The notes under the pieces are model-generated. The model had not been told where the DNA came from and did no database searches. It saw only the letters and a list, made by a program, of their open reading frames with translations. The position numbers were made by a program, and so were the translations under genes. DNA of 64,000 nt from Cupriavidus oxalaticus. Its GTDB lineage: Bacteria > Pseudomonadota > Gammaproteobacteria > Burkholderiales > Burkholderiaceae. This document shows, piece by piece, positions 1 through 64,000 of this stretch. Within the stretch, counting starts at the first letter, position 1. Each line of letters begins with the position of its first letter. Location: positions 2,346,413 to 2,410,412 of the forward strand of contig NZ_CP038634.1 in assembly GCF_004768545.1 (NCBI RefSeq), in the 5' to 3' direction.

Positions 1-10
1 GACTGCAGTT

Positions 11-55
11 TAGATGATGGCCATACTTTATTCAATAGATGTCAGTCATCATCTA
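11..55. promoter_or_regulatory. Inverted repeats upstream of the SDR gene
   Basis: TAGATGATG (11-19) is matched by CATCATCTA (47-55), a 9-base perfect inverted repeat. Nested in it are ATAGATG (35-41) and CATCTAT (50-56), 8 bases apart. The site lies about 45 bases before the SDR start, where a repressor or activator would bind. No regulator is assigned. Confidence 0.35.
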
Positions 56-101
56 TAGAGCCGGAAAAACAGCAGCCATCCCCATTCAGGAGTTATTCAT
101 C

Positions 102-869
102 ATGCACAACCTTTTCGATCTGAGCGGCCGCGTTGCCGTCATCACCGGATCCACCCGCGGCATGGGCCTCGCCATGGCGCGGGCGCTCGGCAACGCCGGC
201 GCCGCCGTGGTGGTATCGGGACGTGACGGCGAAGCCGCGCGCACCGTCGCCGCGCAGCTGGAAGCGGACGGCATCCGCGCCACCGGCATCGCCTGTGACA
301 TTGCCGACGTCGACAGCGTGCGCGCCTTCGCCGAGCAGGCTCTGGCCGCGTACGGCCGGGTCGATGCGCTGGTCCTCAACGCGGCGGCCGGCGCCACGCC
401 GGGTTCGATGCTGACGCAAGGCCCCGAGCTGTTCGATGCGGCCATGGCCGGCAATGTGCGCGGCAACCTGATGCTGGTGAACGCGCTGGCGCCGCAGATG
501 GCCGAGCGCCGCGATGGCTCGATCACTTTCATGTCGAGCATCGCGGCGAAGCGCGGCTCGGCGTTCCTTGGCCTGTACAGCGTGACCAAGGCAGCGATCG
601 ACCAGGCCATGCGCAGCCTTGCGCTGGAGCTCGGCCCGTCCGGCATCAACGTCAATGCCATTAACCCGGGCCCGGTGCGCACGGAATTCTCGCGCGATGC
701 CTTGTGGGGCGACCCGGAGCGCGAAGCGCGGCTGGCCGCGGGCGTGCCGATGCGGCGCATCGGCGAGGCGGAGGACGTGGCGGGGCTAGCGGTGCTGCTG
801 GCCGCGCCGGCCGGACGCTATATCCATGGCCAGAGCATCGGCGTGGATGGGGGCTTGTCGGCGCAGTAA
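102..869 (+). CDS. SDR family oxidoreductase
   Basis: Short-chain dehydrogenase/reductase of 255 residues, the usual length of a classical SDR, expected to be a soluble NAD(P)-dependent enzyme acting on an alcohol or carbonyl. The Rossmann motif TGSTRGMG lies at residues 15-22, the catalytic Ser at 145/146, and Tyr159-x3-Lys163 (YSVTK) completes the active site. The NNAG motif appears as NAAAG near residue 93. The ATG at 102 is preceded by CAGGAGTT; an in-frame upstream ATG at 39 would add 21 residues without SDR similarity and has no ribosome site. The C-terminal GQSIGVDGG segment is typical of FabG-like members. The substrate cannot be told; the next gene on this strand is a cupin. Confidence 0.93.
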   Translation: MHNLFDLSGRVAVITGSTRGMGLAMARALGNAGAAVVVSGRDGEAARTVAAQLEADGIRATGIACDIADVDSVRAFAEQALAAYGRVDALVLNAAAGATPGSMLTQGPELFDAAMAGNVRGNLMLVNALAPQMAERRDGSITFMSSIAAKRGSAFLGLYSVTKAAIDQAMRSLALELGPSGINVNAINPGPVRTEFSRDALWGDPEREARLAAGVPMRRIGEAEDVAGLAVLLAAPAGRYIHGQSIGVDGGLSAQ

Positions 870-1006
870 GGCGATGCGCGGCCAGGCGCAGCGGCGCGAT
901 TGAACGGCCATCGGCAAATCACTATGATGAATTTCCCGATGGCCGATAAGGCCTGGAAATGCCGGCGTGGCGCCCCTGGCGAGCCGAGAGAGCGGAGCAT
1001 TGCATC

Positions 1007-1438
1007 ATGCAGACAACGAGCGCGAGCATTCCGTCGACCCTGGTGGCGGTGCGCCCGGACCGGGAAATCGCCACCAGCCAGAAGCTGCCGTATTTCGTTG
1101 GCATTTCCGGCACGACGGCAGGCGCGAGGGCATTGTCGATGCACCTTGTCGTGGTCCCACCCGGCGCGCACGCGGAAGCCCATGTCCATTGCGAGCACGA
1201 GACCGCCATCTACGTGCTGGAGGGCAGGGTGGAAACCCGCTACGGCCCCGGCTTGCGAGATTCCGTGGTCACCGGGGCGGGCGAGTTCCTGTTTATCCCG
1301 CCCGGTGTTCCGCACCAGCCATTTAATCTCAGCGCCACCGAGCCGGCCCGCGCCATCGTTGCCCGCAACAGCCCGGAGGAGCAGGAGCGGGTACTGCCGT
1401 ACGATCCTGCCGCGGATACGACTACTCGGTCGCCGTAA
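1007..1438 (+). CDS. Cupin domain-containing protein
   Basis: Small single-domain cupin of 143 residues. Motif 1 has the metal-ligand pattern His59-x-His61-x3-Glu65 (HVHCEHE), and motif 2 contains FIPPGVPHQP with the fourth ligand at about His103. Such proteins are metal-dependent isomerases or dioxygenases, or non-catalytic binding proteins; the function here is unknown. The ATG at 1007 was chosen because the domain starts soon after it; an ATG at 959 would add 16 residues. The 3' end overlaps the convergent Bug gene by 17 bases. It may work with the SDR upstream, but the gap of 137 bases leaves co-transcription open. Confidence 0.85.
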   Translation: MQTTSASIPSTLVAVRPDREIATSQKLPYFVGISGTTAGARALSMHLVVVPPGAHAEAHVHCEHETAIYVLEGRVETRYGPGLRDSVVTGAGEFLFIPPGVPHQPFNLSATEPARAIVARNSPEEQERVLPYDPAADTTTRSP

Positions 1439-2414
1439 AGCCGGAAGCCATGACTACAGGCTTCCACCGCCCCCGCTGGTCCTGGATGGTCTGACGCAGT
1501 GCCGCGGCCGGCTGGCCGTTCAGTTCCATGCCCAGCGTCGCCATCCTGTCGCGGAGGTCGCGCGCGCGGACAGCCTCCAGCAGCGCCTTCTCCAACCTGG
1601 CAACGGCGGCGGGCGGGGTGCCCGCCGGCACGAACGCAGAGTACCAACCGGAGGCCGTCTCGAAGCCGGGGGCGCCGGCTTCTGCCAGCGTCGGCACGTC
1701 AGGCAGCAGCGATGAACGCCTGGTGCCGGTAACGCCGAGGAAGCGGATCTTGCCGGCGCGGTACAGCTCCATCTGCCCGGCAATGGCGTCGATGCCGATG
1801 GGCAGCGTGCCGCCGATCTCATCGGTCAGCATCATCACCACGCCGCGGTACGCCGTGGGCGTCAGCGGCACGCCGATTTCCTTGCCGAGGGTGACGACGC
1901 CGAAATGAATGCTGCCGCCGAGGGTCACCAGTCCGACGCCGCCTTTCGAGGGATCGCGCTTCACCCACGCCAGGTATTCCTGCATGGTCCGGTACGGCTG
2001 GCCGACGCTGGTCGATGCCACCAGCGGCACATCTGCCAGGTACGCGACAGGGACCAGGTCCTTGTCCGGGTCGTAGGGCAGCTGTTTGTAGGTCAGTGGA
2101 AAGATCGTGAACGGCGGCGCCGGTGAAATCAGCAACGTCTTGCCGTCGCCGGGTGAGCGCCGGACATTGTCCAGCGCCAGCCGGGCTGAAGCGCCCGGAC
2201 GATTTTCCACCAGGACCGGCGTGTCGAGGGAGGCGCGCAGCTTCTCGGCCAGCGCACGCGCAAAGATGTCGAGGGCGCCGCCAGGCGCGAATCCAACCAC
2301 GATGCGCAGCGGGGTATCGGGGGGGGCCGCGAGCGCGGTGGCCGGCAAGACGCCCATGCCCAAGGCAAGGGAAATGCCGACTGCGAGGTTGCGCAGTGCG
2401 AATCGGACCGGCAT
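1422..2414 (-). CDS. Bug family tripartite tricarboxylate transporter receptor
   Basis: Periplasmic solute-binding receptor of the Bug/TctC family, 330 residues. An N-terminal signal peptide ends near ATALAAPP, followed by the family hallmarks PLRIVVGFAPGGALDI and VLVENRPGASA, and later DVPTLAEAGAPGFE. Bug proteins deliver carboxylates or related acids to a TctAB transporter; none is encoded nearby, so this is an orphan receptor. The ATG at 2414 is preceded by a strong AAGGAGA and so is preferred over an upstream ATG at 2450. It is the last gene of a three-gene minus-strand operon, 35 bases after the M81 gene. Ligand unknown. Confidence 0.92.
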   Translation of the reverse strand: MPVRFALRNLAVGISLALGMGVLPATALAAPPDTPLRIVVGFAPGGALDIFARALAEKLRASLDTPVLVENRPGASARLALDNVRRSPGDGKTLLISPAPPFTIFPLTYKQLPYDPDKDLVPVAYLADVPLVASTSVGQPYRTMQEYLAWVKRDPSKGGVGLVTLGGSIHFGVVTLGKEIGVPLTPTAYRGVVMMLTDEIGGTLPIGIDAIAGQMELYRAGKIRFLGVTGTRRSSLLPDVPTLAEAGAPGFETASGWYSAFVPAGTPPAAVARLEKALLEAVRARDLRDRMATLGMELNGQPAAALRQTIQDQRGRWKPVVMASGFTATE

Positions 2415-2449
2415 GGTGTCTCCTTTGGGAAGCGAGAATACATCGATCA

Positions 2450-3952
2450 TCAGAACGTCTGGAGCGCGGCGTGTTCGTCCAGCGGATAGATGGGGCGGCT
2501 CAGGTTGCGGAAGGGAAACTGGCTGTAGTCCGAGTTGCAGACGCCAGGGCCTGCCACCAGCACGATGTCCTTCGCGATCGGCTCGAAGCCGGCGCGGAAA
2601 TGCTGGCGCGACTTGATCAGGACATACTTGCGGCGCGACAGGTCGATCCCGGCGTGGGTGAAGACGCCAGTATCGAATGGCTCCTGCGGCTTCTCGCAGA
2701 CGACGACCAGCGTGCCGTCCACGTCAAGCACCGCTGTCCGGCCGAGGCTGAGCCGCATGCCCGTGAACATCGGCCCGGTCACCTGGTAGGCGCCATCGGT
2801 GATGCAGCGAACCTGTCCGGTCAGGCGTAGCGGCTTGCCTTTCAGGCCGAGCGCGGGCATGTCGGTCTTGCCGCCGACGTCGACCGTCACGGTCGTGCCC
2901 ACACCCGCCTCGATCATCAGGGCTACGGCACCCGGATCCCAGAAGGGCCCGGCGACAACGTCCTTCAGTCCCTGCCGCAGCACCTCACCAAGCACCGTCA
3001 TCTCGTCGGTCGGCCCGCCCGCACCGCAATTGTCGCCGTGGTCGACGAGGATCACGGGGCCGGCCTTGGCTTCGCGTGCGCGAGCGATGGACGTTTCCAT
3101 GGGTTCGAGCGGAAAGACGAAGTCGGCGCGGCGCTCCCATGCTGCGGCGCTGAGTTCGTCGAGCAGCTGGGTGCCCGCCTCGGCATGGGCTGCATCGGCG
3201 ACCACGACCACCGTCAGGCCGACATGTGGAATATCCGCAAGCGGAAAGCCGCCGAAGATCGACACGTTCAGCACCTCGCCATCGCGCTCCGCGGCGATGG
3301 CTCGATCCATGATGTCCTTCATCGGTTGCTCGCGCGGTGTCTGGCGCAGCATGTGGGTGAGCATCGGCAGCGTGCGCCACAGCATGACCGGGCGGACTTC
3401 GCCACGGATTGCCGCCATCAGCGTCTGCGCAGCGCGCGCTCCGGTCTCGTACACGTCCACATGCGGATAAGTCCGGTAGCCGGCAATGACCGTGGCATTG
3501 TCCACCAGTGCCTTGCTGAAGTTGGCATGGAAATCGAGCGATACCGCGATCGGCACCTCCGGCGCGGCGGCGCGGATCCGGACAAGCAGTTCGCCTTCGG
3601 CATCCGCAAGGCCTTCGGCCACCATTGCACCGTGCAGGTCGAGCATGACGGCGTCGCAGCCTTCGCGCACGGCCTCGATGATGGTGGCCGACATCGATTC
3701 GAAGGCTTCCCGTGTCACCACGCCGCTAGGTACGGCATTTGCCATCAGGGGCATCACGAACTGGTCGCCCTGGGCGACCACCAGGTCCATGAACGCCGCC
3801 GCAGCGCTGTTGGTGCCCTGGCAGGCGCGCACGGCGTCGTCGCCATACAGCGGACCATCGGTGCTGCTGCCGCGGCTGAAGGCGGACAGCGGCGTGGGAA
3901 TCGGCGAGAAGGTATTGGTCTCATGCCGCATCAGGGCGATGACGAAGCGCAT
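2450..3952 (-). CDS. M81 family metallopeptidase (MlrC-like)
   Basis: A 500-residue protein of the M81/MlrC family, named after microcystinase C of Sphingomonas, a zinc enzyme that cleaves linearised peptides. The family signature is intact: an N-terminal RHETNTFSP, then MLDLHGAM and SLDFHANF, which supply Asp/His metal ligands, and later HGDNCGAGGPTDE. Many Burkholderiales carry such genes beside Bug receptors without any microcystin link, so the real substrate is probably an amide or small peptide-like compound. Both neighbours in the operon are Bug receptors, which points to uptake of the substrate or its product. The start has CTGGAG upstream. Confidence 0.9.
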   Translation of the reverse strand: MRFVIALMRHETNTFSPIPTPLSAFSRGSSTDGPLYGDDAVRACQGTNSAAAAFMDLVVAQGDQFVMPLMANAVPSGVVTREAFESMSATIIEAVREGCDAVMLDLHGAMVAEGLADAEGELLVRIRAAAPEVPIAVSLDFHANFSKALVDNATVIAGYRTYPHVDVYETGARAAQTLMAAIRGEVRPVMLWRTLPMLTHMLRQTPREQPMKDIMDRAIAAERDGEVLNVSIFGGFPLADIPHVGLTVVVVADAAHAEAGTQLLDELSAAAWERRADFVFPLEPMETSIARAREAKAGPVILVDHGDNCGAGGPTDEMTVLGEVLRQGLKDVVAGPFWDPGAVALMIEAGVGTTVTVDVGGKTDMPALGLKGKPLRLTGQVRCITDGAYQVTGPMFTGMRLSLGRTAVLDVDGTLVVVCEKPQEPFDTGVFTHAGIDLSRRKYVLIKSRQHFRAGFEPIAKDIVLVAGPGVCNSDYSQFPFRNLSRPIYPLDEHAALQTF

Positions 3953-3986
3953 TGGGCGAGCTCCAGAAAATGGGTCGGACGTGATG

Positions 3987-4985
3987 TCAGTTGGATTCGA
4001 GATTGACCGTGCGAGCGATGGCGCCGTAGCGCACGGTCTCGGCGTGGATCAGGCGGCGGCTCTCGGCGGGCGTGGTGAGGACCGGTTCGTAGGCGAGCGA
4101 CTGCAGCCGCTCGACGAAATCAGTCTCCTGCATGCTGGCGCGCACCTCCCGGTACAGCCGCTCGACGACGGCTTCGGGTGTACCGGCCTTGGCGACCAGC
4201 GCCAGGTTGGCGCGGACGAGCAGGGCATCCTTGCTGTCAGCGGCCTGCCGCTGGAGCTTGGGGAACTGCGCGACCGCCGCCGTTTGCAGCACGGCCAGCG
4301 GCTTGACCTTGCCGTCGCCGACGTAGCTGATGGAGGAGCCGATGACATCCACATGGGCATCGGTCTGGCCGCCGATCAGGTCCGACATGGCCGGCGGAGA
4401 GCCGCGATACGGCACGATGGTGAAGTCCAGTCCGTTGCGTCGCTTCCAGTCCGCCAGGCCGAGATGCGCCGCGCCGGCGACAGCATTGATGCTGATCGAG
4501 ACCTTGCCCGGGTGCTTGACGATGTAGTCCCTGAGCTCGGTCAGGTTCATCTGCTTGCGGTCCACCCGCGTGACGATCCAGTGCGGCACGGTACTCACGA
4601 TGGTGACGGGCGTGAAATCCCGGTCGGGGTTGTAGCGCAAGTCCTTGACGGTATGCGGATTGATGTTCAGCGTGCCGTCGCTCGCGAGCAGCAGCGTATT
4701 GCCGTCGGCCTTCTCCTTCAGTACCGACATGACGCCCGGCACGGTAGCGCCGCCAGCGATGTTCTCGACCACCACCGGCTGCCCGAGCCGCTGTTCCAGC
4801 TTGCGCGCCAGGGTGCGGCCTACGATGTCATAGGAACCGCCCGCGGGAAACGGCACCACCAGCCGCAGCGGCCGATCCGGCCATGCCGCGGCAGCGGCGG
4901 GTTGAATCGCGACAAGCATGGTGCCCACCGTGGCGGCTGCCATGACCCCGCGTACGATCCTGGCAATAGTGTTCAGCGTGATCAT
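3987..4985 (-). CDS. Bug family tripartite tricarboxylate transporter receptor
   Basis: Second Bug/TctC receptor of this operon and its first gene, 332 residues. The signal peptide ends about AAAAAWPD, followed by RPLRLVVPFPAGGSYDIV and VVVENIAGGATVPG, diagnostic of the family. The ATG at 4985 has GGAGGAGAACCG just upstream; a longer frame reaching 5081 is rejected because it would put 32 charged residues before the signal peptide. It is divergently transcribed from the LysR gene at 5146, the usual layout for a LysR-controlled Bug operon. It differs clearly from the Bug at 1422-2414, so the two are not a recent duplication. Ligand unknown. Confidence 0.92.
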   Translation of the reverse strand: MITLNTIARIVRGVMAAATVGTMLVAIQPAAAAAWPDRPLRLVVPFPAGGSYDIVGRTLARKLEQRLGQPVVVENIAGGATVPGVMSVLKEKADGNTLLLASDGTLNINPHTVKDLRYNPDRDFTPVTIVSTVPHWIVTRVDRKQMNLTELRDYIVKHPGKVSISINAVAGAAHLGLADWKRRNGLDFTIVPYRGSPPAMSDLIGGQTDAHVDVIGSSISYVGDGKVKPLAVLQTAAVAQFPKLQRQAADSKDALLVRANLALVAKAGTPEAVVERLYREVRASMQETDFVERLQSLAYEPVLTTPAESRRLIHAETVRYGAIARTVNLESN

Positions 4986-5089
4986 CGGTTCTCCTCCTGG
5001 GGTCTTGCGCCGCCTTGTATTGATGGAATGCCGCCGACTATAAGGGATCGAGGTCTTTACCCAAAAGCGAATAAAAGTCACTGTAGATA

Positions 5090-5101
5090 AACCAAATGGT
5101 T
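5090..5101. promoter_or_regulatory. Candidate LysR operator in divergent promoter region
   Basis: AACCA-AA-TGGTT is a perfect dyad in the AT-rich gap between the Bug operon (start 4985) and the LysR gene (start 5146). LysR proteins usually bind such dyads in divergent promoters and autoregulate. The link to this LysR is inferred from position only. Confidence 0.35.
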
Positions 5102-5145
5102 AACTCTTAAAATGCGGCTATCTCCCCGTCACTAGTTTTCCACCG

Positions 5146-6216
5146 ATGCCGAATGATCCTGCCCGCGCCGTCCGGGAATCCGCCCAGTCCATGCTTGGTC
5201 GCCTGAAACTTCGTCATCTCCGCCTCGTTCTTGCGCTCAGCGAAGCGGGTACGGCCGCGGCGGTGGCCGAGCGCCTGCACGTCAGTCCGGCTGCGGTGTC
5301 GAAGGCATTGGGGGAAATCGAGGATATTGTCGGCACGCCGCTCTATGTCAGGAGCCGACGCGGCCTGGTGCTGACCGAGCCCGGCCGCGAGATGGCGGCT
5401 CACGCCAAGGTGCTGCTGGCGCAGTTCGAGCGGCTGGCGGAATCGCTGCACGCGGTGCGTGCCGGCAGCCAGGGCGAGCTGCGCATCGCCTTTCGGACGA
5501 TCTCGGTGCAGCCGCTGCTGGCGCAGGCCATGACCGATTTCCACCGTGACAATCCGCGCGTGGAAATCAGCGTGATCGAAGGCGGCATCGGCGAAATGAC
5601 GGAGCAGCTTGTCGACGGCTCGCTCGACCTGCTGTTTGCCTACGACGACCCTCGCCTGTCCCGGCCGGAATTGCGGACCACGCCCGTGGTGCCGGCGCAG
5701 AAGGTCGTCATTGTGGCCAGCCGCGACCACCCGCTGCTGGCGCGCCGCAAGATCGCGGCACAGGCCTTGTCTTCAGAGCGGTGGTGCATACCTGCGGCCG
5801 GATCGCGCATGCTCCACCTGCTGCACACGGCCTTCCACGCCTTTGGCGTTGCGCCACCGGCATCGGGAATCCGCACGAGCGATGTCGCCGCGACCGCAAG
5901 CCTCATGCAGACAGGGCATTACCTGGCAGTCTTCCCCGAGCGCATCGCCGCGCAGCTCTGCGAGGCCAAGGTCGCACGCATTCTGCGCTTCGACCTGCGC
6001 AGCCACGTGGAGCCGGTGGTCGTGGTCTGGAATGGCGAAGTCACGCCGCGGCCCGCGGCGCAGCGTTTCCGTGACCTGGTCGTGGAACGGGCCAACCCCG
6101 GCGCCTGGCGGCACGAAGGCGTGCCGGTGCTGGGCGCGCGTGCCGTGGCCGCGGCGGGCATGGTGGATCGCGAACCGAAGCCGTCAGCGAATCGTAAGCC
6201 GCGCGCGTCCCACTGA
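5146..6216 (+). CDS. LysR family transcriptional regulator
   Basis: A 356-residue LysR regulator, slightly longer than the usual 300-330. The winged HTH covers residues 18-78 (LKLRHLRLVLALSEAG, then HVSPAAVSKALGEIEDIVGTPLYVR), and the effector-binding domain follows (GELRIAFRTISVQPLLAQAM onward). It has a long N-terminal lead (about 17 residues) and a basic C-terminal tail rich in Arg/Lys, so a later start is possible; no strong ribosome site precedes the ATG. It is divergent from the Bug-M81-Bug operon and is its likely activator, responding to a ligand imported or released by those gene products. Confidence 0.92.
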   Translation: MPNDPARAVRESAQSMLGRLKLRHLRLVLALSEAGTAAAVAERLHVSPAAVSKALGEIEDIVGTPLYVRSRRGLVLTEPGREMAAHAKVLLAQFERLAESLHAVRAGSQGELRIAFRTISVQPLLAQAMTDFHRDNPRVEISVIEGGIGEMTEQLVDGSLDLLFAYDDPRLSRPELRTTPVVPAQKVVIVASRDHPLLARRKIAAQALSSERWCIPAAGSRMLHLLHTAFHAFGVAPPASGIRTSDVAATASLMQTGHYLAVFPERIAAQLCEAKVARILRFDLRSHVEPVVVVWNGEVTPRPAAQRFRDLVVERANPGAWRHEGVPVLGARAVAAAGMVDREPKPSANRKPRASH

Positions 6217-6515
6217 TGCCCAGATCGTGCCGCCCCAGCGCACGTTTACCCTAGTACGCGCCAGCACAAGTCTTTGGGGCGTATCGCCCTATCGGTCATG
6301 CACCGGCTCTTTCTAGTATGGATTCACCGCGCGGCACCGAAAGCACTGCGGCGCGGCATCCGGGCTTCCCTGCCTGGACGTGAATCGCCGGGCTCAATGA
6401 CGGCGATTCATAAGAAACACGAATAGCCGATATCCCCCTCCCTGCCTGACCGGATACAGCCGATCACCGAGTGAGCGGCTGGGGATGCGGCTGCGAAAAA
6501 AATCCAGGAGACGAC
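6217..6515. promoter_or_regulatory. Intergenic region with 10-bp inverted repeat
   Basis: This gap of 299 bases precedes the first amidase and holds no credible gene. TGAATCGCCG (6381-6390) and CGGCGATTCA (6401-6410) form perfect 10-base arms around a 10-base loop. No T-tract follows, so it looks more like an operator than a terminator. It could be the target of the AraC-amidase fusion encoded downstream, but that is untested. Confidence 0.35.
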
Positions 6516-7541
6516 ATGCTGCATGACCTGCCCGCCCGCCCCGAGACCATCCACTGGGGCTATTTCGATGCCACCAAGGCGCCCGCCCTGACCGTGAAAA
6601 GCGGGGACCTCATCCGCGCCGAAGCGGTGACCCATCACGCCGGCGATGCGCCAGACCTGATGATGGATGCCGCCATCCGCGAGATCTACCGGACCATCCC
6701 GCACGATGACCGCAACCCGGGCGTGCATATCATGACCGGGCCGATCTATGTCGAGGATGCCAGGCCCGGCGATATGCTGGAGGTGCGCTATCTCCAGATG
6801 ATCCCGCGCTTTCGCTTCGGGGCCAACATTGCGGCGCACTGGGGGCAGCTCTACCGGGAGTTCGAGAAAGAGCGGGTCACGATCTACGAGCTGGACCAGG
6901 CCTCCAACACCGCGCATGCGCTCTATGCCTTCGACTATCCCGGCAAGCTGACCACGCCCGGCAAGGTGGTCGACGACCGCGAATGCTGCCGCCAGCCGGC
7001 GCTTGCCGGTGTGCGCGTGCCGGTGCGCCCCCATCTTGGCACGGCCGGGGTCGCGCCCGACAAGCGTGGCCGGGTCACTACCGTCGAGCCCGGGCTGCAT
7101 GGCGGCAATATCGACAACTGGCGTATCGGCGCGGGGGCCACCATGTACTATCCCGTCCAGGTCGATGGCGCGCTGTTCTCGATCGGCGACCCGCATATCT
7201 CGCAGGGCGACGGCGAAATCAGCGGCACGGCGATTGAAGCCTCGCTGAACGTGTTGTTCCAGGTGATCCTGCGCAAGGATTTCCACTTCCCTTCGCCGCT
7301 GCTGGAAACGCCCGACTGCTGGGTCGTGCACGGTTTCCACGAGGACCTCGATGAAGCCGGCAAGAACGCGGCCCGCGACATGATCCAGCTGCTGACCGAG
7401 CAGCAGGGCCTGTCGCGCGACGACGCCTACTCGCTGATGAGCGTGTCGGCCGACTTCGGCGTGACGCAGGTCGTCGATGGCACGCAGGGCATCCATTGCA
7501 CCATGCCGCGCGCGATCTTTCCCCCGAAAGGCAAGGGCTGA
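6516..7541 (+). CDS. Acetamidase/formamidase family protein
   Basis: A 341-residue member of the FmdA/AmdA family, cytoplasmic amidases that hydrolyse small amides such as formamide or acetamide to the acid and ammonia. Family landmarks are visible: HWGYFD near the N-terminus, VHIMTGPIYVEDARPGDMLEV, GGNIDNWRIGAGATMYYPV and GDPHISQGDGEISGTAIE, ending with SVSADFGVTQVVDG. The ATG at 6516 follows CCAGGAG; an in-frame start at 6471 is less well placed. It begins a plus-strand set with two XapX proteins and the AraC-amidase fusion, whose C-terminal half is a longer relative of this enzyme (about 425 against 341 residues). The substrate is unknown. Confidence 0.93.
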   Translation: MLHDLPARPETIHWGYFDATKAPALTVKSGDLIRAEAVTHHAGDAPDLMMDAAIREIYRTIPHDDRNPGVHIMTGPIYVEDARPGDMLEVRYLQMIPRFRFGANIAAHWGQLYREFEKERVTIYELDQASNTAHALYAFDYPGKLTTPGKVVDDRECCRQPALAGVRVPVRPHLGTAGVAPDKRGRVTTVEPGLHGGNIDNWRIGAGATMYYPVQVDGALFSIGDPHISQGDGEISGTAIEASLNVLFQVILRKDFHFPSPLLETPDCWVVHGFHEDLDEAGKNAARDMIQLLTEQQGLSRDDAYSLMSVSADFGVTQVVDGTQGIHCTMPRAIFPPKGKG

Positions 7542-7632
7542 ACTGGCATCCTCATCGAACCCTCGCACCGCCGGACGCCCACCGCCGCAAGGCGGGGAGG
7601 GCCCGCGCGGCTGCGGAACCGGAGATACGCGC

Positions 7633-7860
7633 ATGCAATACGTCTACGTAGGACGCAACGAATGGGTGGCCCTGATCGTCGGCCTGGTCACCGGCACCCT
7701 GTATTCCTGGCTGGACTTGCCGATTCCCGCGCCCAATGTCACCGGCGGGATCTGCGCCATTCTTTTTACTTACCTCGGCTACCTGATCGTGCAGGCGTTG
7801 CGCAGGACGATCGCCTTCGGGCGCCCGCCGCAAGGCAGCCAGGGCAACGGAATTTCCTGA
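7633..7860 (+). CDS. XapX domain small membrane protein
   Basis: A 75-residue integral membrane protein of the XapX (DUF1427) family. Two hydrophobic segments (about residues 10-27 and 36-57) flank the family motif LPIPAPNVTGGICAI. Its biochemical role is not established. The ATG at 7633 has GGAGA upstream; the open frame begins earlier at 7477 but that part overlaps the amidase gene and is not XapX-like. Only 15 bases separate it from a second, different XapX gene, so the two may form a heteromeric membrane complex. Confidence 0.85.
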   Translation: MQYVYVGRNEWVALIVGLVTGTLYSWLDLPIPAPNVTGGICAILFTYLGYLIVQALRRTIAFGRPPQGSQGNGIS

Positions 7861-7875
7861 GAGCGGGAGAACGAC

Positions 7876-8067
7876 ATGGTCGAAATTGCATTGGGGACGA
7901 CCGAGTTGCAGGCAGCGGCCGTCGGACTGGTGACTGGTATTGTCTACACTGCTGTTCGTGCGCCGATACCGGCGCCTAACGTGCTCGGCGGCATCTTCGC
8001 CATCTTCGGCACATTTGCCGGTTTCGTGCTGGTTGCCGCAATGCGGGGCCAACTGCTGGTCGGATAG
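7876..8067 (+). CDS. XapX domain small membrane protein
   Basis: A 63-residue second XapX (DUF1427) protein with the motif APIPAPNVLGGIFAI between two hydrophobic segments. It shares the core motif with its 75-residue neighbour but little outside it. GAGCGGGAGAAC precedes the ATG. Together with the flanking amidases it suggests a small membrane component serving amide metabolism, for example a channel or export function, but this is inference from position. Expression is probably coupled to the upstream amidase, since the gaps are short. Confidence 0.85.
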   Translation: MVEIALGTTELQAAAVGLVTGIVYTAVRAPIPAPNVLGGIFAIFGTFAGFVLVAAMRGQLLVG

Positions 8068-8107
8068 CCCGGCGGGCTGAAGGACCTTGCATGAGATGCC
8101 TGAAGCG

Positions 8108-8131
8108 TTGGCGGACAACCATGTCCGCCAA
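8108..8131. promoter_or_regulatory. 10-bp stem, 4-nt loop hairpin before the fusion gene
   Basis: TTGGCGGACA (8108-8117) and TGTCCGCCAA (8122-8131) are perfectly complementary around the loop ACCA. It sits 36 bases before the fusion gene start and after the XapX pair. No T-tract follows, so it is either an operator or an RNA stem that separates expression of the two parts of the locus. Confidence 0.45.
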
Positions 8132-8166
8132 TTGCGCTGTTGCAGAACGCTGCCTGGGAGGCTGAA

Positions 8167-10557
8167 TTGCACCTTTTGCGCTTTTCCACCGAAGCCTATC
8201 CGCACAACCGGCGCGGCGCCGCCTGGCGCGACGAACTCAGGGTCGCGCGCCTGCATTGCGAAAGCCTGTGCGCGGATCACACCCTGCACGGCACGATCCA
8301 GTCGCGGACAACGCCCGCGGGGGTCGAGCTGGCGTGCATCTCGTCGGTTCCACAGACCCTGAGCATTGCCGCGGGAGGCGGGCGCGGCATGATGCTGCTG
8401 ATGCTGGTCGAAGGTAACGCCACCCTCGCCGCGCCGGACCTGCGCGAGCCGCTGCGGCCGGGCCAGCTGGCATGCGTGCCGCAGCAGGACTCCCGCAAGC
8501 TGGTGCTGAGCACCGGCTTCCGTCTGATGGCGGTACACATCGGCCAGGCCTTGCTCGGCGCAAGGATCACGGCCCCGCTGCCGGGCGCCGCGCTGGTGCT
8601 TTCCGGTGATTCGGCCGAGCTGTTTGCCCGGCTGCTGCAATCGATGGCGCTCAGTTTCGATACGGTAGTGGCCGCCGAGGGCAAGGCGCTCCAGCCGTTC
8701 GAGAACACCATCATTTCGTGCCTGGGCGCGGTCCTTGCGGACAGCCGGGCAACGCCGCCCGCGGACATGACGCCATCGCGGTCCGCCATCTTTGCGCGCG
8801 TCTGCAGCCGCATCAACGCCCGCCTTTCGGAACCCGAGCTCAGCCTTGCCGCCATTGCCGCGGACGAGCGCCTGTCGGCCCGCTACCTGCAGAAGCTCTT
8901 CGAGAAATCGGGCAGCAGCTTTTCATCCTATCTGCGCACCAGCCGGCTTGACCGATGCCGGGCCGATCTGGCCAACGCGCAGTATGAAAAGCTCTCGATT
9001 GCCGATATCTGCTATCGCTGGGGCTTCAACGACCCGTCCTATTTCAGCCACGCGTTTCGCGAACAGTTCGGGATCTCGCCGCGCGCATACCGCGACCAGA
9101 TGGCGATCGCGCCCGCGCCCCGGCCACCGCAGAAAGTGTCGCGCGGACTTCCCGCGCACGCGAGGCTTGCGCCTGGCATGCGCGCAGCGCCGCCCGGTGA
9201 TGGCCCGGTTGGCGCGCAACAAGCAGCCCCGGCCGTGGTTTCCATTGCCCAGGCGCGCGCGCATGCCGCACGCCACGAAGGCCGGCACCACTGGCTGCAG
9301 GCGACGGACAAGACCGTGCATTGGGGTTACCTGAGCCATGAACTGCAGCCGGTACTGGAGGTACAGTCGGGCGACACGGTCACGATCGAGACGCTGACCC
9401 AGCACGCATCGGACGACCGCGAGCGCATGATCGAGGGGGATCCCGGCGCGGAAAGCGTCTTCCACTGGACCGCGGAGCAGAAGAACGTGAACCGGCGCGG
9501 CGCCGGGCCGATCGATGCGTCGGTCTATGGCCGTGGTGCCGGAGAAGGCTTCGGCGTCCATATCTGCACCGGCCCGGTCGCGGTTCGTGGCGCCATGCCC
9601 GGCGATGTCCTCGAGGTGCGCATCCTCGACGTACGTCCGCGGCGGTGCGCCAACCCGCGCTTTGCCGGCAAGGCCTTCGGCAGCAACGCTTCGACCTGGT
9701 GGGGGTTTCACTACCGCGACATGCTGACGGAACCGCGCGAGCGCGAGGTGGTCACCGTGTTCGAGATCGATTGCGAACGTGCCGACGGTTGCGCGCGCGC
9801 GGTCTATAGCTTTCGCTGGACGCCGCAGCGCGATCCCTTCGGCGTGCTGCATCCGACCATCGACTATCCCGGCGTGCCGGTCGACCATGCCACCATCAGC
9901 AAGAACTACGACGTGCTGCGCGACGTGGCCATACCGGTCCGGCCGCACTTCGGCGTCATCGCCGTGGCGCCGGCGCAGGACGGGCTGATCGATTCCATCC
10001 CGCCATCGAGCTTCGCCGGAAACCTGGACAACTGGCGGGTCACGCGGGGCGCTACCGTCTACCTCAGGGTTGGCGTTCCGGGCGCGTTACTGTCGATTGG
10101 CGATCCCCATGCCTCGCAGGGAGACTCGGAACTATGCGGAACGGCCATCGAATGCTCGCTCACCGGAGACTTCCAGCTGGTCCTGCACAAGAGCACCATG
10201 ATTGAACGCGGGGCTCCATTTGCCGACCTGAGCTACCCGTTGGTAGAGACCGCCGACGAGTGGATACTGCATGGCTTCAGTTCACCCAATCACCTGACCG
10301 AGCTGGGCAAGACGGCACAGAGCGATATCTACCTGAAATCCACGCTCGACGATGCCATGCGCGATGCCTTCCGCAAGGCGCGCCGCTTCCTGATGACGGT
10401 CAAGGGGCTGACCGAAGACGAGGCGGTCACCCTGATATCGGTCGCCGTCGATTTCGGGGTGACGCAGGTCGTCAATGGCAACTGGGGCATCCATGCCATC
10501 ATCAAGAAGTCGTTGTTTGCCGGCACACCTGCCGGGCGCGATTACGGCCAGGGATGA
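8167..10557 (+). CDS. AraC-type regulator fused to acetamidase/formamidase
   Basis: One open frame of 796 residues joins two families. Residues 1-205 resemble the N-terminal sensing domain of AraC-type activators; about 210-312 carry the double HTH (LSLAAIAADERLSARYLQKLFEKSG, shown in part: RYLQKLFEKSG, then YRWGFNDPSYFSHAFRE-QFGISPRAYR). A Pro/Ala-rich linker (about 313-370) leads to a full amidase domain (372-796) with GGNLDNWR-like AGNLDNWRVTRGATVYL, IGDPHASQGDSELCGTAIE and VAVDFGVTQVVNG. A TTG start at 8167 is preferred because GGGAGG lies 5 bases upstream; TTG at 8140 is an alternative. No internal start with a ribosome site precedes the amidase half, arguing against two genes. The protein could bind DNA and the amide at once, as an enzyme-sensor regulator of the amidase locus. 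Confidence 0.88.
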   Translation: MHLLRFSTEAYPHNRRGAAWRDELRVARLHCESLCADHTLHGTIQSRTTPAGVELACISSVPQTLSIAAGGGRGMMLLMLVEGNATLAAPDLREPLRPGQLACVPQQDSRKLVLSTGFRLMAVHIGQALLGARITAPLPGAALVLSGDSAELFARLLQSMALSFDTVVAAEGKALQPFENTIISCLGAVLADSRATPPADMTPSRSAIFARVCSRINARLSEPELSLAAIAADERLSARYLQKLFEKSGSSFSSYLRTSRLDRCRADLANAQYEKLSIADICYRWGFNDPSYFSHAFREQFGISPRAYRDQMAIAPAPRPPQKVSRGLPAHARLAPGMRAAPPGDGPVGAQQAAPAVVSIAQARAHAARHEGRHHWLQATDKTVHWGYLSHELQPVLEVQSGDTVTIETLTQHASDDRERMIEGDPGAESVFHWTAEQKNVNRRGAGPIDASVYGRGAGEGFGVHICTGPVAVRGAMPGDVLEVRILDVRPRRCANPRFAGKAFGSNASTWWGFHYRDMLTEPREREVVTVFEIDCERADGCARAVYSFRWTPQRDPFGVLHPTIDYPGVPVDHATISKNYDVLRDVAIPVRPHFGVIAVAPAQDGLIDSIPPSSFAGNLDNWRVTRGATVYLRVGVPGALLSIGDPHASQGDSELCGTAIECSLTGDFQLVLHKSTMIERGAPFADLSYPLVETADEWILHGFSSPNHLTELGKTAQSDIYLKSTLDDAMRDAFRKARRFLMTVKGLTEDEAVTLISVAVDFGVTQVVNGNWGIHAIIKKSLFAGTPAGRDYGQG

Positions 10558-10574
10558 GCCACGGCGAATCCTGT

Positions 10575-12020
10575 TCATGGCTTGCCGGTGGGCTTGTCTG
10601 CAGGTTTGTCGGCGAGCTTGTCCGCACGGGGCCGGATCAGCGTTTCGGGCCGCAACGCCTCGTCGAGCGCTTCGGCGGTCATCAGGCCCCGCGCCAGCAC
10701 CACTTCGCGGATGGTGGTGCCCTTGGCATGGGCCTCGGCGGCGACGGAGGTCGCGTTCTTGTAGCCGATCACGGGATTGAGCGCGGTCACCAGGGCGATC
10801 GAGCGCTCGATGGTTTCGCGCAAGCGTTCAGGGTTGGCGGTAATGCCGTCGACGCACTTCTGCGCCAGCGTCAGGCAGCCATTGGTCAGGTGCCGGAAGC
10901 TGCGTAGCAGGCTGGCGGCAATCACCGGCTCGAAGGCATTGAGCTGCAACTGGCCGGCCTCCGCGGCAAAGGTGATGGTGGTGTCGTTGCCGAACACCTC
11001 GAAGGCGATCTGGTTGACAACCTCCGGAATGACGGGATTGACCTTGCCGGGCATGATCGACGAGCCCGCCTGCATCGGCGGCAGGTTGATCTCGCCGAAG
11101 CCCGCGCGCGGTCCGCTCGACAGCAGCCGCAGGTCGTTGCAGGTCTTGGACAGCTTGACGGCAATGCGCTTGAGCACGCCGGAGATCTGCACGAAGGCGC
11201 CGCAATCCTGCGTGGCCTCCACCAGGTTGGGCGCGAGGCACAGGTCGATGCCCGTGATCCGCCGCAACGCGGCCAGGGCCTTCGGCGCGTAGTCGGGATG
11301 CGCGGTGATGCCGGTGCCGATCGCGGTGGCGCCCAGGTTGATTTCGCGGATCAGCAAAGCGGTTTCGCGCAGGCGCGCCATGTCTTCCTCGAGCATGACC
11401 GCGTAGGTGGAGAATTCCTGGCCGAGCGTCATCGGGACCGCATCCTGAAGCTGGGTGCGGCCAAGCTTGAGCAGGCCGGAGAACTCCGTCGCCTTGCGGT
11501 CGAACGCGGCGCGCAGGACTTCCATCGCTTCGAGCAGGTGCTCGATGGCGAAATACGTGGCAATGCGCAGCGCGGTTGGATAGACGTCGTTGGTGCTTTG
11601 CGCCATATTCACGTGCTCGTTCGGGTGCAGGAACTGGTATTCGCCCTTGCGGTGCCCCATGTGCTCGAGCGCGCGGTTGCAGATGACCTCGTTGGCATTC
11701 ATGTTCGTCGATGTGCCGGCGCCGCCCTGGATCGTGTCGACAATGAACTGGTCGTGCAGCTTGCCTTCGCGCACGTCATTGCAGGCGGCCAGGATGGCGT
11801 CGCGCAGCGTGGCGGGCAGCAGGGCGAGTTCGGCATTGGCCTCGGCGGCGGCCTGCTTGACGGAGGCCAGCGCAATGATCAGCTCCGGCCACGATGAGAT
11901 GGGGGTGCCGCTGATCTGGAAGTTCTCCCAGGCCCTGAGGGTGTGGACGCCGTAGTAGGCATCGGCAGGCACCTGGCGTTCGCCAAGCAGGTCGGCTTCG
12001 GTGCGATGGGTATTGGTCAT
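10575..12020 (-). CDS. aspA: Aspartate ammonia-lyase
   Basis: Aspartase of 481 residues, a cytoplasmic homotetramer of the fumarase/aspartase superfamily that converts L-aspartate to fumarate and ammonia. The signature loop GSSIMPGKVNP is intact, as are TSTNMNANEVI and the N-terminal YYGVHTLRAWENF. The ATG at 12020 fits the family start, although no clear ribosome site is seen; the open frame extends to 12113. The C-terminus ends in a short Lys/Asp/Pro repeat (KLADKPADKPTGKP) not usual in the family. It is convergent with the AraC-amidase gene and lies 31 bases after the metallo-hydrolase gene on the same strand. Ammonia is a shared product with the amidases. Confidence 0.93.
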   Translation of the reverse strand: MTNTHRTEADLLGERQVPADAYYGVHTLRAWENFQISGTPISSWPELIIALASVKQAAAEANAELALLPATLRDAILAACNDVREGKLHDQFIVDTIQGGAGTSTNMNANEVICNRALEHMGHRKGEYQFLHPNEHVNMAQSTNDVYPTALRIATYFAIEHLLEAMEVLRAAFDRKATEFSGLLKLGRTQLQDAVPMTLGQEFSTYAVMLEEDMARLRETALLIREINLGATAIGTGITAHPDYAPKALAALRRITGIDLCLAPNLVEATQDCGAFVQISGVLKRIAVKLSKTCNDLRLLSSGPRAGFGEINLPPMQAGSSIMPGKVNPVIPEVVNQIAFEVFGNDTTITFAAEAGQLQLNAFEPVIAASLLRSFRHLTNGCLTLAQKCVDGITANPERLRETIERSIALVTALNPVIGYKNATSVAAEAHAKGTTIREVVLARGLMTAEALDEALRPETLIRPRADKLADKPADKPTGKP

Positions 12021-12051
12021 GACGCGATTCGATAAGGGTTGATGCGGCTGC

Positions 12052-13068
12052 TCAACGTCGCAGGTGCTCCCGGGCCGCCTGCACTTCACTGGCCATCTCC
12101 TCCGCACGGCCACGGTAACGCGGCGAGAAATGGAACGGCGTCACCGCGCGGGCGCCAATGCATGACGCGATCCGGCCAGCCTGGGCGGCGGTCAGGTGGT
12201 TCTTGCGCAGGGCGTGGGCGCGATCCGCTTCCAGGAACACGCTCTCGATAAAGAGATGGTCGACGCCCTGCATCAGGTTCGACAGCGCCTGCATGTTGTC
12301 GCTGGTATCGCGCAGGTCGGTCGCATAGCCGATGCGCTGGCCAGGCGTGGCGTCAAGGATCAGGCGGCTTAGTTCGCCGACCGTTCGCGTTACCGCATGG
12401 TCGCCGCCGCTGTCGCGCCATTGCACGGGAATCGGCGTGTCGACGGGGGCACCGGTCAGGACCGCATGCTTAAGCTCGCGCAGCCACGCGCCTTTTGTCA
12501 TGCCCGATGCGCCAAGGCGCTCCTTGTCGACGCCGAGCCGGACCTTTTCTTCGACGATGTAGGACAGGCAGGGAATGCCGTGGTCGACAAAGCAGGCGCG
12601 CACTCGGAATGTTGTCTCGTCATGCACGATATCGCCGCATTGCTCAGTCGTCGCGACTGCCACACTGGCAAAGCGGTCCCGGCTTGAAAACCGCGCGCTG
12701 CGGATGTGGCCATCCAGTGCAAGCTCGAACGCCTCAACGACCAACTCCAGGTCATAGCGGTGCACGACATTCCAGGTATAGGCACGCAGCTTATGCCCGA
12801 CTTGCGCCACGAACCCGGGCCCGCCGTACAGCGCGATGGACGGCTTGCGCCCGAGCAGTACGCGCAGCAGGTGGTCGAAGCCGGAAAAGTGATCCATATG
12901 GGTATGCGTGACGAACACATGCGACACGCGCATCAGATTGCGCGGCATCAGCGCCGTGATGTCGCCCAGGTCGAAGAGCAAGGCGCGCCGTTCGTCGAGA
13001 AAGTCGACGAACAGGACGGGGTCGCCGAAGACGTCATTGACGAGGCGGGCTTGCAGCAGGGGACGCAT
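12052..13068 (-). CDS. MBL-fold metallo-hydrolase (RNase Z-like)
   Basis: Metallo-beta-lactamase-fold protein of about 338 residues. The zinc motif is THTHMDHFSGFDHLL, and later DHG, and GYATDLRDTSDN and HLTAAQAGRIA / VTPFHFSPRY follow the RNase Z pattern. RNase Z trims tRNA 3' ends; this divergent member may act on other substrates. The ATG at 13068 was taken as start; an upstream in-frame TTG at 13101 is possible and neither has a good ribosome site. The aspartase gene follows 31 bases downstream, so the two may be co-transcribed. Confidence 0.85.
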   Translation of the reverse strand: MRPLLQARLVNDVFGDPVLFVDFLDERRALLFDLGDITALMPRNLMRVSHVFVTHTHMDHFSGFDHLLRVLLGRKPSIALYGGPGFVAQVGHKLRAYTWNVVHRYDLELVVEAFELALDGHIRSARFSSRDRFASVAVATTEQCGDIVHDETTFRVRACFVDHGIPCLSYIVEEKVRLGVDKERLGASGMTKGAWLRELKHAVLTGAPVDTPIPVQWRDSGGDHAVTRTVGELSRLILDATPGQRIGYATDLRDTSDNMQALSNLMQGVDHLFIESVFLEADRAHALRKNHLTAAQAGRIASCIGARAVTPFHFSPRYRGRAEEMASEVQAAREHLRR

Positions 13069-13406
13069 GGTCACACGCGCGGGGGAAATCAGGAGAGGCA
13101 AGGTGCCTGTGCGGGCACATAGGCCGATTACCGGGCCCTTGTATCAGAATAGGACGCTCCGGTTTGCGGCGCTTCCACCGAATCCCTGTCTCCGACAGGT
13201 GGCCTTTTTTTCGCGTGCGCCGGGCGATTTCGCGGGGTTCTCATCCCTCACCGGCAGTGATGGAAGGCATCACCAAAGATGTTTTACGTGAGCGGTCCGG
13301 CCACCTGATTTAGGCATACCCAACCTTATCGGCATCCCTGCTGCAGATCAAGACATCACGCCGGCCGGCCCGCTGCATCGCTGACACGGCGGCCGGCACG
13401 GCGATG
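13069..13406. other. Intergenic region with an orphan plus-strand terminator
   Basis: No gene is credible here. CCTGTC (13185-13190) and GACAGG (13194-13199) form a hairpin followed, after TGGCC, by seven Ts (13205-13211), as in a plus-strand intrinsic terminator. Both flanking genes run on the minus strand, so no coding transcript obviously ends here. Confidence 0.35.
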
Positions 13407-14525
13407 CTAGGCGGCCACGTGTTGCAGGGAGGCCAGGCGCGCAATCGCGTCCCGCAGTTCCGACTGCAGCCGTCCGACCAGTTCGGCCGCGGGCAGCGCT
13501 CGCGCCAGCGGCACCGCCTGTCCCGCCCACTGGGCCGCATAGTCGGCGCTTCCCGTGGCCTTGGCGGCAGCGTGGAGCGCCTTGCCGGCGTCATACGTGG
13601 TGGGGTAGTCGGGGATGGCGGGCGCGTCCGGATGCTCGCCCAGTGCCGTGAGGCGGTTCGCAAAGCCCCGGGCGGCGCGGCCGGAGATGGCGCGCGTGAG
13701 CGTGGTGGGGCGCTTGCTGTCCGCCGCGAGGGCGCTGCGATAGGCGGCGTCGACCGCCGTCTCGGGGCAGGCGATGAATGCGGTGCCAAGCTGCGCCGCT
13801 TGCGCGCCGAGCGCCAATACCGCGGCAATGCCCGCGCCATCCATGATGCCGCCGGCTGCGATCACCGGCAGGCTCGTCTTCTGCACCAGGACACGCACCA
13901 GCGCCAGCGTGCCGAGGCCCTCGTCGTAGGCGGCCGGATCGAACACGCCACGATGGCCGCCCGCTTCGATGCCCTGCGCGACAATGGCGTCGATGCCCGC
14001 CGCTTCGATCTGGCGCGCCTCTTGCAACGAGGTCGCGCTGGCCAGCAGCACGATGCCCGCGCTGCGCAGGGCATCGATCTTCTGCTGCGCGGGAAGGCCG
14101 AAATGAAAGCTCACGACTGCGGGTTTCTCTTCCAGCAGCATGCGCAGCATGTCCTCGTCTTCGACGAAGCTCTTGTAGATTTCGCGCAGCGTGGCGGGGG
14201 CCGTGCCGCCGTGCTTCAGGAAGTGCGGGGTGAGATAGTCCAGCCAGGTCTTTTCGCGCGCGGGATCGGGCTGGGCCGGCGCATGGCAGAACAGGTTGAC
14301 ATTGAACGGCTTGCCGGTCAGTGCCCGGGTCTCGCGGATCGCCTTGCGCGCGCCCTCGGCGTCCATGGCACCGACGCCGAGCGAACCAAGGCCGCCGGCC
14401 TCGGACACGGCAGCCGCCAGCGCGGGCGTGCCGACGCCTGCCATCGGCGCCTGGATGATCGGCGTGGAAATATGCAGGCGCGCAAGCAGGCCGCGGCCGT
14501 TGTCCAGGGGCTTCGATGTTTCCAT
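13407..14525 (-). CDS. Nitronate monooxygenase (NMO/2-nitropropane dioxygenase family)
   Basis: FMN-dependent TIM-barrel protein of 372 residues. Nitronate monooxygenases oxidise alkyl nitronates such as propionate-3-nitronate to carbonyls and nitrite. The family blocks are present: [45 protein letters not shown] with its His, and [10 protein letters not shown], the phosphate-binding loop. The length fits bacterial class I enzymes. It lies alone on the minus strand downstream of the sigma-54 activator gene, with 228 bases between them that show no other gene. Its role may be detoxification; enoyl-reductase-like relatives exist, so the exact substrate is open. Confidence 0.9.
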
Positions 14526-14753
14526 GTGCAGTTCCTATGTTGAATCGCCCGGCGCCTAAACGCTCCGGGCAGAAAGCGGTTGCAGCCCGCAATGGCGCGC
14601 AAGCGGGCGCTGGTCAGTCATGGCGCAGTTCGCGCACGAAGGCCTCGTATGCGACGGGCTCATGAATGCAGGCGCTGGTCAGGCCCGGTCGCGATCGGTC
14701 GACGCACATTCTATCGACATCGGCGACGGTGCCGATAGGGCGGTGGCGCGCGC

Positions 14754-16517
<1,764 letters not shown>

Positions 16518-16545
16518 TTGATGTCTCCATGCGTGCCTCTAATGC

Positions 16546-16561
16546 GGACACGTTTGTGTAC
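16546..16561. promoter_or_regulatory. Candidate upstream activator site for the sigma-54 regulator
   Basis: GGACAC (16546-16551) and GTGTAC (16556-16561) form a near-perfect dyad with a 4-base gap. A second related dyad, GGACAC-N5-GTCTCC (16512-16528), overlaps the regulator start codon, and a further GGACA half-site follows at about 16570. The sites lie 75-120 bases before the -24/-12 promoter, a normal enhancer distance. Confidence 0.5.
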
Positions 16562-16633
16562 TCATAGTGGACATCCTAACGGCGGCCGGGCATTTGTTCA
16601 ATGAAATCAACGCGTAATCGAGCGCCCTGTGGC

Positions 16634-16649
16634 TGGCACGGCTCCTGCG
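16634..16649 (+). promoter_or_regulatory. Sigma-54 (-24/-12) promoter of the carboxylase operon
   Basis: TGGCACGGCTCCTGCG matches the RpoN consensus TGGCACG-N4-TTGC at nearly every position, with GG and GC at the required 10-base spacing. It lies 47 bases before the GTG start of the carboxyltransferase gene and is divergent from the enhancer-binding protein gene. Confidence 0.8.
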
Positions 16650-16695
16650 GAAGTGTTGGCGACACATGTGCCGCGCAAAGACACAGGAGAGGACA

Positions 16696-18246
16696 GTGAG
16701 CTGGCAGCCCGAAATCGATGAACTGGCCTACCGCCGGCGGCTTGCCGCCCGGATGGGCGGCGAAGGCAAGGTGGAACGCCACAAGGCGGCCGGCAAGCTG
16801 ACGGTGCGCGAGCGTATCGATGCCCTGGCCGATCCCGGCTCGTTCCGCGAGGTCGGGGGCCTGACCGGCAGCGGCCGCTATGACAGCAACGGGCGGCTGG
16901 TGGACCTGGTTCCCTCGAACCTGGTGATGGGCCGCGCGCAGGTCGGCGGCCGGCCGGCGGTGCTGGTGGGCGACGACTTCACCGTGCGCGGCGGCGCCAA
17001 CGAAGGCGCAGTGGGCGACAAGCTGATCCACGCCGAAAAGATGGCGCACGACCTGCGGCTGCCGATGATCCGGCTGGTCGACGGCACCGGCGGCGGCGGT
17101 TCGGTGCGCAATATCGAGATCAAGGGCCATACCCTCATCCCCACCATGAAGGTCTGGCAGCACGTGGTGGAGAACATGTCCGTGGTGCCGGTGGTGTCGC
17201 TGGCATTGGGATCCGTGGCGGGCATGGGCGCGGCCCGCGTGGCCGCCAGCCATTATTCGGTGATGGTCAGGGAAACCTCGCAACTGTTCAACGAGGGCCC
17301 GCCGTCGGTGGTGGCCCGCGTGGGCGAGGAACTGAGCAAGAACGAGCTGGGCGGCAGCCAGATCCACACCCGCAACGGCGTGGTGGACGACGAGGTCGGC
17401 AGCGAGCAGGAAGCCTTCGCGTGCGCGCGCCGGTTCCTGTCGTATCTGCCGCCTTCCGTTTTCGAGCTGCCGCCGCGGAGCGAGCCCGACGACGACCCGG
17501 CGCGCCGCGACGAATGGCTGCTGTCGGCAATCCCGCGGGATAACCGGGCGGACTACAGCATCCGGCCCATCGTGCAGGCGCTGGTGGACGCCGATTCCTT
17601 CTTCGAGATCGGCATGCACTGGGGCTGCGCCGTCATCACCGCGCTGGCACGGCTGGATGGCTGGCCGGTGGCGGTGATCGCCAGCGACCCGTCCTTCCAT
17701 GGCGGCAGCTGGGACAGCGCCAGCGCCGAGAAATTCACGCGCTTCGTCGACATGGCGCAGGCCTTCCACCTGCCGGTGGTCAACCTGGTCGATACGGCCG
17801 GGTTCCAGGTCGGCCTCGAGGCCGAAAAGGCGGGAATCATGCGCTACGGCGTGCGCGCGCTGTCGGCGCTCTACCAGGCCACGGTGCCGTGGTGCTCGGT
17901 GATCCTGCGCCGTGCCTACGGCGTGTCGGCAGCCGGCCACCAGCACATGGGGCGCTTCAATTTCCGCTACGCGTGGCCCTCCGCCAACTGGGGCGCATTG
18001 CCGATCGAAGGCGGCCTCGACGTTGCCTACAAGGCCGAGATCGAAGGCGCCGACGATCCGGTGCAGAAGCGCGCCGAGATCGAGCTGCGCGTGCGCAGCC
18101 TGACGTCGCCGTTCCGCAGCGCGGAAGCGTTCGTCATCGAGGACATCATCGACCCGCGCGAGACCCGCACGCTGCTGTGCGAGTTCGCCAACCTGGCGGC
18201 GCCGCTGCGCGAAGCCGGCATCAGCCGGTTCGGCATCCGGCCCTGA
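16696..18246 (+). CDS. Acyl-CoA carboxylase carboxyltransferase (beta) subunit
   Basis: A 516-residue carboxyltransferase of the propionyl/methylcrotonyl-CoA carboxylase beta type, which transfers CO2 from carboxybiotin to an acyl-CoA. Both crotonase-fold halves are seen: an N-terminal KLTVRERIDAL and DGTGGGGSVRN, and a C-terminal region with PSFHGGSWDSASAEKFTRFVD and NLVDTAGFQVGLEAEKAGIMR. The start is GTG at 16696, just after ACAGGAGAGG; an ATG at 16666 lacks such a site. It is the first gene behind the sigma-54 promoter. The next gene already encodes its own carboxyltransferase domain, so this is an extra CT subunit rather than the only one. Confidence 0.9.
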   Translation: MSWQPEIDELAYRRRLAARMGGEGKVERHKAAGKLTVRERIDALADPGSFREVGGLTGSGRYDSNGRLVDLVPSNLVMGRAQVGGRPAVLVGDDFTVRGGANEGAVGDKLIHAEKMAHDLRLPMIRLVDGTGGGGSVRNIEIKGHTLIPTMKVWQHVVENMSVVPVVSLALGSVAGMGAARVAASHYSVMVRETSQLFNEGPPSVVARVGEELSKNELGGSQIHTRNGVVDDEVGSEQEAFACARRFLSYLPPSVFELPPRSEPDDDPARRDEWLLSAIPRDNRADYSIRPIVQALVDADSFFEIGMHWGCAVITALARLDGWPVAVIASDPSFHGGSWDSASAEKFTRFVDMAQAFHLPVVNLVDTAGFQVGLEAEKAGIMRYGVRALSALYQATVPWCSVILRRAYGVSAAGHQHMGRFNFRYAWPSANWGALPIEGGLDVAYKAEIEGADDPVQKRAEIELRVRSLTSPFRSAEAFVIEDIIDPRETRTLLCEFANLAAPLREAGISRFGIRP

Positions 18247-18297
18247 GCGGCCAGGCACCCACGGCACAGACATCGAAATACAAACGAGGAGACTGCA

Positions 18298-21200
18298 TTG
18301 AAGAAGCTGTTGATCGCCAATCGAGGTGAGATCGCGCTGCGCGTGCTGCGTGCCGCACGCGATCTTGAAATCGGGACCGTCGCGGTCTATTCGCAAGACG
18401 ACCAGGGCGCGCTGCACCGGATCCTGGCCGACGAGGCCGTTGCCCTCGATGGTGCCGGGCCGGCTGCGTACATCGACATCGCAGGCATCATTGCCGCGGC
18501 GAAAGCATCCGGTTGCGATGCCATCCATCCGGGCTATGGCTTCCTCAGCGAACGGGCCGATTTTGCCCAGGCCTGCCACGAGGCCGGCATCCGCTTTATC
18601 GGCCCCACCGTCGAGCAGTTGGCGCTGTTCGGCGACAAGGGGCGGGCACTGGAACTGGCGGCCGACAGCGACGTGCCGGTCATGCCGGCCACGCGCGGCG
18701 CAGCGTCGCTCGAGGAAATCACCAGCTTCTTCGACCAGCAAGGCGGCGCGGGCGTGGTGATCAAGGCGGTCGGTGGCGGCGGCGGGCGCGGCATGCGCGT
18801 GGTGCGCCGGCGCGAAGAACTGGCCGAAGCCTATGCGCGCTGCCGCTCCGAGGCGGGCTCGGCGTTCGGCATCGATGCCGTCTACGCCGAGCGGCTGGTG
18901 GCCCGCGCGCGCCATATCGAAGTGCAGATCGCCGGCGACGGCGCGCACGTCATTGCCCTCGGCGAACGCGACTGCACCCTGCAGCGCCGCTTCCAGAAGC
19001 TGGTGGAAATCGCCCCCAGCCCGGTGCTCAGGCCGCAGCTGCGCGAGCAGATCATCAAGGCGGCGCTCAGGCTGGCGCGCCGCGTCAGCTACCAGAGCCT
19101 GGGCACCTTCGAGTTCCTGGTCGAGGAAACCGAATCCGGCGAGCAGAAGGATTTTGTCTTTATCGAAGCCAATCCCCGCCTGCAGGTCGAGCACACCATC
19201 ACCGAGCAGGTCACCGGCGTCGACCTGGTCGCGCTGCAGATCGGAATCGCCGCGGGACAGACCCTCTCCGATCTCGGCCTGGACCCCGCTGCGCCGCCGC
19301 AACCCCGCGGCTATGCCATCCAGGTGCGCATCAACGCGGAAATGACCGACGCGCACGGCCTGGCGCGCCCTGCGCACGGCCGCCTGGAGCGCTTCGATCC
19401 GCCTTCGGGCCCCGACGTCCGCGTCGATTCCCATGGCTACGCTGGCTATGAACCGTCGCCCAACTTCGACACCTTGCTGGCCAAGCTGATCGTCAGCAGC
19501 GCGGCGCCGAAGTTCGATGCGGCCGTGCGGCGCCTGCAGCGCAGCCTGGCGGAGTTCCGCATCGCCGGCGTGCCGACCAACCTCGACCTGCTGCGCGCGC
19601 TGGTGCAGCGCGACGATTTCCTCGCGCAGGATGTCCATACCCGGCACTTCGAAGCGATCGTGCAGGAGCTGACCGCATCGGCGGAGGCCATCGCGCAGGC
19701 CGGACGCGCGCAGGAAGCCTTGCTGGGCGGCACGGCCCGTGCTTCGCACGCGCTTGCGCCGCGCCACGCCGATGCGGAAGAGGAGGTCGGCGAGGGATTG
19801 GTGGCGATCCGTGCGCCGCTGACCGGCAGGGTGGTGGAGATTGCCGTCGCGCTGGACGAGATCGTCAAGCCGGGGCAGACCGTCGCGGTGCTCGACGCCA
19901 TGAAGATGGAGCACGCCATCGCCGCGGAATGCGGCGGGCGCGTGGTCGACCTGCGGCTGGAGCCGGGCGCGCTGGCAGCCGAAAACCAGGTGCTGATCGT
20001 GCTGGAGCAGCTCGAGGCCGATGGCATCGCCGTGGCTGCCGCCCAGCAGCTCGATCCGAACGCGATTCGCGCGGACCTGCAGCGCGTGCTGGACCGGCAT
20101 GCCTACCTGGATGACGCCGCGCGCCCCGATGCCGTTGCCAGGCGCCGCTCGCGCGGGCAGCGCACCGCGCGCGAGAACGTCGCCGACCTGTGCGATGCGG
20201 ATACCTTCGTCGAGTATGGAGCGCTGGCACTCGCCGCGCAGGCTTCGCGCCGCAGCCAGCAGGACCTCATTGCCAACACCCCGGCGGATGGCCTGATCAC
20301 GGGCATCGGCAATATCAATGGCGAACTGGTCGGCAAGGATCGGGCGCGCAGCGCGGTGATGGCCTACGACGCCACGGTGATGGCCGGCACGCAGGGCAAG
20401 CGCAACCATATCAAGACCGACCGCATCGTGGAGGTGGCGCTGCGCGACGAGCTGCCGCTGGTGCTGTTTGGCGAAGGCGGTGGCGGCCGGCCCGGCGACG
20501 TGGATTTCCCTTCGGTATCCGGGCTGTACCAGCCGTCGTTCGCCGCCTTTGCCGAGCTAAGCGGCAATGTGCCGGTGGTGGGCATTGTCTCGGGGCGCTG
20601 CTTCGCCGGCAACGCAGCCTTCCTCGGCTGCTGCGACGTCATCATTGCCGACCGGTCGGCCAATATCGGCATGGCGGGACCGGCCATGATCGAAGGCGGC
20701 GGCCTCGGCATCTTCAGCCCCGAAGAGGTCGGGCCCGCATCGGTGCAGCATGCCAATGGCGTGGTCGATATCCTGGTCGACAACGAGGCCGAAGCCGTGC
20801 AGGCAGCGAAGCACTATCTGTCGATGTTCCAGGGCCGCGTGGCGCACTGGAGCGCACCGGAGGCGCTGGCGCTGCGCCATGTCGTCCCCGAGAACCGGCT
20901 GCGCGTCTACGACACCCGCAAGGCCATCGAGGGCATTGCCGATGCCGGCAGCGTGCTGATGCTGCGCAGCGGCTTCGGCGCGGGCATCCACACTGCGCTG
21001 GCCCGCGTGGAAGGGCAGCCCATCGGCATCATGGCCAACAACCCCTATCACCTTGGGGGCGCCATCGATGCGGATGCCGCGGACAAGGCGTCGCGCTTCA
21101 TGCAGCTGTGCGATGCGCATGGGCTGCCGATCGTCTCGCTGATCGACACCCCCGGGTTCATGGTCGGGCCGGAGGTCGAGGCCCGCGCACAGGTGCGGCA

Positions 21201-21615
21201 CGTGTCGCGCATGTTCCTGACGGCGGCCAAGCTGCGTGTCGCGCTGCTGGCGGTGACGCTGCGCAAGGGCTACGGGCTTGGCGCCATGGCCATGGCGGGC
21301 GGCGGCTTCCGCTCGGCCAGCTTCACCGTGTCGTGGCCGACCGGCGAGTTCGGCCCGATGGGCCTGGAAGGCGCGGTCAGGCTGGGCTTCAAGAAGGAGC
21401 TTGAGGCGGTGCCGGATGGCCCCGAGCGCAAGGCGCTGTTCGACCGGCTGGTGGCCCAGTCCTACGAGCGTGGCCACGCGATCAACACCGCGGCCGCCGT
21501 CGAGATCGACGCGGTGATCGACCCCGCGCAGACACGGAAGTGGATCGCACAGGGCATCGCCTCCGCGGAAGTGCGCAGCCGCAGGGAGCGCCGCGGCTTC
21601 ATCGATGCGTGGTAA
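18298..21615 (+). CDS. Single-chain acyl-CoA carboxylase (BC-BCCP-CT)
   Basis: A 1105-residue biotin-dependent carboxylase with all activities in one chain. The biotin carboxylase domain spans about 1-455 (KKLLIANRGEIALR; ATP-grasp loop with Lys156 and GGGGGRGM; EANPRLQVEHTITEQVTGVD). The biotin carrier domain (about 505-575) has the AMKM motif with the biotinylated Lys536. The carboxyltransferase (about 620-1105) has RTARENVADLCD and IDTPGFMVGPEVEA. Length and order resemble the long-chain acyl-CoA carboxylases described as about 120-kDa single-chain hexamers. The start is TTG, preceded by ACGAGGAGACTGCA. It follows the separate CT gene by 51 bases in the sigma-54 operon. Its acyl-CoA substrate is unknown; a CoA transferase lies next. 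Confidence 0.93.
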   Translation: MKKLLIANRGEIALRVLRAARDLEIGTVAVYSQDDQGALHRILADEAVALDGAGPAAYIDIAGIIAAAKASGCDAIHPGYGFLSERADFAQACHEAGIRFIGPTVEQLALFGDKGRALELAADSDVPVMPATRGAASLEEITSFFDQQGGAGVVIKAVGGGGGRGMRVVRRREELAEAYARCRSEAGSAFGIDAVYAERLVARARHIEVQIAGDGAHVIALGERDCTLQRRFQKLVEIAPSPVLRPQLREQIIKAALRLARRVSYQSLGTFEFLVEETESGEQKDFVFIEANPRLQVEHTITEQVTGVDLVALQIGIAAGQTLSDLGLDPAAPPQPRGYAIQVRINAEMTDAHGLARPAHGRLERFDPPSGPDVRVDSHGYAGYEPSPNFDTLLAKLIVSSAAPKFDAAVRRLQRSLAEFRIAGVPTNLDLLRALVQRDDFLAQDVHTRHFEAIVQELTASAEAIAQAGRAQEALLGGTARASHALAPRHADAEEEVGEGLVAIRAPLTGRVVEIAVALDEIVKPGQTVAVLDAMKMEHAIAAECGGRVVDLRLEPGALAAENQVLIVLEQLEADGIAVAAAQQLDPNAIRADLQRVLDRHAYLDDAARPDAVARRRSRGQRTARENVADLCDADTFVEYGALALAAQASRRSQQDLIANTPADGLITGIGNINGELVGKDRARSAVMAYDATVMAGTQGKRNHIKTDRIVEVALRDELPLVLFGEGGGGRPGDVDFPSVSGLYQPSFAAFAELSGNVPVVGIVSGRCFAGNAAFLGCCDVIIADRSANIGMAGPAMIEGGGLGIFSPEEVGPASVQHANGVVDILVDNEAEAVQAAKHYLSMFQGRVAHWSAPEALALRHVVPENRLRVYDTRKAIEGIADAGSVLMLRSGFGAGIHTALARVEGQPIGIMANNPYHLGGAIDADAADKASRFMQLCDAHGLPIVSLIDTPGFMVGPEVEARAQVRHVSRMFLTAAKLRVALLAVTLRKGYGLGAMAMAGGGFRSASFTVSWPTGEFGPMGLEGAVRLGFKKELEAVPDGPERKALFDRLVAQSYERGHAINTAAAVEIDAVIDPAQTRKWIAQGIASAEVRSRRERRGFIDAW

Positions 21616-21657
21616 GCGCCGTGCCTGACGAGCCCACAGACAGAGCCAGGAGTTTTC

Positions 21658-24129
21658 ATGATCAAGCATGGTATTGACCCGGCGCAGCTGGCGCTGGGTG
21701 GGTTGCGCGTGCTCGAAGTCGGCAGCGGGCCTGCGCTGGCGTACGCAGGCAAGCTGTTTTCCGATTTCGGCGCCGAAGTCATCAAGGTGGAAAGCCCGTC
21801 CGGCGACGCCTGGCGGCGGATGCCGCCCATGGTCAGCGCAGCGGGGGCCGCGCAGCCGGAAAGCGCGCTCTTTGCATGGCTGAACACCAACAAGCGCAGC
21901 GTCACCGCGCACGACGGTAACGCCGAGGACCGCGCATGGCTGGCCCATCTGGCGCGCACGTGCGACGTGGTGCTGGATGCCCGTGCGCTGGCTGAAGGCC
22001 CGGGCATCCTCGGCACGCCGGTCTGGCAGGGCATGGCCGATGAAGCGCGGGGGCAAGAGCCGATCGAGGTGGCACTCACCTGGTTCGGCGAAAGCGGACC
22101 ATACAGCCATTACGCTGGCGCTGAAGCAGTATGCCGCGGACTTGCCGGCGCCGTGCATGGCAGCGGCCCCACAGATGGGCCGCCACACATGCCGCACGAC
22201 GTGCAGTCGGCGATCGTGGTCGGCTTGAGCGCATTCTCGGCCGCCGCCGCGGCGCTGATCGGGAGCGGGCAGGGCAGCCGCCGCTATGTGCTGAGCGCCC
22301 ACGAATCCATCTTCAGCGTGGTCGAGATGGAAGCGGGCATGGTGCAGGACAAGCGCCATCCGCTCCAGCGCCTTGGCGTCAACCGGTTCTGCGGCACGCA
22401 TCCGGCCGGGATCTACCAGACCGCCGAAGGGTGGATCGGCATCTTTACGCACACCCTGCCGCAGTGGAAGGGCCTGTGCGAGGCCATCGGGCGTCCGGAC
22501 CTCGGCAGCGATCCGCGCTACGCAAGCGGCCCGGAGCGGATGGCGCGCGCGGACGAGATCGACGCGCTGCTTCTGCCTGCGTTCCTGGCGCGCACGGCCC
22601 GGCAGTGGTTCGAGATCCTGGGCAACAAGAAGCATCCCGCCGTGATCGTGCCGACGATGGAGACCCTGCTCGGCCAGGAAGTGCATCGGCAGCGCGGTGC
22701 CTTCGTGCCGGTCGGCGTGGGCGGCGCGTCGCTTGAAGGCCCGGTGGTGCCGCTACGCCTCGACGCGGCGGGTCCGCTGCCCGGCGGGAATGCGCCGGCA
22801 AAGGGCGAGCATGACCTGCACTATCGAACCTCGGGGCTGGATCATCGCCCGCGTCTGAGCCTCAGGCGAACGGCAGGGGAGCGCTTGCCGCTGCAAGGTA
22901 TCCGCGTCATCGACCTGACGATGGGCTGGGCGGGACCGCTTGCGGCGCGGACGCTGGCCGACTTTGGCGCGGAGATCATCAAGGTCGAAAGTACCGGCTA
23001 TCCCGACTGGTGGCGCGGCGCCAATTTCACCGAGGCTTTCTATCGGGACAGGCTGTACGAGAAGAACTCGAACTTCAACCTGATGAACCGCAACAAGCTG
23101 GGCATCACGCTGGACCTGACGCGCCCCGAAGGCAAGCAGTTGCTGCTGCAGCTGGTCGAAGGCGCCGACGCGGTCATCGAGAATTACTCCGCGGAGGTCT
23201 TGCCAAAACTAGGGCTGGACTACGAAGCGCTGCGCGCCAGAAACAAACGGCTTGTCATGCTGTCGATGCCGGCCTTCGGGCTCGGCAATGCGTGGAGCAA
23301 TACCCGCGCCTACGGCGGCACGCTGGAGCAGGCCAGCGGGCTGCCGCTCTACACGGGGCACCCCGATGGCCCGCCGGCGATGACGTCATACGCCTACGGC
23401 GACCCGATCGGCGGCCTCAATGGTGGCGCGGCGATCCTGCTCGCGCTGTTTGCCCAGCAAGCGACGGGGCAGGGGCGGCACATCAACCTGTCGCAGGTGG
23501 AGGCCATGTTGCCGATGGCCGCGCCGTTCATGCTGGAGCAGTCCATCTCCGGCGCCGTATCGCCGCGCCAGGGCAATCGCCATCCGATGTACGCACCCCA
23601 TGGTTGCTTCCGCTGCGCTGGCGACGATGCGTGGATCGTGCTGACTGTTACCGACGCGGACTGGCCCGCGCTATGCCGGGCGATCGGACGGGCGGACCTC
23701 TCCGCCGATCCGCGGCTGGAGCAGGGAGCGGGGCGGCGCGCCGAGGCGGACAGGATCGAGCAGGCGATCGGGTCCTGGTGCATGGCGCGGGACGCCGAAC
23801 AGGCAATGCACCTGCTGCAACAGGCCGGGATCGCCGCTGGCGTGGTGCGTCCCATGTCGCAGGTGCTGCAGGACGCCCATCTGCGGTCGCGCGGATTCTG
23901 GTGCGAAGTCGAGCGCGCCCATATCGGCACCTACACCAGCAGCACTGCCTGGTTCAGGACCGGGCCAGGCCCTGTGCCCATCCGCAATGTCGCGCCGACG
24001 CTGGGCGAACACACCGAAGCGGTGTTGAGCCGCGTGCTTGGACTGGGCGCGGAGCAGATCGCAAGCCTGGAGCGGCAGGGCATCACCGGCACCGTCGCGA
24101 AACCAAAGCACGCGAAGGAAACGCCATAG
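21658..24129 (+). CDS. Double-domain CaiB/BaiF (class III) CoA transferase
   Basis: An 823-residue protein made of two tandem class III CoA-transferase domains, the first about 1-385 and the second from about 411 (LPLQGIRVIDLTMGWAGPLAARTLADFGAEIIKVES). Most family members have a single domain of about 400 residues and dimerise as interlocked rings, so this looks like a fused dimer. The second half keeps the region around the catalytic Asp (YGDPIGGLNGG); the matching position in the first half reads PHDVQSAIVVG. The enzyme should move CoA from a donor such as succinyl-CoA to an acid, preparing the carboxylase substrate. CCAGGAGTTTTC precedes the ATG. It lies 42 bases after the carboxylase gene. 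Confidence 0.92.
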   Translation: MIKHGIDPAQLALGGLRVLEVGSGPALAYAGKLFSDFGAEVIKVESPSGDAWRRMPPMVSAAGAAQPESALFAWLNTNKRSVTAHDGNAEDRAWLAHLARTCDVVLDARALAEGPGILGTPVWQGMADEARGQEPIEVALTWFGESGPYSHYAGAEAVCRGLAGAVHGSGPTDGPPHMPHDVQSAIVVGLSAFSAAAAALIGSGQGSRRYVLSAHESIFSVVEMEAGMVQDKRHPLQRLGVNRFCGTHPAGIYQTAEGWIGIFTHTLPQWKGLCEAIGRPDLGSDPRYASGPERMARADEIDALLLPAFLARTARQWFEILGNKKHPAVIVPTMETLLGQEVHRQRGAFVPVGVGGASLEGPVVPLRLDAAGPLPGGNAPAKGEHDLHYRTSGLDHRPRLSLRRTAGERLPLQGIRVIDLTMGWAGPLAARTLADFGAEIIKVESTGYPDWWRGANFTEAFYRDRLYEKNSNFNLMNRNKLGITLDLTRPEGKQLLLQLVEGADAVIENYSAEVLPKLGLDYEALRARNKRLVMLSMPAFGLGNAWSNTRAYGGTLEQASGLPLYTGHPDGPPAMTSYAYGDPIGGLNGGAAILLALFAQQATGQGRHINLSQVEAMLPMAAPFMLEQSISGAVSPRQGNRHPMYAPHGCFRCAGDDAWIVLTVTDADWPALCRAIGRADLSADPRLEQGAGRRAEADRIEQAIGSWCMARDAEQAMHLLQQAGIAAGVVRPMSQVLQDAHLRSRGFWCEVERAHIGTYTSSTAWFRTGPGPVPIRNVAPTLGEHTEAVLSRVLGLGAEQIASLERQGITGTVAKPKHAKETP

Positions 24130-24173
24130 GCCGGCAAGTATTCAGCACACCATTACTACGATACGGAGACGAT

Positions 24174-25202
24174 ATGAACAAACCGACATGGATCCAGCGC
24201 TGCCAGGCAAGCGCAAAGGCCGGCAAGTTCAGCATGGCGGCAGCCGCGCTGGGCATCCTGGCCGCGACGATGGCCGCGCCGGCTGCGGCGCAGAATAACG
24301 GCTGGCCCAGCAAGCCGATCCGCATGATTGTCCCGTTTCCGGCGGGGTCGTTCACGGATACCGTGGCGCGGGTGCTTTCGGAGCGCCTGACCAAATCCCT
24401 CGGCCAGCCCGTGGTCGTGGAAAACAAGGCCGGAGCGAACGGGCTGATCGGTGTCGGCGAGGCCGCCAGGGCCGCGCCCGACGGCTATACCTTGCTGGTC
24501 ACCAACTCCAGCAGCATCACCATCAATCCGCAGATCTACAAGAAAGGGACTTACTCGCCGAAGGACTTCACGCCGGTCACCCTGGTTCTCGAAGCGCCAT
24601 TCATCCTTGTCACCAATCCGGACTGGTCGCAGAAGAACTCGGTCGGTTCGGTACCGGAGCTGGTGCGCTACGCGACGCAGCATCCCGGCAAGGTCAGCTA
24701 TGGCTCGGCCGGACCGGGCAATATCGCGCATCTCAGCTTTGCCATGCTGAACAACCGGGCAAAGATCAAGACCACGCACATTCCGTACAAGTCCGCGGCG
24801 CAGGCACAACTGGCCGTGATCAGCGGCGAACTGGATACTGCCTTCGATACCTGGACGGCACTGCCGCAGATCAAGGCCGGCAAGCTCAAGCCCATCGCCG
24901 TCAGCGCATCGAAGCGCATGGCGCAGTTGCCGGATGTGCCGACGCTGGAGGAACTCGGCATTGCGCCCTTCAACGTGACCTTCTGGATCGGCATGCTGGC
25001 ACCGGCCGGCACGCCGCCGCAGATCGTCCAGAAGCTCCATTCGGTGATGCAGGGGGTTCTCGAGGACGGCAAGGCGAAGACAGCGCTGGGACAGCAAGGC
25101 GATGTCGTGATGATCGATCCGGCCAACTTTGCGAAGCGCGTGGAGAAGGAAGAGGGCAACTGGACGGCGGTGATCCAGCGCGAAGGCATCACGCTGGACT
25201 GA
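24174..25202 (+). CDS. Bug family tripartite tricarboxylate transporter receptor
   Basis: Periplasmic Bug/TctC receptor of 342 residues. A long signal peptide ends around APAAAQNNG; RMIVPFPAGSFTDTVAR, VVVENKAGANGLIG and DVPTLEELGIAPFNV identify the family. It is the last gene of the sigma-54-controlled operon, 44 bases after the CoA transferase, with ACGGAGACGAT before the ATG. The operon therefore reads as uptake of an acid, activation to its CoA ester and carboxylation. No TctAB membrane genes are in the window. The ligand is probably the carboxylase substrate acid, by inference. Confidence 0.93.
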   Translation: MNKPTWIQRCQASAKAGKFSMAAAALGILAATMAAPAAAQNNGWPSKPIRMIVPFPAGSFTDTVARVLSERLTKSLGQPVVVENKAGANGLIGVGEAARAAPDGYTLLVTNSSSITINPQIYKKGTYSPKDFTPVTLVLEAPFILVTNPDWSQKNSVGSVPELVRYATQHPGKVSYGSAGPGNIAHLSFAMLNNRAKIKTTHIPYKSAAQAQLAVISGELDTAFDTWTALPQIKAGKLKPIAVSASKRMAQLPDVPTLEELGIAPFNVTFWIGMLAPAGTPPQIVQKLHSVMQGVLEDGKAKTALGQQGDVVMIDPANFAKRVEKEEGNWTAVIQREGITLD

Positions 25203-25344
25203 CCCGGCAGACTGCACGGCGGCGGACGGGAATCCTGCGGGAAATGTGCATACATATGAAGCCCTGTTCAGCACGCTGAAGCGTTTTCCCGTATCGTGTC
25301 GGTCTGGTGCTGCCACTGGCGGCCACCGGTAACCGGCAACGACA

Positions 25345-26745
25345 GTGTCAAGCACAGCGCCCCTTCCCTCCGCGTCTGCCGCCGCCGCAGACAACGCCAT
25401 GACAGCGCGCGAGCGCCGCGGCATGGCCGCCATCCTGATCGCGGTCGCCCTGGCGACCCTCGATACCGCCATCGCCAATACGGCGCTGCCCTCGATCGCC
25501 GCCGACCTGCGCGCCACGCCGGCGGCGTCGGTCTGGGTGATCAATGCGTACCAGCTGGCCATGGTCGCCACGCTGCTGCCGTTCGCGGCGCTGGGCGGCA
25601 TCCTGGGGCACCGGCGCATCTATCTTGGCGGCGTCGCGGTATTCACCGTCGCGTCGGTCATCTGCGCGCTGGCGTGGTCGTTGCCGACGCTGGCGGCGGC
25701 ACGTGCGCTGCAAGGCATCGGCGCGGCCGCGATCATGAGCGTCAACACGGCGCTGATCAGCTCGATCTTTCCGATGCACAGGCTGGGGCGCGGGGTGGGA
25801 TTGAACGCGCTGGTGGTCGGGGTGTCGTTCGCGGTGGGGCCGACGGTGGCGTCGGTGATCCTGTCGTTCGGCACGTGGCCGTGGCTGTTTGCCGTCAACC
25901 TGCCGATCGGTCTGCTGGCGCTGGGGATCGCGCGCGGCGCGCTGCCGCAGACGCCGCGCGGCACGCAATCTTTCGACCGGGTCGCGGCGCTCCTCAACGT
26001 GGTGGCCTTTGCCGCGCTGATCTTCGCGCTCGGCGAGGGCGCGCAGCGCGCGCCGCTGCACGAATCGCTCGCGGCCGCCGGCGTGTTCGTAGTGGCGTTC
26101 GGGCTGCTGGTCTGGCGCGAACGCGGCCGGCCCGCGCCGATGCTGCCGCTGGACCTGTTCCGCCGGCCGATGTTCGCGCTGTCTACGCTGACCGCGGTGT
26201 GCTCGTTCGCGGCGCAGGGGCTGGCGTTCGTGTCGCTGCCGTTCTACTTCCAGCATGTGCTGGGGCGAGGGCAGGTCGAGACCGGGTTCCTGCTGACCCC
26301 ATGGTCGGTGGTGGTGGCGCTGATGGCTCCGCTCGCTGGCCGGCTTTCCGACCGCTATCCGCCCGGCCTGCTGGGTGGCGTGGGACTGGCGGTGCTGAGT
26401 GCGGGCATGGTGTCGCTGGCGCTGTTGCCGGACAATCCCAGCGCGCTCGATATCGGCATCCGCATGTGCATCTGCGGGGCCGGCTTTGGCTTTTTCCAGT
26501 CGCCCAACCTGAAGGCCCTGATGGCCAGCGCGCCGCGTGAGCGCAGCGGCGGCGCCAGCGGGGTGATTGCCACCGCGCGCCTGCTCGGCCAGGCCACCGG
26601 CGCCGCGCTGGTGGCGTTGTGCTTCGGCATCGGCGGAACCCACGGTCCGGGGCTGGCCCTGGCGCTGGGCGCCGCGTTTGCCGCGGTGGCGGCGATAGCG
26701 AGCTGGCTGCGGCGGGTCGCGCCCGACCCGCTGGCGCCGGCCTGA
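25345..26745 (+). CDS. MFS transporter, DHA2 (EmrB/QacA) type
   Basis: A 466-residue inner-membrane transporter of the drug:H+ antiporter-2 group, expected to have 14 helices. Motif C-like and DHA2 features are seen: LDTAIANTALPSIAADL in helix 1, WVINAYQLAMVATLLPFAAL, and RALQGIGAAAIMSVNTAL. It should export a toxic organic compound in exchange for protons. The start is GTG at 25345, without a strong ribosome site. A TetR gene follows 94 bases downstream on the same strand with its own promoter and operator, and is a plausible regulator of efflux here, although its operator lies 3' of this gene. Confidence 0.9.
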   Translation: MSSTAPLPSASAAAADNAMTARERRGMAAILIAVALATLDTAIANTALPSIAADLRATPAASVWVINAYQLAMVATLLPFAALGGILGHRRIYLGGVAVFTVASVICALAWSLPTLAAARALQGIGAAAIMSVNTALISSIFPMHRLGRGVGLNALVVGVSFAVGPTVASVILSFGTWPWLFAVNLPIGLLALGIARGALPQTPRGTQSFDRVAALLNVVAFAALIFALGEGAQRAPLHESLAAAGVFVVAFGLLVWRERGRPAPMLPLDLFRRPMFALSTLTAVCSFAAQGLAFVSLPFYFQHVLGRGQVETGFLLTPWSVVVALMAPLAGRLSDRYPPGLLGGVGLAVLSAGMVSLALLPDNPSALDIGIRMCICGAGFGFFQSPNLKALMASAPRERSGGASGVIATARLLGQATGAALVALCFGIGGTHGPGLALALGAAFAAVAAIASWLRRVAPDPLAPA

Positions 26746-26776
26746 CCCTTGCCTGACACTTGCATCGAGCATGGCC

Positions 26777-26829
26777 TTGTGTTTTGTATCGATCGATCTA
26801 TAATTCGTTTCATAGCGAACGATACAAAA
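26777..26829 (+). promoter_or_regulatory. Promoter and inverted-repeat operator of the TetR gene
   Basis: TTGTGT (26777-26782) and a perfect TATAAT (26799-26804), 16 bases apart, form a good sigma-70 promoter. TTTTGTATCG (26782-26791) and CGATACAAAA (26820-26829) are perfect 10-base inverted arms that bracket the -10 region. This is the expected layout for TetR autorepression. Confidence 0.7.
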
Positions 26830-26839
26830 TCGAGCGACC

Positions 26840-27460
26840 ATGGCCAGACCCCGCAAATTCGACGAACAGACCGCGCTGACGGCGGCGCTGGATGCCTTCT
26901 GGGCGCGCGGCTACGAGGCCACGTCCACGCGCGACCTGACCAGTGCCATGGGTATGACCCAGCCCAGCCTGTACAACGCCTTCGGCGACAAGCGCTCGCT
27001 GTTCCTGCTGGCGCTGGAAGGCTATGTCGAAGCCAGCATGCGCGAGCGGATCGCCCGGCTGGGCACGACGCTGCCACCCGGCGCGGCCATTTCGGCGTAC
27101 CTGTCTGAAAGCCTGGAGCGCTCACTGGCGGATCCGCTGCACCGCGGCTGCCTGCTGGTCAACACCGCACTGGAAGTCACGCCTGACGATCCCGGCCTGC
27201 AGCAGAAGGTCGCGGACGCATTCGCCGAAATCCGCGCATTCTTCCGCGACCGTTTCGCCGCCGCGCAGCAGCAGGGCGCGGCCAGCACCGGCGTGTCGGC
27301 CGACGACGCTTCGGCACAGCTGCTGGCGACGCTGCTCGGCATGCGCGTGCTGGCTCGCTCCGCCCCCCAGCGCGCCTTGCTCGAGGCGGCTGTGCGGCCG
27401 ACGCTGGCGCTGCTCGGCCTGCCGCCACTGAGCGCGGCCGCGGTGCCCGGCACCGACTGA
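26840..27460 (+). CDS. TetR/AcrR family transcriptional regulator
   Basis: A 206-residue TetR repressor. The N-terminal HTH (residues 1-55) reads ARPRKFDEQTALTAALDAFW and TRDLTSAMGMTQPSLYNAFGDK, close to the group that includes regulators of MFS pumps and quinone or nitro-reductase genes. The C-terminal ligand domain is all-helical with CLLVNTALEV. The ATG follows the operator dyad by 10 bases, so the repressor should shut off its own promoter. Neighbours are MFS exporters on both sides and an old-yellow-enzyme further down, consistent with a xenobiotic response; the inducer is unknown. Confidence 0.92.
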   Translation: MARPRKFDEQTALTAALDAFWARGYEATSTRDLTSAMGMTQPSLYNAFGDKRSLFLLALEGYVEASMRERIARLGTTLPPGAAISAYLSESLERSLADPLHRGCLLVNTALEVTPDDPGLQQKVADAFAEIRAFFRDRFAAAQQQGAASTGVSADDASAQLLATLLGMRVLARSAPQRALLEAAVRPTLALLGLPPLSAAAVPGTD

Positions 27461-27618
27461 TTCCCGCCATCCCGGCCTGACCTTTCCCGTTTGTAGCTCC
27501 CGGACACGCCGCCCAGGCAGCGTGGCGGGCAGCTGCATGCCCTTTTTCCGGCGCCATGCCTGGCGCCGATGGCCCCGTTTTGCCCGGCGCAAGGGCGGGG
27601 GCCACACCGGAGATTCCC

Positions 27619-28836
27619 ATGTCCAGACCTGCCGGCCTCTGCGCCGCCCCCACCGCGCCCGATCCCCTGGCATGGCGCGAGATCTACGCCGCGCTGTGCG
27701 GCCTGTGCGCGAGCCTCGTCGCCATCGGCCTGGCGCGCTTTGCCTACACCGCGCTGGTGCCGCCGCTGATCCAGTCGCACTGGTTCCCGGCCTCGCAGAC
27801 CGTCGCGCTGGGCGCGGCCAACTTCGCCGGCTACCTGGCCGGCGCCTTGCTGGGCCGGCCGATGGTATCGGTCTGGTCCAGCCGCACGGTGCTGCGCGCG
27901 TTGATGCTTGCCGCCACGCTGGCATTCTTTGCCTGCGCGTGGCCTTTGTCGGTGGCGTGGTTCTTCGGCTGGCGCTTTGTCTCGGGGCTGGCCGGGGGCG
28001 GCATCATGGTGCTGGTGGCGACCTCGATCCTGCCGCATATCCCGGCGCCGCGCCGCGGGCTGGCGATGGGCACGATCTTCGTCGGGCTTGGCCTGGGTAT
28101 CGCTGCCTCGGGCACGCTCGTGCCGCGCCTGCTGCAGTTCGGCCTGCGCGAGACCTGGCTGGGGCTGGGCGCGTTGGCGCTGGCGCTGACCGTGTTCAGC
28201 TGGTTCGGCTGGCCCGGCCCGCTGCCGCAATCCGGTGCGGGCGCGGCGGCAAAGGCACCGCCGGCAGCGGCGCGGCGTCGGCTGCAATGGCTCTACGCGC
28301 AATACGCGATCAATGCGTTCGGACTGGTGCCGGCGATGCTGCTGCTGGTCGACCTGGTCGCACGCGGGCTGGGGCGCGGCAGCGAGGTCGGCGCATCGTA
28401 CTGGGTGCTCTATGGCCTGGGCGCGATCGCCGGGCCGCTGGTGTGCGGCTTTGCCGGCGAACGCATCGGCTTCGGCGTTGCCTATCGCGTCGCGCTGCTG
28501 CTGCAGGGACTTGCCGCGGCGATGCTGGCATTGTGCGGCGATCCGCTTGCGCTGGGCGTGGCGGCGGTGGTCCTCGGTGCCTTCACGCCCGGCATTGCGC
28601 CGCTCGGACTGGGCGCGATCCAGGAGGCGCTGCCGCACGACCCTGCCGCGCAGCGCGCCGCATGGAGCCATGCCACCAGTGCCTTTGCGCTGTTCCAGGC
28701 GCTGGCCGGCTACGGCTATGCATGGCTGTTTGCGCATTCGCATGAGAACTACGCGCTGATCTTCGGCTGCGGCGCGGCGGCGCTGGCACTGGCGCTGGTG
28801 TTGAGCCTGGCCGGCCAGCGCCGCGCGGCACCGTGA
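27619..28836 (+). CDS. YbfB/YjiJ family MFS transporter
   Basis: A 405-residue major-facilitator protein of the YbfB/YjiJ group with about 12 hydrophobic helices. Typical blocks are IGLARFAYTALVPPLI in helix 1, GAANFAGYLAGALLGR, and GGGIMVLVATSILPH. The substrate of this group is not established. The ATG at 27619 is preceded by CCGGAGATTCCC; an ATG at 27556 would add 21 residues that are not family-like. It lies 158 bases after the TetR gene and may share its control. Confidence 0.9.
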   Translation: MSRPAGLCAAPTAPDPLAWREIYAALCGLCASLVAIGLARFAYTALVPPLIQSHWFPASQTVALGAANFAGYLAGALLGRPMVSVWSSRTVLRALMLAATLAFFACAWPLSVAWFFGWRFVSGLAGGGIMVLVATSILPHIPAPRRGLAMGTIFVGLGLGIAASGTLVPRLLQFGLRETWLGLGALALALTVFSWFGWPGPLPQSGAGAAAKAPPAAARRRLQWLYAQYAINAFGLVPAMLLLVDLVARGLGRGSEVGASYWVLYGLGAIAGPLVCGFAGERIGFGVAYRVALLLQGLAAAMLALCGDPLALGVAAVVLGAFTPGIAPLGLGAIQEALPHDPAAQRAAWSHATSAFALFQALAGYGYAWLFAHSHENYALIFGCGAAALALALVLSLAGQRRAAP

Positions 28837-28928
28837 ACGTCGCCGGCAGCAATCCCGGCATCGGCCTAGAATCCAGATTTCCCCCGGCCCCGCTGCGGGC
28901 CGGCATGACCTGCAAGGAGCAGCAACGC

Positions 28929-30044
28929 ATGAGCCATCTGTTCGAACCGCTGGAAATCGGCAGCCTCCGGCTCGCCAACCGCATCATCATTGCGCCGATG
29001 TGCCAGTACTCGGCGCAGGACGGCAACGCCGGCGACTGGCACATGATCCATCTCGGCACGCTGGCGCTGTCAGGCGCCGGCATGCTGATCGTGGAAGCGA
29101 CCGCGGTCTCGCCGGAAGGCCGCATCACGCCGCAGGACCTGGGCCTGTATTCGGACGACAACGAGGCGGCGCTGGGGCGCGTGGTGCAGGCGATGCGCGC
29201 GCATTCGCCCATCGGCATAGCGATCCAGCTCGGCCATGCGGGCCGCAAGGCGTCGAGCCATGCGCCGTGGGACGGGGGTCAGCAGATCGCGCCGGATGCG
29301 CCCGGCGGCTGGCACGCCGTGGCGCCGTCGGCGGTGCCGCATGGCGACGGCGAAGTGCCGCCGGCCGCGCTCGACCGCGCCGGCATGGACAAGGTGCGCG
29401 ACGACTTTGTCGCGGCGGCGCGGCGCGCGGCACGGCTCGGGCTGGACGGCATCGAGATCCATGCCGCGCATGGCTACCTGCTGCACCAGTTCCTGTCGCC
29501 GCTGGCCAACCATCGCGACGACGAATACGGCGGCAGCCTGGAAAACCGCATGCGCTTTCCGATCGAAGTCTTCGACGCGGTGCGCGAAGCGTTCCCAGCG
29601 GAGCGGCCGGTGTGGATGCGCATTTCGGCCACCGACTGGGTGCCGGGCGGATGGGACATCGAGGGCACGGTGGCCTTGTCCAAGGCAGTGCAGTCGCGCG
29701 GCTGCGCGGCCATCCACGTCACCACCGGCGGCGTCTCGCCGCAGCAGGCGATCAAGCTCGGCCCGGGCTACCAGGTGCCGTACGCACAGCGCGTCAAGGC
29801 CGAAGTGGGGCTGCCGACGATCGCGGTGGGCCTGATCACCGAGCCCGAGCAGGCCGAAGCGATCATTGCCAACCAGGAGGCCGATGCGGTCTCGCTGGCG
29901 CGCGCCATGCTGTACGACCCGCGCTGGCCGTGGCATGCGGCCGCGCGGCTGGGCGCCAGCGTCCATGCGCCGAAGCAGTACTGGCGCTCGCAGCCGCGCG
30001 AACTGAAGGACCTGTTTGCCGGCGCCGCCTTCGGCCAGCGCTAG
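28929..30044 (+). CDS. NADH:flavin oxidoreductase (old yellow enzyme, YqjM-like)
   Basis: FMN-dependent ene-reductase of 371 residues. Features are APMCQYSA with the regulatory Cys of the YqjM/thermophilic-like class, IQLGHAGRKAS, the paired-residue motif HAAHGYLLHQFLSP, and NHRDDEYGGSLENRMRF. Such enzymes reduce activated C=C bonds and some nitro compounds with NAD(P)H, often as a response to electrophiles. AAGGAGCAGCAACGC precedes the ATG at 28929; a longer frame to 28833 is rejected. The VOC gene follows 29 bases later, so the two are probably one transcription unit. Confidence 0.93.
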   Translation: MSHLFEPLEIGSLRLANRIIIAPMCQYSAQDGNAGDWHMIHLGTLALSGAGMLIVEATAVSPEGRITPQDLGLYSDDNEAALGRVVQAMRAHSPIGIAIQLGHAGRKASSHAPWDGGQQIAPDAPGGWHAVAPSAVPHGDGEVPPAALDRAGMDKVRDDFVAAARRAARLGLDGIEIHAAHGYLLHQFLSPLANHRDDEYGGSLENRMRFPIEVFDAVREAFPAERPVWMRISATDWVPGGWDIEGTVALSKAVQSRGCAAIHVTTGGVSPQQAIKLGPGYQVPYAQRVKAEVGLPTIAVGLITEPEQAEAIIANQEADAVSLARAMLYDPRWPWHAAARLGASVHAPKQYWRSQPRELKDLFAGAAFGQR

Positions 30045-30073
30045 GCCCACCACATCTGCAGGGGGGTAGTGCC

Positions 30074-30496
30074 ATGAAGCCTCGCATCACACTGGTCACG
30101 CTGGGCGTCGACGACCTGGAGCGCGCGGTGCGCTTCTATCGCGATGGCCTGGGACTGTCGACACCGGGCATTGTCGGCCAGCAGTTCGAACACGGCGCGG
30201 TCGCGTTCTTCGACCTGCAGTCCGGGCTGAAGCTGGCACTGTGGCCGCGCGCGAGCCTGGCGCACGACGCCGGGCTGACGGTGACACCGCGCGCGTCCAC
30301 CGATTTTTCGCTGGCCCACAATGTCGGCGACAAGGCGGAAGTCGATGCCGTGATGGCGCAGGCGAAGGCGGCAGGCGCTACCGTGGTCAAACCGGCGCAG
30401 GACACGTTCTGGGGCGGCTATGCGGGCTATTTCCAGGATCCCGACGGGCACCTGTGGGAGGTCGCGTGGAACCCGGAAATGCTGCCCGCCGGCTGA
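30074..30496 (+). CDS. VOC family (glyoxalase/bleomycin-resistance fold) protein
   Basis: A 140-residue vicinal-oxygen-chelate protein with two beta-alpha-beta-beta-beta modules: LVTLGVDDLERAVRFYRDGLG at the N-terminus and GYFQDPDGHLWEVAWNP at the C-terminus, including the conserved Glu. Members range from glyoxalase-like enzymes to binding proteins, so the activity is not assigned. The start lies 29 bases after the ene-reductase stop, which suggests a joint role in handling reactive carbonyls or xenobiotics. Confidence 0.88.
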   Translation: MKPRITLVTLGVDDLERAVRFYRDGLGLSTPGIVGQQFEHGAVAFFDLQSGLKLALWPRASLAHDAGLTVTPRASTDFSLAHNVGDKAEVDAVMAQAKAAGATVVKPAQDTFWGGYAGYFQDPDGHLWEVAWNPEMLPAG

Positions 30497-30712
30497 CCTG
30501 CCGCGCCTCCCTTGCGGCAGCGCACCAGCCGTGGTGCGCCGCCGCAAAGGGATTTCCATGATTGCCACGCCCGCGCGAACTCCCGACTATCCTTGGTAAC
30601 AGACAGCCTTAGCATGGCGGCGGAGCGACCCCCACGCAGTGCCTTTGCATCACGCTTCGCCGGCAGACCACCGAAGTAAAGCAATAAGAACAAAAGGCCA
30701 AGGGAGACGTCC

Positions 30713-30880
30713 ATGCAAGTCTATGACAGCCTGCTGTATGTGACTGCGATGGTGCTGGTGTGCTTGTACGTGTATCTGGGCGTGCTGTCGCGCAGTGCCG
30801 CGATTCGCCTGGGTTCGCCGGCGATCGTGGCGGGACTGGTGCTCGCTTACTCGCTGTCCCCGCTGCATTCGGGCGGCTGA
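30713..30880 (+). CDS. Small two-helix membrane protein, unknown
   Basis: A 55-residue frame with AGGGAGACGTCC before its ATG. It encodes two hydrophobic segments (about 7-24 and 35-50) joined by SRSAAIRLGS. I do not recognise the family. It lies between the VOC gene and the convergent hybrid kinase gene. The clear ribosome site and membrane pattern make it a likely real gene. Confidence 0.6.
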   Translation: MQVYDSLLYVTAMVLVCLYVYLGVLSRSAAIRLGSPAIVAGLVLAYSLSPLHSGG

Positions 30881-30927
30881 CGCCCGCAGCGGTGCGCGGC
30901 CATCCGGCTTGATGCGGGAGGGCCGTC

Positions 30928-32793
30928 CTAATCAGCTTCGGCCTGTGAATGGCCGCGGCGTGTTTCGCCCTGCGCGTCCTGCACATTCTGCGCGGGGGCA
31001 TCGCGCAGCAGCGTGTCGATCGCCGCGTGCAATTCCTGCGGAACCACCGGCTTGTGCAGCAGCAGCGTGCCTGCCGCATGCGCGGTCCGCAGCCGGTCCG
31101 CCGCCGTATCTCCCGTGATGATGATCGCCGGCACATGACGGCCCAGCTGCTGCCGGATCGCGTCCAGCGCTTCCTGGCCGGTGCGATGGCCGCGCAGGCG
31201 GTAGTCGGCAAGCACCAGTGCAGGCCGGAACGCCGCGAGCATGGCCAGCGCCTCGTCCTCGGATTCGGCCGTGCGGCAGTCGCATTGCCATGCCCCCAGC
31301 AGCTCCGACATGGCGGTGCGGATCGCTTCGTCGTCGTCGATCACCAGCACGCGCAGCCCGTCAAGCCCGCCCGGTGCCACCGGGTGCGGCGTGTCTTCCG
31401 GCGTGCTCCACGCGCGCGGCATCACGAAGCGGAACACCGACCCCCGCCCCGGCCGCGAGCCCAGCGTGACGTGCGTGCGCATCGTCCGCGCCAGCCCCTC
31501 GACGATGGCCAGCCCCAACCCCAGCCCCTTGCGCTGGTCGCGCTCCGGATTGCCGAGCTGGTGAAATTCGCGGAAGATCTCGCGATGCTGCGCGGCGGGA
31601 ATGCCGATGCCGGTGTCCCATACCTCGATCACGGCATGCAGCCGGCGCTGGCGGCACGCCACCAGCACGCCACCTTCCCGGGTATAGCGGATCGCATTGG
31701 CGATCAGGTTGCGCAGCACCAGTTCGACCAGCGTGGGATCGCCGTACAGCGTTGTGGTGGTATCGCGCGTGCGGTACACCAGCCCGCGCGCATCGGCCTG
31801 CGGCGCGAATTCGTTCTCGAGCTTGTGCAGCAGCGGCTGCAGCCGGAACGGCCGCGGCCGCGGCGTGACCACGCCGGCTTCGAGCTTGGAGAAGTCCAGC
31901 AGCGAGTTCAGCATTTCGCGTGCGGCGCCGGACGATGCCTCCACATGCTCCAGCAACTGGCGCTGGCGCGCATCCAGCGCGGTGCGGCCCAGCGACACCA
32001 GGAACAGCCCCATCGCATGCAGCGGCTGGCGCAGGTCATGGCTGGCCGAGGCCAGGAACACCGACTTGGCGCGGCTCGCTTGCTCCGCCGCATGCTGCGC
32101 GGCCTCGGCACGCGCGGTCTGCTCGCGCAGCTGCGAGATCAGCTCGATGTTTTCGAAGCGCAGCGCGATCGAATGCCGCGCCACGCGCGAATAGTTGCGT
32201 GCGAACATGATCAGCACGAACAGGTACAGCGGTGTGCCGAGGAACATGGGCAGGTATTCGATATCGCCGGTGACCAGGAACGCGATCCAGACCGGCACGA
32301 TCGACGGAATAAAGAAGCCGATCGCCACCGGCAGGCAGGCGGAGAACACCGCCAGCGCCGCCGCGCTCATGCCGGCGATCAGCGACAGCACGCAGATCAC
32401 CACCGCCGGCATGCTCACGTCCAGGTAGAGCCATGCCACCAGTCCCCACAGCGCGCCGATCAGCGCGAGCATGGCGGTCATGCCGCGCGCATAGCGGCCC
32501 GCGCCTGCCTCGGTCAGCCGTCCGGCCAGCGCCAGCCGCCCGAAGTACGCCACCGCGCAGGCCACTGCCATCGCGCAGGCCCAGGGCAGGGCGCCGGGAC
32601 GGTCGCCCGACAGCCTCAGGCCCGCGGCGAGGATAAAGGCCGCCAGCGAGCAGCCCAGCATGGCGATGCCGAAGCTCTGGTCGATCAGCGCCATCTGCGC
32701 GGCCAGCAGCCGCGGCTCGTCGAAGCGCGGCAGCAGCCGCACGCCCTGCGGGCGATCTCCCCTTACGCGCGGCGGCGCGTGGTCCGCGGTCAT
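30928..32793 (-). CDS. Hybrid sensor histidine kinase with receiver domain
   Basis: A 621-residue inner-membrane kinase. Six to seven hydrophobic segments fill residues 40-200 with no large periplasmic loop, so it probably senses a membrane or intramembrane signal. The H-box ASASHDLRQPLHAMG places the phospho-His at 252; the N-box (NLIANAIRY, about 362) and G-boxes (DTGIGIP, KGLGLGLAIVEGLA) follow. A C-terminal receiver has the acidic pocket DDD at 486-488 and the acceptor Asp530 (LVLADYRL). The gene overlaps the upstream response regulator by 4 bases (ATGA), so the two are translated together and form a phosphorelay. Confidence 0.94.
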   Translation of the reverse strand: MTADHAPPRVRGDRPQGVRLLPRFDEPRLLAAQMALIDQSFGIAMLGCSLAAFILAAGLRLSGDRPGALPWACAMAVACAVAYFGRLALAGRLTEAGAGRYARGMTAMLALIGALWGLVAWLYLDVSMPAVVICVLSLIAGMSAAALAVFSACLPVAIGFFIPSIVPVWIAFLVTGDIEYLPMFLGTPLYLFVLIMFARNYSRVARHSIALRFENIELISQLREQTARAEAAQHAAEQASRAKSVFLASASHDLRQPLHAMGLFLVSLGRTALDARQRQLLEHVEASSGAAREMLNSLLDFSKLEAGVVTPRPRPFRLQPLLHKLENEFAPQADARGLVYRTRDTTTTLYGDPTLVELVLRNLIANAIRYTREGGVLVACRQRRLHAVIEVWDTGIGIPAAQHREIFREFHQLGNPERDQRKGLGLGLAIVEGLARTMRTHVTLGSRPGRGSVFRFVMPRAWSTPEDTPHPVAPGGLDGLRVLVIDDDEAIRTAMSELLGAWQCDCRTAESEDEALAMLAAFRPALVLADYRLRGHRTGQEALDAIRQQLGRHVPAIIITGDTAADRLRTAHAAGTLLLHKPVVPQELHAAIDTLLRDAPAQNVQDAQGETRRGHSQAEAD

Positions 32794-33428
32794 CGCGCCG
32801 CCTGCACCAGCCCGCGGCGCTGCGCTTCCAGGATGGCTTCGACGCGGCTGACCACGCCGAGGTGGTCGAGGATGGCGGCCACATGAACGCGGACGGTGTT
32901 TTCGGACAGGCCCATGTGGTAGGCAATGACCTTGTTGGAGCGGCCCAGCGTGAGCTGGTGCAGCACCTCCAGCTGGCGCGGCGTGAGCGTGCTGGCGGCA
33001 TACGGCGCCGGCGCGGCGGCACGGCCGGCCGCACTGGCGTCATCGGAGAAATGCATGCCGCCGGCGAGGCAGCAGGCGATCGCTTCCTCGATCTCGCGCG
33101 CATCGGCCGACTTGGGCAGGAAGCCGGCGATCTCGCGCCGCACGTCGGCCGGAATGGTTTCCAGTCCGGAAGTGCCGGAAACGATCAGGATGCGCGCCGC
33201 GGGGAAATGCCGCCGCAATACCTTGACGCCCTCCAGGCCGTTCAGGCCCGGCATCTGGATATCGAGCAGCAGGATATCGACCGCGGCGCCGGCATGGTCC
33301 TGTACCGCCTGCATGACAGAGCCGGCTTCGATGATCTGCCCGACGCTCGGGCTGTCGGCCAGGACCAGGCGCAGGCCGGTGCGGAACAGGGTGTGGTCGT
33401 CGATCAGCAGCAGGCGGGCGTGGGGCAT
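32790..33428 (-). CDS. NarL/LuxR-type response regulator
   Basis: A 212-residue response regulator. The receiver has Asp10/Asp11, the phospho-acceptor Asp56 (LLLDIQMPG), and a Lys near 108 (LPKSADAREI). The LuxR-type HTH covers about 145-205 (LTPRQLEVLHQLTLGRSNKVIA). It is the first gene of the two-gene operon and the partner of the hybrid kinase downstream. Upstream, 33429-33778 holds repeats and terminators (listed separately) where its promoter must lie. The target genes are not evident; the nearby Crp-family regulator and acyl-CoA synthetase are candidates only by position. Confidence 0.94.
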   Translation of the reverse strand: MPHARLLLIDDHTLFRTGLRLVLADSPSVGQIIEAGSVMQAVQDHAGAAVDILLLDIQMPGLNGLEGVKVLRRHFPAARILIVSGTSGLETIPADVRREIAGFLPKSADAREIEEAIACCLAGGMHFSDDASAAGRAAAPAPYAASTLTPRQLEVLHQLTLGRSNKVIAYHMGLSENTVRVHVAAILDHLGVVSRVEAILEAQRRGLVQAAR

Positions 33429-33504
33429 GGGGAACAGGCGCCGTGAGCAGCGGGGCGCAGGTCAGTCTGGATGCCGTCGCAGCGGGCAACGGGTCGACTG
33501 ACAT

Positions 33505-33531
33505 TGGACAAGAATCCATGGAGATTGTCCA
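33505..33531. promoter_or_regulatory. Inverted repeat upstream of the response regulator operon
   Basis: TGGACAA (33505-33511) and TTGTCCA (33525-33531) form a 7-base dyad with a 13-base gap, 77 bases before the response regulator start. It could be an autoregulatory site for the NarL-type regulator, or a stem of the possible plus-strand RNA ending at 33676. The rest of 33429-33640 shows no gene. Confidence 0.35.
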
Positions 33532-33643
33532 TGCACCAGACGCGTGGGCGCGACTAGTCCGGAAAGATTATTGGCCCGGCGCGGCGCCGGTGCGAAGATC
33601 CTCGTCGTGGACAGTTCCGCGACATGTCCGCACCACTTTTCGT

Positions 33644-33676
33644 TACCCACTACCACCCGGCTGTGGGTATTTTTTT
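33644..33676 (+). terminator. Orphan intrinsic terminator, plus strand
   Basis: TACCCAC (33644-33650) pairs with GTGGGTA (33663-33669) and is followed at once by seven Ts (33670-33676). It is a good rho-independent terminator on the plus strand, yet the flanking genes are all on the minus strand, so it may end a small RNA. Confidence 0.6.
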
Positions 33677-33697
33677 GTCTGCGGTTTTGCGATCGGC

Positions 33698-33767
33698 AAA
33701 GAAAAGGCCGGCGTCGCGGGGCGGTGCCGGCCTGGAGCGAATCCGGACAACGGATGTCCGGATTCGC
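33698..33767 (-). terminator. Terminator hairpins downstream of the lipoprotein gene
   Basis: On the minus strand a perfect 13-base stem (33755-33767 with 33737-33749, loop of 5) is followed by a second stem, AGGCCGGC (33726-33733 read in reverse) with GCCGGCCT (33705-33712), and then TTTTCTTT. The second hairpin plus T-tract is the likely transcription end of the lipoprotein gene. Confidence 0.65.
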
Positions 33768-33778
33768 CGTGCGGTGGA

Positions 33779-35440
33779 TTACGGACGGTTGAGCGAGATG
33801 CTGTAGAAGTTGACGTTGTTCACGCCGATCGACACGTTCACGCCGGTATTGCCCAGCACCATCGCGATCGACTCGGCTGCGGCGGTGCTCGCTTCGCGAT
33901 AGCGCAGGCCAGGCGCCGGCACGTTCTGCTTCCAGCTGTCGAGGCGGCCGTCTTCGACGCGCTTGCGGGTATAGATGCCAGTCTGCGCGTCGGCCGATTC
34001 GACCACCGTGCTCCATTTCTCCGTACCGGTGAAGGTGAGCACAGGCGTGCCACCGCCCGCGGGCCGCAGGTACATCACCGCGTTATCCCAATACGCATTG
34101 GAATAGCCGACTGCCGGCAGCGCGCGGTCAACCTGCTTGCTGAAGATCATGAAGCCGTCTTCATGCGGGATCACCGCCATCATCTGACCATCGGTGCCCT
34201 TGAAGGTGTAGACGGGCTGCGCGCTGGCATAGAGGTCGTTGAAGCCGAAGATGCCGTTGCCGATTGCGGAGAAGGTCGGCAGCTCGGCTGCCGGCCAGCT
34301 TTCGCAGCTGTTGATGCCGGTGCAGTCGGCGCCCGCGGTCGCCTTGCCGTCGGCATCCAGGCTCAGTGTGACGCGGCTGGGCTTGAGTGGCGAGCCGGCG
34401 TCCTCACGCTCGTAGCCGAGGCCGTTCCAGTTGCCGGCAAGGTCGGCCAGGGTCAGCGACTGGGCGGGAATCAGCATGGCCACGCCGGGGTTCGGCATCG
34501 GCGCTGCCGGCACGGCCAGGCCCACGCCGGACTTCGACATCAGCACGGTCGTGACGCTGCCGCCGGACGAGACGGTGAAGCGGCAGGCTTCGGCGGCATC
34601 CGGGGTCAGCGTCACCGACGAACCGGAGGGTGCGTCCGCGGCGAAGCTGGACTTCTGCGTGATCGTCAGCGCGCTGGCATCGACTTCGGCAATGGTGCCG
34701 GACGGGTAGCTCAGGCCGACCAGGTGGTACTTGCCCGAGCGCAGGCCCGCGCAGCTTGCCGCCGCCGGTTGCAGCGCGGTCTGGATCGCCGTGGCGCCTG
34801 CATTGGAGGCGACTGCCGACGACAGCTCGTCCAGCGAGGTCTGCGACGACTCCAGGCGCTCGCCCAGCTGGTCGAGCAGCTGATCCTGAGCGTTGCCCGC
34901 AGTGCTGCCATTGGCCGCTACCAGCGTGCCCTTGAGCGGATCGACGCCGGTCAGGTCGACCACGCCGGTCAGTACCAGCTTCACGGCCTCGGTGGCCGTG
35001 TTCAGGCCGCTGGTGGTCAGCTTGGCCTGTGCGCTGGCATCGAACTGGTTGAAGAAGGCGTCGGTGTCGCCGCCGGCCAGCGATGCGGTGATCAGCTCGG
35101 TCAGCGGCGTGATGTTGGCCGTGGCGGTGGTACCGCTGCCGGCTTCCACGACCGAATGCAGCGTGGTGCCGTCCGGCGTCGTGACGCTCAGCACGCACGG
35201 GCGCGTGGCGTTCGGGATATCGATGGTGAAGGTGCCGTCCGCGGCGGTGGTGGCGGTGCCGCTGCCCGATGCGCACTTGGCCTGCACGCTGGCATTGCCC
35301 AGCGCCGCGCCCACTGCGGCCGTGCCGCTGATCTTGGTGGTCGGAGCCGAAGAAGCCGGCGCTTCGCTTTCTCCTCCGCCGCCGCATGCTGTCAGCACGG
35401 CGACAGCCAGACCCGTCAGAAACAAGTTTGTGGTTTTCAT
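33779..35440 (-). CDS. Secreted lipoprotein with Ig-like/carboxypeptidase-regulatory N-terminus, unknown
   Basis: A 553-residue lipoprotein. The signal peptide ends with the lipobox LTAC (Cys19) followed by GGGGES, so the protein is probably anchored in the outer membrane. Residues about 35-110 look like a carboxypeptidase-regulatory-type beta domain (ISGTAAVGAALGNASVQAKC, TTAADGTFTIDIPN). The remainder is beta-rich and of unknown function. The ATG at 35440 fits the signal peptide; the open frame runs to 35599. It stands alone between the two-component operon and the Crp-family gene, with a terminator behind it and an 8-base inverted repeat (35519-35526/35532-35539) in its upstream region. 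Confidence 0.82.
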   Translation of the reverse strand: MKTTNLFLTGLAVAVLTACGGGGESEAPASSAPTTKISGTAAVGAALGNASVQAKCASGSGTATTAADGTFTIDIPNATRPCVLSVTTPDGTTLHSVVEAGSGTTATANITPLTELITASLAGGDTDAFFNQFDASAQAKLTTSGLNTATEAVKLVLTGVVDLTGVDPLKGTLVAANGSTAGNAQDQLLDQLGERLESSQTSLDELSSAVASNAGATAIQTALQPAAASCAGLRSGKYHLVGLSYPSGTIAEVDASALTITQKSSFAADAPSGSSVTLTPDAAEACRFTVSSGGSVTTVLMSKSGVGLAVPAAPMPNPGVAMLIPAQSLTLADLAGNWNGLGYEREDAGSPLKPSRVTLSLDADGKATAGADCTGINSCESWPAAELPTFSAIGNGIFGFNDLYASAQPVYTFKGTDGQMMAVIPHEDGFMIFSKQVDRALPAVGYSNAYWDNAVMYLRPAGGGTPVLTFTGTEKWSTVVESADAQTGIYTRKRVEDGRLDSWKQNVPAPGLRYREASTAAAESIAMVLGNTGVNVSIGVNNVNFYSISLNRP

Positions 35441-35614
35441 CCCTGTATTTGGCTTTATGTGGTTCTGGTTATGGCAGGGACCGCGCTGGTCGACCCGTGG
35501 CTCATGCAGCCCCGCCAACAGGGTGGCTCGCCCACCCTGCGGGCGCGAGTGTGTGCGAACGGCAGGGTTCAAGGTAACCCGCGTTCTGGTGATTGACACA
35601 CAAATAAGACATAT

Positions 35615-35640
35615 GGTTTGGCGGCCAGCGCCGCCAAACC
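35615..35640. terminator. GC hairpin downstream of the Crp-family gene
   Basis: GGTTTGGCGGC (35615-35625) and GCCGCCAAACC (35630-35640) form a perfect 11-base stem with loop CAGC, 8 bases past the stop of the Crp-family gene. The T-content after it is moderate (ATATGTCTTATTTG on the minus strand). Confidence 0.6.
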
Positions 35641-35647
35641 TTGACCG

Positions 35648-36352
35648 CTACAGCTCTGACAGCCCGAAGCTGCGCAAGCGCGGCAGGTCGGTCACGCGGA
35701 TGCTCTGGTAGGACAGATGCACCATGCCGGCGTCGGCCAGCCGTCGCAGCGCCTGGTTGACGCGTTGCCGCGACAGCCCGGTCAGCAGGCCGATTTCTTC
35801 CTGCGACAGCTCCAGCACGGGACTGGTGCGCGGATACAGGTCGGGATGGAACAGCTGCGCGATTGCCTGCGCCACGCGCGCATCGGCGCCGAGCAGGCGG
35901 TCGTTCTGCACCGTGGCGATGAACTGGCCCATGCGCTCGTTGAGCTGGCGTACGACAAAGCTTGCAAACGGCAGGCTCTGCGCCAGCAGCGTGTTGAAGA
36001 CCGGCTCGGGCACCAGCAGCACTTGCGAGTCGCGGATGGCGATCACGTCGTAGCGGCGGTCTTCGCGCTTGATCACGCTGCCTTCGCCGCACCAGCCGCC
36101 GGCCGGCACGCCGGAGAAGGTGCAGCCGCGTCCGTCCGGCGTGTACACCGCCAGCTTGATCAGGCCGCTGTCGACCCCGATCCAGTAGCGCGAAGGCTCG
36201 CCGCGCCGGGCAATGAAGGCGCCCGCGGCGAAGGACTGCAGCAGTGTCTCGCGCGCGGCCAGCGCCTGGTGTTCCGCCGCCAGCGCGGCGTACCACACAT
36301 GGCTGGCAAGCATGCTTTCAGGGGCGCGAGTGGGGTTCTGGGATGCGGTCAT
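35648..36352 (-). CDS. Crp/Fnr family transcriptional regulator
   Basis: A 234-residue Crp/Fnr-type regulator. The cNMP-binding-like beta-roll (about 35-150) reads FAAGAFIARRGEPSRYWIGVDSGLIKL, and the winged HTH (about 160-225) has LSQEEIGLLTGLSRQRVNQALRRL. No N-terminal Cys cluster is present, so it is not an Fnr-type iron-sulfur sensor. The ATG at 36352 gives the normal family length; the open frame extends to 36946. It diverges from the acyl-CoA synthetase gene, and the gap holds a 16-base palindrome. It probably regulates itself and that gene. Confidence 0.92.
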   Translation of the reverse strand: MTASQNPTRAPESMLASHVWYAALAAEHQALAARETLLQSFAAGAFIARRGEPSRYWIGVDSGLIKLAVYTPDGRGCTFSGVPAGGWCGEGSVIKREDRRYDVIAIRDSQVLLVPEPVFNTLLAQSLPFASFVVRQLNERMGQFIATVQNDRLLGADARVAQAIAQLFHPDLYPRTSPVLELSQEEIGLLTGLSRQRVNQALRRLADAGMVHLSYQSIRVTDLPRLRSFGLSEL

Positions 36353-36428
36353 GACATCGGCGCGAGCGGCTGCGCGGCACTTTGTAAGATTTGCGTAAGC
36401 CTTGGCCGGCGCGGGTTTGCGGGAAGTT

Positions 36429-36444
36429 TGTCGTCCGGACGACA
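36429..36444. promoter_or_regulatory. 16-bp perfect palindrome in divergent promoter region
   Basis: TGTCGTCCGGACGACA is a perfect palindrome between the divergent Crp-family gene and acyl-CoA synthetase gene. Its size and dyad symmetry suit a Crp-type dimer, although it does not match the classical TGTGA or TTGAT half-sites. Confidence 0.55.
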
Positions 36445-36508
36445 GTGCGCCGGGCGTGTGCGATGATAGCCTTGCCCCAGAAAAAGTGCGACTAGCGGAG
36501 ACACAGCA

Positions 36509-38143
36509 ATGCCAACCGATTTCGACAGCGGCCTGGCCCGCAATGCGGCCAATTTCGTACCGCTCACACCCATCGACTTCCTGGTCCGCGCCGCGGAGGT
36601 GTACGGCGACCGCCTGGCCATCGTGCACGGTCCGGTGCGACAGAACTGGCGCGACACGTATGCGCGCGCGCGCCGCATGGCCAGCGCGCTGGCGCGTGCC
36701 GGCGTCGGCAAGGGCGACACCGTGGCCGCGCTGCTGCCCAACACGCCGGCCATGGTCGAGGCGCATTTTGGCGTACCGATGGCGGGCGCGGTGCTCAATG
36801 CGCTCAATATCCGGCTCGACGCCGCCAACCTCGTCTTCATGCTGCGCCATGGCGAGGCCCGCGTGCTGCTCGCCGACACCGAGTTTGCCGACGTTGCGCG
36901 GCAGGTTGCGCTGGAAATTCCCGGGCTCAAGGTGATCGCGGTCCATGATGCGCTGGGGCCGCAGGCCGAGCCTTTCGGCGAGACCGACTATGAATCCTTC
37001 CTGGCTTCAGGCGACCCTGACTATGCGTGGCGCATGCCTGCCGACGAATGGGATGCGATCGCGCTGAACTACACCTCGGGCACCACCGGCGATCCCAAGG
37101 GCGTGGTCTATCACCACCGCGGCGCGGCCATCAACGCGATCTCCAACATCCTGGAATGGGACCTGCCCAAGCACCCGGTCTACCTGTGGACGCTGCCGAT
37201 GTTCCACTGCAATGGCTGGTGCTTCCCTTGGACCATCGCGGCGCGCGCGGGCGTCAACGTCTGCCTGCGCAAGTTCGAACCCAGGCTCGTGTTCGACCTG
37301 ATGCGCGCGGAAGGCGTCACGCACTACTGCGCCGCGCCGATCGTGCATACCGCGCTGGTCAACGCGCCCGCATCGTGGCGCGAAGGCGTGCGCGGCCCGG
37401 TGCGCGGCATGGTCGCCGGCGCGCCGCCGCCGGCAGCGGTGCTGGCGCAGATGGAGGCCATGGGCTTCGAACTCACGCACGTGTATGGCCTGACCGAGGT
37501 TTATGGCCCGGCCGCGGTCTGTGCCGAGCAGGACGACTGGCGCACGCTGTCGGAACAGGACCGCGCCGTGCGCAAGGCGCGCCAGGGCGTGCGCTACCAC
37601 CTGCAGTCGCAGGTGGCGGTGCTCGATCCTGATTCTATGCAGCCCGTGCCCGCCGACGGCGAGACCATCGGCGAGATCATGTTCCGCGGCAACATCTGCA
37701 TGAAGGGCTACCTGAAGAACGAGAAGGCCACGCGCGAGGCCTTCGCCGGCGGCTGGTTCCATACCGGCGACCTCGGCGTGTGCATGCCCGACGGCTATAT
37801 CAAGATCAAGGACCGCAGCAAGGACATCATCATTTCCGGCGGCGAGAATATTTCCAGCGTGGAAGTGGAGGACGCGCTCTACCGGCATCCCGCGGTGCTT
37901 GCCGCGGCGGTGGTGGCTCAGCCTGACGCCAAGTGGGGCGAGACGCCGTGCGCCTTCGTCGAACTGAAGGATGGCGCCAGTGCCACCGCGGAGGACCTGA
38001 TCGCGCATTGCCGCACGCTGCTGGCCGGCTTCAAGGTGCCCAAGGCGGTGTACTTCGGGCCGCTGCCCAAGACTTCGACCGGCAAGATCCAGAAGTTCGA
38101 GTTGCGCCGCAAGGTGAAATCGGACGCGGCCATCGATGTCTGA
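36509..38143 (+). CDS. Acyl-CoA synthetase (AMP-forming)
   Basis: A 544-residue adenylate-forming enzyme that makes an acyl-CoA from a carboxylic acid, ATP and CoA. The P-loop NYTSGTTGDPKGV lies near residue 187; later blocks are LPMFHCNGWCFPW, VYGLTEVYGP, GWFHTGDLG, and the catalytic Lys region KTSTGKIQKFELR near the C-terminus. The pattern resembles medium-chain or methylthiopropionate-type ligases, and the exact acid is unknown. The gene is divergent from a Crp-family regulator. The next gene downstream is on the other strand, and no terminator is obvious in the 12-base gap. Confidence 0.93.
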   Translation: MPTDFDSGLARNAANFVPLTPIDFLVRAAEVYGDRLAIVHGPVRQNWRDTYARARRMASALARAGVGKGDTVAALLPNTPAMVEAHFGVPMAGAVLNALNIRLDAANLVFMLRHGEARVLLADTEFADVARQVALEIPGLKVIAVHDALGPQAEPFGETDYESFLASGDPDYAWRMPADEWDAIALNYTSGTTGDPKGVVYHHRGAAINAISNILEWDLPKHPVYLWTLPMFHCNGWCFPWTIAARAGVNVCLRKFEPRLVFDLMRAEGVTHYCAAPIVHTALVNAPASWREGVRGPVRGMVAGAPPPAAVLAQMEAMGFELTHVYGLTEVYGPAAVCAEQDDWRTLSEQDRAVRKARQGVRYHLQSQVAVLDPDSMQPVPADGETIGEIMFRGNICMKGYLKNEKATREAFAGGWFHTGDLGVCMPDGYIKIKDRSKDIIISGGENISSVEVEDALYRHPAVLAAAVVAQPDAKWGETPCAFVELKDGASATAEDLIAHCRTLLAGFKVPKAVYFGPLPKTSTGKIQKFELRRKVKSDAAIDV

Positions 38144-38155
38144 ACGCGGCGGTTG

Positions 38156-38428
38156 CTAGGGCTGTACCGCTTCCTCGGCATCGCGCTGTCCGGCGATATC
38201 CGAGTCGATGGCTTCGCGGCCCCACGCCATGCCCGCGCGCGTGGCATCGCCGGCACAGCCAAAGCGCGTCTGCATCACGGGGCACGGCCATGGCAGCCGC
38301 GTGCCGCGATGCCAGACTTCGGCGCGCAGCGTCCACCAGCCATCGTGCTGGCTGCCATAGCGCAGCGCCGCGACATGGATGCGATAGCCGCGGTAGCTGG
38401 CGTTCTCGTCATGCAATCCGCTGGGCAT
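38156..38428 (-). CDS. Small protein of unknown function
   Basis: A 90-residue protein, soluble, rich in aromatic residues: YRGYRIHVAALRYGSQHDGWW starts the conserved-looking core (shown in part), and REAIDSDIAG ends it. I do not recognise a family with certainty; similar short beta-strand proteins are common in Burkholderiaceae. No good ribosome site precedes the ATG. It lies 14 bases after the 92-residue small gene upstream on the same strand, so the two are probably one operon. Confidence 0.6.
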   Translation of the reverse strand: MPSGLHDENASYRGYRIHVAALRYGSQHDGWWTLRAEVWHRGTRLPWPCPVMQTRFGCAGDATRAGMAWGREAIDSDIAGQRDAEEAVQP

Positions 38429-38442
38429 GCGCTATCGGGCGT

Positions 38443-38721
38443 TCAGCGTGCCCGCGCTTCGTGTGGACTTCCGTGAGGGCGGGGACGGTGCCAGTCCTGG
38501 GCAATGTCGGGGACCACCTCGCATTCGCCACGCACGATATTCTCGATGGTGGCGCACACGCATTCAGTGCCGCGCGGCCCTACGCACACCAGGCTGCGCG
38601 GATGGTCGGTGTGCTGCGGAATGGCATAGACGCGCATGCCCTCCTGGTACAAGGGATGCTTGCTCAGGCGCTCGTTCATCAGCTCGACGAAGCGCTGCGG
38701 AGAGACGACCGGCTTTTCCAT
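38443..38721 (-). CDS. Small protein of unknown function
   Basis: A 92-residue protein beginning MEKPVVSPQRFVELMNERL, with AGGAG nine bases before the ATG. It has an alpha-helical start, a beta-rich middle with two Cys (VCVGPRGTECVC), and a charged His/Arg tail. No family is recognised. It precedes another small unknown gene by 14 bases. The open frame reaches far upstream to 40416 but only this part has a ribosome site and normal composition. Confidence 0.65.
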   Translation of the reverse strand: MEKPVVSPQRFVELMNERLSKHPLYQEGMRVYAIPQHTDHPRSLVCVGPRGTECVCATIENIVRGECEVVPDIAQDWHRPRPHGSPHEARAR

Positions 38722-38989
38722 TTCATGCTCCTGCGGCCCTGCCACCGCACCGATGCCAAGCGCGGCGAGGCGACCAGGCCAGTTAAGGCCAGGAAGATGA
38801 CAGGCAGGTGGCAGGGAAGCACCCAGGCTTCGGGAAGGCCCTGGGCGTGGCCGGAACGGAGAATCGCGGGCAAATAGCCTGCCCGCGTTGCCACTGCCAC
38901 GATTCCAGACTAGGACATGCGCGGCAGCGCGCAAGGATCGGGGCCACCCGGACGCCCGCGCCTGCACATGGCAGCGCGGGCGGCGTGCT

Positions 38990-39238
38990 TCAGGTGGTGC
39001 GCAGTTCGCTCGCCGCGCGCGGGCCATCCAGCATGCCATTGCCGGCGGCCCAGCAGGCTGCCTCGGCCTCGGCATGCGAACTGTATGTGGAAGGCGCTTC
39101 AACAGTGCAGTCGGCATCGGCCGCGCCGCAAAGTTCTTCCATGACAATGCGCCAGGTGTACTGGCCGGATGGCTCTTCCAGCACGTGCAGTACCAGCGTG
39201 CGGTGATGGTCCGAAAGCGTAAGGGGCAGGGTCGACAT
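38990..39238 (-). CDS. Small protein of unknown function
   Basis: An 82-residue protein with GGGAGGAG upstream of the ATG at 39238. It starts with a beta-rich stretch (TLVLHVLEEPSGQYTWRIV) and ends with an Ala-rich helix that has several Cys and Trp (AEAEAACWAAGNGMLDG). The family is unknown. It is the first of three minus-strand small genes here; 268 bases separate it from the next, a stretch where I see no further convincing gene. Confidence 0.65.
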   Translation of the reverse strand: MSTLPLTLSDHHRTLVLHVLEEPSGQYTWRIVMEELCGAADADCTVEAPSTYSSHAEAEAACWAAGNGMLDGPRAASELRTT

Positions 39239-39417
39239 TGGCTCCTCCCGTTGGCAGGTGGGACGCATTTGATGCTAGCAACTACAGGCGCATGGTGCCA
39301 TCGGAGAATTGCAACCGCGGCATGGCAAGATACGCGTGCCGCGGCTTCCCCCGCTGCGCCGAATCCAGTAACCTTCTGCGCCTGGCGCCACGTGGCGCCT
39401 GCTTCTCGCCACCGACC

Positions 39418-40539
39418 ATGCTCAATTCGACCGCACTCAACCAACAGGTCGCCGCCTTGACGGCGCACTACGACGCCACGGTGCTGCCGCTGTGGACTGC
39501 CAGCGGCTGGAATGCCGGCCTGTTCCTGCCTTATGAGGCCCTCGACGGCGCCACGGCCGCGCCGCTGCCGGCGGCGCGCTACCGTGCCATGGCGTGTGCG
39601 CGGCAGCTTTATGTGTTTTCGGTGGCGGGCCAGCATGCGCATGCCGATACGCTGTTCGGCTCGCTGCAGGCGTATTTCGGCGACGGGGCGGGCGGCTGGA
39701 TCTACAGCGTGGGACCGGACGGTTCGCCGCTGGACACCACGCGCGACCTTTACACGCACGCCTTCGTGATCTTTGCCTGCGCCAGCTACCACGCGCTGCG
39801 CGGCAATCCCGATGCGCTCGAAGTGCTCGACGAAACCGTCGACGTCGTCGAGGACTTCTTCACCGAAGATGGCGGGCTGTACCATGCCGCGCTTAACGAG
39901 CACTTTCGCCCGAAAGGCGCAGGCGTGCTGCAGAACCCGGTGATGCACCTGACCGAGGCCTACCTGGCGGCGCTCGATGCGACCGGCGACGAATGGTATG
40001 CCGAGCGGCTGCGCGAGATCGCGATGGCCGTGTTCGAGCGCTTTGTCGATCCCGCGAGCGGCTGTATCGCCGAGCTGCCGCAGGGCAGTGCCGACAATCG
40101 CATCGAACCGGGCCACCAGTTCGAATGGTTCTCGCTGGTCGCAAGCCGGCCGCAGCTGTTCGGCGACCTGCCGCTGGAAGGCGCGCTGCGCCAGGCCTTC
40201 GACTTTGCGCAGCGGCATGGCGTGGCGCCCGGCACGCTGGGCGTCAGCGCGGCACTGGACGCGCGTGGCGGGCTGCTCGACGGTACCCAGCGCATCTGGG
40301 CGCAGACCGAGTATGCACGCGCACTGGCGCTGCATGGACAACCCGGGTCGCTGGCTACGCTGGAAGCGTGGGCCGGGCAGTTCCGCAATCGCTTCCTGCA
40401 TGCGCAGGGATGGCATGAATGCCTCGCGCCTTCAGGCGACGTGGTGCGTGCGGAGATGCCGTCGACTTCGCCATACCACCTGGCAACGTCTTACCTGGCG
40501 CTGGCACAGGCCGCCGGCCTGTCCTGGCCGAACCAGTGA
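39418..40539 (+). CDS. AGE family epimerase/isomerase
   Basis: A 373-residue (alpha/alpha)6-barrel protein of the N-acylglucosamine 2-epimerase family, which includes sugar epimerases and mannose or sulfoquinovose isomerases. Recognisable blocks are ARQLYVFSVAG, YTHAFVIFACASYHAL, NPVMHLTEAYLAALDAT, EPGHQFEWFSLV with the conserved His, and RIWAQTEYARAL. The true sugar substrate cannot be told. The ATG at 39418 begins the domain; the open frame starts earlier at 39238. A GC-rich hairpin follows the stop. Confidence 0.88.
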   Translation: MLNSTALNQQVAALTAHYDATVLPLWTASGWNAGLFLPYEALDGATAAPLPAARYRAMACARQLYVFSVAGQHAHADTLFGSLQAYFGDGAGGWIYSVGPDGSPLDTTRDLYTHAFVIFACASYHALRGNPDALEVLDETVDVVEDFFTEDGGLYHAALNEHFRPKGAGVLQNPVMHLTEAYLAALDATGDEWYAERLREIAMAVFERFVDPASGCIAELPQGSADNRIEPGHQFEWFSLVASRPQLFGDLPLEGALRQAFDFAQRHGVAPGTLGVSAALDARGGLLDGTQRIWAQTEYARALALHGQPGSLATLEAWAGQFRNRFLHAQGWHECLAPSGDVVRAEMPSTSPYHLATSYLALAQAAGLSWPNQ

Positions 40540-40567
40540 CGCGACGCAATCGTTATCAATTCTTTGC

Positions 40568-40590
40568 AGTCGCGGCCAGGGGCCGCGACT
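40568..40590. terminator. GC hairpin after the epimerase gene
   Basis: AGTCGCGGCC (40568-40577) and GGCCGCGACT (40581-40590) form a perfect 10-base stem with a 3-base loop, 29 bases past the epimerase stop. No T-tract follows, so termination efficiency is uncertain. Confidence 0.5.
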
Positions 40591-40627
40591 AGACTCAAGC
40601 CCGCGCTCCGCCCGTGCGTTGTCCTTC

Positions 40628-40834
40628 TTAACTACCTGGTCGTCGTTCTGAAGTCGCGGGCCGGGGCGCACCCGCCTGCGGCGATACCTGCGTGCCTACG
40701 CGGACTTCCATCTGCCGTATGCGGGTGGCGGCACGGGTCTCTGCGTGGTCATTGAGGATCAGGCACAGCAGCGTCAGCAAGGCCGCTGCGATCATGCTCA
40801 GCGCGATCCAGGCGAGGCAGTGCTTGCGTTCCAT
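40628..40834 (-). CDS. Small single-helix membrane protein, unknown
   Basis: A 68-residue protein: MERKHCLAW leads into one strong transmembrane helix (about 8-28), followed by a charged tail with RAATRIRQMEVRVGTQ. The tail should lie on one side of the inner membrane. A longer frame using TTG at 40909 adds 25 residues with no membrane character. No clear ribosome site is present, which lowers the confidence. The neighbours are unrelated. Confidence 0.45.
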   Translation of the reverse strand: MERKHCLAWIALSMIAAALLTLLCLILNDHAETRAATRIRQMEVRVGTQVSPQAGAPRPATSERRPGS

Positions 40835-41033
40835 GGTGGAATCGATGGGGGCATTATTGGAGCGCGCAGTGTAAGCGCCCCGCCGCAAAGCGATTGTCAA
40901 CCTTTGCAAACACAGCGGTTATGCCACGTCTGGACGCTCTGGCAAGCTCTCCCGCGATCGTGCCCCATCTAACGATTTAGCGTTTTCGCCAATTCCCGCA
41001 ATGCCGGCGAAAAGCGCTAATTTGCTGATTCGC

Positions 41034-41402
41034 TTATTCCATCACGCCGTTCTCGCGCAGCAGCCGTTCGCATTCATCGAGCATGTCGTGCGCAAAGGCA
41101 GACTGATAGTTGGGATCGAGCGCTTCCATCATTTCGTGCGCGGCATACAAGCCCGCTTCGCGCGACAGCGTCTCGGCCAGCTGTCGTGCAAACTGGTCGC
41201 TAAGTTCCGACAGCAAACGCCGCTCGGACAGCGGCAGCTGCAGCCGCGAGCGCGACAGCCATTCGCCTGCGAGCGTCGCGCCTTGTGCGTCCGTCATCCA
41301 CTTGCGGTGCTCGTAATAGGCCGACAGGCGCTCGGCGGTCAGCGCGAACAGCAGCGCCTTGCGGGTGTTGAAATCGATGCGGGGCAGTGGGGCGAGGCTC
41401 AT
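41034..41402 (-). CDS. Conserved-looking soluble protein of unknown function
   Basis: A 122-residue, largely alpha-helical protein with an even mix of charged residues (ALTAERLSAYYEHRKW, RRLLSELSDQFARQLAETLS, AFAHDMLDECERLLREN). I do not recognise the family. It lies 67 bases after the esterase gene on the same strand and may be co-transcribed with it. No membrane segment or signal peptide is visible. Confidence 0.7.
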   Translation of the reverse strand: MSLAPLPRIDFNTRKALLFALTAERLSAYYEHRKWMTDAQGATLAGEWLSRSRLQLPLSERRLLSELSDQFARQLAETLSREAGLYAAHEMMEALDPNYQSAFAHDMLDECERLLRENGVME

Positions 41403-41469
41403 GGGTACGGCTTGCCGCGCGGGCGTGGCCCTTGCGGCGATCTGTCAGGGTTATCGGCGTTTGATCAGG

Positions 41470-42153
41470 TCAGGCACCGGCAGGGCCGAAGCGCTCCGCC
41501 AGCCATGCGCCGATGGCAACGATCTCTTCCAGGCAGACCGAATGCCCCATCGGGTACGTCTGCCATGTCAGCGGATGCTGGCGCGCCTGGATAAAGTCGC
41601 GTGCCGCAACGCCCAGCTGCAACGGCACCACATCGTCCTGCGTGCCGTGCGCGGCAAACACCGGCGTGGCGGCATTCGCGGCGCTGGCCTGCGCTGCCAC
41701 CGTGCCCGGCGCGGGAATATAGCTGGACAGCGCCACGATGCCGGCAAGCGGTTCCGGATGCGTCAGGCCCGCGGTATAGGCGATGGCGCCGCCCTGTGAA
41801 AACCCGGCCAGCACGATGCGGCTGCAGGGGATGCCGCGCGCATTCTCGCGCGCGACCAGCGCGCGGATGGCATTGCACGAGGCCTGGATGCCGGCCTCAT
41901 CGGCGCGGCGGCCGGCCTCGTCGAGGGAATAGATGTCATACCAGGCCGGCATGACATAACCGCCGTTGCAGGTCACGGAAATCGCCGGCGCGTGCGGAAA
42001 GATAAAGCGCACGCCAGGCGAGGCGGGCAGCCGCAACTCCGGCACCACCGGTGCAAAGTCGCTGCCGTCGGCGCCCAGCCCGTGCATCCAGATCACGGCG
42101 CAGCGGGGATCGGGCGCGGTTTCGATTTCAATGGCGGGCAGCAGTTCGCTCAT
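41470..42153 (-). CDS. Carboxylesterase/phospholipase family hydrolase
   Basis: A 227-residue alpha/beta hydrolase of the carboxylesterase/acyl-protein-thioesterase group. The family motifs are WMHGLGADGSDFAPVVPEL, FPHAPAISVTCNGGYVMPAWYDI, the nucleophile elbow GFSQGG, and the Asp and His of the triad (GTQDDVVP, YPMGHSV). It should cleave short acyl esters in the cytoplasm. The ATG at 42153 is the family start; the open frame runs to 42270. It heads a short minus-strand pair with the 122-residue unknown protein. Confidence 0.92.
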   Translation of the reverse strand: MSELLPAIEIETAPDPRCAVIWMHGLGADGSDFAPVVPELRLPASPGVRFIFPHAPAISVTCNGGYVMPAWYDIYSLDEAGRRADEAGIQASCNAIRALVARENARGIPCSRIVLAGFSQGGAIAYTAGLTHPEPLAGIVALSSYIPAPGTVAAQASAANAATPVFAAHGTQDDVVPLQLGVAARDFIQARQHPLTWQTYPMGHSVCLEEIVAIGAWLAERFGPAGA

Positions 42154-42280
42154 GGGGCAGGTTCCTGTGTGACGGCGTGCCCGCGCGCCGATGGGCGCGG
42201 CAGGCAGCGCGAGTATCGCACAGGTCAGGCCCGCTGATGCCGCACGCCCGCCATGCGGGCAGGGCGGCACGACTGCCGGT

Positions 42281-42580
42281 TCAGGCGGCGGACGGAACGA
42301 TCGGCACGGTGGTCAGCCCCGGCGCGCGCGCATTCTGCGCGGCGGAGGGCAACTCGGCCATTGCCGGCACGGTGGCGCGGCGCTTGTCCACCACGTCCTC
42401 CACGCCCTTGGCCGAGACATCTTCCAGGAACGCGACCATGTCGCGGTAGTAGGCCACCTGCATCTGCGCCTCGAGCAACTTCCGCTCGGCCTGGAATAGC
42501 GTCAGCCTCATGTCTTGCAGTTCCCTTTCGGCGATTTTTTCCGGGGTCGGCGGACTGAACAAGTTTGCAAGCCAACGCAT
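42281..42580 (-). CDS. Small coiled-coil protein of unknown function
   Basis: A 99-residue protein with GGAGGTACTGCC before the ATG. After MRWLANLFSPPTPEKI there is a long amphipathic helix (about 17-60: RELQDMRLTLFQAERKLLEA and onward) likely to form a coiled coil, then a Pro/Ala-rich tail. The open frame continues upstream to 42832 but that part is shadow. No family is recognised. It may be a structural or partner protein, and its neighbours do not reveal its role. Confidence 0.7.
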   Translation of the reverse strand: MRWLANLFSPPTPEKIAERELQDMRLTLFQAERKLLEAQMQVAYYRDMVAFLEDVSAKGVEDVVDKRRATVPAMAELPSAAQNARAPGLTTVPIVPSAA

Positions 42581-42756
42581 GGCAGTACCTCCAGTTCTGT
42601 CAAAGCGAAATTGCGATGCTTGTGCCACGAGGTCAAATATAGACAAGAAATCGATAAAAGGCCTCTTGGCCTCCTTGCCGTGGTGCCTCGCCCACAAGGA
42701 TGATTGCCGCTTGCGGGAGTCTGCGGTAGATTGTCCGGCGACTTCGGATCGCCCCC

Positions 42757-43797
42757 TCACTGCTTGCCTGGCACGCGCATCGGATCGCTGTTTTTGTGCG
42801 GGTTTTCGAGCGGATTCCGGCCCTGGCTGCATTCCCCGCCTGCTTCCACGACCTCCACGCGCGCGCCGGTTTCATGCTGCGGGAGGGTGTCCAATTCATG
42901 TACGTAACGCACGATCGGCGACCAGAATGCGGCGATATGGTCTGGCTCGATGGCGGCGCCATGCGGCATGGCGTCATGCATCACCAATTGATGCAAGTGC
43001 CGCGCGGCGGCGGCCACGCGCTCCGCATGGACGTGCGCGAACACGGCATCGGCGCGGCTATGCACCACCAGCAGCGGACGTTCGAGGCGGCTGGCACGCG
43101 CGGCGTTGTTCCAGGGATCCGGCAGCAGCCACGCTGCCCAGGCCGGCACGCGGCCGGTCTGCACCGCGGCGCGCCGCGCCGAGCTGAAGCCGGCGGCAAT
43201 GACATAGCCGTCGGGCTGCGGCGCGAAGTGCCGCGCCACGTCGAGCAGGATGCCCGAGCCCAGCGAATGGCCCAGCACCACGCGGCGCGACGCCGCGGGC
43301 GCGGCCGCAACAAACTGCCGGTATGCAGTCATGGCGTCCTGGCGCAGGTGGCGCACCGAAGGGCGCCCGCTGCTGCGGCCATAGCCGCTGTAGTCGAACA
43401 CGAAGGATGCGATGCCGGACTCGGCCAGCAGGGCCTGTACCGGCAGCCAGTCGGCCAGGGTTTCATTGTCGCCATGGCAGACCATCAGCGCGGGCGCATC
43501 GTGGCGGGCGGCTGGGACAAAGCGGGCATGCAGTTCCCGATCGCCGCTGGCGAACGTGGTATGCCGCACAGGCATGGATGACCAGGGCACGGGAGTCCCG
43601 GTGCTTGTTTCATCCGTTCGCGTGACAAATGCTTTGCGCTCCACCGCACGAAACAGTAGATGGCGCGCAACGCCGGCGGCCAGCGCGACGCCCGCCGCCA
43701 CGGCAAGCCAGCGCAGCGTGCCCGGCGCCGCCGGAGCGGGGACGGTTGCAGCAGGGTCGGGATGCGGCGTGTCGAACATGCTAGGGCGGCGTGCCAT
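42757..43797 (-). CDS. Alpha/beta hydrolase, membrane-anchored
   Basis: A 346-residue protein with an N-terminal hydrophobic anchor (about 28-50) followed by an alpha/beta hydrolase domain of the serine-aminopeptidase/BEM46 type. VCHGDNETLADWLPVQ, FDYSGYGRSSGRPS, the nucleophile elbow GHSLGSG, and LVVHSRADAVF with a later His (HDAMPHG) supply the fold and triad. It probably acts on a lipid or small ester at the membrane. Upstream lies the first repeat-protein cassette on the other strand; no link is apparent. Confidence 0.85.
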   Translation of the reverse strand: MARRPSMFDTPHPDPAATVPAPAAPGTLRWLAVAAGVALAAGVARHLLFRAVERKAFVTRTDETSTGTPVPWSSMPVRHTTFASGDRELHARFVPAARHDAPALMVCHGDNETLADWLPVQALLAESGIASFVFDYSGYGRSSGRPSVRHLRQDAMTAYRQFVAAAPAASRRVVLGHSLGSGILLDVARHFAPQPDGYVIAAGFSSARRAAVQTGRVPAWAAWLLPDPWNNAARASRLERPLLVVHSRADAVFAHVHAERVAAAARHLHQLVMHDAMPHGAAIEPDHIAAFWSPIVRYVHELDTLPQHETGARVEVVEAGGECSQGRNPLENPHKNSDPMRVPGKQ

Positions 43798-43917
43798 GGT
43801 CGGGTCCGTGTTATTTCAGGCTAGCAGGCTACGATGAACATGTTAAGAAATGTCCATCCGGGCGGACGGATCTCTGCCCCATGAGCCGTCCTATCGCGCC
43901 GATAGGAAAATTTTGCC
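43798..43917. promoter_or_regulatory. Inverted repeat upstream of cassette 1 promoter
   Basis: In the 347-base gap before the first repeat-protein gene, CCTATCG (43890-43896) and CGATAGG (43900-43906) form a 7-base dyad with a 3-base gap, directly upstream of the -35 element. It could bind an activator. The rest of this stretch shows nothing else. Confidence 0.35.
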
Positions 43918-43946
43918 TTGACTATCTACCTAGTAGTAGATAGCAT
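43918..43946 (+). promoter_or_regulatory. Cassette 1 promoter with embedded TetR-type operator O1
   Basis: TTGACT (-35, 43918-43923) and TAGCAT (-10, 43941-43946) are 17 bases apart. The spacer is almost filled by CTATCTAC-N6-GTAGATAG (43922-43943), perfect 8-base arms. The same element at the same position precedes cassette 2 (45634-45662). It is the expected binding site for the TetR regulators of this locus. Confidence 0.75.
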
Positions 43947-43953
43947 TCTCTCC

Positions 43954-44038
43954 ATGGAACCGCTGCACCGCCAGCAGCAAAGCAGGAAGGGCGGATAAGT
44001 GGCGATCCCATCGCAATACCGCTATGCGGTCTTTTTTT
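43954..44038 (+). ncRNA. Cassette 1 leader transcript with terminator
   Basis: A transcript from the upstream promoter would begin at about 43953. It carries a stem GCGAT-CCC-ATCGC (44002-44014) and a second, ACCGC-TAT-GCGGT (44018-44030), followed by CTTTTTTT (44031-44038), an intrinsic terminator located before the repeat-protein gene. An ATG sits at the predicted first base and opens a 14-codon frame (43954-43998), so the RNA may be leaderless. Cassette 2 has the same arrangement. The RNA may be an attenuator or a small RNA. Confidence 0.5.
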
Positions 44039-44052
44039 AGCGCCGTCCATCT

Positions 44053-44066
44053 ATCTACTAGTAGAT
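44053..44066 (+). promoter_or_regulatory. Second operator O2 of cassette 1
   Basis: ATCTACTAGTAGAT is a perfect palindrome just after the leader terminator, with the same half-sites as O1 but a shorter centre. Its centre is 127 bases from that of O1 (124 in cassette 2), about twelve helical turns, which would allow repression by looping. No clear -35/-10 pair lies between it and the gene. Confidence 0.65.
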
Positions 44067-44144
44067 GGAAGTGCGAGAAAAGCCCAGCAGGAAGCCACTG
44101 ACACCGATTGACGCGATCCGAAACATCGCCACCAGGAGCCCATC

Positions 44145-44621
44145 ATGACCAAGTTCGCCAAGACCCTGATCACCGCCGCCACCCTTGCCGCCGCCTTCGC
44201 TGGTGGCGCCGCCCACGCCGCCGGCGTGCAGGACAGCAGCTTCGCCGGTGACAAGTACGGTTACCAGTTCCGCGTCGGCAAGACCGATGCCTTCACCGAC
44301 GGTGCCCGCACCGGCAAGTTCGATCCGTTCACCGAAGGCGCGCGTGCCGGCAAGTTCGACCCGTACACCGATGGCCGTGCAGGCAAGGCTGATCCGTACA
44401 CCGACGGTGCTCGCACTGTCAGCTACCGCAGCGGCCAGTTCGACCCGTTCACCGAAGGTGCACGCGTCGGCAAGTCCGACCCCTACACCGACGGCTTCCG
44501 TACCGTAGCCGGGCTGGACCGCAGCGGTGTGTCGTCCGAGCCGTCGCGCAGCTTCGACCCGTACACCGACGGTGCGCGCGTGGGCAAGGCCGACCCGTAC
44601 ACCGACGGCGCGCTCGCCTGA
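44145..44621 (+). CDS. Secreted DPYTDGAR-repeat protein (cassette 1)
   Basis: A 158-residue secreted protein. A signal peptide (1-25, ending GGAAHA) is followed by GVQDSSFAGDKYGYQFRVGK and eight copies of a short motif, D-P-(Y/F)-T-(D/E)-G-A-R, spaced about 10-25 residues apart and joined by GK(A/F/S). The motif resembles the D-x-x-x-D-G part of calcium-binding loops but lacks the middle ligand. The mature protein has no Cys and is probably periplasmic or exported. I do not recognise a named family. CCAGGAGCCCATC precedes the ATG. Its 5' UTR, signal peptide and first repeats are nearly identical in DNA to the cassette 2 gene. It is followed by a membrane peptide and a TetR gene. Confidence 0.8.
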   Translation: MTKFAKTLITAATLAAAFAGGAAHAAGVQDSSFAGDKYGYQFRVGKTDAFTDGARTGKFDPFTEGARAGKFDPYTDGRAGKADPYTDGARTVSYRSGQFDPFTEGARVGKSDPYTDGFRTVAGLDRSGVSSEPSRSFDPYTDGARVGKADPYTDGALA

Positions 44622-44626
44622 TCCCT

Positions 44627-44681
44627 GCCGGCCACCGGCCGGCGGCTTGACCACCTTTACGGCGGCGGCCAGCAAGGCCGC
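44627..44681 (+). other. Intercistronic GC hairpins, cassette 1
   Basis: GCCGGCC-ACC-GGCCGGC (44627-44643) and GCGGCC-N5-GGCCGC (44665-44681) are two stems between the repeat-protein stop and the peptide start. Two equivalent stems of different sequence occur at the same place in cassette 2. They may slow decay of the repeat-protein message or reduce read-through into the peptide. Confidence 0.5.
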
Positions 44682-44699
44682 TGCCCGATGGAGTCCATC

Positions 44700-44801
44700 A
44701 TGAGTTTGCGTGACAGCATCCTGCTGCTTGGCGGATGGCTGGTGCTCTGCGTGACGAGTGGCTCGATGATCACCTTCGCCGCGCAGGTCCTGCCTGGCTA
44801 A
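44700..44801 (+). CDS. 33-residue single-helix membrane peptide (cassette 1)
   Basis: A 33-codon gene with TGGAGTCCATC before its ATG. It encodes a short charged start (MSLRDS) and one membrane helix with the pattern LGGW-x2-LC-x2-SGS-x-ITF, ending in LPG. Cassette 2 has a 33-residue paralogue that keeps LGGW, LC, SGS, IT and LP while most codons differ, good evidence of selection on the protein. It may assist export or sense the membrane; nothing links it to a known family. Confidence 0.75.
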   Translation: MSLRDSILLLGGWLVLCVTSGSMITFAAQVLPG

Positions 44802-44814
44802 AACCGTAAAGCCG

Positions 44815-44853
44815 ATGCCTCGGCGCTAGGGGATTACCCGGGCGCCGGGGCAT
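44815..44853 (+). terminator. Terminator between cassette 1 peptide and TetR genes
   Basis: ATGCC-T-CGGCGC (44815-44826) pairs with GCGCCG-G-GGCAT (44842-44853), a long GC-rich stem with a 15-base loop followed by TTT. It should end the repeat-protein/peptide message and so separate the TetR gene, which has its own promoter. Confidence 0.55.
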
Positions 44854-44859
44854 TTCAGC

Positions 44860-44888
44860 TTGAGCGCCTATCTTCGCGTAGATACACT
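44860..44888 (+). promoter_or_regulatory. TetR-1 promoter with operator, AUG at the start site
   Basis: TTGAGC (44860-44865) and TACACT (44883-44888) are 17 bases apart. Between them lies TATCT-N6-AGATA (44869-44884), 13 of 16 bases identical to the cassette 2 O2 palindrome. The tetR start codon follows the -10 by only 6 bases with no ribosome site, so the mRNA is probably leaderless and autorepressed. Confidence 0.6.
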
Positions 44889-44894
44889 GCCTTT

Positions 44895-45461
44895 ATGAAA
44901 ACGCAATCCGTACGCGAGCAACTGCTCGAGCACACCCTGGTCCTGATCCGCCGCCGCGGCTTCAACGGCTTCAGCTATCGCGACCTGGCCGAGCTGGTGG
45001 GTGTGAAGACTTCCAGCATCCACTATTACTTCCCGACCAAGGACGACCTCGTCCTCGAGGCGGTGAAGGAATACAGCGCCCGCCTCAGCGAGCACCTGCG
45101 CGCCATCGACACGAAGCTGCCGGTCACCGAGCAGGCCGCGATCTACCTGGCGCCGTTCCGCAACAGCTGCGGCTCCGACCAGATCTGCCTGTGCGGCATG
45201 CTGTCGACCGAAACCCTGTGCCTGCCCGAATCCGTGCACCAGCTGCTGCAGGGCTTCTACCTGATGCACGAGAAATGGCTGACGGGACTGCTGGAGCGTG
45301 CCCAGCCGCTGCGCAGCACGCCATTCCCCGTGCCGCCGCCACGGCTGGCGCAGGTGGTGTTCGGTTCGCTGCAAAGTGGCCTGATCGCAGCCCGGTTGTT
45401 CGGCACGTCCGACCGCGTCGAGGCAGCGGCCGATACGCTGATGGCAGCCGTGGCTGGCTAA
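44895..45461 (+). CDS. TetR/AcrR family regulator of cassette 1
   Basis: A 188-residue TetR regulator. The HTH (about 5-55) reads LVLIRRRGFNGFSYRDLAEL and VGVKTSSIHYYFPTKDDLV. The ligand domain contains four closely placed Cys (SCGSDQICLCGMLSTETLCL, about residues 90-110), a pattern that could sense electrophiles, oxidants or a metal. Its DNA-binding half is almost identical to that of the cassette 2 regulator, so both should bind the ATCTAC/GTAGAT operators. It has its own promoter and operator and probably a leaderless message, unlike cassette 2 where the TetR gene has a ribosome site and lies in the operon. Confidence 0.92.
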   Translation: MKTQSVREQLLEHTLVLIRRRGFNGFSYRDLAELVGVKTSSIHYYFPTKDDLVLEAVKEYSARLSEHLRAIDTKLPVTEQAAIYLAPFRNSCGSDQICLCGMLSTETLCLPESVHQLLQGFYLMHEKWLTGLLERAQPLRSTPFPVPPPRLAQVVFGSLQSGLIAARLFGTSDRVEAAADTLMAAVAG

Positions 45462-45504
45462 GGGTTAGCGTTCCGATCTATCGCGCTGTCAGTGGCGCGT
45501 CCAG

Positions 45505-45568
45505 AGCCGTCGGGTGGCGAAAGCTGCGCGGCGGCTTTTTTCATTGGCGGCTCGCGTCCGCTTTTTTT
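45505..45568 (+). terminator. Tandem terminators between the two cassettes
   Basis: AGCCG (45505-45509) with CGGCT (45532-45536) followed by six Ts, then GCGG (45547-45550) with CCGC (45558-45561) followed by seven Ts (45562-45568). Both act on the plus strand and insulate cassette 2 from transcription of the first TetR gene. The 395-base gap 45462-45856 otherwise contains only the cassette 2 control region. Confidence 0.6.
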
Positions 45569-45633
45569 CTCGCTATATTCTTTTGGAATCAAAGACTTAC
45601 TATCGGCTATCAGTCCCATAGAAATATTCTTCC

Positions 45634-45662
45634 TTGACTATCTACCTAGTAGTAGATAGTAT
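45634..45662 (+). promoter_or_regulatory. Cassette 2 promoter with embedded operator O1
   Basis: TTGACT (45634-45639) and TAGTAT (45657-45662), 17 bases apart, enclose CTATCTAC-N6-GTAGATAG (45638-45659). The -35, spacer and operator are identical to those of cassette 1, while the sequence around them has diverged, which supports functional conservation. Confidence 0.78.
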
Positions 45663-45669
45663 TTGACTC

Positions 45670-45750
45670 ATGGAAGCGCCGCAGCGCCAGCAGCAACGAA
45701 GAGCAGGGCCCAGCGACGATCCCATGCATGACCGAAGGCGGTCATTTTTT
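45670..45750 (+). ncRNA. Cassette 2 leader transcript with terminator
   Basis: The predicted transcript starts at about 45669 and ends at a terminator, ATGACCG (45728-45734) with CGGTCAT (45739-45745) and a run of Ts to 45750. As in cassette 1 an ATG lies at the start site and opens a short frame that begins ME and contains RQQQ, but here it runs 30 codons through the terminator to 45762. The frame length is not conserved, so the RNA itself may be the functional part. Confidence 0.5.
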
Positions 45751-45764
45751 CAGGGCAGGTGATC

Positions 45765-45780
45765 TATCTACTAGTAGATA
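45765..45780 (+). promoter_or_regulatory. Second operator O2 of cassette 2
   Basis: TATCTACTAGTAGATA is a perfect 16-base palindrome, 14 of whose bases match the cassette 1 O2. It lies just after the leader terminator and 76 bases before the repeat-protein gene. Confidence 0.7.
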
Positions 45781-45856
45781 ACTACCCCAAAAAAAGCACC
45801 GCGAAGCCACTGACACCGATTGACGCGATCCGAAACATCGCCCCCTGGAGCCCATC

Positions 45857-46489
45857 ATGACCAAGTTCGCCAAGACCTTCATCACCGCCGCCACCCTTGC
45901 TGCCGCCTTCGCTGGTGGCGCCGCCCACGCCGCTGGCGTGCAGGACAGCAGCTTCGCCGGTGACAAGTACGGTTACCAGTTCCGCGTTGGCAAGACCGAT
46001 GCCTTCACCGACGGTGCCCGCACCGGCAACTTCGATCCGTTCACCGAAGGCGCACGCGTCGGCAAGGCTGATCCGTACACCGACGGTGCCCGCATCGTCG
46101 CCGGCCTGGATCGCAGTGGCGTCTCGGCTTCGCCGGCGCGCAGCGGCCAGTTCGACCCGTTCACCGAAGGTGCGCGCGTTGGCAAGGCTGATCCGTACAC
46201 CGACGGTGCCCGCATCGTCGCCGGCCTGGATCGCAGCGGCGTCTCGGCTTCGCCGGCACGCAGCGGCCAGTTCGACCCGTTCACCGAAGGCGCACGCGTC
46301 GGCAAGGCTGATCCGTACACCGACGGTGCCCGCATCGTCGCCGGACTGGACCGCAGCGGCGTCTCGGCCTCGCCGGCACGCAGCGCCGACCCGTACACCG
46401 ATGGCGCACGTGTTGGCAAGGCTGACCCCTACACCGACGGTGCACGTGTCGGCAAGGCTGACCCCTACACCGACGGTGCAATCGCCTGA
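45857..46489 (+). CDS. Secreted DPYTDGAR-repeat protein (cassette 2)
   Basis: A 210-residue secreted paralogue of the cassette 1 protein. The signal peptide and first 60 residues are nearly identical. Ten copies of the D-P-(Y/F)-T-(D/E)-G motif follow, organised mostly as a 40-residue unit (FDPFTEGARVGKADPYTDGA, then RIVAGLDRSGVSASPARSGQ) that occurs three times. The protein is longer than its cassette 1 relative because this unit has been amplified. CTGGAGCCCATC precedes the ATG. Probably periplasmic or extracellular; the function is unknown. The acidic repeats could bind a cation, which is speculation. Confidence 0.8.
   Translation: MTKFAKTFITAATLAAAFAGGAAHAAGVQDSSFAGDKYGYQFRVGKTDAFTDGARTGNFDPFTEGARVGKADPYTDGARIVAGLDRSGVSASPARSGQFDPFTEGARVGKADPYTDGARIVAGLDRSGVSASPARSGQFDPFTEGARVGKADPYTDGARIVAGLDRSGVSASPARSADPYTDGARVGKADPYTDGARVGKADPYTDGAIA
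46031..46390 (+). repeat. Three 120-bp coding repeats in the cassette 2 protein gene
   Basis: Units begin at 46031, 46151 and 46271 with TTCGA(T/C)CCGTTCACCGAAG and are exactly 120 bases long, in frame, with only a few third-position differences. This indicates recent tandem amplification. The cassette 1 gene has the building blocks but not this array. Confidence 0.85.
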
Positions 46490-46507
46490 GGCAAGCGTCT
46501 GGAAAAC

Positions 46508-46562
46508 GGCCGGCAAGTTGCCGGCCCCCTGTAACCACCGGGCTGCCAGCGAGCAGCCCGGT
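46508..46562 (+). other. Intercistronic GC hairpins, cassette 2
   Basis: GGCCGGC-N5-GCCGGCC (46508-46526) and ACCGGGCTG-N8-CAGCCCGGT (46537-46562) are two stable stems between the repeat-protein stop and the peptide start. They match the two stems of cassette 1 in position though not in sequence. Confidence 0.55.
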
Positions 46563-46576
46563 TCATGGAGTCGATC

Positions 46577-46678
46577 ATGCGTTGGCTTGACACTGCGCTG
46601 ATCCTGGGCGGATGGGTAGGGCTTTGCCTGGCAAGCGGGTCCCTCATCACGCTCGTCGCACGCGCGCTGCCGGCCTGA
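46577..46678 (+). CDS. 33-residue single-helix membrane peptide (cassette 2)
   Basis: A 33-codon gene, TGGAGTCGATC before the ATG, encoding MRWLDT and one membrane helix with LGGW-x2-LC-x2-SGS-x-IT and a terminal LPA. It is the paralogue of the peptide at 44700-44801, of identical length. The TetR gene starts 33 bases further on with a good ribosome site, so in this cassette all three genes may share one message. Confidence 0.75.
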   Translation: MRWLDTALILGGWVGLCLASGSLITLVARALPA

Positions 46679-46710
46679 GCCGCGCGGTGCAGAACGAAGG
46701 AGTTGGAACG

Positions 46711-47298
46711 ATGAAAACCCGGTCCGTACGTGAAGAACTGGTCGAACATGCACTGGTGCTGATCCGCCGTCGGGGGTTCAACGGGTTCAGCTACCGCGAC
46801 CTGGCGGAACTGGTCGGGGTCAAGACCTCGAGCATCCACTATTACTTTCCGACCAAAGAAGACCTGGTGCTGGAAGCGGTGCGCGAATACAGCGCACGCA
46901 AGCAGGCACGGCTGGCGGCCATCGACAGCAGCCTGCCGCCGGCCGAGCAGGCGCGCCAATACCTGGCTCCCCTGTGCGCCGGCGCCGGCACCGACGAAGC
47001 GTGCCTGGTCGGCATGCTGGCGGCGGATGTGCTGATGCTGCCGGAGTCCGTGCGCAGCGCGATGCGCGACTTTGTCCGCCTCAACGAGCAATGGCTTGCG
47101 CGGCTGTTCGAGCGCGCGGCGGCGCAGCGGCAGGCGCCTTACCCGGCGTCGCCCCAACAACTGGCGGAGATTGCGTTCGGCGCGCTGCAAAACGGCCTGA
47201 TCAGTGCGCGGCTGTTCGGCACCACCGACCGGCTCGACGCCGCCGCGGGGATGCTGACCGGCCTGATGCGGGCGGAGCGGGCGCTAGCCGTTGCCTGA
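46711..47298 (+). CDS. TetR/AcrR family regulator of cassette 2
   Basis: A 195-residue TetR regulator. Its first 65 residues (SVREELVEHALVLIRRRGFN and onward) match those of the cassette 1 regulator with only a few conservative changes, and the recognition helix region TSSIHYYFPTK is identical. The ligand domain has diverged: two of the four Cys are kept near CAGAGTDEACLVGML. So the two proteins should bind the same operators while sensing related but different signals. AAGGAG precedes the ATG. The 3' end overlaps the convergent hydrolase gene by 15 bases. Confidence 0.92.
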   Translation: MKTRSVREELVEHALVLIRRRGFNGFSYRDLAELVGVKTSSIHYYFPTKEDLVLEAVREYSARKQARLAAIDSSLPPAEQARQYLAPLCAGAGTDEACLVGMLAADVLMLPESVRSAMRDFVRLNEQWLARLFERAAAQRQAPYPASPQQLAEIAFGALQNGLISARLFGTTDRLDAAAGMLTGLMRAERALAVA

Positions 47299-48036
47299 CA
47301 CCATGCGCGCCACGGCCTCGCACAACCAGCCCGGATCGTCGTGGGGCAGGTCGTGGCCGGCCCAGTGATGCGTCAGCACCGGCGCGTTCCAGGCCTGTCC
47401 GATACGTGCGGAGCAGGCCGGGTCGACCAGCCGGTCCGATGACGATGCAATCAGCAGCAACTGGCAGCCAGGCGCGTTCGCCGGTGCCCGATAGCGTGCC
47501 GCGGCCACCAGTTGCGCCAGCGCGGCGCAGCGGCTGACCGGCGCGTCGGCGGCAATGGCTTGCCAGGCCGCGATGTCGGCGGCGAGCGTATCCGCGCGCG
47601 CGCAGGTGATGGCGTGAATGGTGCGCTCGCAATAGGCGCGGTCGTGCCAGCGCTGCGCGACGCGCAGCAGCTTGCCCCAGTTGCGCGGCCGCAGCCGCTG
47701 CATCGGCGTGCAGAAGGGCCGCATGCTGGTGTTGACCAGCACCAGCCCGCCGACTTCGTCCGGATAGCTGCTGGCCCACTCGGTGGCGACCATCGCGCCC
47801 AGCGACATGGCCAGCACGCGGTACGGCCCGCGCGCGCCGGCCGTCGACAGCTGCCGGCGCACCGCGCTGACCATGTCGCGCACGCACCAGGGCGCGGGCT
47901 GCACCGACAGCGCGCCATTGCCCGGCAAGTCGGGCAGCAGCGGCCGGCCCAGCCCGGCCGCTTCCCATTGCGCGGGCAGGTGCCCCCAATGGCGCGTCTC
48001 GCGCGTCAGTCCCCGCAGGAATACCCATCGGCTCAT
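47284..48036 (-). CDS. Alpha/beta fold hydrolase
   Basis: A 250-residue alpha/beta hydrolase. The oxyanion region is FLRGLTRETRHWGHLP, the nucleophile elbow is AMSLGAM (the first Gly of G-x-S-x-G replaced by Ala), and ASSSDRLVDP and WAGHDLPHDDP supply the Asp and His. It resembles BioH/esterase-type enzymes with an unknown ester or thioester substrate. It is convergent with the cassette 2 TetR gene and follows the M14 peptidase gene by 15 bases, so it may be the third gene of the LysR-M14 operon. Confidence 0.87.
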   Translation of the reverse strand: MSRWVFLRGLTRETRHWGHLPAQWEAAGLGRPLLPDLPGNGALSVQPAPWCVRDMVSAVRRQLSTAGARGPYRVLAMSLGAMVATEWASSYPDEVGGLVLVNTSMRPFCTPMQRLRPRNWGKLLRVAQRWHDRAYCERTIHAITCARADTLAADIAAWQAIAADAPVSRCAALAQLVAAARYRAPANAPGCQLLLIASSSDRLVDPACSARIGQAWNAPVLTHHWAGHDLPHDDPGWLCEAVARMVSGNG

Positions 48037-48051
48037 GCGATCCTCAACAGT

Positions 48052-49077
48052 TCATGGCAACGCCTCTGTCTGCCAGTGCGCGCGCGCCTGCTGCAGCAGT
48101 GCCTCGCGCTGCGGCCCGTGCGGCAGCCAGCGTTCCGGCGCAAACGCGACGCGCCCGAGGAAATCGAACAGGCTCACGTGGCGGCGCAGCACGCGCGCGG
48201 TGCGGTGCGCCTTGATCGGGTTGAAGATCCCCTCGCGCGAGAACAGCTGGCGCGGGTTTTTCTTGATCCACAGCCACGAGCCCAGCTCCAGCGTCATCGG
48301 CAGGAACAGGTTGCCGGCCGGCGTGAGGTCATACGCATGGTCCCACAGGTCGCCATGCAGCAGGTACTGGTGGCTTTGCGGCTCGAAGGTGTAGCCGTGG
48401 TGCGGGTGCGCCTGCTCGAACAGGGTCTTGAGCAGGTACATCTCGGGCAGGTGCGCCATCGGCCGGCGCGTGCGCGCGTACGGGAACCAGATGCTGTCGC
48501 GCCAGCCGTAGCCGGAGTGGCAGTCCACCGCAAAGCTGAGCGGGCGCGGCAGCAGTTCTTCCTGCACCACGCGCAGCAGCGCGCGGCTCTCCAGCTCCAT
48601 CGGCCCGCCTTCCGGGCCGCGATACCAGGGCAGCCAGGCGCCAAGGCGCTGCCCGCCGGCCAGGAACGGCACGGGCGCGTCGGCGTCCTGCGGGCCGTTG
48701 CGCATCAGGTCGACGCCGTTGGGATTGGCCCGGGTGCCGGCCCACATGCCGCCGGGATTGACGATCGGCATGAACACCAGCCGCACGGCCTGCAGTTCGC
48801 GATGCAGCAGTTCGTCCCATGCCAGCCGGCCCAGCACGGAGCGCAGGTAGTCCAGTACCAGCTGCGTGCCAATCCGCTCGAGCCCGTGGATGCCGCCGAA
48901 GATGCCGATGGCCGGCGCCTGCGGGTCGCGGCTGCCAAGGGTGGCCACATGCAAGCCGAAGCGGTGGCCCTGCACCACGGCTTCGCCCACCACGCGGCAG
49001 TCGAGCACATGGCTGGCGGCGTCGAACAGCGCCAGCAGCTGGTCGTATTCAGGAAAGGCGTCGGCGCGCGCGATCAT
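48052..49077 (-). CDS. M14 family zinc carboxypeptidase
   Basis: A 341-residue metallocarboxypeptidase-fold protein. GGIHGLERIGTQ supplies the His-x2-Glu zinc ligands, VDCHSGYGWRDS the third His, NPGGMWAGTRANPNGVDLMRN the Arg/Asn substrate-binding pair, and TLELGSW the catalytic Glu. No signal peptide is present, so it acts in the cytoplasm, on a peptide or on an amide conjugate such as an N-acyl amino acid. Its ATG overlaps the stop of the upstream LysR gene (ATGA), so the two are translationally coupled. Confidence 0.88.
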   Translation of the reverse strand: MIARADAFPEYDQLLALFDAASHVLDCRVVGEAVVQGHRFGLHVATLGSRDPQAPAIGIFGGIHGLERIGTQLVLDYLRSVLGRLAWDELLHRELQAVRLVFMPIVNPGGMWAGTRANPNGVDLMRNGPQDADAPVPFLAGGQRLGAWLPWYRGPEGGPMELESRALLRVVQEELLPRPLSFAVDCHSGYGWRDSIWFPYARTRRPMAHLPEMYLLKTLFEQAHPHHGYTFEPQSHQYLLHGDLWDHAYDLTPAGNLFLPMTLELGSWLWIKKNPRQLFSREGIFNPIKAHRTARVLRRHVSLFDFLGRVAFAPERWLPHGPQREALLQQARAHWQTEALP

Positions 49078-49985
49078 GCCGCCCGCGGCTCGGCGGCGGC
49101 ATCGGCATCGGCCGCGGCATCGGTCGCCGTCAAGCAGGCCAGGAAGGCACCCACCAGGCGCGTGCCGCGCCGGCTCTGCAGGCAATACAGGTATTCGTTC
49201 AGCACGGGCGCGCCGCGCGCAAACGGCACCACCCGCAGCAGCGGGTCTTGCGGCACTTCGCCCAGCGGCACCACGCTCGCGCCGAGGTTCTGGCGGATCG
49301 CTTCGTAGATGGCCTCGCGGCTGCCGATCACGGTATGCCGCGGCAGCTGCTGCGCGCAGGCGGCGAGGGCATCCTCGGTCGCCTTGCGTGTCATCGAGCC
49401 ATGCTCGCGCACCAGCAGATGGCAGCCGCGCAGCTGGGCCAGGTCCACCTGCGGCAGGCGCGCCAGCGCATGGTCCGGATGCACCACCAGCACCATCGGC
49501 GCGGAGGCCAGGCGGATGCGCGCAAGGCGGTCGTCTTCGACCGGATGCGACGACACGGCCGCGTCGATCCGGTACTCGAACAGTGCTTCCAGCATCTGCT
49601 GCGAATTGCCGATGTCCAGGCTCACCTCGATCGCCGGATAGCGCTGCCGGAACGCGGCCACCGCGCGCAGGATGTAGTAGGGACCCGTGGCGCCGAGGCG
49701 CAGGCTGCCGAAGCGCAGGTCGCCGGCGTTGCGCAGCAGGTAGTCGGCCTGGCCTTCGTGCTGCATCAGCTGCTCGACCACCGGCATCAGCGCCAGCCCC
49801 ACGTCGCTCAGGTCGACCCGGCTGGCGCGGCGGTGGAACAGCTCAACGCCATACGATTCTTCGAGCTGGCGGATGCGGCCGGTGACGGTGGGCTGGCTCA
49901 CGCGCAGCTGTCGGGCCGCCATGGTGATGCTGCCCTGGCGCGCCACTTCGAAAAAGGTCATCAGCAGGTCGCCAAGCATGGTCAT
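49074..49985 (-). CDS. LysR family transcriptional regulator
   Basis: A 303-residue LysR regulator. The HTH (about 4-62) reads LMTFFEVARQGSITMAARQL and VSQPTVTGRIRQLEESYGVE; the effector domain follows (LRLGATGPYYILRAVAAFRQ). The C-terminus ends in an Ala/Asp-rich tail. The ATG at 49985 (MTMLGDLL) was taken; an ATG two codons later at 49979 is equally possible. It is transcribed in the same direction as, and overlaps, the M14 gene rather than diverging from it, so it probably regulates its own operon. Confidence 0.92.
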   Translation of the reverse strand: MTMLGDLLMTFFEVARQGSITMAARQLRVSQPTVTGRIRQLEESYGVELFHRRASRVDLSDVGLALMPVVEQLMQHEGQADYLLRNAGDLRFGSLRLGATGPYYILRAVAAFRQRYPAIEVSLDIGNSQQMLEALFEYRIDAAVSSHPVEDDRLARIRLASAPMVLVVHPDHALARLPQVDLAQLRGCHLLVREHGSMTRKATEDALAACAQQLPRHTVIGSREAIYEAIRQNLGASVVPLGEVPQDPLLRVVPFARGAPVLNEYLYCLQSRRGTRLVGAFLACLTATDAAADADAAAEPRAA

Positions 49986-50065
49986 CCGCGGTGGTTGGGG
50001 GGAGCGCACCGGACAGGTCCGGACGACCGCGCAGTCTAGCGGGGCAATATGACAATACGGCGACG

Positions 50066-50091
50066 CCCGCCGCGGCGTGGGCCGCGGCGGG
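50066..50091. terminator. GC hairpin downstream of the phospholipase C gene
   Basis: CCCGCCGCGGC (50066-50076) and GCCGCGGCGGG (50081-50091) form a perfect 11-base stem with loop GTGG, 32 bases past the phospholipase stop and before the LysR gene. No long T-tract follows. Confidence 0.5.
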
Positions 50092-50122
50092 GCTGGCGGG
50101 CTTGGCATAGGGCAGGCAGGCC

Positions 50123-52276
50123 TCAGCCGGTCACCCCCATGGCCGGATCCGACACGCTGTCCTTGCCGGTCTCGATACGCCCGGCAAAGCGCCGCGTGAA
50201 GCCGCCTTGCGACGCGGTCACGGTGAAGTCGTACCAGTTGCCCTGCAGTCCCACCGGCCAGTGCTGCTGCAGTTGCTTGCCGGCCGGCACTTCGAAACTC
50301 CACGGGCCGTCATTGCGGTAGGCATTGGGCCGCACGGTGAATGTGGTGGCCGCGCTGCCGGTGTTGATCAGGTCCAGGTAGACCGCGGCGTTGGCGATGT
50401 CATAGCAGACGCGGATCTCGGGCGCGCTGGCGCCCGCTGCGCCGGCCGCTGCAACGTCGCCGACGAAGGCGCGATGGAAGCCGTTCGGACCCAGCACCCA
50501 CAGGTCGTACTTGCCGGCATCGCTGGCGAATACATCCCAGCTGCCATGCAGTTCCTTGCCCGGCTCGACCATATAGCGGCGCGGCACGCGGTCCAGGTGC
50601 AGGCGGTCATAGACATGGAAAACGGCGGCGGCCGTGCCGGTGTTGGCGAACAGCAGCCGCACCACGCGTTCGCGCGCGTCTTCGCGGGCGCTGACATGCA
50701 GCTCGTACGGCAATGCGCGCGACGGACGCGTGCCGCGCTCCTGCGGCGGCATCGGCTGGGTGCCGGCCGGGGGCAGCGGCACCTGCGGCAGCACGCCCTG
50801 CGCGGTGCGGATGGCATCGGCGCTGGCCTTGTCGCGGTTGGGCAGCGAGGGCAGCGGATTGTCGTTGGGACTGACGAAGTTGAAGGCCGAGACCAGGTCC
50901 CCGGCCACCGCGCGACGGAAGCTGCTGATATTGCTCTCCACGACGCCAAAGCGGGCCTCCAGGAAGCGCAGCACCGACGTGTGGTCGAACACCTGCGAGT
51001 TTACCCAGCCGCCGCGGCTCCAGGGCGACACCACATACATCGGCACGCGCGGGCCGGGGCCGTACGGGTGCTTGTCGACGTGGTATTCGGCCGCCAGTTC
51101 GCCGGCGGGCAGCGTGGTCGCGCCGGCCAGCGTGTCGCCGTCGTAGGCGGGGGCGCACGGCGGCGGCACGTGGTCGAAGTAGCCGTCGTTCTCGTCGAAG
51201 TTGATCAGCAGTACGGTCTTGCTCCACACCGCGGGATTGGCGGTGAGCGCGTTGAGCACCTCCTGCGTGTACCACGCACCCTGCACCGGGCTGGACGGCC
51301 CGGGGTGCTCGGAATAGGTGGCCGGGGCCACGATCCACGACACCTGCGGCAGCGTGCCGGCGGCAACGTCGTCGCGCAGTGCCTGCAGGAAGCCGCCGTC
51401 CGGCATGGTATTGGCCACGCCCTTGAGCAGCGGGCTGATGGCGTCGTCGGCACTGGTGTACGGCGGGTAGGGGCTGCCGTTGGCCAGGTTGCCGCGTGCG
51501 GCGTTGGCGTCGCGGTATTGCTTGAAGCCCGCGAGCGGGTTGTCGGTAAAGTTGTCCGGCATGTTCTGGTAGACCTTCCAGCTGACGCCGGCTGCGTTCA
51601 GCCGCTCAGGGTAGGTGGTCCAGGTGTAGGGCGTGTTCGAGCCGGTGAAGGAGTCGCCGCTGTTGTCGATGACCGGGCCGCCGTGCGTGCCGGCCGGATC
51701 GTTGGTGCCGGTCCAGTGGAACAGCCGGTTCGTGTTGGTGCCGCCGTGGAAGCTGCAGTGGTAGGCATCGCACAGCGTAAAGGCATTGGCCAGCGCCATC
51801 TGGAAGTCCAGCTCGGCCTCGGTGTAGTAGCCCATCGACTGGGTCTGCTTGTAGGTGGGCCACTTGTTCATGCGGCCCAGGTCCCAGGCGGCCTGCGCAT
51901 CGGGATAGGAGTGCGGCGTGCCGCTGACGCGCTGCGCATTGCCGGCACTGCTGTCGAGGTGGTAGGGCAGCACGGTGCGCGTGGTGCCGCCGTTGGTATA
52001 GGTCTGCTGCCAGACGTTGAGGCCGCCCGCCAGCGGGATCGGGAAGCGGTCGCCGAAGCCGCGTACGCCGCGCAGCGTGCCGAAGTAATTGTCGAAGGAG
52101 CGGTTCTCCTGCATCAGGATGACCACGTGCTCGACGTCGCGGATGGTGCCAGTGGCGTTGTTGGCGGGGATTGCCAGCGCGCGGCGGATGGCTGGCGGGA
52201 ACGCTGCCAGCGCGGCGGTTGCTGCGGCGCTGCCGCCGGCGAGCTTGAGGAAGTTGCGTCTGCTATGCGAATTCAT
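50123..52276 (-). CDS. Phosphocholine-type phospholipase C (Tat-exported)
   Basis: A 717-residue secreted phosphoesterase. The N-terminus carries a twin-arginine signal, SRRNFLKLAGG, then a hydrophobic stretch ending near RALAIPA. The phosphoesterase domain shows HVVILMQENRSFDNYFG, CDAYHCSFHGGTNTNR, NFDENDGYFDHVPPP and GPGPRVPMYVVSPWSRGG. Two C-terminal beta domains (about 530-700) match the repeated accessory domain of the PlcH/PlcN family. It should release phosphocholine or similar head groups outside the cytoplasm. A small lipoprotein and a phosphodiesterase-like lipoprotein lie upstream on the same strand, together suggesting phosphate scavenging. Confidence 0.93.
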   Translation of the reverse strand: MNSHSRRNFLKLAGGSAAATAALAAFPPAIRRALAIPANNATGTIRDVEHVVILMQENRSFDNYFGTLRGVRGFGDRFPIPLAGGLNVWQQTYTNGGTTRTVLPYHLDSSAGNAQRVSGTPHSYPDAQAAWDLGRMNKWPTYKQTQSMGYYTEAELDFQMALANAFTLCDAYHCSFHGGTNTNRLFHWTGTNDPAGTHGGPVIDNSGDSFTGSNTPYTWTTYPERLNAAGVSWKVYQNMPDNFTDNPLAGFKQYRDANAARGNLANGSPYPPYTSADDAISPLLKGVANTMPDGGFLQALRDDVAAGTLPQVSWIVAPATYSEHPGPSSPVQGAWYTQEVLNALTANPAVWSKTVLLINFDENDGYFDHVPPPCAPAYDGDTLAGATTLPAGELAAEYHVDKHPYGPGPRVPMYVVSPWSRGGWVNSQVFDHTSVLRFLEARFGVVESNISSFRRAVAGDLVSAFNFVSPNDNPLPSLPNRDKASADAIRTAQGVLPQVPLPPAGTQPMPPQERGTRPSRALPYELHVSAREDARERVVRLLFANTGTAAAVFHVYDRLHLDRVPRRYMVEPGKELHGSWDVFASDAGKYDLWVLGPNGFHRAFVGDVAAAGAAGASAPEIRVCYDIANAAVYLDLINTGSAATTFTVRPNAYRNDGPWSFEVPAGKQLQQHWPVGLQGNWYDFTVTASQGGFTRRFAGRIETGKDSVSDPAMGVTG

Positions 52277-52302
52277 TGGTTCTGGGCCGGATGGGTTCAG
52301 GA

Positions 52303-52326
52303 TAGGCGAGGCGGTAGGCGAGGCGG
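52303..52326. repeat. Perfect 12-bp tandem duplication
   Basis: TAGGCGAGGCGG occurs twice in a row in the 68-base gap between the small lipoprotein and phospholipase genes. It probably arose by slippage and lies in the untranslated leader of the phospholipase gene. Confidence 0.8.
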
Positions 52327-52344
52327 GCGGCTGCCGGCGTCGGC

Positions 52345-52533
52345 TCAGGGCGCGCAGCGTAGTTGCGGCGTGACCGCGGGCGGCTGGCCGGGTTCGTTGC
52401 CGCCGGCGCCCGGGGTGCCGCCGGGCGTGCCACCCGGCGTGCCGGTGGCCGGGCTGTCGCCGGAATCGCCGCCGCAGGCGGCAAGCGCCAGGCACAGCAG
52501 CAGCGCGGCCAGCGTGGAAGATCGGAGAGTCAT
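52345..52533 (-). CDS. Small lipoprotein, unknown
   Basis: A 62-residue lipoprotein precursor. After MTLRSSTLAALLLCLALAAC, with the lipobox LAAC, the mature part is only about 43 residues: GGDSGDSPAT, a GTPG repeat and a Pro-rich end. AGGAG precedes the ATG. Such short Gly/Pro-rich lipoproteins have no assigned role. It sits between the two secreted phosphoesterase genes and is probably co-transcribed with them. Confidence 0.65.
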   Translation of the reverse strand: MTLRSSTLAALLLCLALAACGGDSGDSPATGTPGGTPGGTPGAGGNEPGQPPAVTPQLRCAP

Positions 52534-52601
52534 GGTGTCGTGCTCCTGCAGGGATGGGGCGCGCGGCGCCCCGGAGAGTGGTCGGACGCGGGGTCCGCGG
52601 T

Positions 52602-54656
52602 TCAGGGGTTCAGCGTGGACAGCGGCTGGCGCGCGCCGGTGATGGTCTTCAGCTCGTCGAGCGTCAGCACCCGCGTCCACATCGCCAGGTCATTGAAGCC
52701 CATCACGCCCTTGAGCGCGCCGGGGTTGTTGCCCACGTAGTTGTGCGTGGCGTCGTCGTTGACGCCCCAGCCGGTGCCGAGCCCGGCCAGCTTGGTGACA
52801 TCGGTGTTGGCGATGGCCTTGTTCTCGGTCTTCTGCAGGCCCAGCACCGGGTCGATGACATAGGCACTGAAGCGCCTGGCCGTGGCATCGACCGACAGCG
52901 CCAGGTAGGCCCACTGGCTGGCCGATACCTTCATGCCGTTGATATCGTCGCGCTTGCCGCCGCTGCCGAGGTTGAAGCGGAGTTCGCAGCTGCCGAACAG
53001 GCCGATGGCGATGCCCGGGTTGCTGCCCGAAAAGTAATTCTTGTTGGCCAGTACCGGCGCACCGGTGCCGTTGCCCTGGGTGCAGTCGGTGCGGAACCAG
53101 AAGCCGATGGTGAATTGCGGGCTCAGCGCGATGTCGGCGCCGTTGTGCACCAGCTTGTAGGCGTCGATATTGGAATCGACCCGCAGCGACTTGCCGGTGA
53201 AGTTGTCGTCGGCCAGCGAGCCGCCGTCGGTGCCGGCAACCCACGGGCCAAGCGTGGCGCCGCCCTTGCTGTCGGCAAACGGCTTGCTGTCCATGCTGAA
53301 GTACGTGGCCAGGCCATCGCGCAGCGTGGGCGCCAGCGTGACGGGCTTGACGTAGTGGATCTGCGCCAGGTACGACACCGGCACGTCGTTGCGTACCAGC
53401 GTGTAGTTGAAGCGGTACAGGCCGGTGGGCATGTCGAAGGCGCTGTCGGTAAACTCGCGCGCCCCGGGCGCCAGCGAAGCGATCACCACGCCGTCGCGCA
53501 GCACGCGCGTGGTGCCGAAGGATTCGGTGGGGTTCTGCCAGCTCAGCGTGATGGCGTCGCTGTAGCGGCCGACGCTGGCGCCGATCGCCCGCACGCCGGC
53601 AGAGGCCGCCTGCAGCGGTGCGCCGTCGAGCCGGCTGGCGGCGGGGTCGGCGGCCACGCCGGCGTGCGCGAGCATCGTCGGCACGAGATCGGCCTCGGTC
53701 GGCAGCGCCGACAGCTCTGCCGCGGTGATGGGCGCAGCGGCGCCGGGCCGGGCCAGCGCGGCGTTCAGCGTCTTGTTGGTGGCGAAGAATGCGGTGCGGT
53801 TTTCCACGGTCGGCGCCGTGGTGGTGGCGCCGGTGGCATCGAGGCCGTGACTGGTGGTGACCAGCACCAGCCAGTCTTCGCCCGGCTGCGCCTGGCGGCG
53901 CGCGGCGACGGCGGCCAGCAGCTCGCCCAGTGCCTTGTCGGTGTCGACGAGGGCGCGCGCATAGGCGCCGCCGCCGAACCCGCCAGTTTCCGCTGCGGCA
54001 GCCGGGGCGCTGTACTGGGCAAACACCACGCCATAGCCGGATTGAAGCTGGCGCAGCGCGTTCTGCGTGACGCAGCTGTCCACGCCGGCACAGTCGACCA
54101 GCGTATCGAGCGCGCCGGTTTCCTGTTCTGCCTTGAGCAGGGCCGGCAGTACCGGCGAGCTGATTGTGGCGCCTTGCTGAAGCCCCGGCTTGCCGGCATC
54201 GCGAAGGTGGCGGAAGACAGTGGGCGCATGCAGCGGCGTGCCGCCGGTGTCGTCGTCGACGCCGTGGCGGTTGACCCAGGTGCCGGTCAGCACCGTGGCC
54301 CAGCTGGGCGCGTCCAGCGTCGGTTGCGCGGTGACGGTGCCCGGCACGCCGCCGGTGGCGGCCGGCACCACGTTCAGCTGCGACAGGTTGGGCAGCTCGC
54401 GCCGCAGGATCGCGCCCTGGACCTGCGCATAGGTGGCGCCGTCGATGCCTACCAGCAGCACGCGCGGACCGCCCTGGCCGGCGGGCGCGGGCGCCGTGGT
54501 CACGGTGTCGGCCGGCTCGGATCCGCTCGCCGCGGTGTCATCGCCGCCGCAAGCCGAGAGCGTCGCGGCCATTGCCGCCGCCAGCGCGCCCAGCGCCGCG
54601 CGGGCCCGTGCGCGCCCGTTGCCGTGTGCGCTGCGCGCTGCATGCTTTCCTGACAT
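52602..54656 (-). CDS. Phosphodiesterase/alkaline-phosphatase-fold lipoprotein with LamG-like domain
   Basis: A 684-residue lipoprotein. The lipobox is LSAC (about Cys36) after a long Arg/Ala-rich signal. The catalytic domain (about 60-370) has LLVGIDGATYAQVQ, the metal-binding start of type I phosphodiesterases/nucleotide pyrophosphatases, PSWATVLTGTWVNRHGV with a threonine in the nucleophile region, and LVTTSHGLDATG. A short Fn3-like stretch follows, then a LamG/concanavalin-like domain (about 480-670; FTIGFWFRTDCT). It probably hydrolyses phosphodiesters at the cell surface. It precedes the small lipoprotein and phospholipase C genes on the same strand. Confidence 0.82.
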   Translation of the reverse strand: MSGKHAARSAHGNGRARARAALGALAAAMAATLSACGGDDTAASGSEPADTVTTAPAPAGQGGPRVLLVGIDGATYAQVQGAILRRELPNLSQLNVVPAATGGVPGTVTAQPTLDAPSWATVLTGTWVNRHGVDDDTGGTPLHAPTVFRHLRDAGKPGLQQGATISSPVLPALLKAEQETGALDTLVDCAGVDSCVTQNALRQLQSGYGVVFAQYSAPAAAAETGGFGGGAYARALVDTDKALGELLAAVAARRQAQPGEDWLVLVTTSHGLDATGATTTAPTVENRTAFFATNKTLNAALARPGAAAPITAAELSALPTEADLVPTMLAHAGVAADPAASRLDGAPLQAASAGVRAIGASVGRYSDAITLSWQNPTESFGTTRVLRDGVVIASLAPGAREFTDSAFDMPTGLYRFNYTLVRNDVPVSYLAQIHYVKPVTLAPTLRDGLATYFSMDSKPFADSKGGATLGPWVAGTDGGSLADDNFTGKSLRVDSNIDAYKLVHNGADIALSPQFTIGFWFRTDCTQGNGTGAPVLANKNYFSGSNPGIAIGLFGSCELRFNLGSGGKRDDINGMKVSASQWAYLALSVDATARRFSAYVIDPVLGLQKTENKAIANTDVTKLAGLGTGWGVNDDATHNYVGNNPGALKGVMGFNDLAMWTRVLTLDELKTITGARQPLSTLNP

Positions 54657-54810
54657 CTGTCATTCCCCTGTCTGTCTGCTGTTCTGCGCCGGCGGCCGGT
54701 GCCGCGTGGCGGATTGCGCTTCCCGCAATGCGCTCGCAGAGTAAAAACAGGGGTTGTCACCGCGGTGACAGAGGGCGAAAGAATGCTGATGCGGTTATTC
54801 AGATTCTTTC
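54657..54810. promoter_or_regulatory. Promoter region of the phosphoesterase cluster with dyads
   Basis: Three elements lie upstream of the lipoprotein gene: CTGTCAT-TCCC-CTGTCTG (54657-54674), which resembles a Pho box in the opposite orientation and touches the start codon; a perfect palindrome TGTCACCGCGGTGACA (54755-54770); and GAAAGAAT (54777-54784) with ATTCTTTC (54803-54810). Regulation by phosphate is plausible but not shown. Confidence 0.4.
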
Positions 54811-54898
54811 GGGCATTGCAGACAAGGCAGGCGTGACAATGCCGCGCGGGGGCACAGGAAATTCGCGCGGCATCGGGGGCCGGGGAAAAGAAGGGCCG

Positions 54899-55027
54899 TC
54901 AGCTACGGAAGCCGACGCCCTGCATGATGATGCGCAGCACCCAGGCGGCCACCCCCAGCGCCGCCACGCTCGCCAGCCAGATCAGCACCAGCCAGCCCAG
55001 CCGGCGCAGCCACAACGGCGCGGCCAT
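54899..55027 (-). CDS. DUF2474 small subunit of the bd-type oxidase
   Basis: A 42-residue membrane peptide with one helix (about 9-33) and an Arg-Arg start. Genes of the DUF2474 family commonly follow cioAB/cydAB genes and are thought to be CydX-like accessory subunits. Its ATG shares one base with the stop of the subunit II gene (TGATG), so it is translationally coupled and the last gene of the oxidase operon. Confidence 0.8.
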   Translation of the reverse strand: MAAPLWLRRLGWLVLIWLASVAALGVAAWVLRIIMQGVGFRS

Positions 55028-56034
55028 CAGTGATAGCCCTCGCCGTGGCGGACCTTGCCGCGGAACACGTAGTACGCCCACACCGTGTACATCAGGATGA
55101 AGGGGATGATGAACAGCGCCCCGACCAGCGCAAAGCCCTGGCTCTGCGGCGGCCCGGCCGCGTCCCAGATCGAGATCCCGGGCGGGATGATATTGGGCCA
55201 GACGCTGATCGCCAGGCCGCTATAGCCCAGGAACACCAGCCCCAGCGCGTACAGGAACGGCGCCATGTTCGGCTCGCGGCGCAGCGCGCGCATCAGCATC
55301 AGCATGCACAGCGCCACCAGGATCGGCACCGGCGAGAACCAGAACAGGTTCGGCAGGCTGAACCAGCGCTCGGCGATTTCCGGGTGCGTCAGCGGCGTCC
55401 ACAGGCTGATCACCGCGATCACCGCCAGCAGCAGCCACGCCAGCGCCCCGGCCAGCCTGATCATGCGCTGCTGCAGGTCTCCCTCGGTCTTCATGATCAG
55501 CCAGGTGCTGCCCAGCACCGTGTACGCCACCACCAGCCCGACGCCGCAGAACAGCGGGAAGGGCGCCAGCCAGTCCAGCGGGCCGCCGGCAAAGCGATGG
55601 CCTTCCATCTTGATGCCGTCGATATAGGCGCCCAGCGCCACGCCCTGGAAGAAGCTGGCGGTGGCGGATCCCAGGATAAAGGACGCGTCCCACACCGGCC
55701 GTTCGCGGTCGTTGGCCTTGAAGCGGAATTCGAACGCCACGCCGCGGAAGATCAGGCCCAGCAGCATCAGCATCAGCGGCAGGTAGAGCGCGCTCAGCAC
55801 GACCGAGTACGCCAGCGGGAACGCCGCCAGCAGCCCGGCACCGCCCAGCACCAGCCAGGTTTCATTGCCGTCCCAGACCGGCGCCACCGTGTTCATCATC
55901 ACGTCGCGGTCATGGCGGTCGGGAACGAACGGAAAGAGCATGCCGATGCCCAGGTCAAAGCCGTCCATCACCACATACATCATCACGCCGAAGAAGATGA
56001 TGACGATCCAGAGAAGGGAGAGATCGATGCCCAT
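55027..56034 (-). CDS. cioB: Cyanide-insensitive quinol oxidase (bd type) subunit II
   Basis: A 335-residue membrane protein with eight to nine helices, CydB/CioB family. MDGFDLGIGMLFPFV, APVWDGNETWLVLGGAGLLAAFP (given in part) and FRGVAFEFRFK are diagnostic. With subunit I it forms a cytochrome bd-type oxidase that reduces oxygen to water with ubiquinol and does not pump protons. GGGAGAGATCG precedes the ATG; the open frame begins earlier at 56073. It is 4 bases after the subunit I gene. Confidence 0.94.
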   Translation of the reverse strand: MGIDLSLLWIVIIFFGVMMYVVMDGFDLGIGMLFPFVPDRHDRDVMMNTVAPVWDGNETWLVLGGAGLLAAFPLAYSVVLSALYLPLMLMLLGLIFRGVAFEFRFKANDRERPVWDASFILGSATASFFQGVALGAYIDGIKMEGHRFAGGPLDWLAPFPLFCGVGLVVAYTVLGSTWLIMKTEGDLQQRMIRLAGALAWLLLAVIAVISLWTPLTHPEIAERWFSLPNLFWFSPVPILVALCMLMLMRALRREPNMAPFLYALGLVFLGYSGLAISVWPNIIPPGISIWDAAGPPQSQGFALVGALFIIPFILMYTVWAYYVFRGKVRHGEGYH

Positions 56035-56038
56035 GGTG

Positions 56039-57472
56039 TCAGCTCCGGGTGCGCACGGCGGGGTTGGGGGCAAGGACTTCGTCGTCGTCCACGGCGGAGA
56101 GCGGGCGGGCCGGCGTATGCTCGCGTCCCGGGCCGCCTTCCGGCCTTGGCGCTTCCATCACCGGCCCCTTGCGCACCAGCCGCATCATGTAGGCGATGCC
56201 GACGCCGAACACGAAGAAGTACGCGATCACGAAGATCCCCAGCGTCAGCGCCAGTTCGGGCACGCCGTGCGGCGAGACCGCGTCGGCGGTGCGCTGCAGC
56301 CCGTAGACCACCCACGGCTGGCGGCCCACCTCGGTGGTGTACCAGCCGGCCAGGATCGCAATCACGCCGGCCGGCCCCATCCATAGCGCCATATGCAGGA
56401 AGGCGCGGGCGCGGTACAGCCGTTCGCCCCGGCGCAGCAGCAGGCTCCAGGCGCCCAGCGCGATCATCAGCAGCCCCAGGCCCACCATCACGCGGAAAGA
56501 CCAGAACAGGATGGTCGAATTGGGCCGGTCCTCAGGGGCAAATTCCTTCAGTCCCTGGATCTGCCCATCCCAGGTGTGCGTGAGGATCAGGCTGCCCAGG
56601 CGCGGCACTTCGACCGCGAAGCGGGTTTCCTCGCGCTGCATGTCGGGCCAGCCGAACAGCAGCAGCGGCAGCCCTTCGTTGCCGTGGTTTTCCCAGTGGC
56701 CTTCAAGCGCGGCGATCTTGGCGGGCTGGTGCTTGAGCGTGTTCAGGCCATGCAGGTCGCCGATCACGGCCTGGATCGGCGCGACGATCAGCAGCATCCA
56801 CATCGCCATCGACAGCATCTTGCGGATGGCCTGGTTGTCGCGGCCGCGCAGCAGGTGCCACGCCGCCGACGCGCCGACGAACAGCGCCGTGGCCAGGAAC
56901 GCCGCCACGCTCATATGCAGCAGGCGATAGGGGAAGGACGGGTTGAAGATGACCGCGAACCAGTCGGTGGGGACCACGCGGCCGTTGATGATCTCGAAGC
57001 CGGCCGGCGTCTGCATCCAGCTGTTCGACGCCAGGATCCACGTGGCGGAAATCAGCGTGCCCAGCGCCACCATCACGGTGGCAAAGAAATGCAGCCCGGG
57101 CCCGACGCGGTTCCAGCCGAACAGCATCACGCCGAGGAAGCCGGCCTCCAGGAAGAAGGCGGTCAGCACTTCATAGGTCAGCAACGGCCCGGTGATGCTG
57201 CCGGCGAACTCGGAGAAGAAACTCCAGTTGGTGCCGAACTGGTAGGCCATCACCAGCCCGGAGACGACCCCCATGCCGAAGTTGACGGCAAAGATCTTGG
57301 ACCAGAAGTGGTAGAGGTCGCGGTAATGCGGGCGCTTGGTGCGCAGCCAGCAGCCTTCCAGCACCGCCAGGTAGGCGGCCAGGCCGATGGTGATCGCGGG
57401 AAAGATGATGTGGAAAGAAACGGTAAAGGCAAACTGGATGCGGGCGAGGTCAAGCGCGGTCAAACCAAACAT
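56039..57472 (-). CDS. cioA: Cyanide-insensitive quinol oxidase (bd type) subunit I
   Basis: A 477-residue membrane protein of the CydA family. The heme ligand His21 is in FTVSFHIIFPAITIGLAAYL, and GRQPWVVYG is present. The periplasmic Q loop is of the short kind, which places it in the CIO (CioA) class rather than the E. coli long-loop class. It carries the hemes and the quinol site. ACGGAGAACAACT precedes the ATG at 57472. It is the first gene of the cioAB-DUF2474 operon. The oxidase supports respiration at low oxygen or when heme-copper oxidases are poisoned. Confidence 0.95.
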   Translation of the reverse strand: MFGLTALDLARIQFAFTVSFHIIFPAITIGLAAYLAVLEGCWLRTKRPHYRDLYHFWSKIFAVNFGMGVVSGLVMAYQFGTNWSFFSEFAGSITGPLLTYEVLTAFFLEAGFLGVMLFGWNRVGPGLHFFATVMVALGTLISATWILASNSWMQTPAGFEIINGRVVPTDWFAVIFNPSFPYRLLHMSVAAFLATALFVGASAAWHLLRGRDNQAIRKMLSMAMWMLLIVAPIQAVIGDLHGLNTLKHQPAKIAALEGHWENHGNEGLPLLLFGWPDMQREETRFAVEVPRLGSLILTHTWDGQIQGLKEFAPEDRPNSTILFWSFRVMVGLGLLMIALGAWSLLLRRGERLYRARAFLHMALWMGPAGVIAILAGWYTTEVGRQPWVVYGLQRTADAVSPHGVPELALTLGIFVIAYFFVFGVGIAYMMRLVRKGPVMEAPRPEGGPGREHTPARPLSAVDDDEVLAPNPAVRTRS

Positions 57473-57806
57473 AGTTGTTCTCCGTGGCGCTGGCCTGGCG
57501 CACGCCTGCGGACGGCGCGGCGCTGCGGGGGGCAGGCCGGCCAGTCGGCGGGGGCGCGCCGGGGGCGCGGGCCGTAGGCGCGTGCGGTAAGCGTAGTGTA
57601 CGCCGCGTGCAGCGCGATGGGCAGCATGCCGGGCGAGTGACATTTCGCCGCAGTGGGCGGCGCGGGCACAACCTGGGCCGACTGCCGGAGATCATCCTAC
57701 CGATCGGTCCTCAGGAATAACAGCATCACCTCCACGAAAAAATACCGTATCAGTTTTGCGCGGTGCAGCAGGTGCCACTGCGGGTGCCGGCGCTGCTGGC
57801 GCGGGG
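57473..57806. promoter_or_regulatory. Upstream region of the oxidase operon
   Basis: This 334-base GC-rich gap between cioA and the LysR gene (which ends here) must hold the oxidase promoter. I see no gene and no match to the Fnr/Anr box TTGAT-N4-ATCAA. A perfect palindrome ACCGATCGGT occurs at 57699-57708. Confidence 0.35.
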
Positions 57807-58742
57807 CTAGGCCACTTCCGCGGCGGCCTGGCGCAGGCAGGCGAGCATCTGTTCCGCGCTGAGCGACGGCGCGCGTTCGCGCAGCGTGATGATGCCGACC
57901 GGCGGCAGTTCCACCGGCACATCGATCGGCAGCACCTGCAGCCTGCCTTCAGCCTGCATGGCCCGCGCCACCGATTGCGCCATGAACCCGGCCGCGCCGC
58001 GCTGGCCGACGAAGGTCGCCAGCGCCAGGTAGGACGACGTCTCGATCACGTCCTGCGGCGGATGCAGCCCGTAGCGGTAGAACGCCTGCTCGATCTTCAC
58101 CCGCAGCGATGCCCACGGCGGCGGCAGCACGCACGGCATCGCGGCCAGGTCGGCCCAGCCCGGCCGCGTCTTGCGCGCGAGCTTGTGGCCGCGCTTGACT
58201 ACCACCACCATCGGCTCGTCATACAAGGCCTCTGTCACAAGATCGGGCGCGGCGTAGCCTGGCTCCAGCCGGCCGACGATCAGGTCCAGTTCGCGCAGCC
58301 GCAGCTTGGGCAGCAGGTGCGTCAGGTCGCCTTCCTCCACCAGCACGGTGGCACGCGCATGGCGGTCCTTGAGCAGCCCCACCGCGCGCGCCACCAGAAC
58401 AGGCAAGCCGGCGCCCATCGAGCCCACCTGTACGCGCCCCGACGCGCCGCTCTGCACCGCCGCGATCTCGTCGCGGGTCTGCTCGTACTGCGCCAGCACC
58501 GAGCGCGCGAAGCGCACCAGCGACTCGCCGGCGGGCGTGGGCTCGGTGCCGCGCGTCGAGCGCGTGAACAGCGTCAGCCCCAGCATCTTCTCGACTTCGG
58601 TCAGCACCCGCGACACCGCGGGCTGGCTCACCGACAGGAATTCCGCGGTGCGCCCGAGATGGCGGAATTCATCCAGCGCCACCAGCAATTGCAGATGGCG
58701 CAGCTTGATATTGGAGCGCAGCGCGCGATCGATCTTGACCAT
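57807..58742 (-). CDS. LysR family transcriptional regulator
   Basis: A 311-residue LysR regulator close in pattern to the GbpR-like group that controls sugar and sugar-acid genes. The HTH reads LRHLQLLVALDEFRHLGRTA and SVSQPAVSRVLTEVEKMLG; the effector domain begins VQVGSMGAGLPVLVARAVG. It diverges from the Bug gene at 58886, and the gap contains a LysR-type dyad. It is probably the regulator of the sugar-acid operon on the plus strand. Confidence 0.94.
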   Translation of the reverse strand: MVKIDRALRSNIKLRHLQLLVALDEFRHLGRTAEFLSVSQPAVSRVLTEVEKMLGLTLFTRSTRGTEPTPAGESLVRFARSVLAQYEQTRDEIAAVQSGASGRVQVGSMGAGLPVLVARAVGLLKDRHARATVLVEEGDLTHLLPKLRLRELDLIVGRLEPGYAAPDLVTEALYDEPMVVVVKRGHKLARKTRPGWADLAAMPCVLPPPWASLRVKIEQAFYRYGLHPPQDVIETSSYLALATFVGQRGAAGFMAQSVARAMQAEGRLQVLPIDVPVELPPVGIITLRERAPSLSAEQMLACLRQAAAEVA

Positions 58743-58756
58743 GGCCGCAGTCTACC

Positions 58757-58770
58757 TAACGAAAACGTTA
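58757..58770. promoter_or_regulatory. Candidate LysR operator
   Basis: TAACG-AAAA-CGTTA is a perfect dyad 15 bases upstream of the LysR start, in the divergent promoter region with the Bug gene. Its size and spacing fit a LysR site. Confidence 0.5.
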
Positions 58771-58885
58771 TGAAGCAATGCTGGTTTTTGATTGGATTGT
58801 TATGTACGGCGGCGAGAGAATGCCTGGCATGACGACGCCGGGCCCGCACCGGTCGCCCATAATCAAAACACGGAGACACCCGCAA

Positions 58886-59902
58886 ATGACCCAAGGACTC
58901 CCCATCGACCTGAAGCGCCGCAACCTGCTCATCGGCGCCGCCGCCGGCGTTGCTGCCGGTGCTGCCGGCGTGCTGCTGCCGGGCTCGCGCGCGCTGGCCT
59001 CCGCGTATCCAGAGCGTCCGATCACCTTTATCTGCCCGTGGCCGGTCGGCGGCACGGCAGACCAGTCGATGCGCGCGCTGTGCCAGGTGGCCGGCGGCAT
59101 CCTCAAGCAATCGATCGTGGTGGAAAACCGCGCCGGCGCTTCCGGCATGATCGGCACCAAGGCGCTGGCACGCGCCACGCCGGACGGGTACACCATTGGC
59201 CAGATCCCGATTTCGGTCACGCGCTTTGCCCAGCTCGGCATGCTGCAGCTGGACCCGCGCACCGAGCTGACCTACCTGGCGCGAACGTCGGGCCAGACCT
59301 TCGGAATCGCGGTGCCGACCAACTCGCGCTACAAGACGCTTCAGGACGTGGTCGCGGCGGCCAAGGCGAACCCGGGCACGGTCACCTATGCGCACGCTGG
59401 CATCGGCGGCGCGACTCATGTCGGCATGGAGCAGTTTGCGCTGGCCGCAGGCGTGCAGTTCAATGCGGTCGCCTACAAGGGCGGTGCCGCCGCGCTGCAG
59501 GACGTGCTGGCGGGCCAGGTGGAACTGCTGGCGGATTCCAGCTCGTGGGCGCCGCATGTGGAAGCCGGCAAGCTGCGCCTGCTGGCGACCTGGGGCGAGC
59601 AGCGCGCATCGCGCTTCAAGGACACGCCCACGCTGAAGGAGCTCGGCTACAACGTCGTGGTGGAAGCGCCCAACGGCATCGGCGCGCCCAAGGGCCTGCC
59701 GCCCGCCATCGAGAAGACGCTGCGCGATGCCTTCCGCGCCGCGGTGGCGAGCAATGAATTCAAGCAGGTCGCGGCACGGCTGGATGCGCCGCTGATGTAC
59801 CTGGACGGTCCCGACTACAAGAATTACGTGGCCAGCATCTATGCGCAGGAAACCGAGCTGATCAAGCGCCTGAAGCTCAAGGAACTGCTGCAGCAAAGCT
59901 GA
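58886..59902 (+). CDS. Bug family receptor with twin-arginine-like signal
   Basis: A 338-residue Bug/TctC periplasmic receptor. The signal sequence contains KRRNLLIGAAAG, a twin-arginine-like start that is unusual for this family, ending near ALASAYPE. RPITFICPWPVGGTADQSMR, VVENRAGASGMIG and DTPTLKELGYNVVVE identify the family. ACGGAGACACCCGCAA precedes the ATG at 58886; an earlier in-frame start at 58778 is not used. It is the first gene of the sugar-acid operon, so its ligand is probably a hexarate or related acid. Confidence 0.92.
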   Translation: MTQGLPIDLKRRNLLIGAAAGVAAGAAGVLLPGSRALASAYPERPITFICPWPVGGTADQSMRALCQVAGGILKQSIVVENRAGASGMIGTKALARATPDGYTIGQIPISVTRFAQLGMLQLDPRTELTYLARTSGQTFGIAVPTNSRYKTLQDVVAAAKANPGTVTYAHAGIGGATHVGMEQFALAAGVQFNAVAYKGGAAALQDVLAGQVELLADSSSWAPHVEAGKLRLLATWGEQRASRFKDTPTLKELGYNVVVEAPNGIGAPKGLPPAIEKTLRDAFRAAVASNEFKQVAARLDAPLMYLDGPDYKNYVASIYAQETELIKRLKLKELLQQS

Positions 59903-59943
59903 GCGCAGTTGCACCACCAGCCGTCCACCACAGCGAATCCCAA

Positions 59944-61467
59944 GTGAAGCCCAATCCCGTCATCCGCCTGCACGCCAACGACAACGTGCTGGTCGCCCGG
60001 CATGAACTGTCGCTGGGCCAGCAGCTTGCCGAACCCGCGGTGCGTGTGCGCGCGCAGGTGCCGGCCGGCCACAAGATCGCGGCCTGTGCCATTGCCGCCG
60101 GCACGCCGGTGCGCAAGTTCGATACCGTGATCGGCGTGGCCGCGCGCGATATCGTGCCCGGCGAGCATGTGCATTCGCACAACCTGACGCTGGTCGATTT
60201 CTATCGCGATCCCGCGTTCTGCCAGGACGTGCGGCCGGTCGACTACGTGCCCGAGGCGCAGCGCGCCACGTTCAACGGCTTCGTGCGCGCCGATGGCCGC
60301 GTGGGCACGCGCAATTTCATCGGTATCCTGTCTTCGGTCAATTGCTCGTCGACGGTGATCCGTCAGATTGCCGCGCATTTCACGCCGGAACGGCTGGCGG
60401 CCTATCCCAATGTCGATGGCGTGGTCGCGTTTGCGCAGACCAGCGGCTGCGGCATGTCGTCGCCGAGCGAGCATTTCGATGTGCTGCGGCGCACGCTGGC
60501 GGGCTATGCGCGCCATCCCAACCTGGCTGGCGTGCTGATCGTCGGGCTGGGCTGCGAGCGCAACCAGGTCGCATCGCTGGTGGAATCGCAGGGCCTGGAA
60601 CCCGGACCCGCTGTGCATACGCTGGTGATGCAGGACACCGGCGGTACGCGCGCCACCATCGCGGCGGGCATCCGCGCGGTCGAGGCGATGCTGCCCGCGG
60701 CCAATGCCGCGGTGCGCCAGCCGGTGCCGGCCAGCCATCTCAAGATCGGCCTGGAGTGCGGCGGCTCGGACGGCTTCTCGGGCATCAGCGCCAACCCGGC
60801 GCTGGGCGCGGCGATGGACCTGCTGGTGCGCCATGGCGGCACCGCCATCCTGTCGGAGACGCCCGAGATCCACGGTGTCGAATTCATGCTGACGCGCCGC
60901 GCCGTCACGCCGGAAGTCGGGCAGAAGCTGCTCGACCGGCTGGCCTGGTGGGAGCGCTACACCGCCGGCCAGAATGCGCAGTTCAACGGCGTGGTCGGCC
61001 ACGGCAACCAGCAGGGCGGGCTGGCCAATATCTTCGAGAAGTCGCTGGGCTCGGCGATGAAGGGCGGCACCACGCCGCTGCAGGCGGTGTACGAGTATGC
61101 CGAGCCGATCGACCGGGCCGGCTTTGTCTTCATGGACTCGCCCGGCTATGACCCGGTCGCCGTGACCGGCCAGATTGCCAGCGGCGCCAACCTGATCTGC
61201 TTCACCACCGGCCGCGGCTCGATGTTCGGCTCCAAGCCCGCCCCGACGATCAAGCTCGCCTCCAACTCCGCCATGTACCAGCGGCTGGAAGAGGACATGG
61301 ACATCAACTGCGGGCTCGTGCTCGACGGCGAACTGACCGTGCCCGAGATGGGCGAGCGCATCTTCCGGCATATCCTGCGCGCCGCTTCCGGCGAGCCCAC
61401 CAAGAGCGAGCTTCTGGGTTTGGGCGACAACGAGTTCGTACCCTGGCACCTCGGCATCGTCAGCTGA
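59944..61467 (+). CDS. UxaA family hydro-lyase (galactarate/altronate dehydratase-like)
   Basis: A 507-residue dehydratase of the UxaA/GarD family. The N-terminal SAF-type domain (about 1-90: LHANDNVLVARHELSLGQQL) is followed by the catalytic part with DGRVGTRNFIGILSSVNCSS, AQTSGCGM, GLGCERNQ, and GLECGGSDGFSGISANPALG, which hold the Cys ligands for iron. Members dehydrate galactarate, altronate or related sugar acids. GTG is used as start. It lies 41 bases after the Bug gene and 37 before the aldehyde dehydrogenase, in one operon. Confidence 0.93.
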   Translation: MKPNPVIRLHANDNVLVARHELSLGQQLAEPAVRVRAQVPAGHKIAACAIAAGTPVRKFDTVIGVAARDIVPGEHVHSHNLTLVDFYRDPAFCQDVRPVDYVPEAQRATFNGFVRADGRVGTRNFIGILSSVNCSSTVIRQIAAHFTPERLAAYPNVDGVVAFAQTSGCGMSSPSEHFDVLRRTLAGYARHPNLAGVLIVGLGCERNQVASLVESQGLEPGPAVHTLVMQDTGGTRATIAAGIRAVEAMLPAANAAVRQPVPASHLKIGLECGGSDGFSGISANPALGAAMDLLVRHGGTAILSETPEIHGVEFMLTRRAVTPEVGQKLLDRLAWWERYTAGQNAQFNGVVGHGNQQGGLANIFEKSLGSAMKGGTTPLQAVYEYAEPIDRAGFVFMDSPGYDPVAVTGQIASGANLICFTTGRGSMFGSKPAPTIKLASNSAMYQRLEEDMDINCGLVLDGELTVPEMGERIFRHILRAASGEPTKSELLGLGDNEFVPWHLGIVS

Positions 61468-61504
61468 TTGCCGGCTGTCCCACCATTTTTTGAATCGATT
61501 CCCG

Positions 61505-62980
61505 ATGGCCCTGAACCTTGCCGCGCCCGCGCTGCTGCGCACCCAGAACCTGATTGACGACCAATGGCGCGATGCCGGCCTGGGCGCTCGCCTGTCCGTG
61601 TCCGATCCCGCCACCGGCGAGACCTTTGCCAGCGTGCCGGACAGCGATGCCGGCGATGCGCGCCTGGCGGTGGACGCGGCCGCCGCCGCATTCCCGGCAT
61701 GGAGCCGGCGCACCGCGCGCGAGCGTGCGCAGCTGATCAAGCGCTGGCACGCACTGATCCTGCAGCACCAGGAAGACCTGGCGCGCATCATCTCCACCGA
61801 GCAAGGCAAGCCGCTCAAGGAAGCGCGCGGCGAAGTGCTGTACGGCGCCTCCTACGTCGAGTGGTTTGCCGAGGAAGCGACCCGCATCTGCGGCGACATC
61901 GTCGCTGAGGCAGTGCCGGGCCGCAAACTGCTGGTGCTCAAGGAGCCGGTAGGCGTGGTCGCCGCGATCACGCCGTGGAATTTCCCGCTGGCGATGATCG
62001 CCCGCAAGATCGCTCCCGCGCTCGCCGCCGGCTGCACCGTGGTGGCCAAGCCCGCCGAAGACACGCCGCTGACGGCGCTGGCGCTGGCATGGCTGGCACA
62101 GCAGGCCGGCATTCCGGCAGGCGTGCTCAACATGGTCAGCGCCTCGCGCGAGCATACGCCCGCCGTGGTCGATGCCTGGCTGGCCGACAGCCGCGTGCGC
62201 AAGGTCACCTTCACCGGCTCCACGCCGGTGGGCAAGCACCTGGCGCGCGAATCCGCCGCCACGCTGAAGAAGCTGTCGCTGGAACTGGGCGGCAACGCTC
62301 CGTTCATCGTGTTCGAGGATGCCGACCTGGACGCCGCGGTCGACGGCCTGATGGCGTCCAAGTTCCGCAACGGCGGCCAGACCTGCGTCTGCCCGAACCG
62401 CATCTATGTCCATGAGGCGGTCCACGATGACTTTGTCGAGCGGCTGGCGCAACGCGTCGGCGCGCTCCATGTCGGCCCCGCAACGGAAGACGCCGCGCAG
62501 ATCGGCCCGATGATCAATGCGCGCGCCGTCGACAAGATCGCCCGCCACGTCGACGACGCCGTCGCCCGCGGCGCGCGCGTGGTCACTGGCGGCAAGCGCG
62601 TGCGCACGGAAGACGGTCCGCATTACTACGCGCCGACGGTGCTGGTCGATGCCACGCCGGCAATGGAACTGTCGTGCGAAGAGACCTTCGGCCCGGTCGC
62701 ACCGATCTTCCGTTTCCGCGACGAAGCCGAAGTGATCCGCGACGCCAACGACACGCCGTTCGGGCTGGCCGCATACTTCTATTCCAACGATGTGCGACGC
62801 ATCTGGCGCGTCGCACAGGCGCTGGAAACCGGCATGGTCGGCATCAACGAAGGCGCGATCGCCGCCGAGGCAGCGCCGTTCGGCGGCGTCAAGGAATCCG
62901 GCTACGGCCGCGAAGGCTCGCGCCACGGCCTGGACGATTACATGCATACCAAGTACCTTTGCCAGGGCCAGCTCGGCTGA
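61505..62980 (+). CDS. NAD(P)-dependent succinate-semialdehyde-type dehydrogenase
   Basis: A 491-residue aldehyde dehydrogenase of the GabD/KGSA dehydrogenase group. The general base Glu260 lies in LELGGNAPFIVFED, the nucleophile Cys294 in GGQTCVCPNR, and the cofactor site in PWNFPLAMIARKIAPALAAG (in part). It should oxidise a short dicarboxylic semialdehyde such as succinate or 2-oxoglutarate semialdehyde. The ATG at 61505 was chosen for the family start; an ATG at 61490 would add five residues. Together with the dehydratase it could oxidise the semialdehyde formed in sugar-acid breakdown. Confidence 0.94.
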   Translation: MALNLAAPALLRTQNLIDDQWRDAGLGARLSVSDPATGETFASVPDSDAGDARLAVDAAAAAFPAWSRRTARERAQLIKRWHALILQHQEDLARIISTEQGKPLKEARGEVLYGASYVEWFAEEATRICGDIVAEAVPGRKLLVLKEPVGVVAAITPWNFPLAMIARKIAPALAAGCTVVAKPAEDTPLTALALAWLAQQAGIPAGVLNMVSASREHTPAVVDAWLADSRVRKVTFTGSTPVGKHLARESAATLKKLSLELGGNAPFIVFEDADLDAAVDGLMASKFRNGGQTCVCPNRIYVHEAVHDDFVERLAQRVGALHVGPATEDAAQIGPMINARAVDKIARHVDDAVARGARVVTGGKRVRTEDGPHYYAPTVLVDATPAMELSCEETFGPVAPIFRFRDEAEVIRDANDTPFGLAAYFYSNDVRRIWRVAQALETGMVGINEGAIAAEAAPFGGVKESGYGREGSRHGLDDYMHTKYLCQGQLG

Positions 62981-63019
62981 AGCGCCGGGCAAACGCCAGA
63001 TCGAACAGGAACAATTCAC

Positions 63020-63838
63020 ATGCCCGCAGACAATCCCTTCAAGACCGCGCTGGCCGCGCGCCAGCCGCAGATCGGCCTGTGGCTGTCGATGGCCACGCCG
63101 TACCTGGCCGAAGTCTCGGCCACCGCCGGCTTCGACTGGCTGCTGATTGACGGCGAGCACGCGCCCAACGACCTGCAGACCACTTTGCAGGCGTTGCAAG
63201 CGGTAGGCGCCTATCCGTCGCAGCCGGTGGTGCGCGCCGTGTCCGGCGACGTGGCCCTGATCAAGCAACTGCTCGATATCGGCGCCAAGACGCTGCTGGT
63301 GCCGATGGTCGACACCGCCGAGCAGGCGCGCGCGTTGGTCAGCGCCACGCGCTACCCGCCGCAAGGTATCCGTGGCGTCGGCAGCGCGGTGGCGCGGGCT
63401 TCACGCTGGAGTTCGCGCACCGATTACCTCGACGTGGCCGATGACGAGGTCTGCCTGCTGGTGCAGGCCGAGACCGTCACCGCGCTGCAGAACCTGGAAG
63501 CCATCTGCGCGGTGGAAGGCGTCGACGGCGTTTTCATCGGCCCCGCAGACCTGGCCGCATCGATGGGCCATCGCGGCCGACCCGGCCATCCCGAAGTGCA
63601 GGCCGCGATCGAAGGCGCGATGCGCACCATCATCGCCAGCGGCAAGGCCGCCGGCACGCTGACCTCCGATCCCGCGCTGGCGCGCCGCTACCTCGAACTG
63701 GGCTGCACCTTCGTGGCCACCGGCGTCGACGTGCTGGTCTATGCCAACGCCGCGCGCAAGCTGGCGGCATCGTTCCGCGAGCAACCGGCCGACGCTGCCG
63801 CCGTTTCCGCAGACATCAAGCCCTCCGCCGCGTACTGA
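63020..63838 (+). CDS. HpcH/HpaI family class II aldolase
   Basis: A 272-residue aldolase of the HpaI/GarL family: metal-dependent (Mg or Mn) enzymes that cleave 2-keto acids to pyruvate and an aldehyde. [14 protein letters not shown] contains the catalytic His, QPVVRAV the substrate Arg, [13 protein letters not shown] the metal Glu, and [12 protein letters not shown] the metal Asp. After a galactarate-type dehydratase, the natural guess is cleavage of 5-keto-4-deoxyglucarate (GarL activity), but 4-hydroxy-2-oxoheptanedioate cleavage is also possible. It lies 39 bases after the dehydrogenase gene. Confidence 0.94.
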
Positions 63839-63856
63839 CCCGCTCCAGGACAACAC

Positions 63857-64000
63857 ATGCATGCCGTTCCCCAGAACCACGAATCCACGCTGCGCGCGAT
63901 GGAAGCCATCGTCGGCGCCAACGCCTGCCGCACCGGCGAAGCCGAGACCCAGGCCTACGTCACCGACTACCGCGGCACCTACCGCGGCCGGGCGCAGGTG
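63857..64000 (+). CDS. FAD-binding (GlcD/D-LDH type) oxidase, N-terminal fragment
   Basis: The first 48 codons of a gene that runs past the window edge. CCAGGACAACAC precedes the ATG. The sequence STLRAMEAIVGANACRTGEA and YVTDYRGTYRGRAQV is typical of the N-terminus of FAD-linked oxidases that oxidise D-2-hydroxy acids such as D-lactate or glycolate. It continues the sugar-acid operon, 18 bases after the aldolase. Confidence 0.75.
   Translation, partial: MHAVPQNHESTLRAMEAIVGANACRTGEAETQAYVTDYRGTYRGRAQV

Follow-up and report, generated by a model that had tools for sequence, protein, structure and literature searches.

Two consecutive cassettes of Cupriavidus oxalaticus (GCF_004768545.1, NZ_CP038634.1, positions 2,346,413-2,410,412) each contain a predicted intrinsic terminator in the leader between two operators, O1 and O2, and this terminator is the most unusual feature of the leader. 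The position of O2 is tied to the terminator and not to O1. We propose that each cassette would release a CopQ-like secreted protein from repression, its TetR blocking the promoter at O1 and locking the terminator from O2; to this model as a whole we give an even chance of being correct. All coordinates are positions within the window, i.e., the whole stretch of 64,000 nt that was analyzed. The features are:

43918..43946, + strand: promoter 1, TTGACT-17-TAGCAT, with O1 (CTATCTACCTAGTAGTAGATAG) filling the spacer
43954..44038, + strand: leader 1, starting at the ATG 7 nt past the -10 and ending with the T-run
44018..44038, + strand: leader terminator 1 (predicted), ACCGC-TAT-GCGGT, C, T7
44049..44066, + strand: O2 of cassette 1, ATCTATCTACTAGTAGAT, its right arm 30 nt downstream of the T-run's first T
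44145..44621, + strand: REP1, secreted CopQ-like repeat protein, 158 aa
44700..44801, + strand: hydrophobic peptide 1, 33 residues, MSLRDSILLLGGWLVLCVTSGSMITFAAQVLPG
44860..44888, + strand: TetR1 promoter with a third operator, by eye, TTGAGC-17-TACACT, start codon 6 nt after the -10
44895..45461, + strand: TetR1, 188 aa, AltR/NemR-type, Cys98 and Cys100 (CLC)
45634..45662, + strand: promoter 2, TTGACT-17-TAGTAT, with O1 in the spacer
45670..45750, + strand: leader 2, starting at the ATG 7 nt past the -10 and ending with the T-run
45730..45750, + strand: leader terminator 2 (predicted), GACCG-AAGG-CGGTC, A, T6
45762..45779, + strand: O2 of cassette 2, the identical 18-mer ATCTATCTACTAGTAGAT, its right arm 30 nt downstream of the first T
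45857..46489, + strand: REP2, secreted CopQ-like repeat protein, 210 aa
46577..46678, + strand: hydrophobic peptide 2, 33 residues, MRWLDTALILGGWVGLCLASGSLITLVARALPA
46711..47298, + strand: TetR2, 195 aa, of the type of TetR1 but with CLV in place of CLC

In the region 43918-47298, promoter/O1 is followed by the leader, O2, the repeat-protein gene, the 33-codon peptide gene and the TetR gene, and this whole series is then repeated, in agreement with the original prediction, which had reported the order as occurring twice in a row. O1 and its spacer are identical between the cassettes, as claimed (26 bases, 43918-43943 versus 45634-45659); the 40 identical bases claimed before the repeat-protein start are not present: of the last 60 bases 55 agree, and there are mismatches at 11 and 14 bases from the ATG. 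The TetR DNA-binding domains are indeed nearly identical (54 of 60 residues, positions 1-60) and the sensor halves diverged (62 of 128, positions 61-188; ungapped). The repeat proteins had been called diverged, which applies to the number and arrangement of the repeats but not to the first 50 residues, 49 of which match. The operator-leader-operator stretch had been read as a pair of operators; the terminator between them was overlooked, as was the third operator in the promoter of TetR1. The interpretation as a whole is partly supported: nearly all Cupriavidus examined keep a duplicated unit in which a TetR is associated with a secreted repeat protein and a small hydrophobic peptide. Among 40 TetR loci fetched from other Cupriavidus, 39 contain the operators and 39 the repeat ORF, so the order is conserved; the exceptions are L099, without operator, and L068, in which the repeat ORF is missing (it is partial in L098 and L099).

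The leaders were compared in a set of 52 from the 40 fetched loci, after exclusion of L068 (no repeat protein by the rule used), L065 (-35 TTGCGT, failing the promoter pattern) and L098 and L099 (incomplete upstream). In both leaders of the window a G+C-rich hairpin directly precedes the T-run. Hairpins of at least 4 bp are found before the T-run in 50 of the 52 leaders, compared with 18% of shuffled stretches, and hairpins of at least 5 bp in 40, compared with 9%; L061 and L077 have none by the rule used. There are 14 different 5' arms, some of which are register variants. The Cupriavidus stems, of 4-6 bp, may be poor terminators even when the polymerase is stalled.

The distance from the first T to the right arm of O2 is 29-31 nt in all 52 leaders, whereas the O1-O2 distance varies from 88 to 146. 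The standard deviation of the distance of O2 is 0.6 from the end of the T-run, versus 8 from O1 and 12 to the start codon. O2 lies 10-11 bases past the T-run and 3' of the sole promoter-like site of its cassette, so this operator falls inside the transcribed region.

A scan of 3.6 kb for sigma70-like sites gave the two O1 promoters and no others (two found, shuffle mean 0.7). TTG is present as the -35 at O1 in 52/52 leaders, a motif which the leader-finding pattern itself demanded. The ATG located 7 nt after the -10 is the probable transcript start. A second promoter at O2 was considered and dismissed: TTG is absent from the 12 commonest hexamers at its -35 place, and no -10 is conserved. O1 has the core ATCTAC-N6-GTAGAT, which it shares with the published altR box. 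Sites matching ATCTA-N8-TAGAT without mismatch number only five in the 8.0 Mb genome, four of them in these cassettes, so the duplicated operators are not a product of chance; the fifth precedes a dispersed repeat-protein paralogue at C2:1682921. The operator before TetR1 is altR-related, the exact altR-box core being found instead at O1, before the repeat-protein gene. The TetR1 promoter (44860-44888) received no score in the sigma70-like scan; from the position of the third operator, TetR1 probably represses itself. TetR2 has no operator within 60 nt upstream of its start, and an operator is found within this distance in 27 of 56 TetR genes. Cross-regulation of the two cassettes is plausible, the operators being the same and TetR residues 35-46 identical in both.

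Judged by their sequences, both TetRs are relatives of AltR and NemR. They match PF00440 (TetR_N) with 41.7 and 43.2 bits (cut-off 24), and the predicted model of TetR1 consists of helices only (pLDDT 91.7). NemR of E. coli controls nemA and gloA, and we take its sensor cysteine to be Cys106. In a fold search with TetR1, NemR (PDB 4yze) was the eighth match with a TM of about 0.8; the likeness extends to the position of the sensor cysteine, as Cys98, invariant in 56/56 TetRs, is aligned with the Cys of NemR's CLTVKL. In contrast, identity is about 20%, and no secreted repeat protein is among the outputs of NemR. In the alt cluster of Pantoea ananatis, AltR is likewise a TetR repressor with the operator core ATCTAC-N6-GTAGAT and autoregulation (that of TetR1 being judged from position); the available text of PMC13178969 gives the altR box as CAATCTAC-N6-GTAGATTG, with a mutation showing that it is needed for repression, and reports no response of AltR to NEM, diamide or H2O2. 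AltR differs in its target genes and in having only 28% identity to TetR1, and its essential Cys100 (PMC13178969, available text) aligns with Cys100 of TetR1 and not with the invariant Cys98; a Cys at this position is present in TetR1, absent in TetR2 and found in 19/56 TetRs overall. An OsmC-family gene lies near one altR-type box in the record, as ohr does in Burkholderia; however, by eye the T7 run before the box on the OsmC side lies about 50 nt away from its right arm instead of 30, and there is no T-run within 60 nt before the altR box. Release by thiol stress through Cys98, of the AltR/NemR type, may by analogy apply to the Cupriavidus TetRs.

The spacing pattern T5-N11-15-operator was found in 107 of 398 Burkholderiaceae genomes, including 57/57 Cupriavidus and 50 of the 341 others, counts of genomes and loci that are not independent, because the sequences share ancestry. 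The pattern is absent from most of the outgroup genomes that have the TetR. A control pattern shifted by +20 nt was found in 0/398 genomes, and a reversed one gave 0 in every row. TetR itself is present in 59/60 Cupriavidus genomes, mostly in two copies. In Collimonas the pattern precedes DUF4148 genes (7/7 at 31 nt). The non-Cupriavidus loci that were read from the pattern listing number 30, all of one genus (g11), which we take to be Burkholderia; all 30 lie before ohr, which encodes a peroxiredoxin and adjoins the Burkholderia TetR orthologues. In g11, O1 is found upstream in 26/31 rows, a hairpin by the rule is missing in 3/31, and the stems, usually of 7-9 bp, seem to need no help. Among the matches listed, at least five further CopQ-like genes away from tetR also have the pattern (five such loci were chosen for their distance from TetR matches), with a hairpin of only 3 bp by eye in L230 and L231. 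This is a clear case of reuse of a regulatory module, in which outputs were exchanged behind a kept regulator, operator and terminator.

The following sequence of events is proposed. An AltR/NemR-type TetR bound to O1 inside the -35/-10 spacer would block initiation, which we strongly infer. TetR would also occupy O2, 10-11 bases beyond the T-run; the fixed geometry suggests that a polymerase escaping O1 would meet this roadblock and stall, the active site having reached the U-tract or the bases immediately preceding it, giving a weak hairpin time to release the transcript and providing a second lock against leakage. By analogy with NemR and AltR, thiol-reactive stress may modify Cys98 (perhaps together with Cys100 in TetR1), upon which TetR would leave its sites; transcription would then start at O1, would not be held at the U-tract and would continue into the repeat protein and peptide genes, in cassette 2 also reaching tetR itself. 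With a shared DNA-binding surface, TetR1 and TetR2 would each probably bind the other's sites, and their differing sensor halves may widen the range of signals. The more general notion that a TetR located about 10 bp past a weak terminator acts as a ligand-switchable termination factor, its geometry kept while outputs (ohr, DUF4148, CopQ-like) are exchanged, is tentative, and we rate it slightly below an even chance. A TetR block at O2 might also halt the polymerase before the hairpin closes, which would speak against a lock.

O2 could instead be an ordinary auxiliary operator that raises the occupancy of O1, either through looping or through a higher local concentration, with an incidental terminator. 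Repressor systems frequently have two operators of the same core at a distance of about 125 bp, and the tandem-type loci, with O1-O2 distances near 124, agree with such a role. However, the 88-146 range across clades shows no helical phasing while the terminator-O2 distance is fixed, the absence of the shifted pattern from all 398 genomes argues likewise, and L017 has the T-run and operator with O1 not found upstream. We regard this explanation as unlikely; looping as the sole reason for O2 was dismissed, since the spacing varies without phase.

A terminator within a leader is also a hallmark of attenuation, so the leader might be an RNA attenuator (riboswitch, leader peptide or antiterminator) or a source of sRNA, with O2 for fine-tuning only. 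The start-like codon at a constant place, ATG (GTG in one) 36 nt after the start of the -35 in 50/52 leaders and 35 nt in 2, would fit. Against this, the uORF has an unconserved length of 6 to more than 60 codons and L234 has no ATG at the leader start position, on which grounds a leader peptide was dismissed; an Rfam search of the leader yielded no match at E up to 1, on which ground a riboswitch or known RNA was dismissed; only 8 of 114 columns are invariant in an alignment of 26 leaders, and leader length ranges from 48 to 106 nt. We regard RNA control as quite improbable. Equally, the terminator-operator pair might be an insulator against upstream read-through, promoter tightness not being its purpose. 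In favor of this, the g11 match L205 is clearly the terminator of tetR itself, standing some 31 nt ahead of O1; L208, L209 and L216 resemble it and are probably of the same kind. In Cupriavidus, however, the terminator is preceded by a promoter-like site, and the transcript on which the pair acts is therefore that of the gene itself; we find insulation quite unlikely.

If the operator-locked terminator is real, one protein would govern initiation and termination of its stress operon, and a DNA-bound repressor would serve as a termination factor that can be switched and that follows a simple spacing rule, reusable in circuit design. It could also account for the very strong response of the ohr gene linked to TetR in Burkholderia cenocepacia. 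There, according to the available text of PMC2830190, BCAS0084-0086 (TetR-ohr-exported lipase) rises on H2O2 and NaOCl, with 1438-fold induction of ohr by qPCR, the highest among the rows listed. This cluster, identified with L197 (B. cenocepacia) by gene order and not by locus tags, is alike in that ohr of L197 is preceded by the same operators in an O1-terminator-O2 arrangement, and unlike in its output of peroxiredoxin and esterase. The tags of BCAS0084-0085, sought for leader transcripts, are absent from the main text of PMC4603805 and PMC5688073. Titles and abstract openings in the literature included no paper on an operator-coupled terminator, most subscription journals lying outside this search.

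The model would further supply a candidate regulator and signal class for part of the CopQ family, a described Cupriavidus/Ralstonia family that is numerous in Cupriavidus and poorly characterized, with RDXXTDG repeated 3-4 times, metal induction and CopR- or AgrR-type control (PMC2864759, PMC7563307, PMC7380067, available text). The statement that no such system had been described was not upheld, as the repeat protein is CopQ-like (PMC2864759) and both the TetR and its operator belong with those of AltR/NemR (PMC13178969), as far as the available text of these sources goes. REP1 and REP2 share with CopQ the signal peptide, the repeated xDxxT[DE]G and the many paralogues per genome, about twenty more being found elsewhere in this genome; homology to source-named CopQ is seen, e.g., with P0028 (50% over 91%, E 4.8e-39, in a comparison without CH34 CopQ). 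They are called CopQ-like and not prototypes, because the residue before the D differs from RDXXTDG, and the strict motif was not seen by eye in either. TetR control with an operator-terminator-operator leader is unmentioned in the available text of the three CopQ sources. In the CH34 record, the cassettes carry no annotation by which to equate them with mmtQ or mmsQ (PMC2864759, available text).

A Cys/Met-based metal binder was dismissed for REP, as 52/52 have no Cys and 51/52 no internal Met; the AlphaFold model of REP has no confident fold (pLDDT 46.7, pTM 0.14). Strong gene conversion between the cassettes was also dismissed: over the first 50 REP residues at 15 tandem-type loci, comparing the same-genome paralogue with every same-cassette orthologue, the paralogue was closest in only 9/30 comparisons (mean identities 0.89 within and 0.76 between genomes), and the leaders showed no homogenization (0.77 versus 0.77). 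The peptide ORF precedes 43/56 TetR genes by one regular expression. By eye, no peptide is seen at the expected place in L069, L070, L076, L095, L097 and L099, L074 has a degenerate one, and some misses of the expression are GTG starts or VGW variants.

The window is part of contig C1 in a Cupriavidus genome of 8.0 Mb and carries two consecutive cassettes, each ordered as promoter with first operator (O1), leader, second operator (O2), gene for a secreted repeat protein (REP1 or REP2), 33-codon hydrophobic peptide and TetR regulator (TetR1 or TetR2). The features, in window coordinates, are:

43918-45461, cassette 1
44018-44038, short hairpin and T-run at the end of leader 1 (T6-T7 over both leaders)
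44860-44888, operator in the apparent promoter of TetR1 itself
45634-47298, cassette 2
45730-45750, short hairpin and T-run at the end of leader 2

In each cassette O1 occupies the 17-nt spacer of a sigma70-like promoter, and an ATG stands 7 bases after the -10 element, ahead of the leader. A scan of 3.6 kb gave no promoter-like sites other than the two O1 promoters, where shuffled sequence gave 0.7 on average (sd 0.8). Seven terminator-like sites occur across the region; shuffling gave a mean of 2.3. No operator was found upstream of TetR2, and the O1 transcript is the probable source of this protein. The tetR start codons lie 6-7 nt after the -10 element (44889-44895; L175:3494-3503 in an outgroup locus), and these tetR messages are therefore probably leaderless; leaderless transcripts of B. 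cenocepacia are reported to be enriched in regulators (PMC4603805). The DNA of peptide 1 (44700-44801) is, by eye, nearly unchanged across the tandem-type loci L080-L093, synonymous positions included, and may be under a second constraint.

The spacing between terminator and operator was compared in 52 leaders, two from the window and 50 from other Cupriavidus loci. The first T of the T-run lies 29-31 nt from the right arm of O2 in these leaders; the distances from O1 to O2 (88 to 146) and from O2 to the start codon (37 to 117) are variable. A hairpin of at least 4 bp is present in 50 of the 52. Its 5' arm takes 14 distinct forms, a few of which differ from one another only in register. Outside Cupriavidus, the 12-72 nt preceding 113 operator-strand instances contain 28 T5-runs; 13 of them are at 28-31 nt, seven of these in Collimonas. 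Genome-wide, the pattern T5-N11-15-operator occurs in 107 of 398 genomes from 6 genera in all (57/57 Cupriavidus, 50/341 others), and with the spacing lengthened by 20 nt in none of the 398. This genome-wide comparison is the strongest test of the spacing. The counts given here are not independent trials, because the sequences are related by descent.

The 30 non-Cupriavidus pattern loci examined all belong to one genus, taken for Burkholderia from a full match of L207 to a B. dolosa gene over ohr, and all are positioned before ohr. Among 31 rows from this genus, O1 was upstream in 26 and a hairpin was present in 28. One row of L205 is a terminator on the tetR side followed by O1, and L208, L209 and L216 look similar. 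Five CopQ-like genes distant from tetR in other Cupriavidus genomes are preceded by O1, a T-run and O2, with a spacing of 30-31 nt; in L230 and L231 the stem measures just 3 bp by eye. A third CopQ-like gene in the window genome (L017, G000:C2:1681700-1683700) has a T8 run and an operator at C2:1682921-1682938, 30 nt from first T to right arm. No O1 was found upstream, and the locus offers a natural setting for testing the terminator-operator unit by itself.

Four features are read directly from the sequence: O1 embedded in the promoter, the terminator-like hairpin, the fixed distance of O2 and the conserved sensor Cys. By analogy with known relatives, TetR would repress and be released from DNA through the Cys. 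Judged purely from the geometry, O2-bound TetR may also halt polymerase near the U-tract and so raise termination. Polymerase stalls approximately 14-18 nt before a bound protein; where the left edge of O2 stands 17 nt past the first T, the active site would lie at the start of the U-tract. The short Cupriavidus stems (4-6 bp) suit a terminator in need of help; the presumed Burkholderia loci, whose stems are usually 7-9 bp, suit it less well. The repressor, the operator core and the secreted family all belong to known kinds. Literature searches, judged by titles and abstract openings, listed no repressor site locked at constant spacing to a leader terminator and reused before different outputs.

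The regulator was found in 59 of 60 Cupriavidus genomes. Most of these carry two copies, which stand in tandem in some genomes and apart in others. Across Burkholderiaceae it occurs in 236 of 398 genomes, spanning 12 of 25 genera with Cupriavidus counted. TetR1 and TetR2 are 62% identical; the best C-terminal Pfam match is TetR_C_13, above its cut-off in TetR2 only. Among 56 TetRs, residues 35-46 are near-invariant and Cys98 is the sole invariant Cys (56/56). It aligns with the Cys of the CLTVKL motif of the thiol sensor NemR, Cys106 of that protein. TetR1 and three aligned Burkholderiales relatives read CLC, TetR2 CLV.

Related TetRs and operators outside Cupriavidus adjoin genes other than the repeat protein. 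An Ohr peroxiredoxin gene is present at 10 of the 22 outgroup loci L175-L196 (L175: TIGR03561, 177 bits, cut-off 88.85); others carry, by eye rather than by family search, alpha/beta hydrolases, aldehyde dehydrogenase, NADP-type reductase or rubrerythrin, and Collimonas has a DUF4148 secreted protein in 7/7 loci. The operator pattern had no match in L187, L189, L193 and L196. In L187 and L189 the TetR relatives adjoin a rubrerythrin-like gene (by eye), and the operator may be of different sequence. The TetR-ohr-lipase cluster BCAS0084-0086 of B. cenocepacia J2315 is reported to be up on H2O2 and NaOCl, with a 1438-fold rise of ohr in qPCR after 15 min (PMC2830190); the B. cenocepacia record L197 has the same gene order, with O1-terminator-O2 ahead of ohr. 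The TetR-linked ohr neighbours and this response suggest a signal class made up of oxidants, hydroperoxides or electrophiles, which does not fix the specific Cupriavidus signal.

No Pfam family scored above its cut-off for the repeat protein. Among the 120 of 189 matches listed, names include copper resistance protein CopQ and hypothetical protein; where a source is given, it is Cupriavidus, a Burkholderiaceae bacterium or a compost metagenome. The CopQ family of C. metallidurans CH34 is described with the motif RDXXTDG, signal peptides and metal induction (PMC2864759), with 21 homologues in that strain (PMC7563307), and a role in silver resistance is reported for PrsQ1/PrsQ2 (PMC7380067). The window genome has 32 stretches matching the repeat protein at E up to 0.001. 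Each of 20 further dispersed places examined there (L011-L030) has a CopQ-like repeat ORF, and within the stretches examined only L017 has an operator of the cassette type. REP1 and REP2 are acidic (pI 5.1-5.2, signal part excluded), and the predicted structure of REP2 gave no confident fold. The cassette repeat proteins lack Cys in 52/52 and have practically no Met; absence of the two most oxidisable residues would suit a protein produced under oxidative or electrophile stress.

TetR1 shares 28% identity with AltR of Pantoea ananatis (L199:41654-42229), like NemR a thiol-sensing TetR. The essential Cys100 of AltR (the paper's numbering, counted by eye) aligns with Cys100 of TetR1, not with Cys98. 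AltR reportedly responds to thiosulfinates and shows no response to NEM, diamide or H2O2, and the altR box CAATCTAC-N6-GTAGATTG is reported to be required for repression in vivo (PMC13178969). The core of this box is common to O1 of the cassettes.
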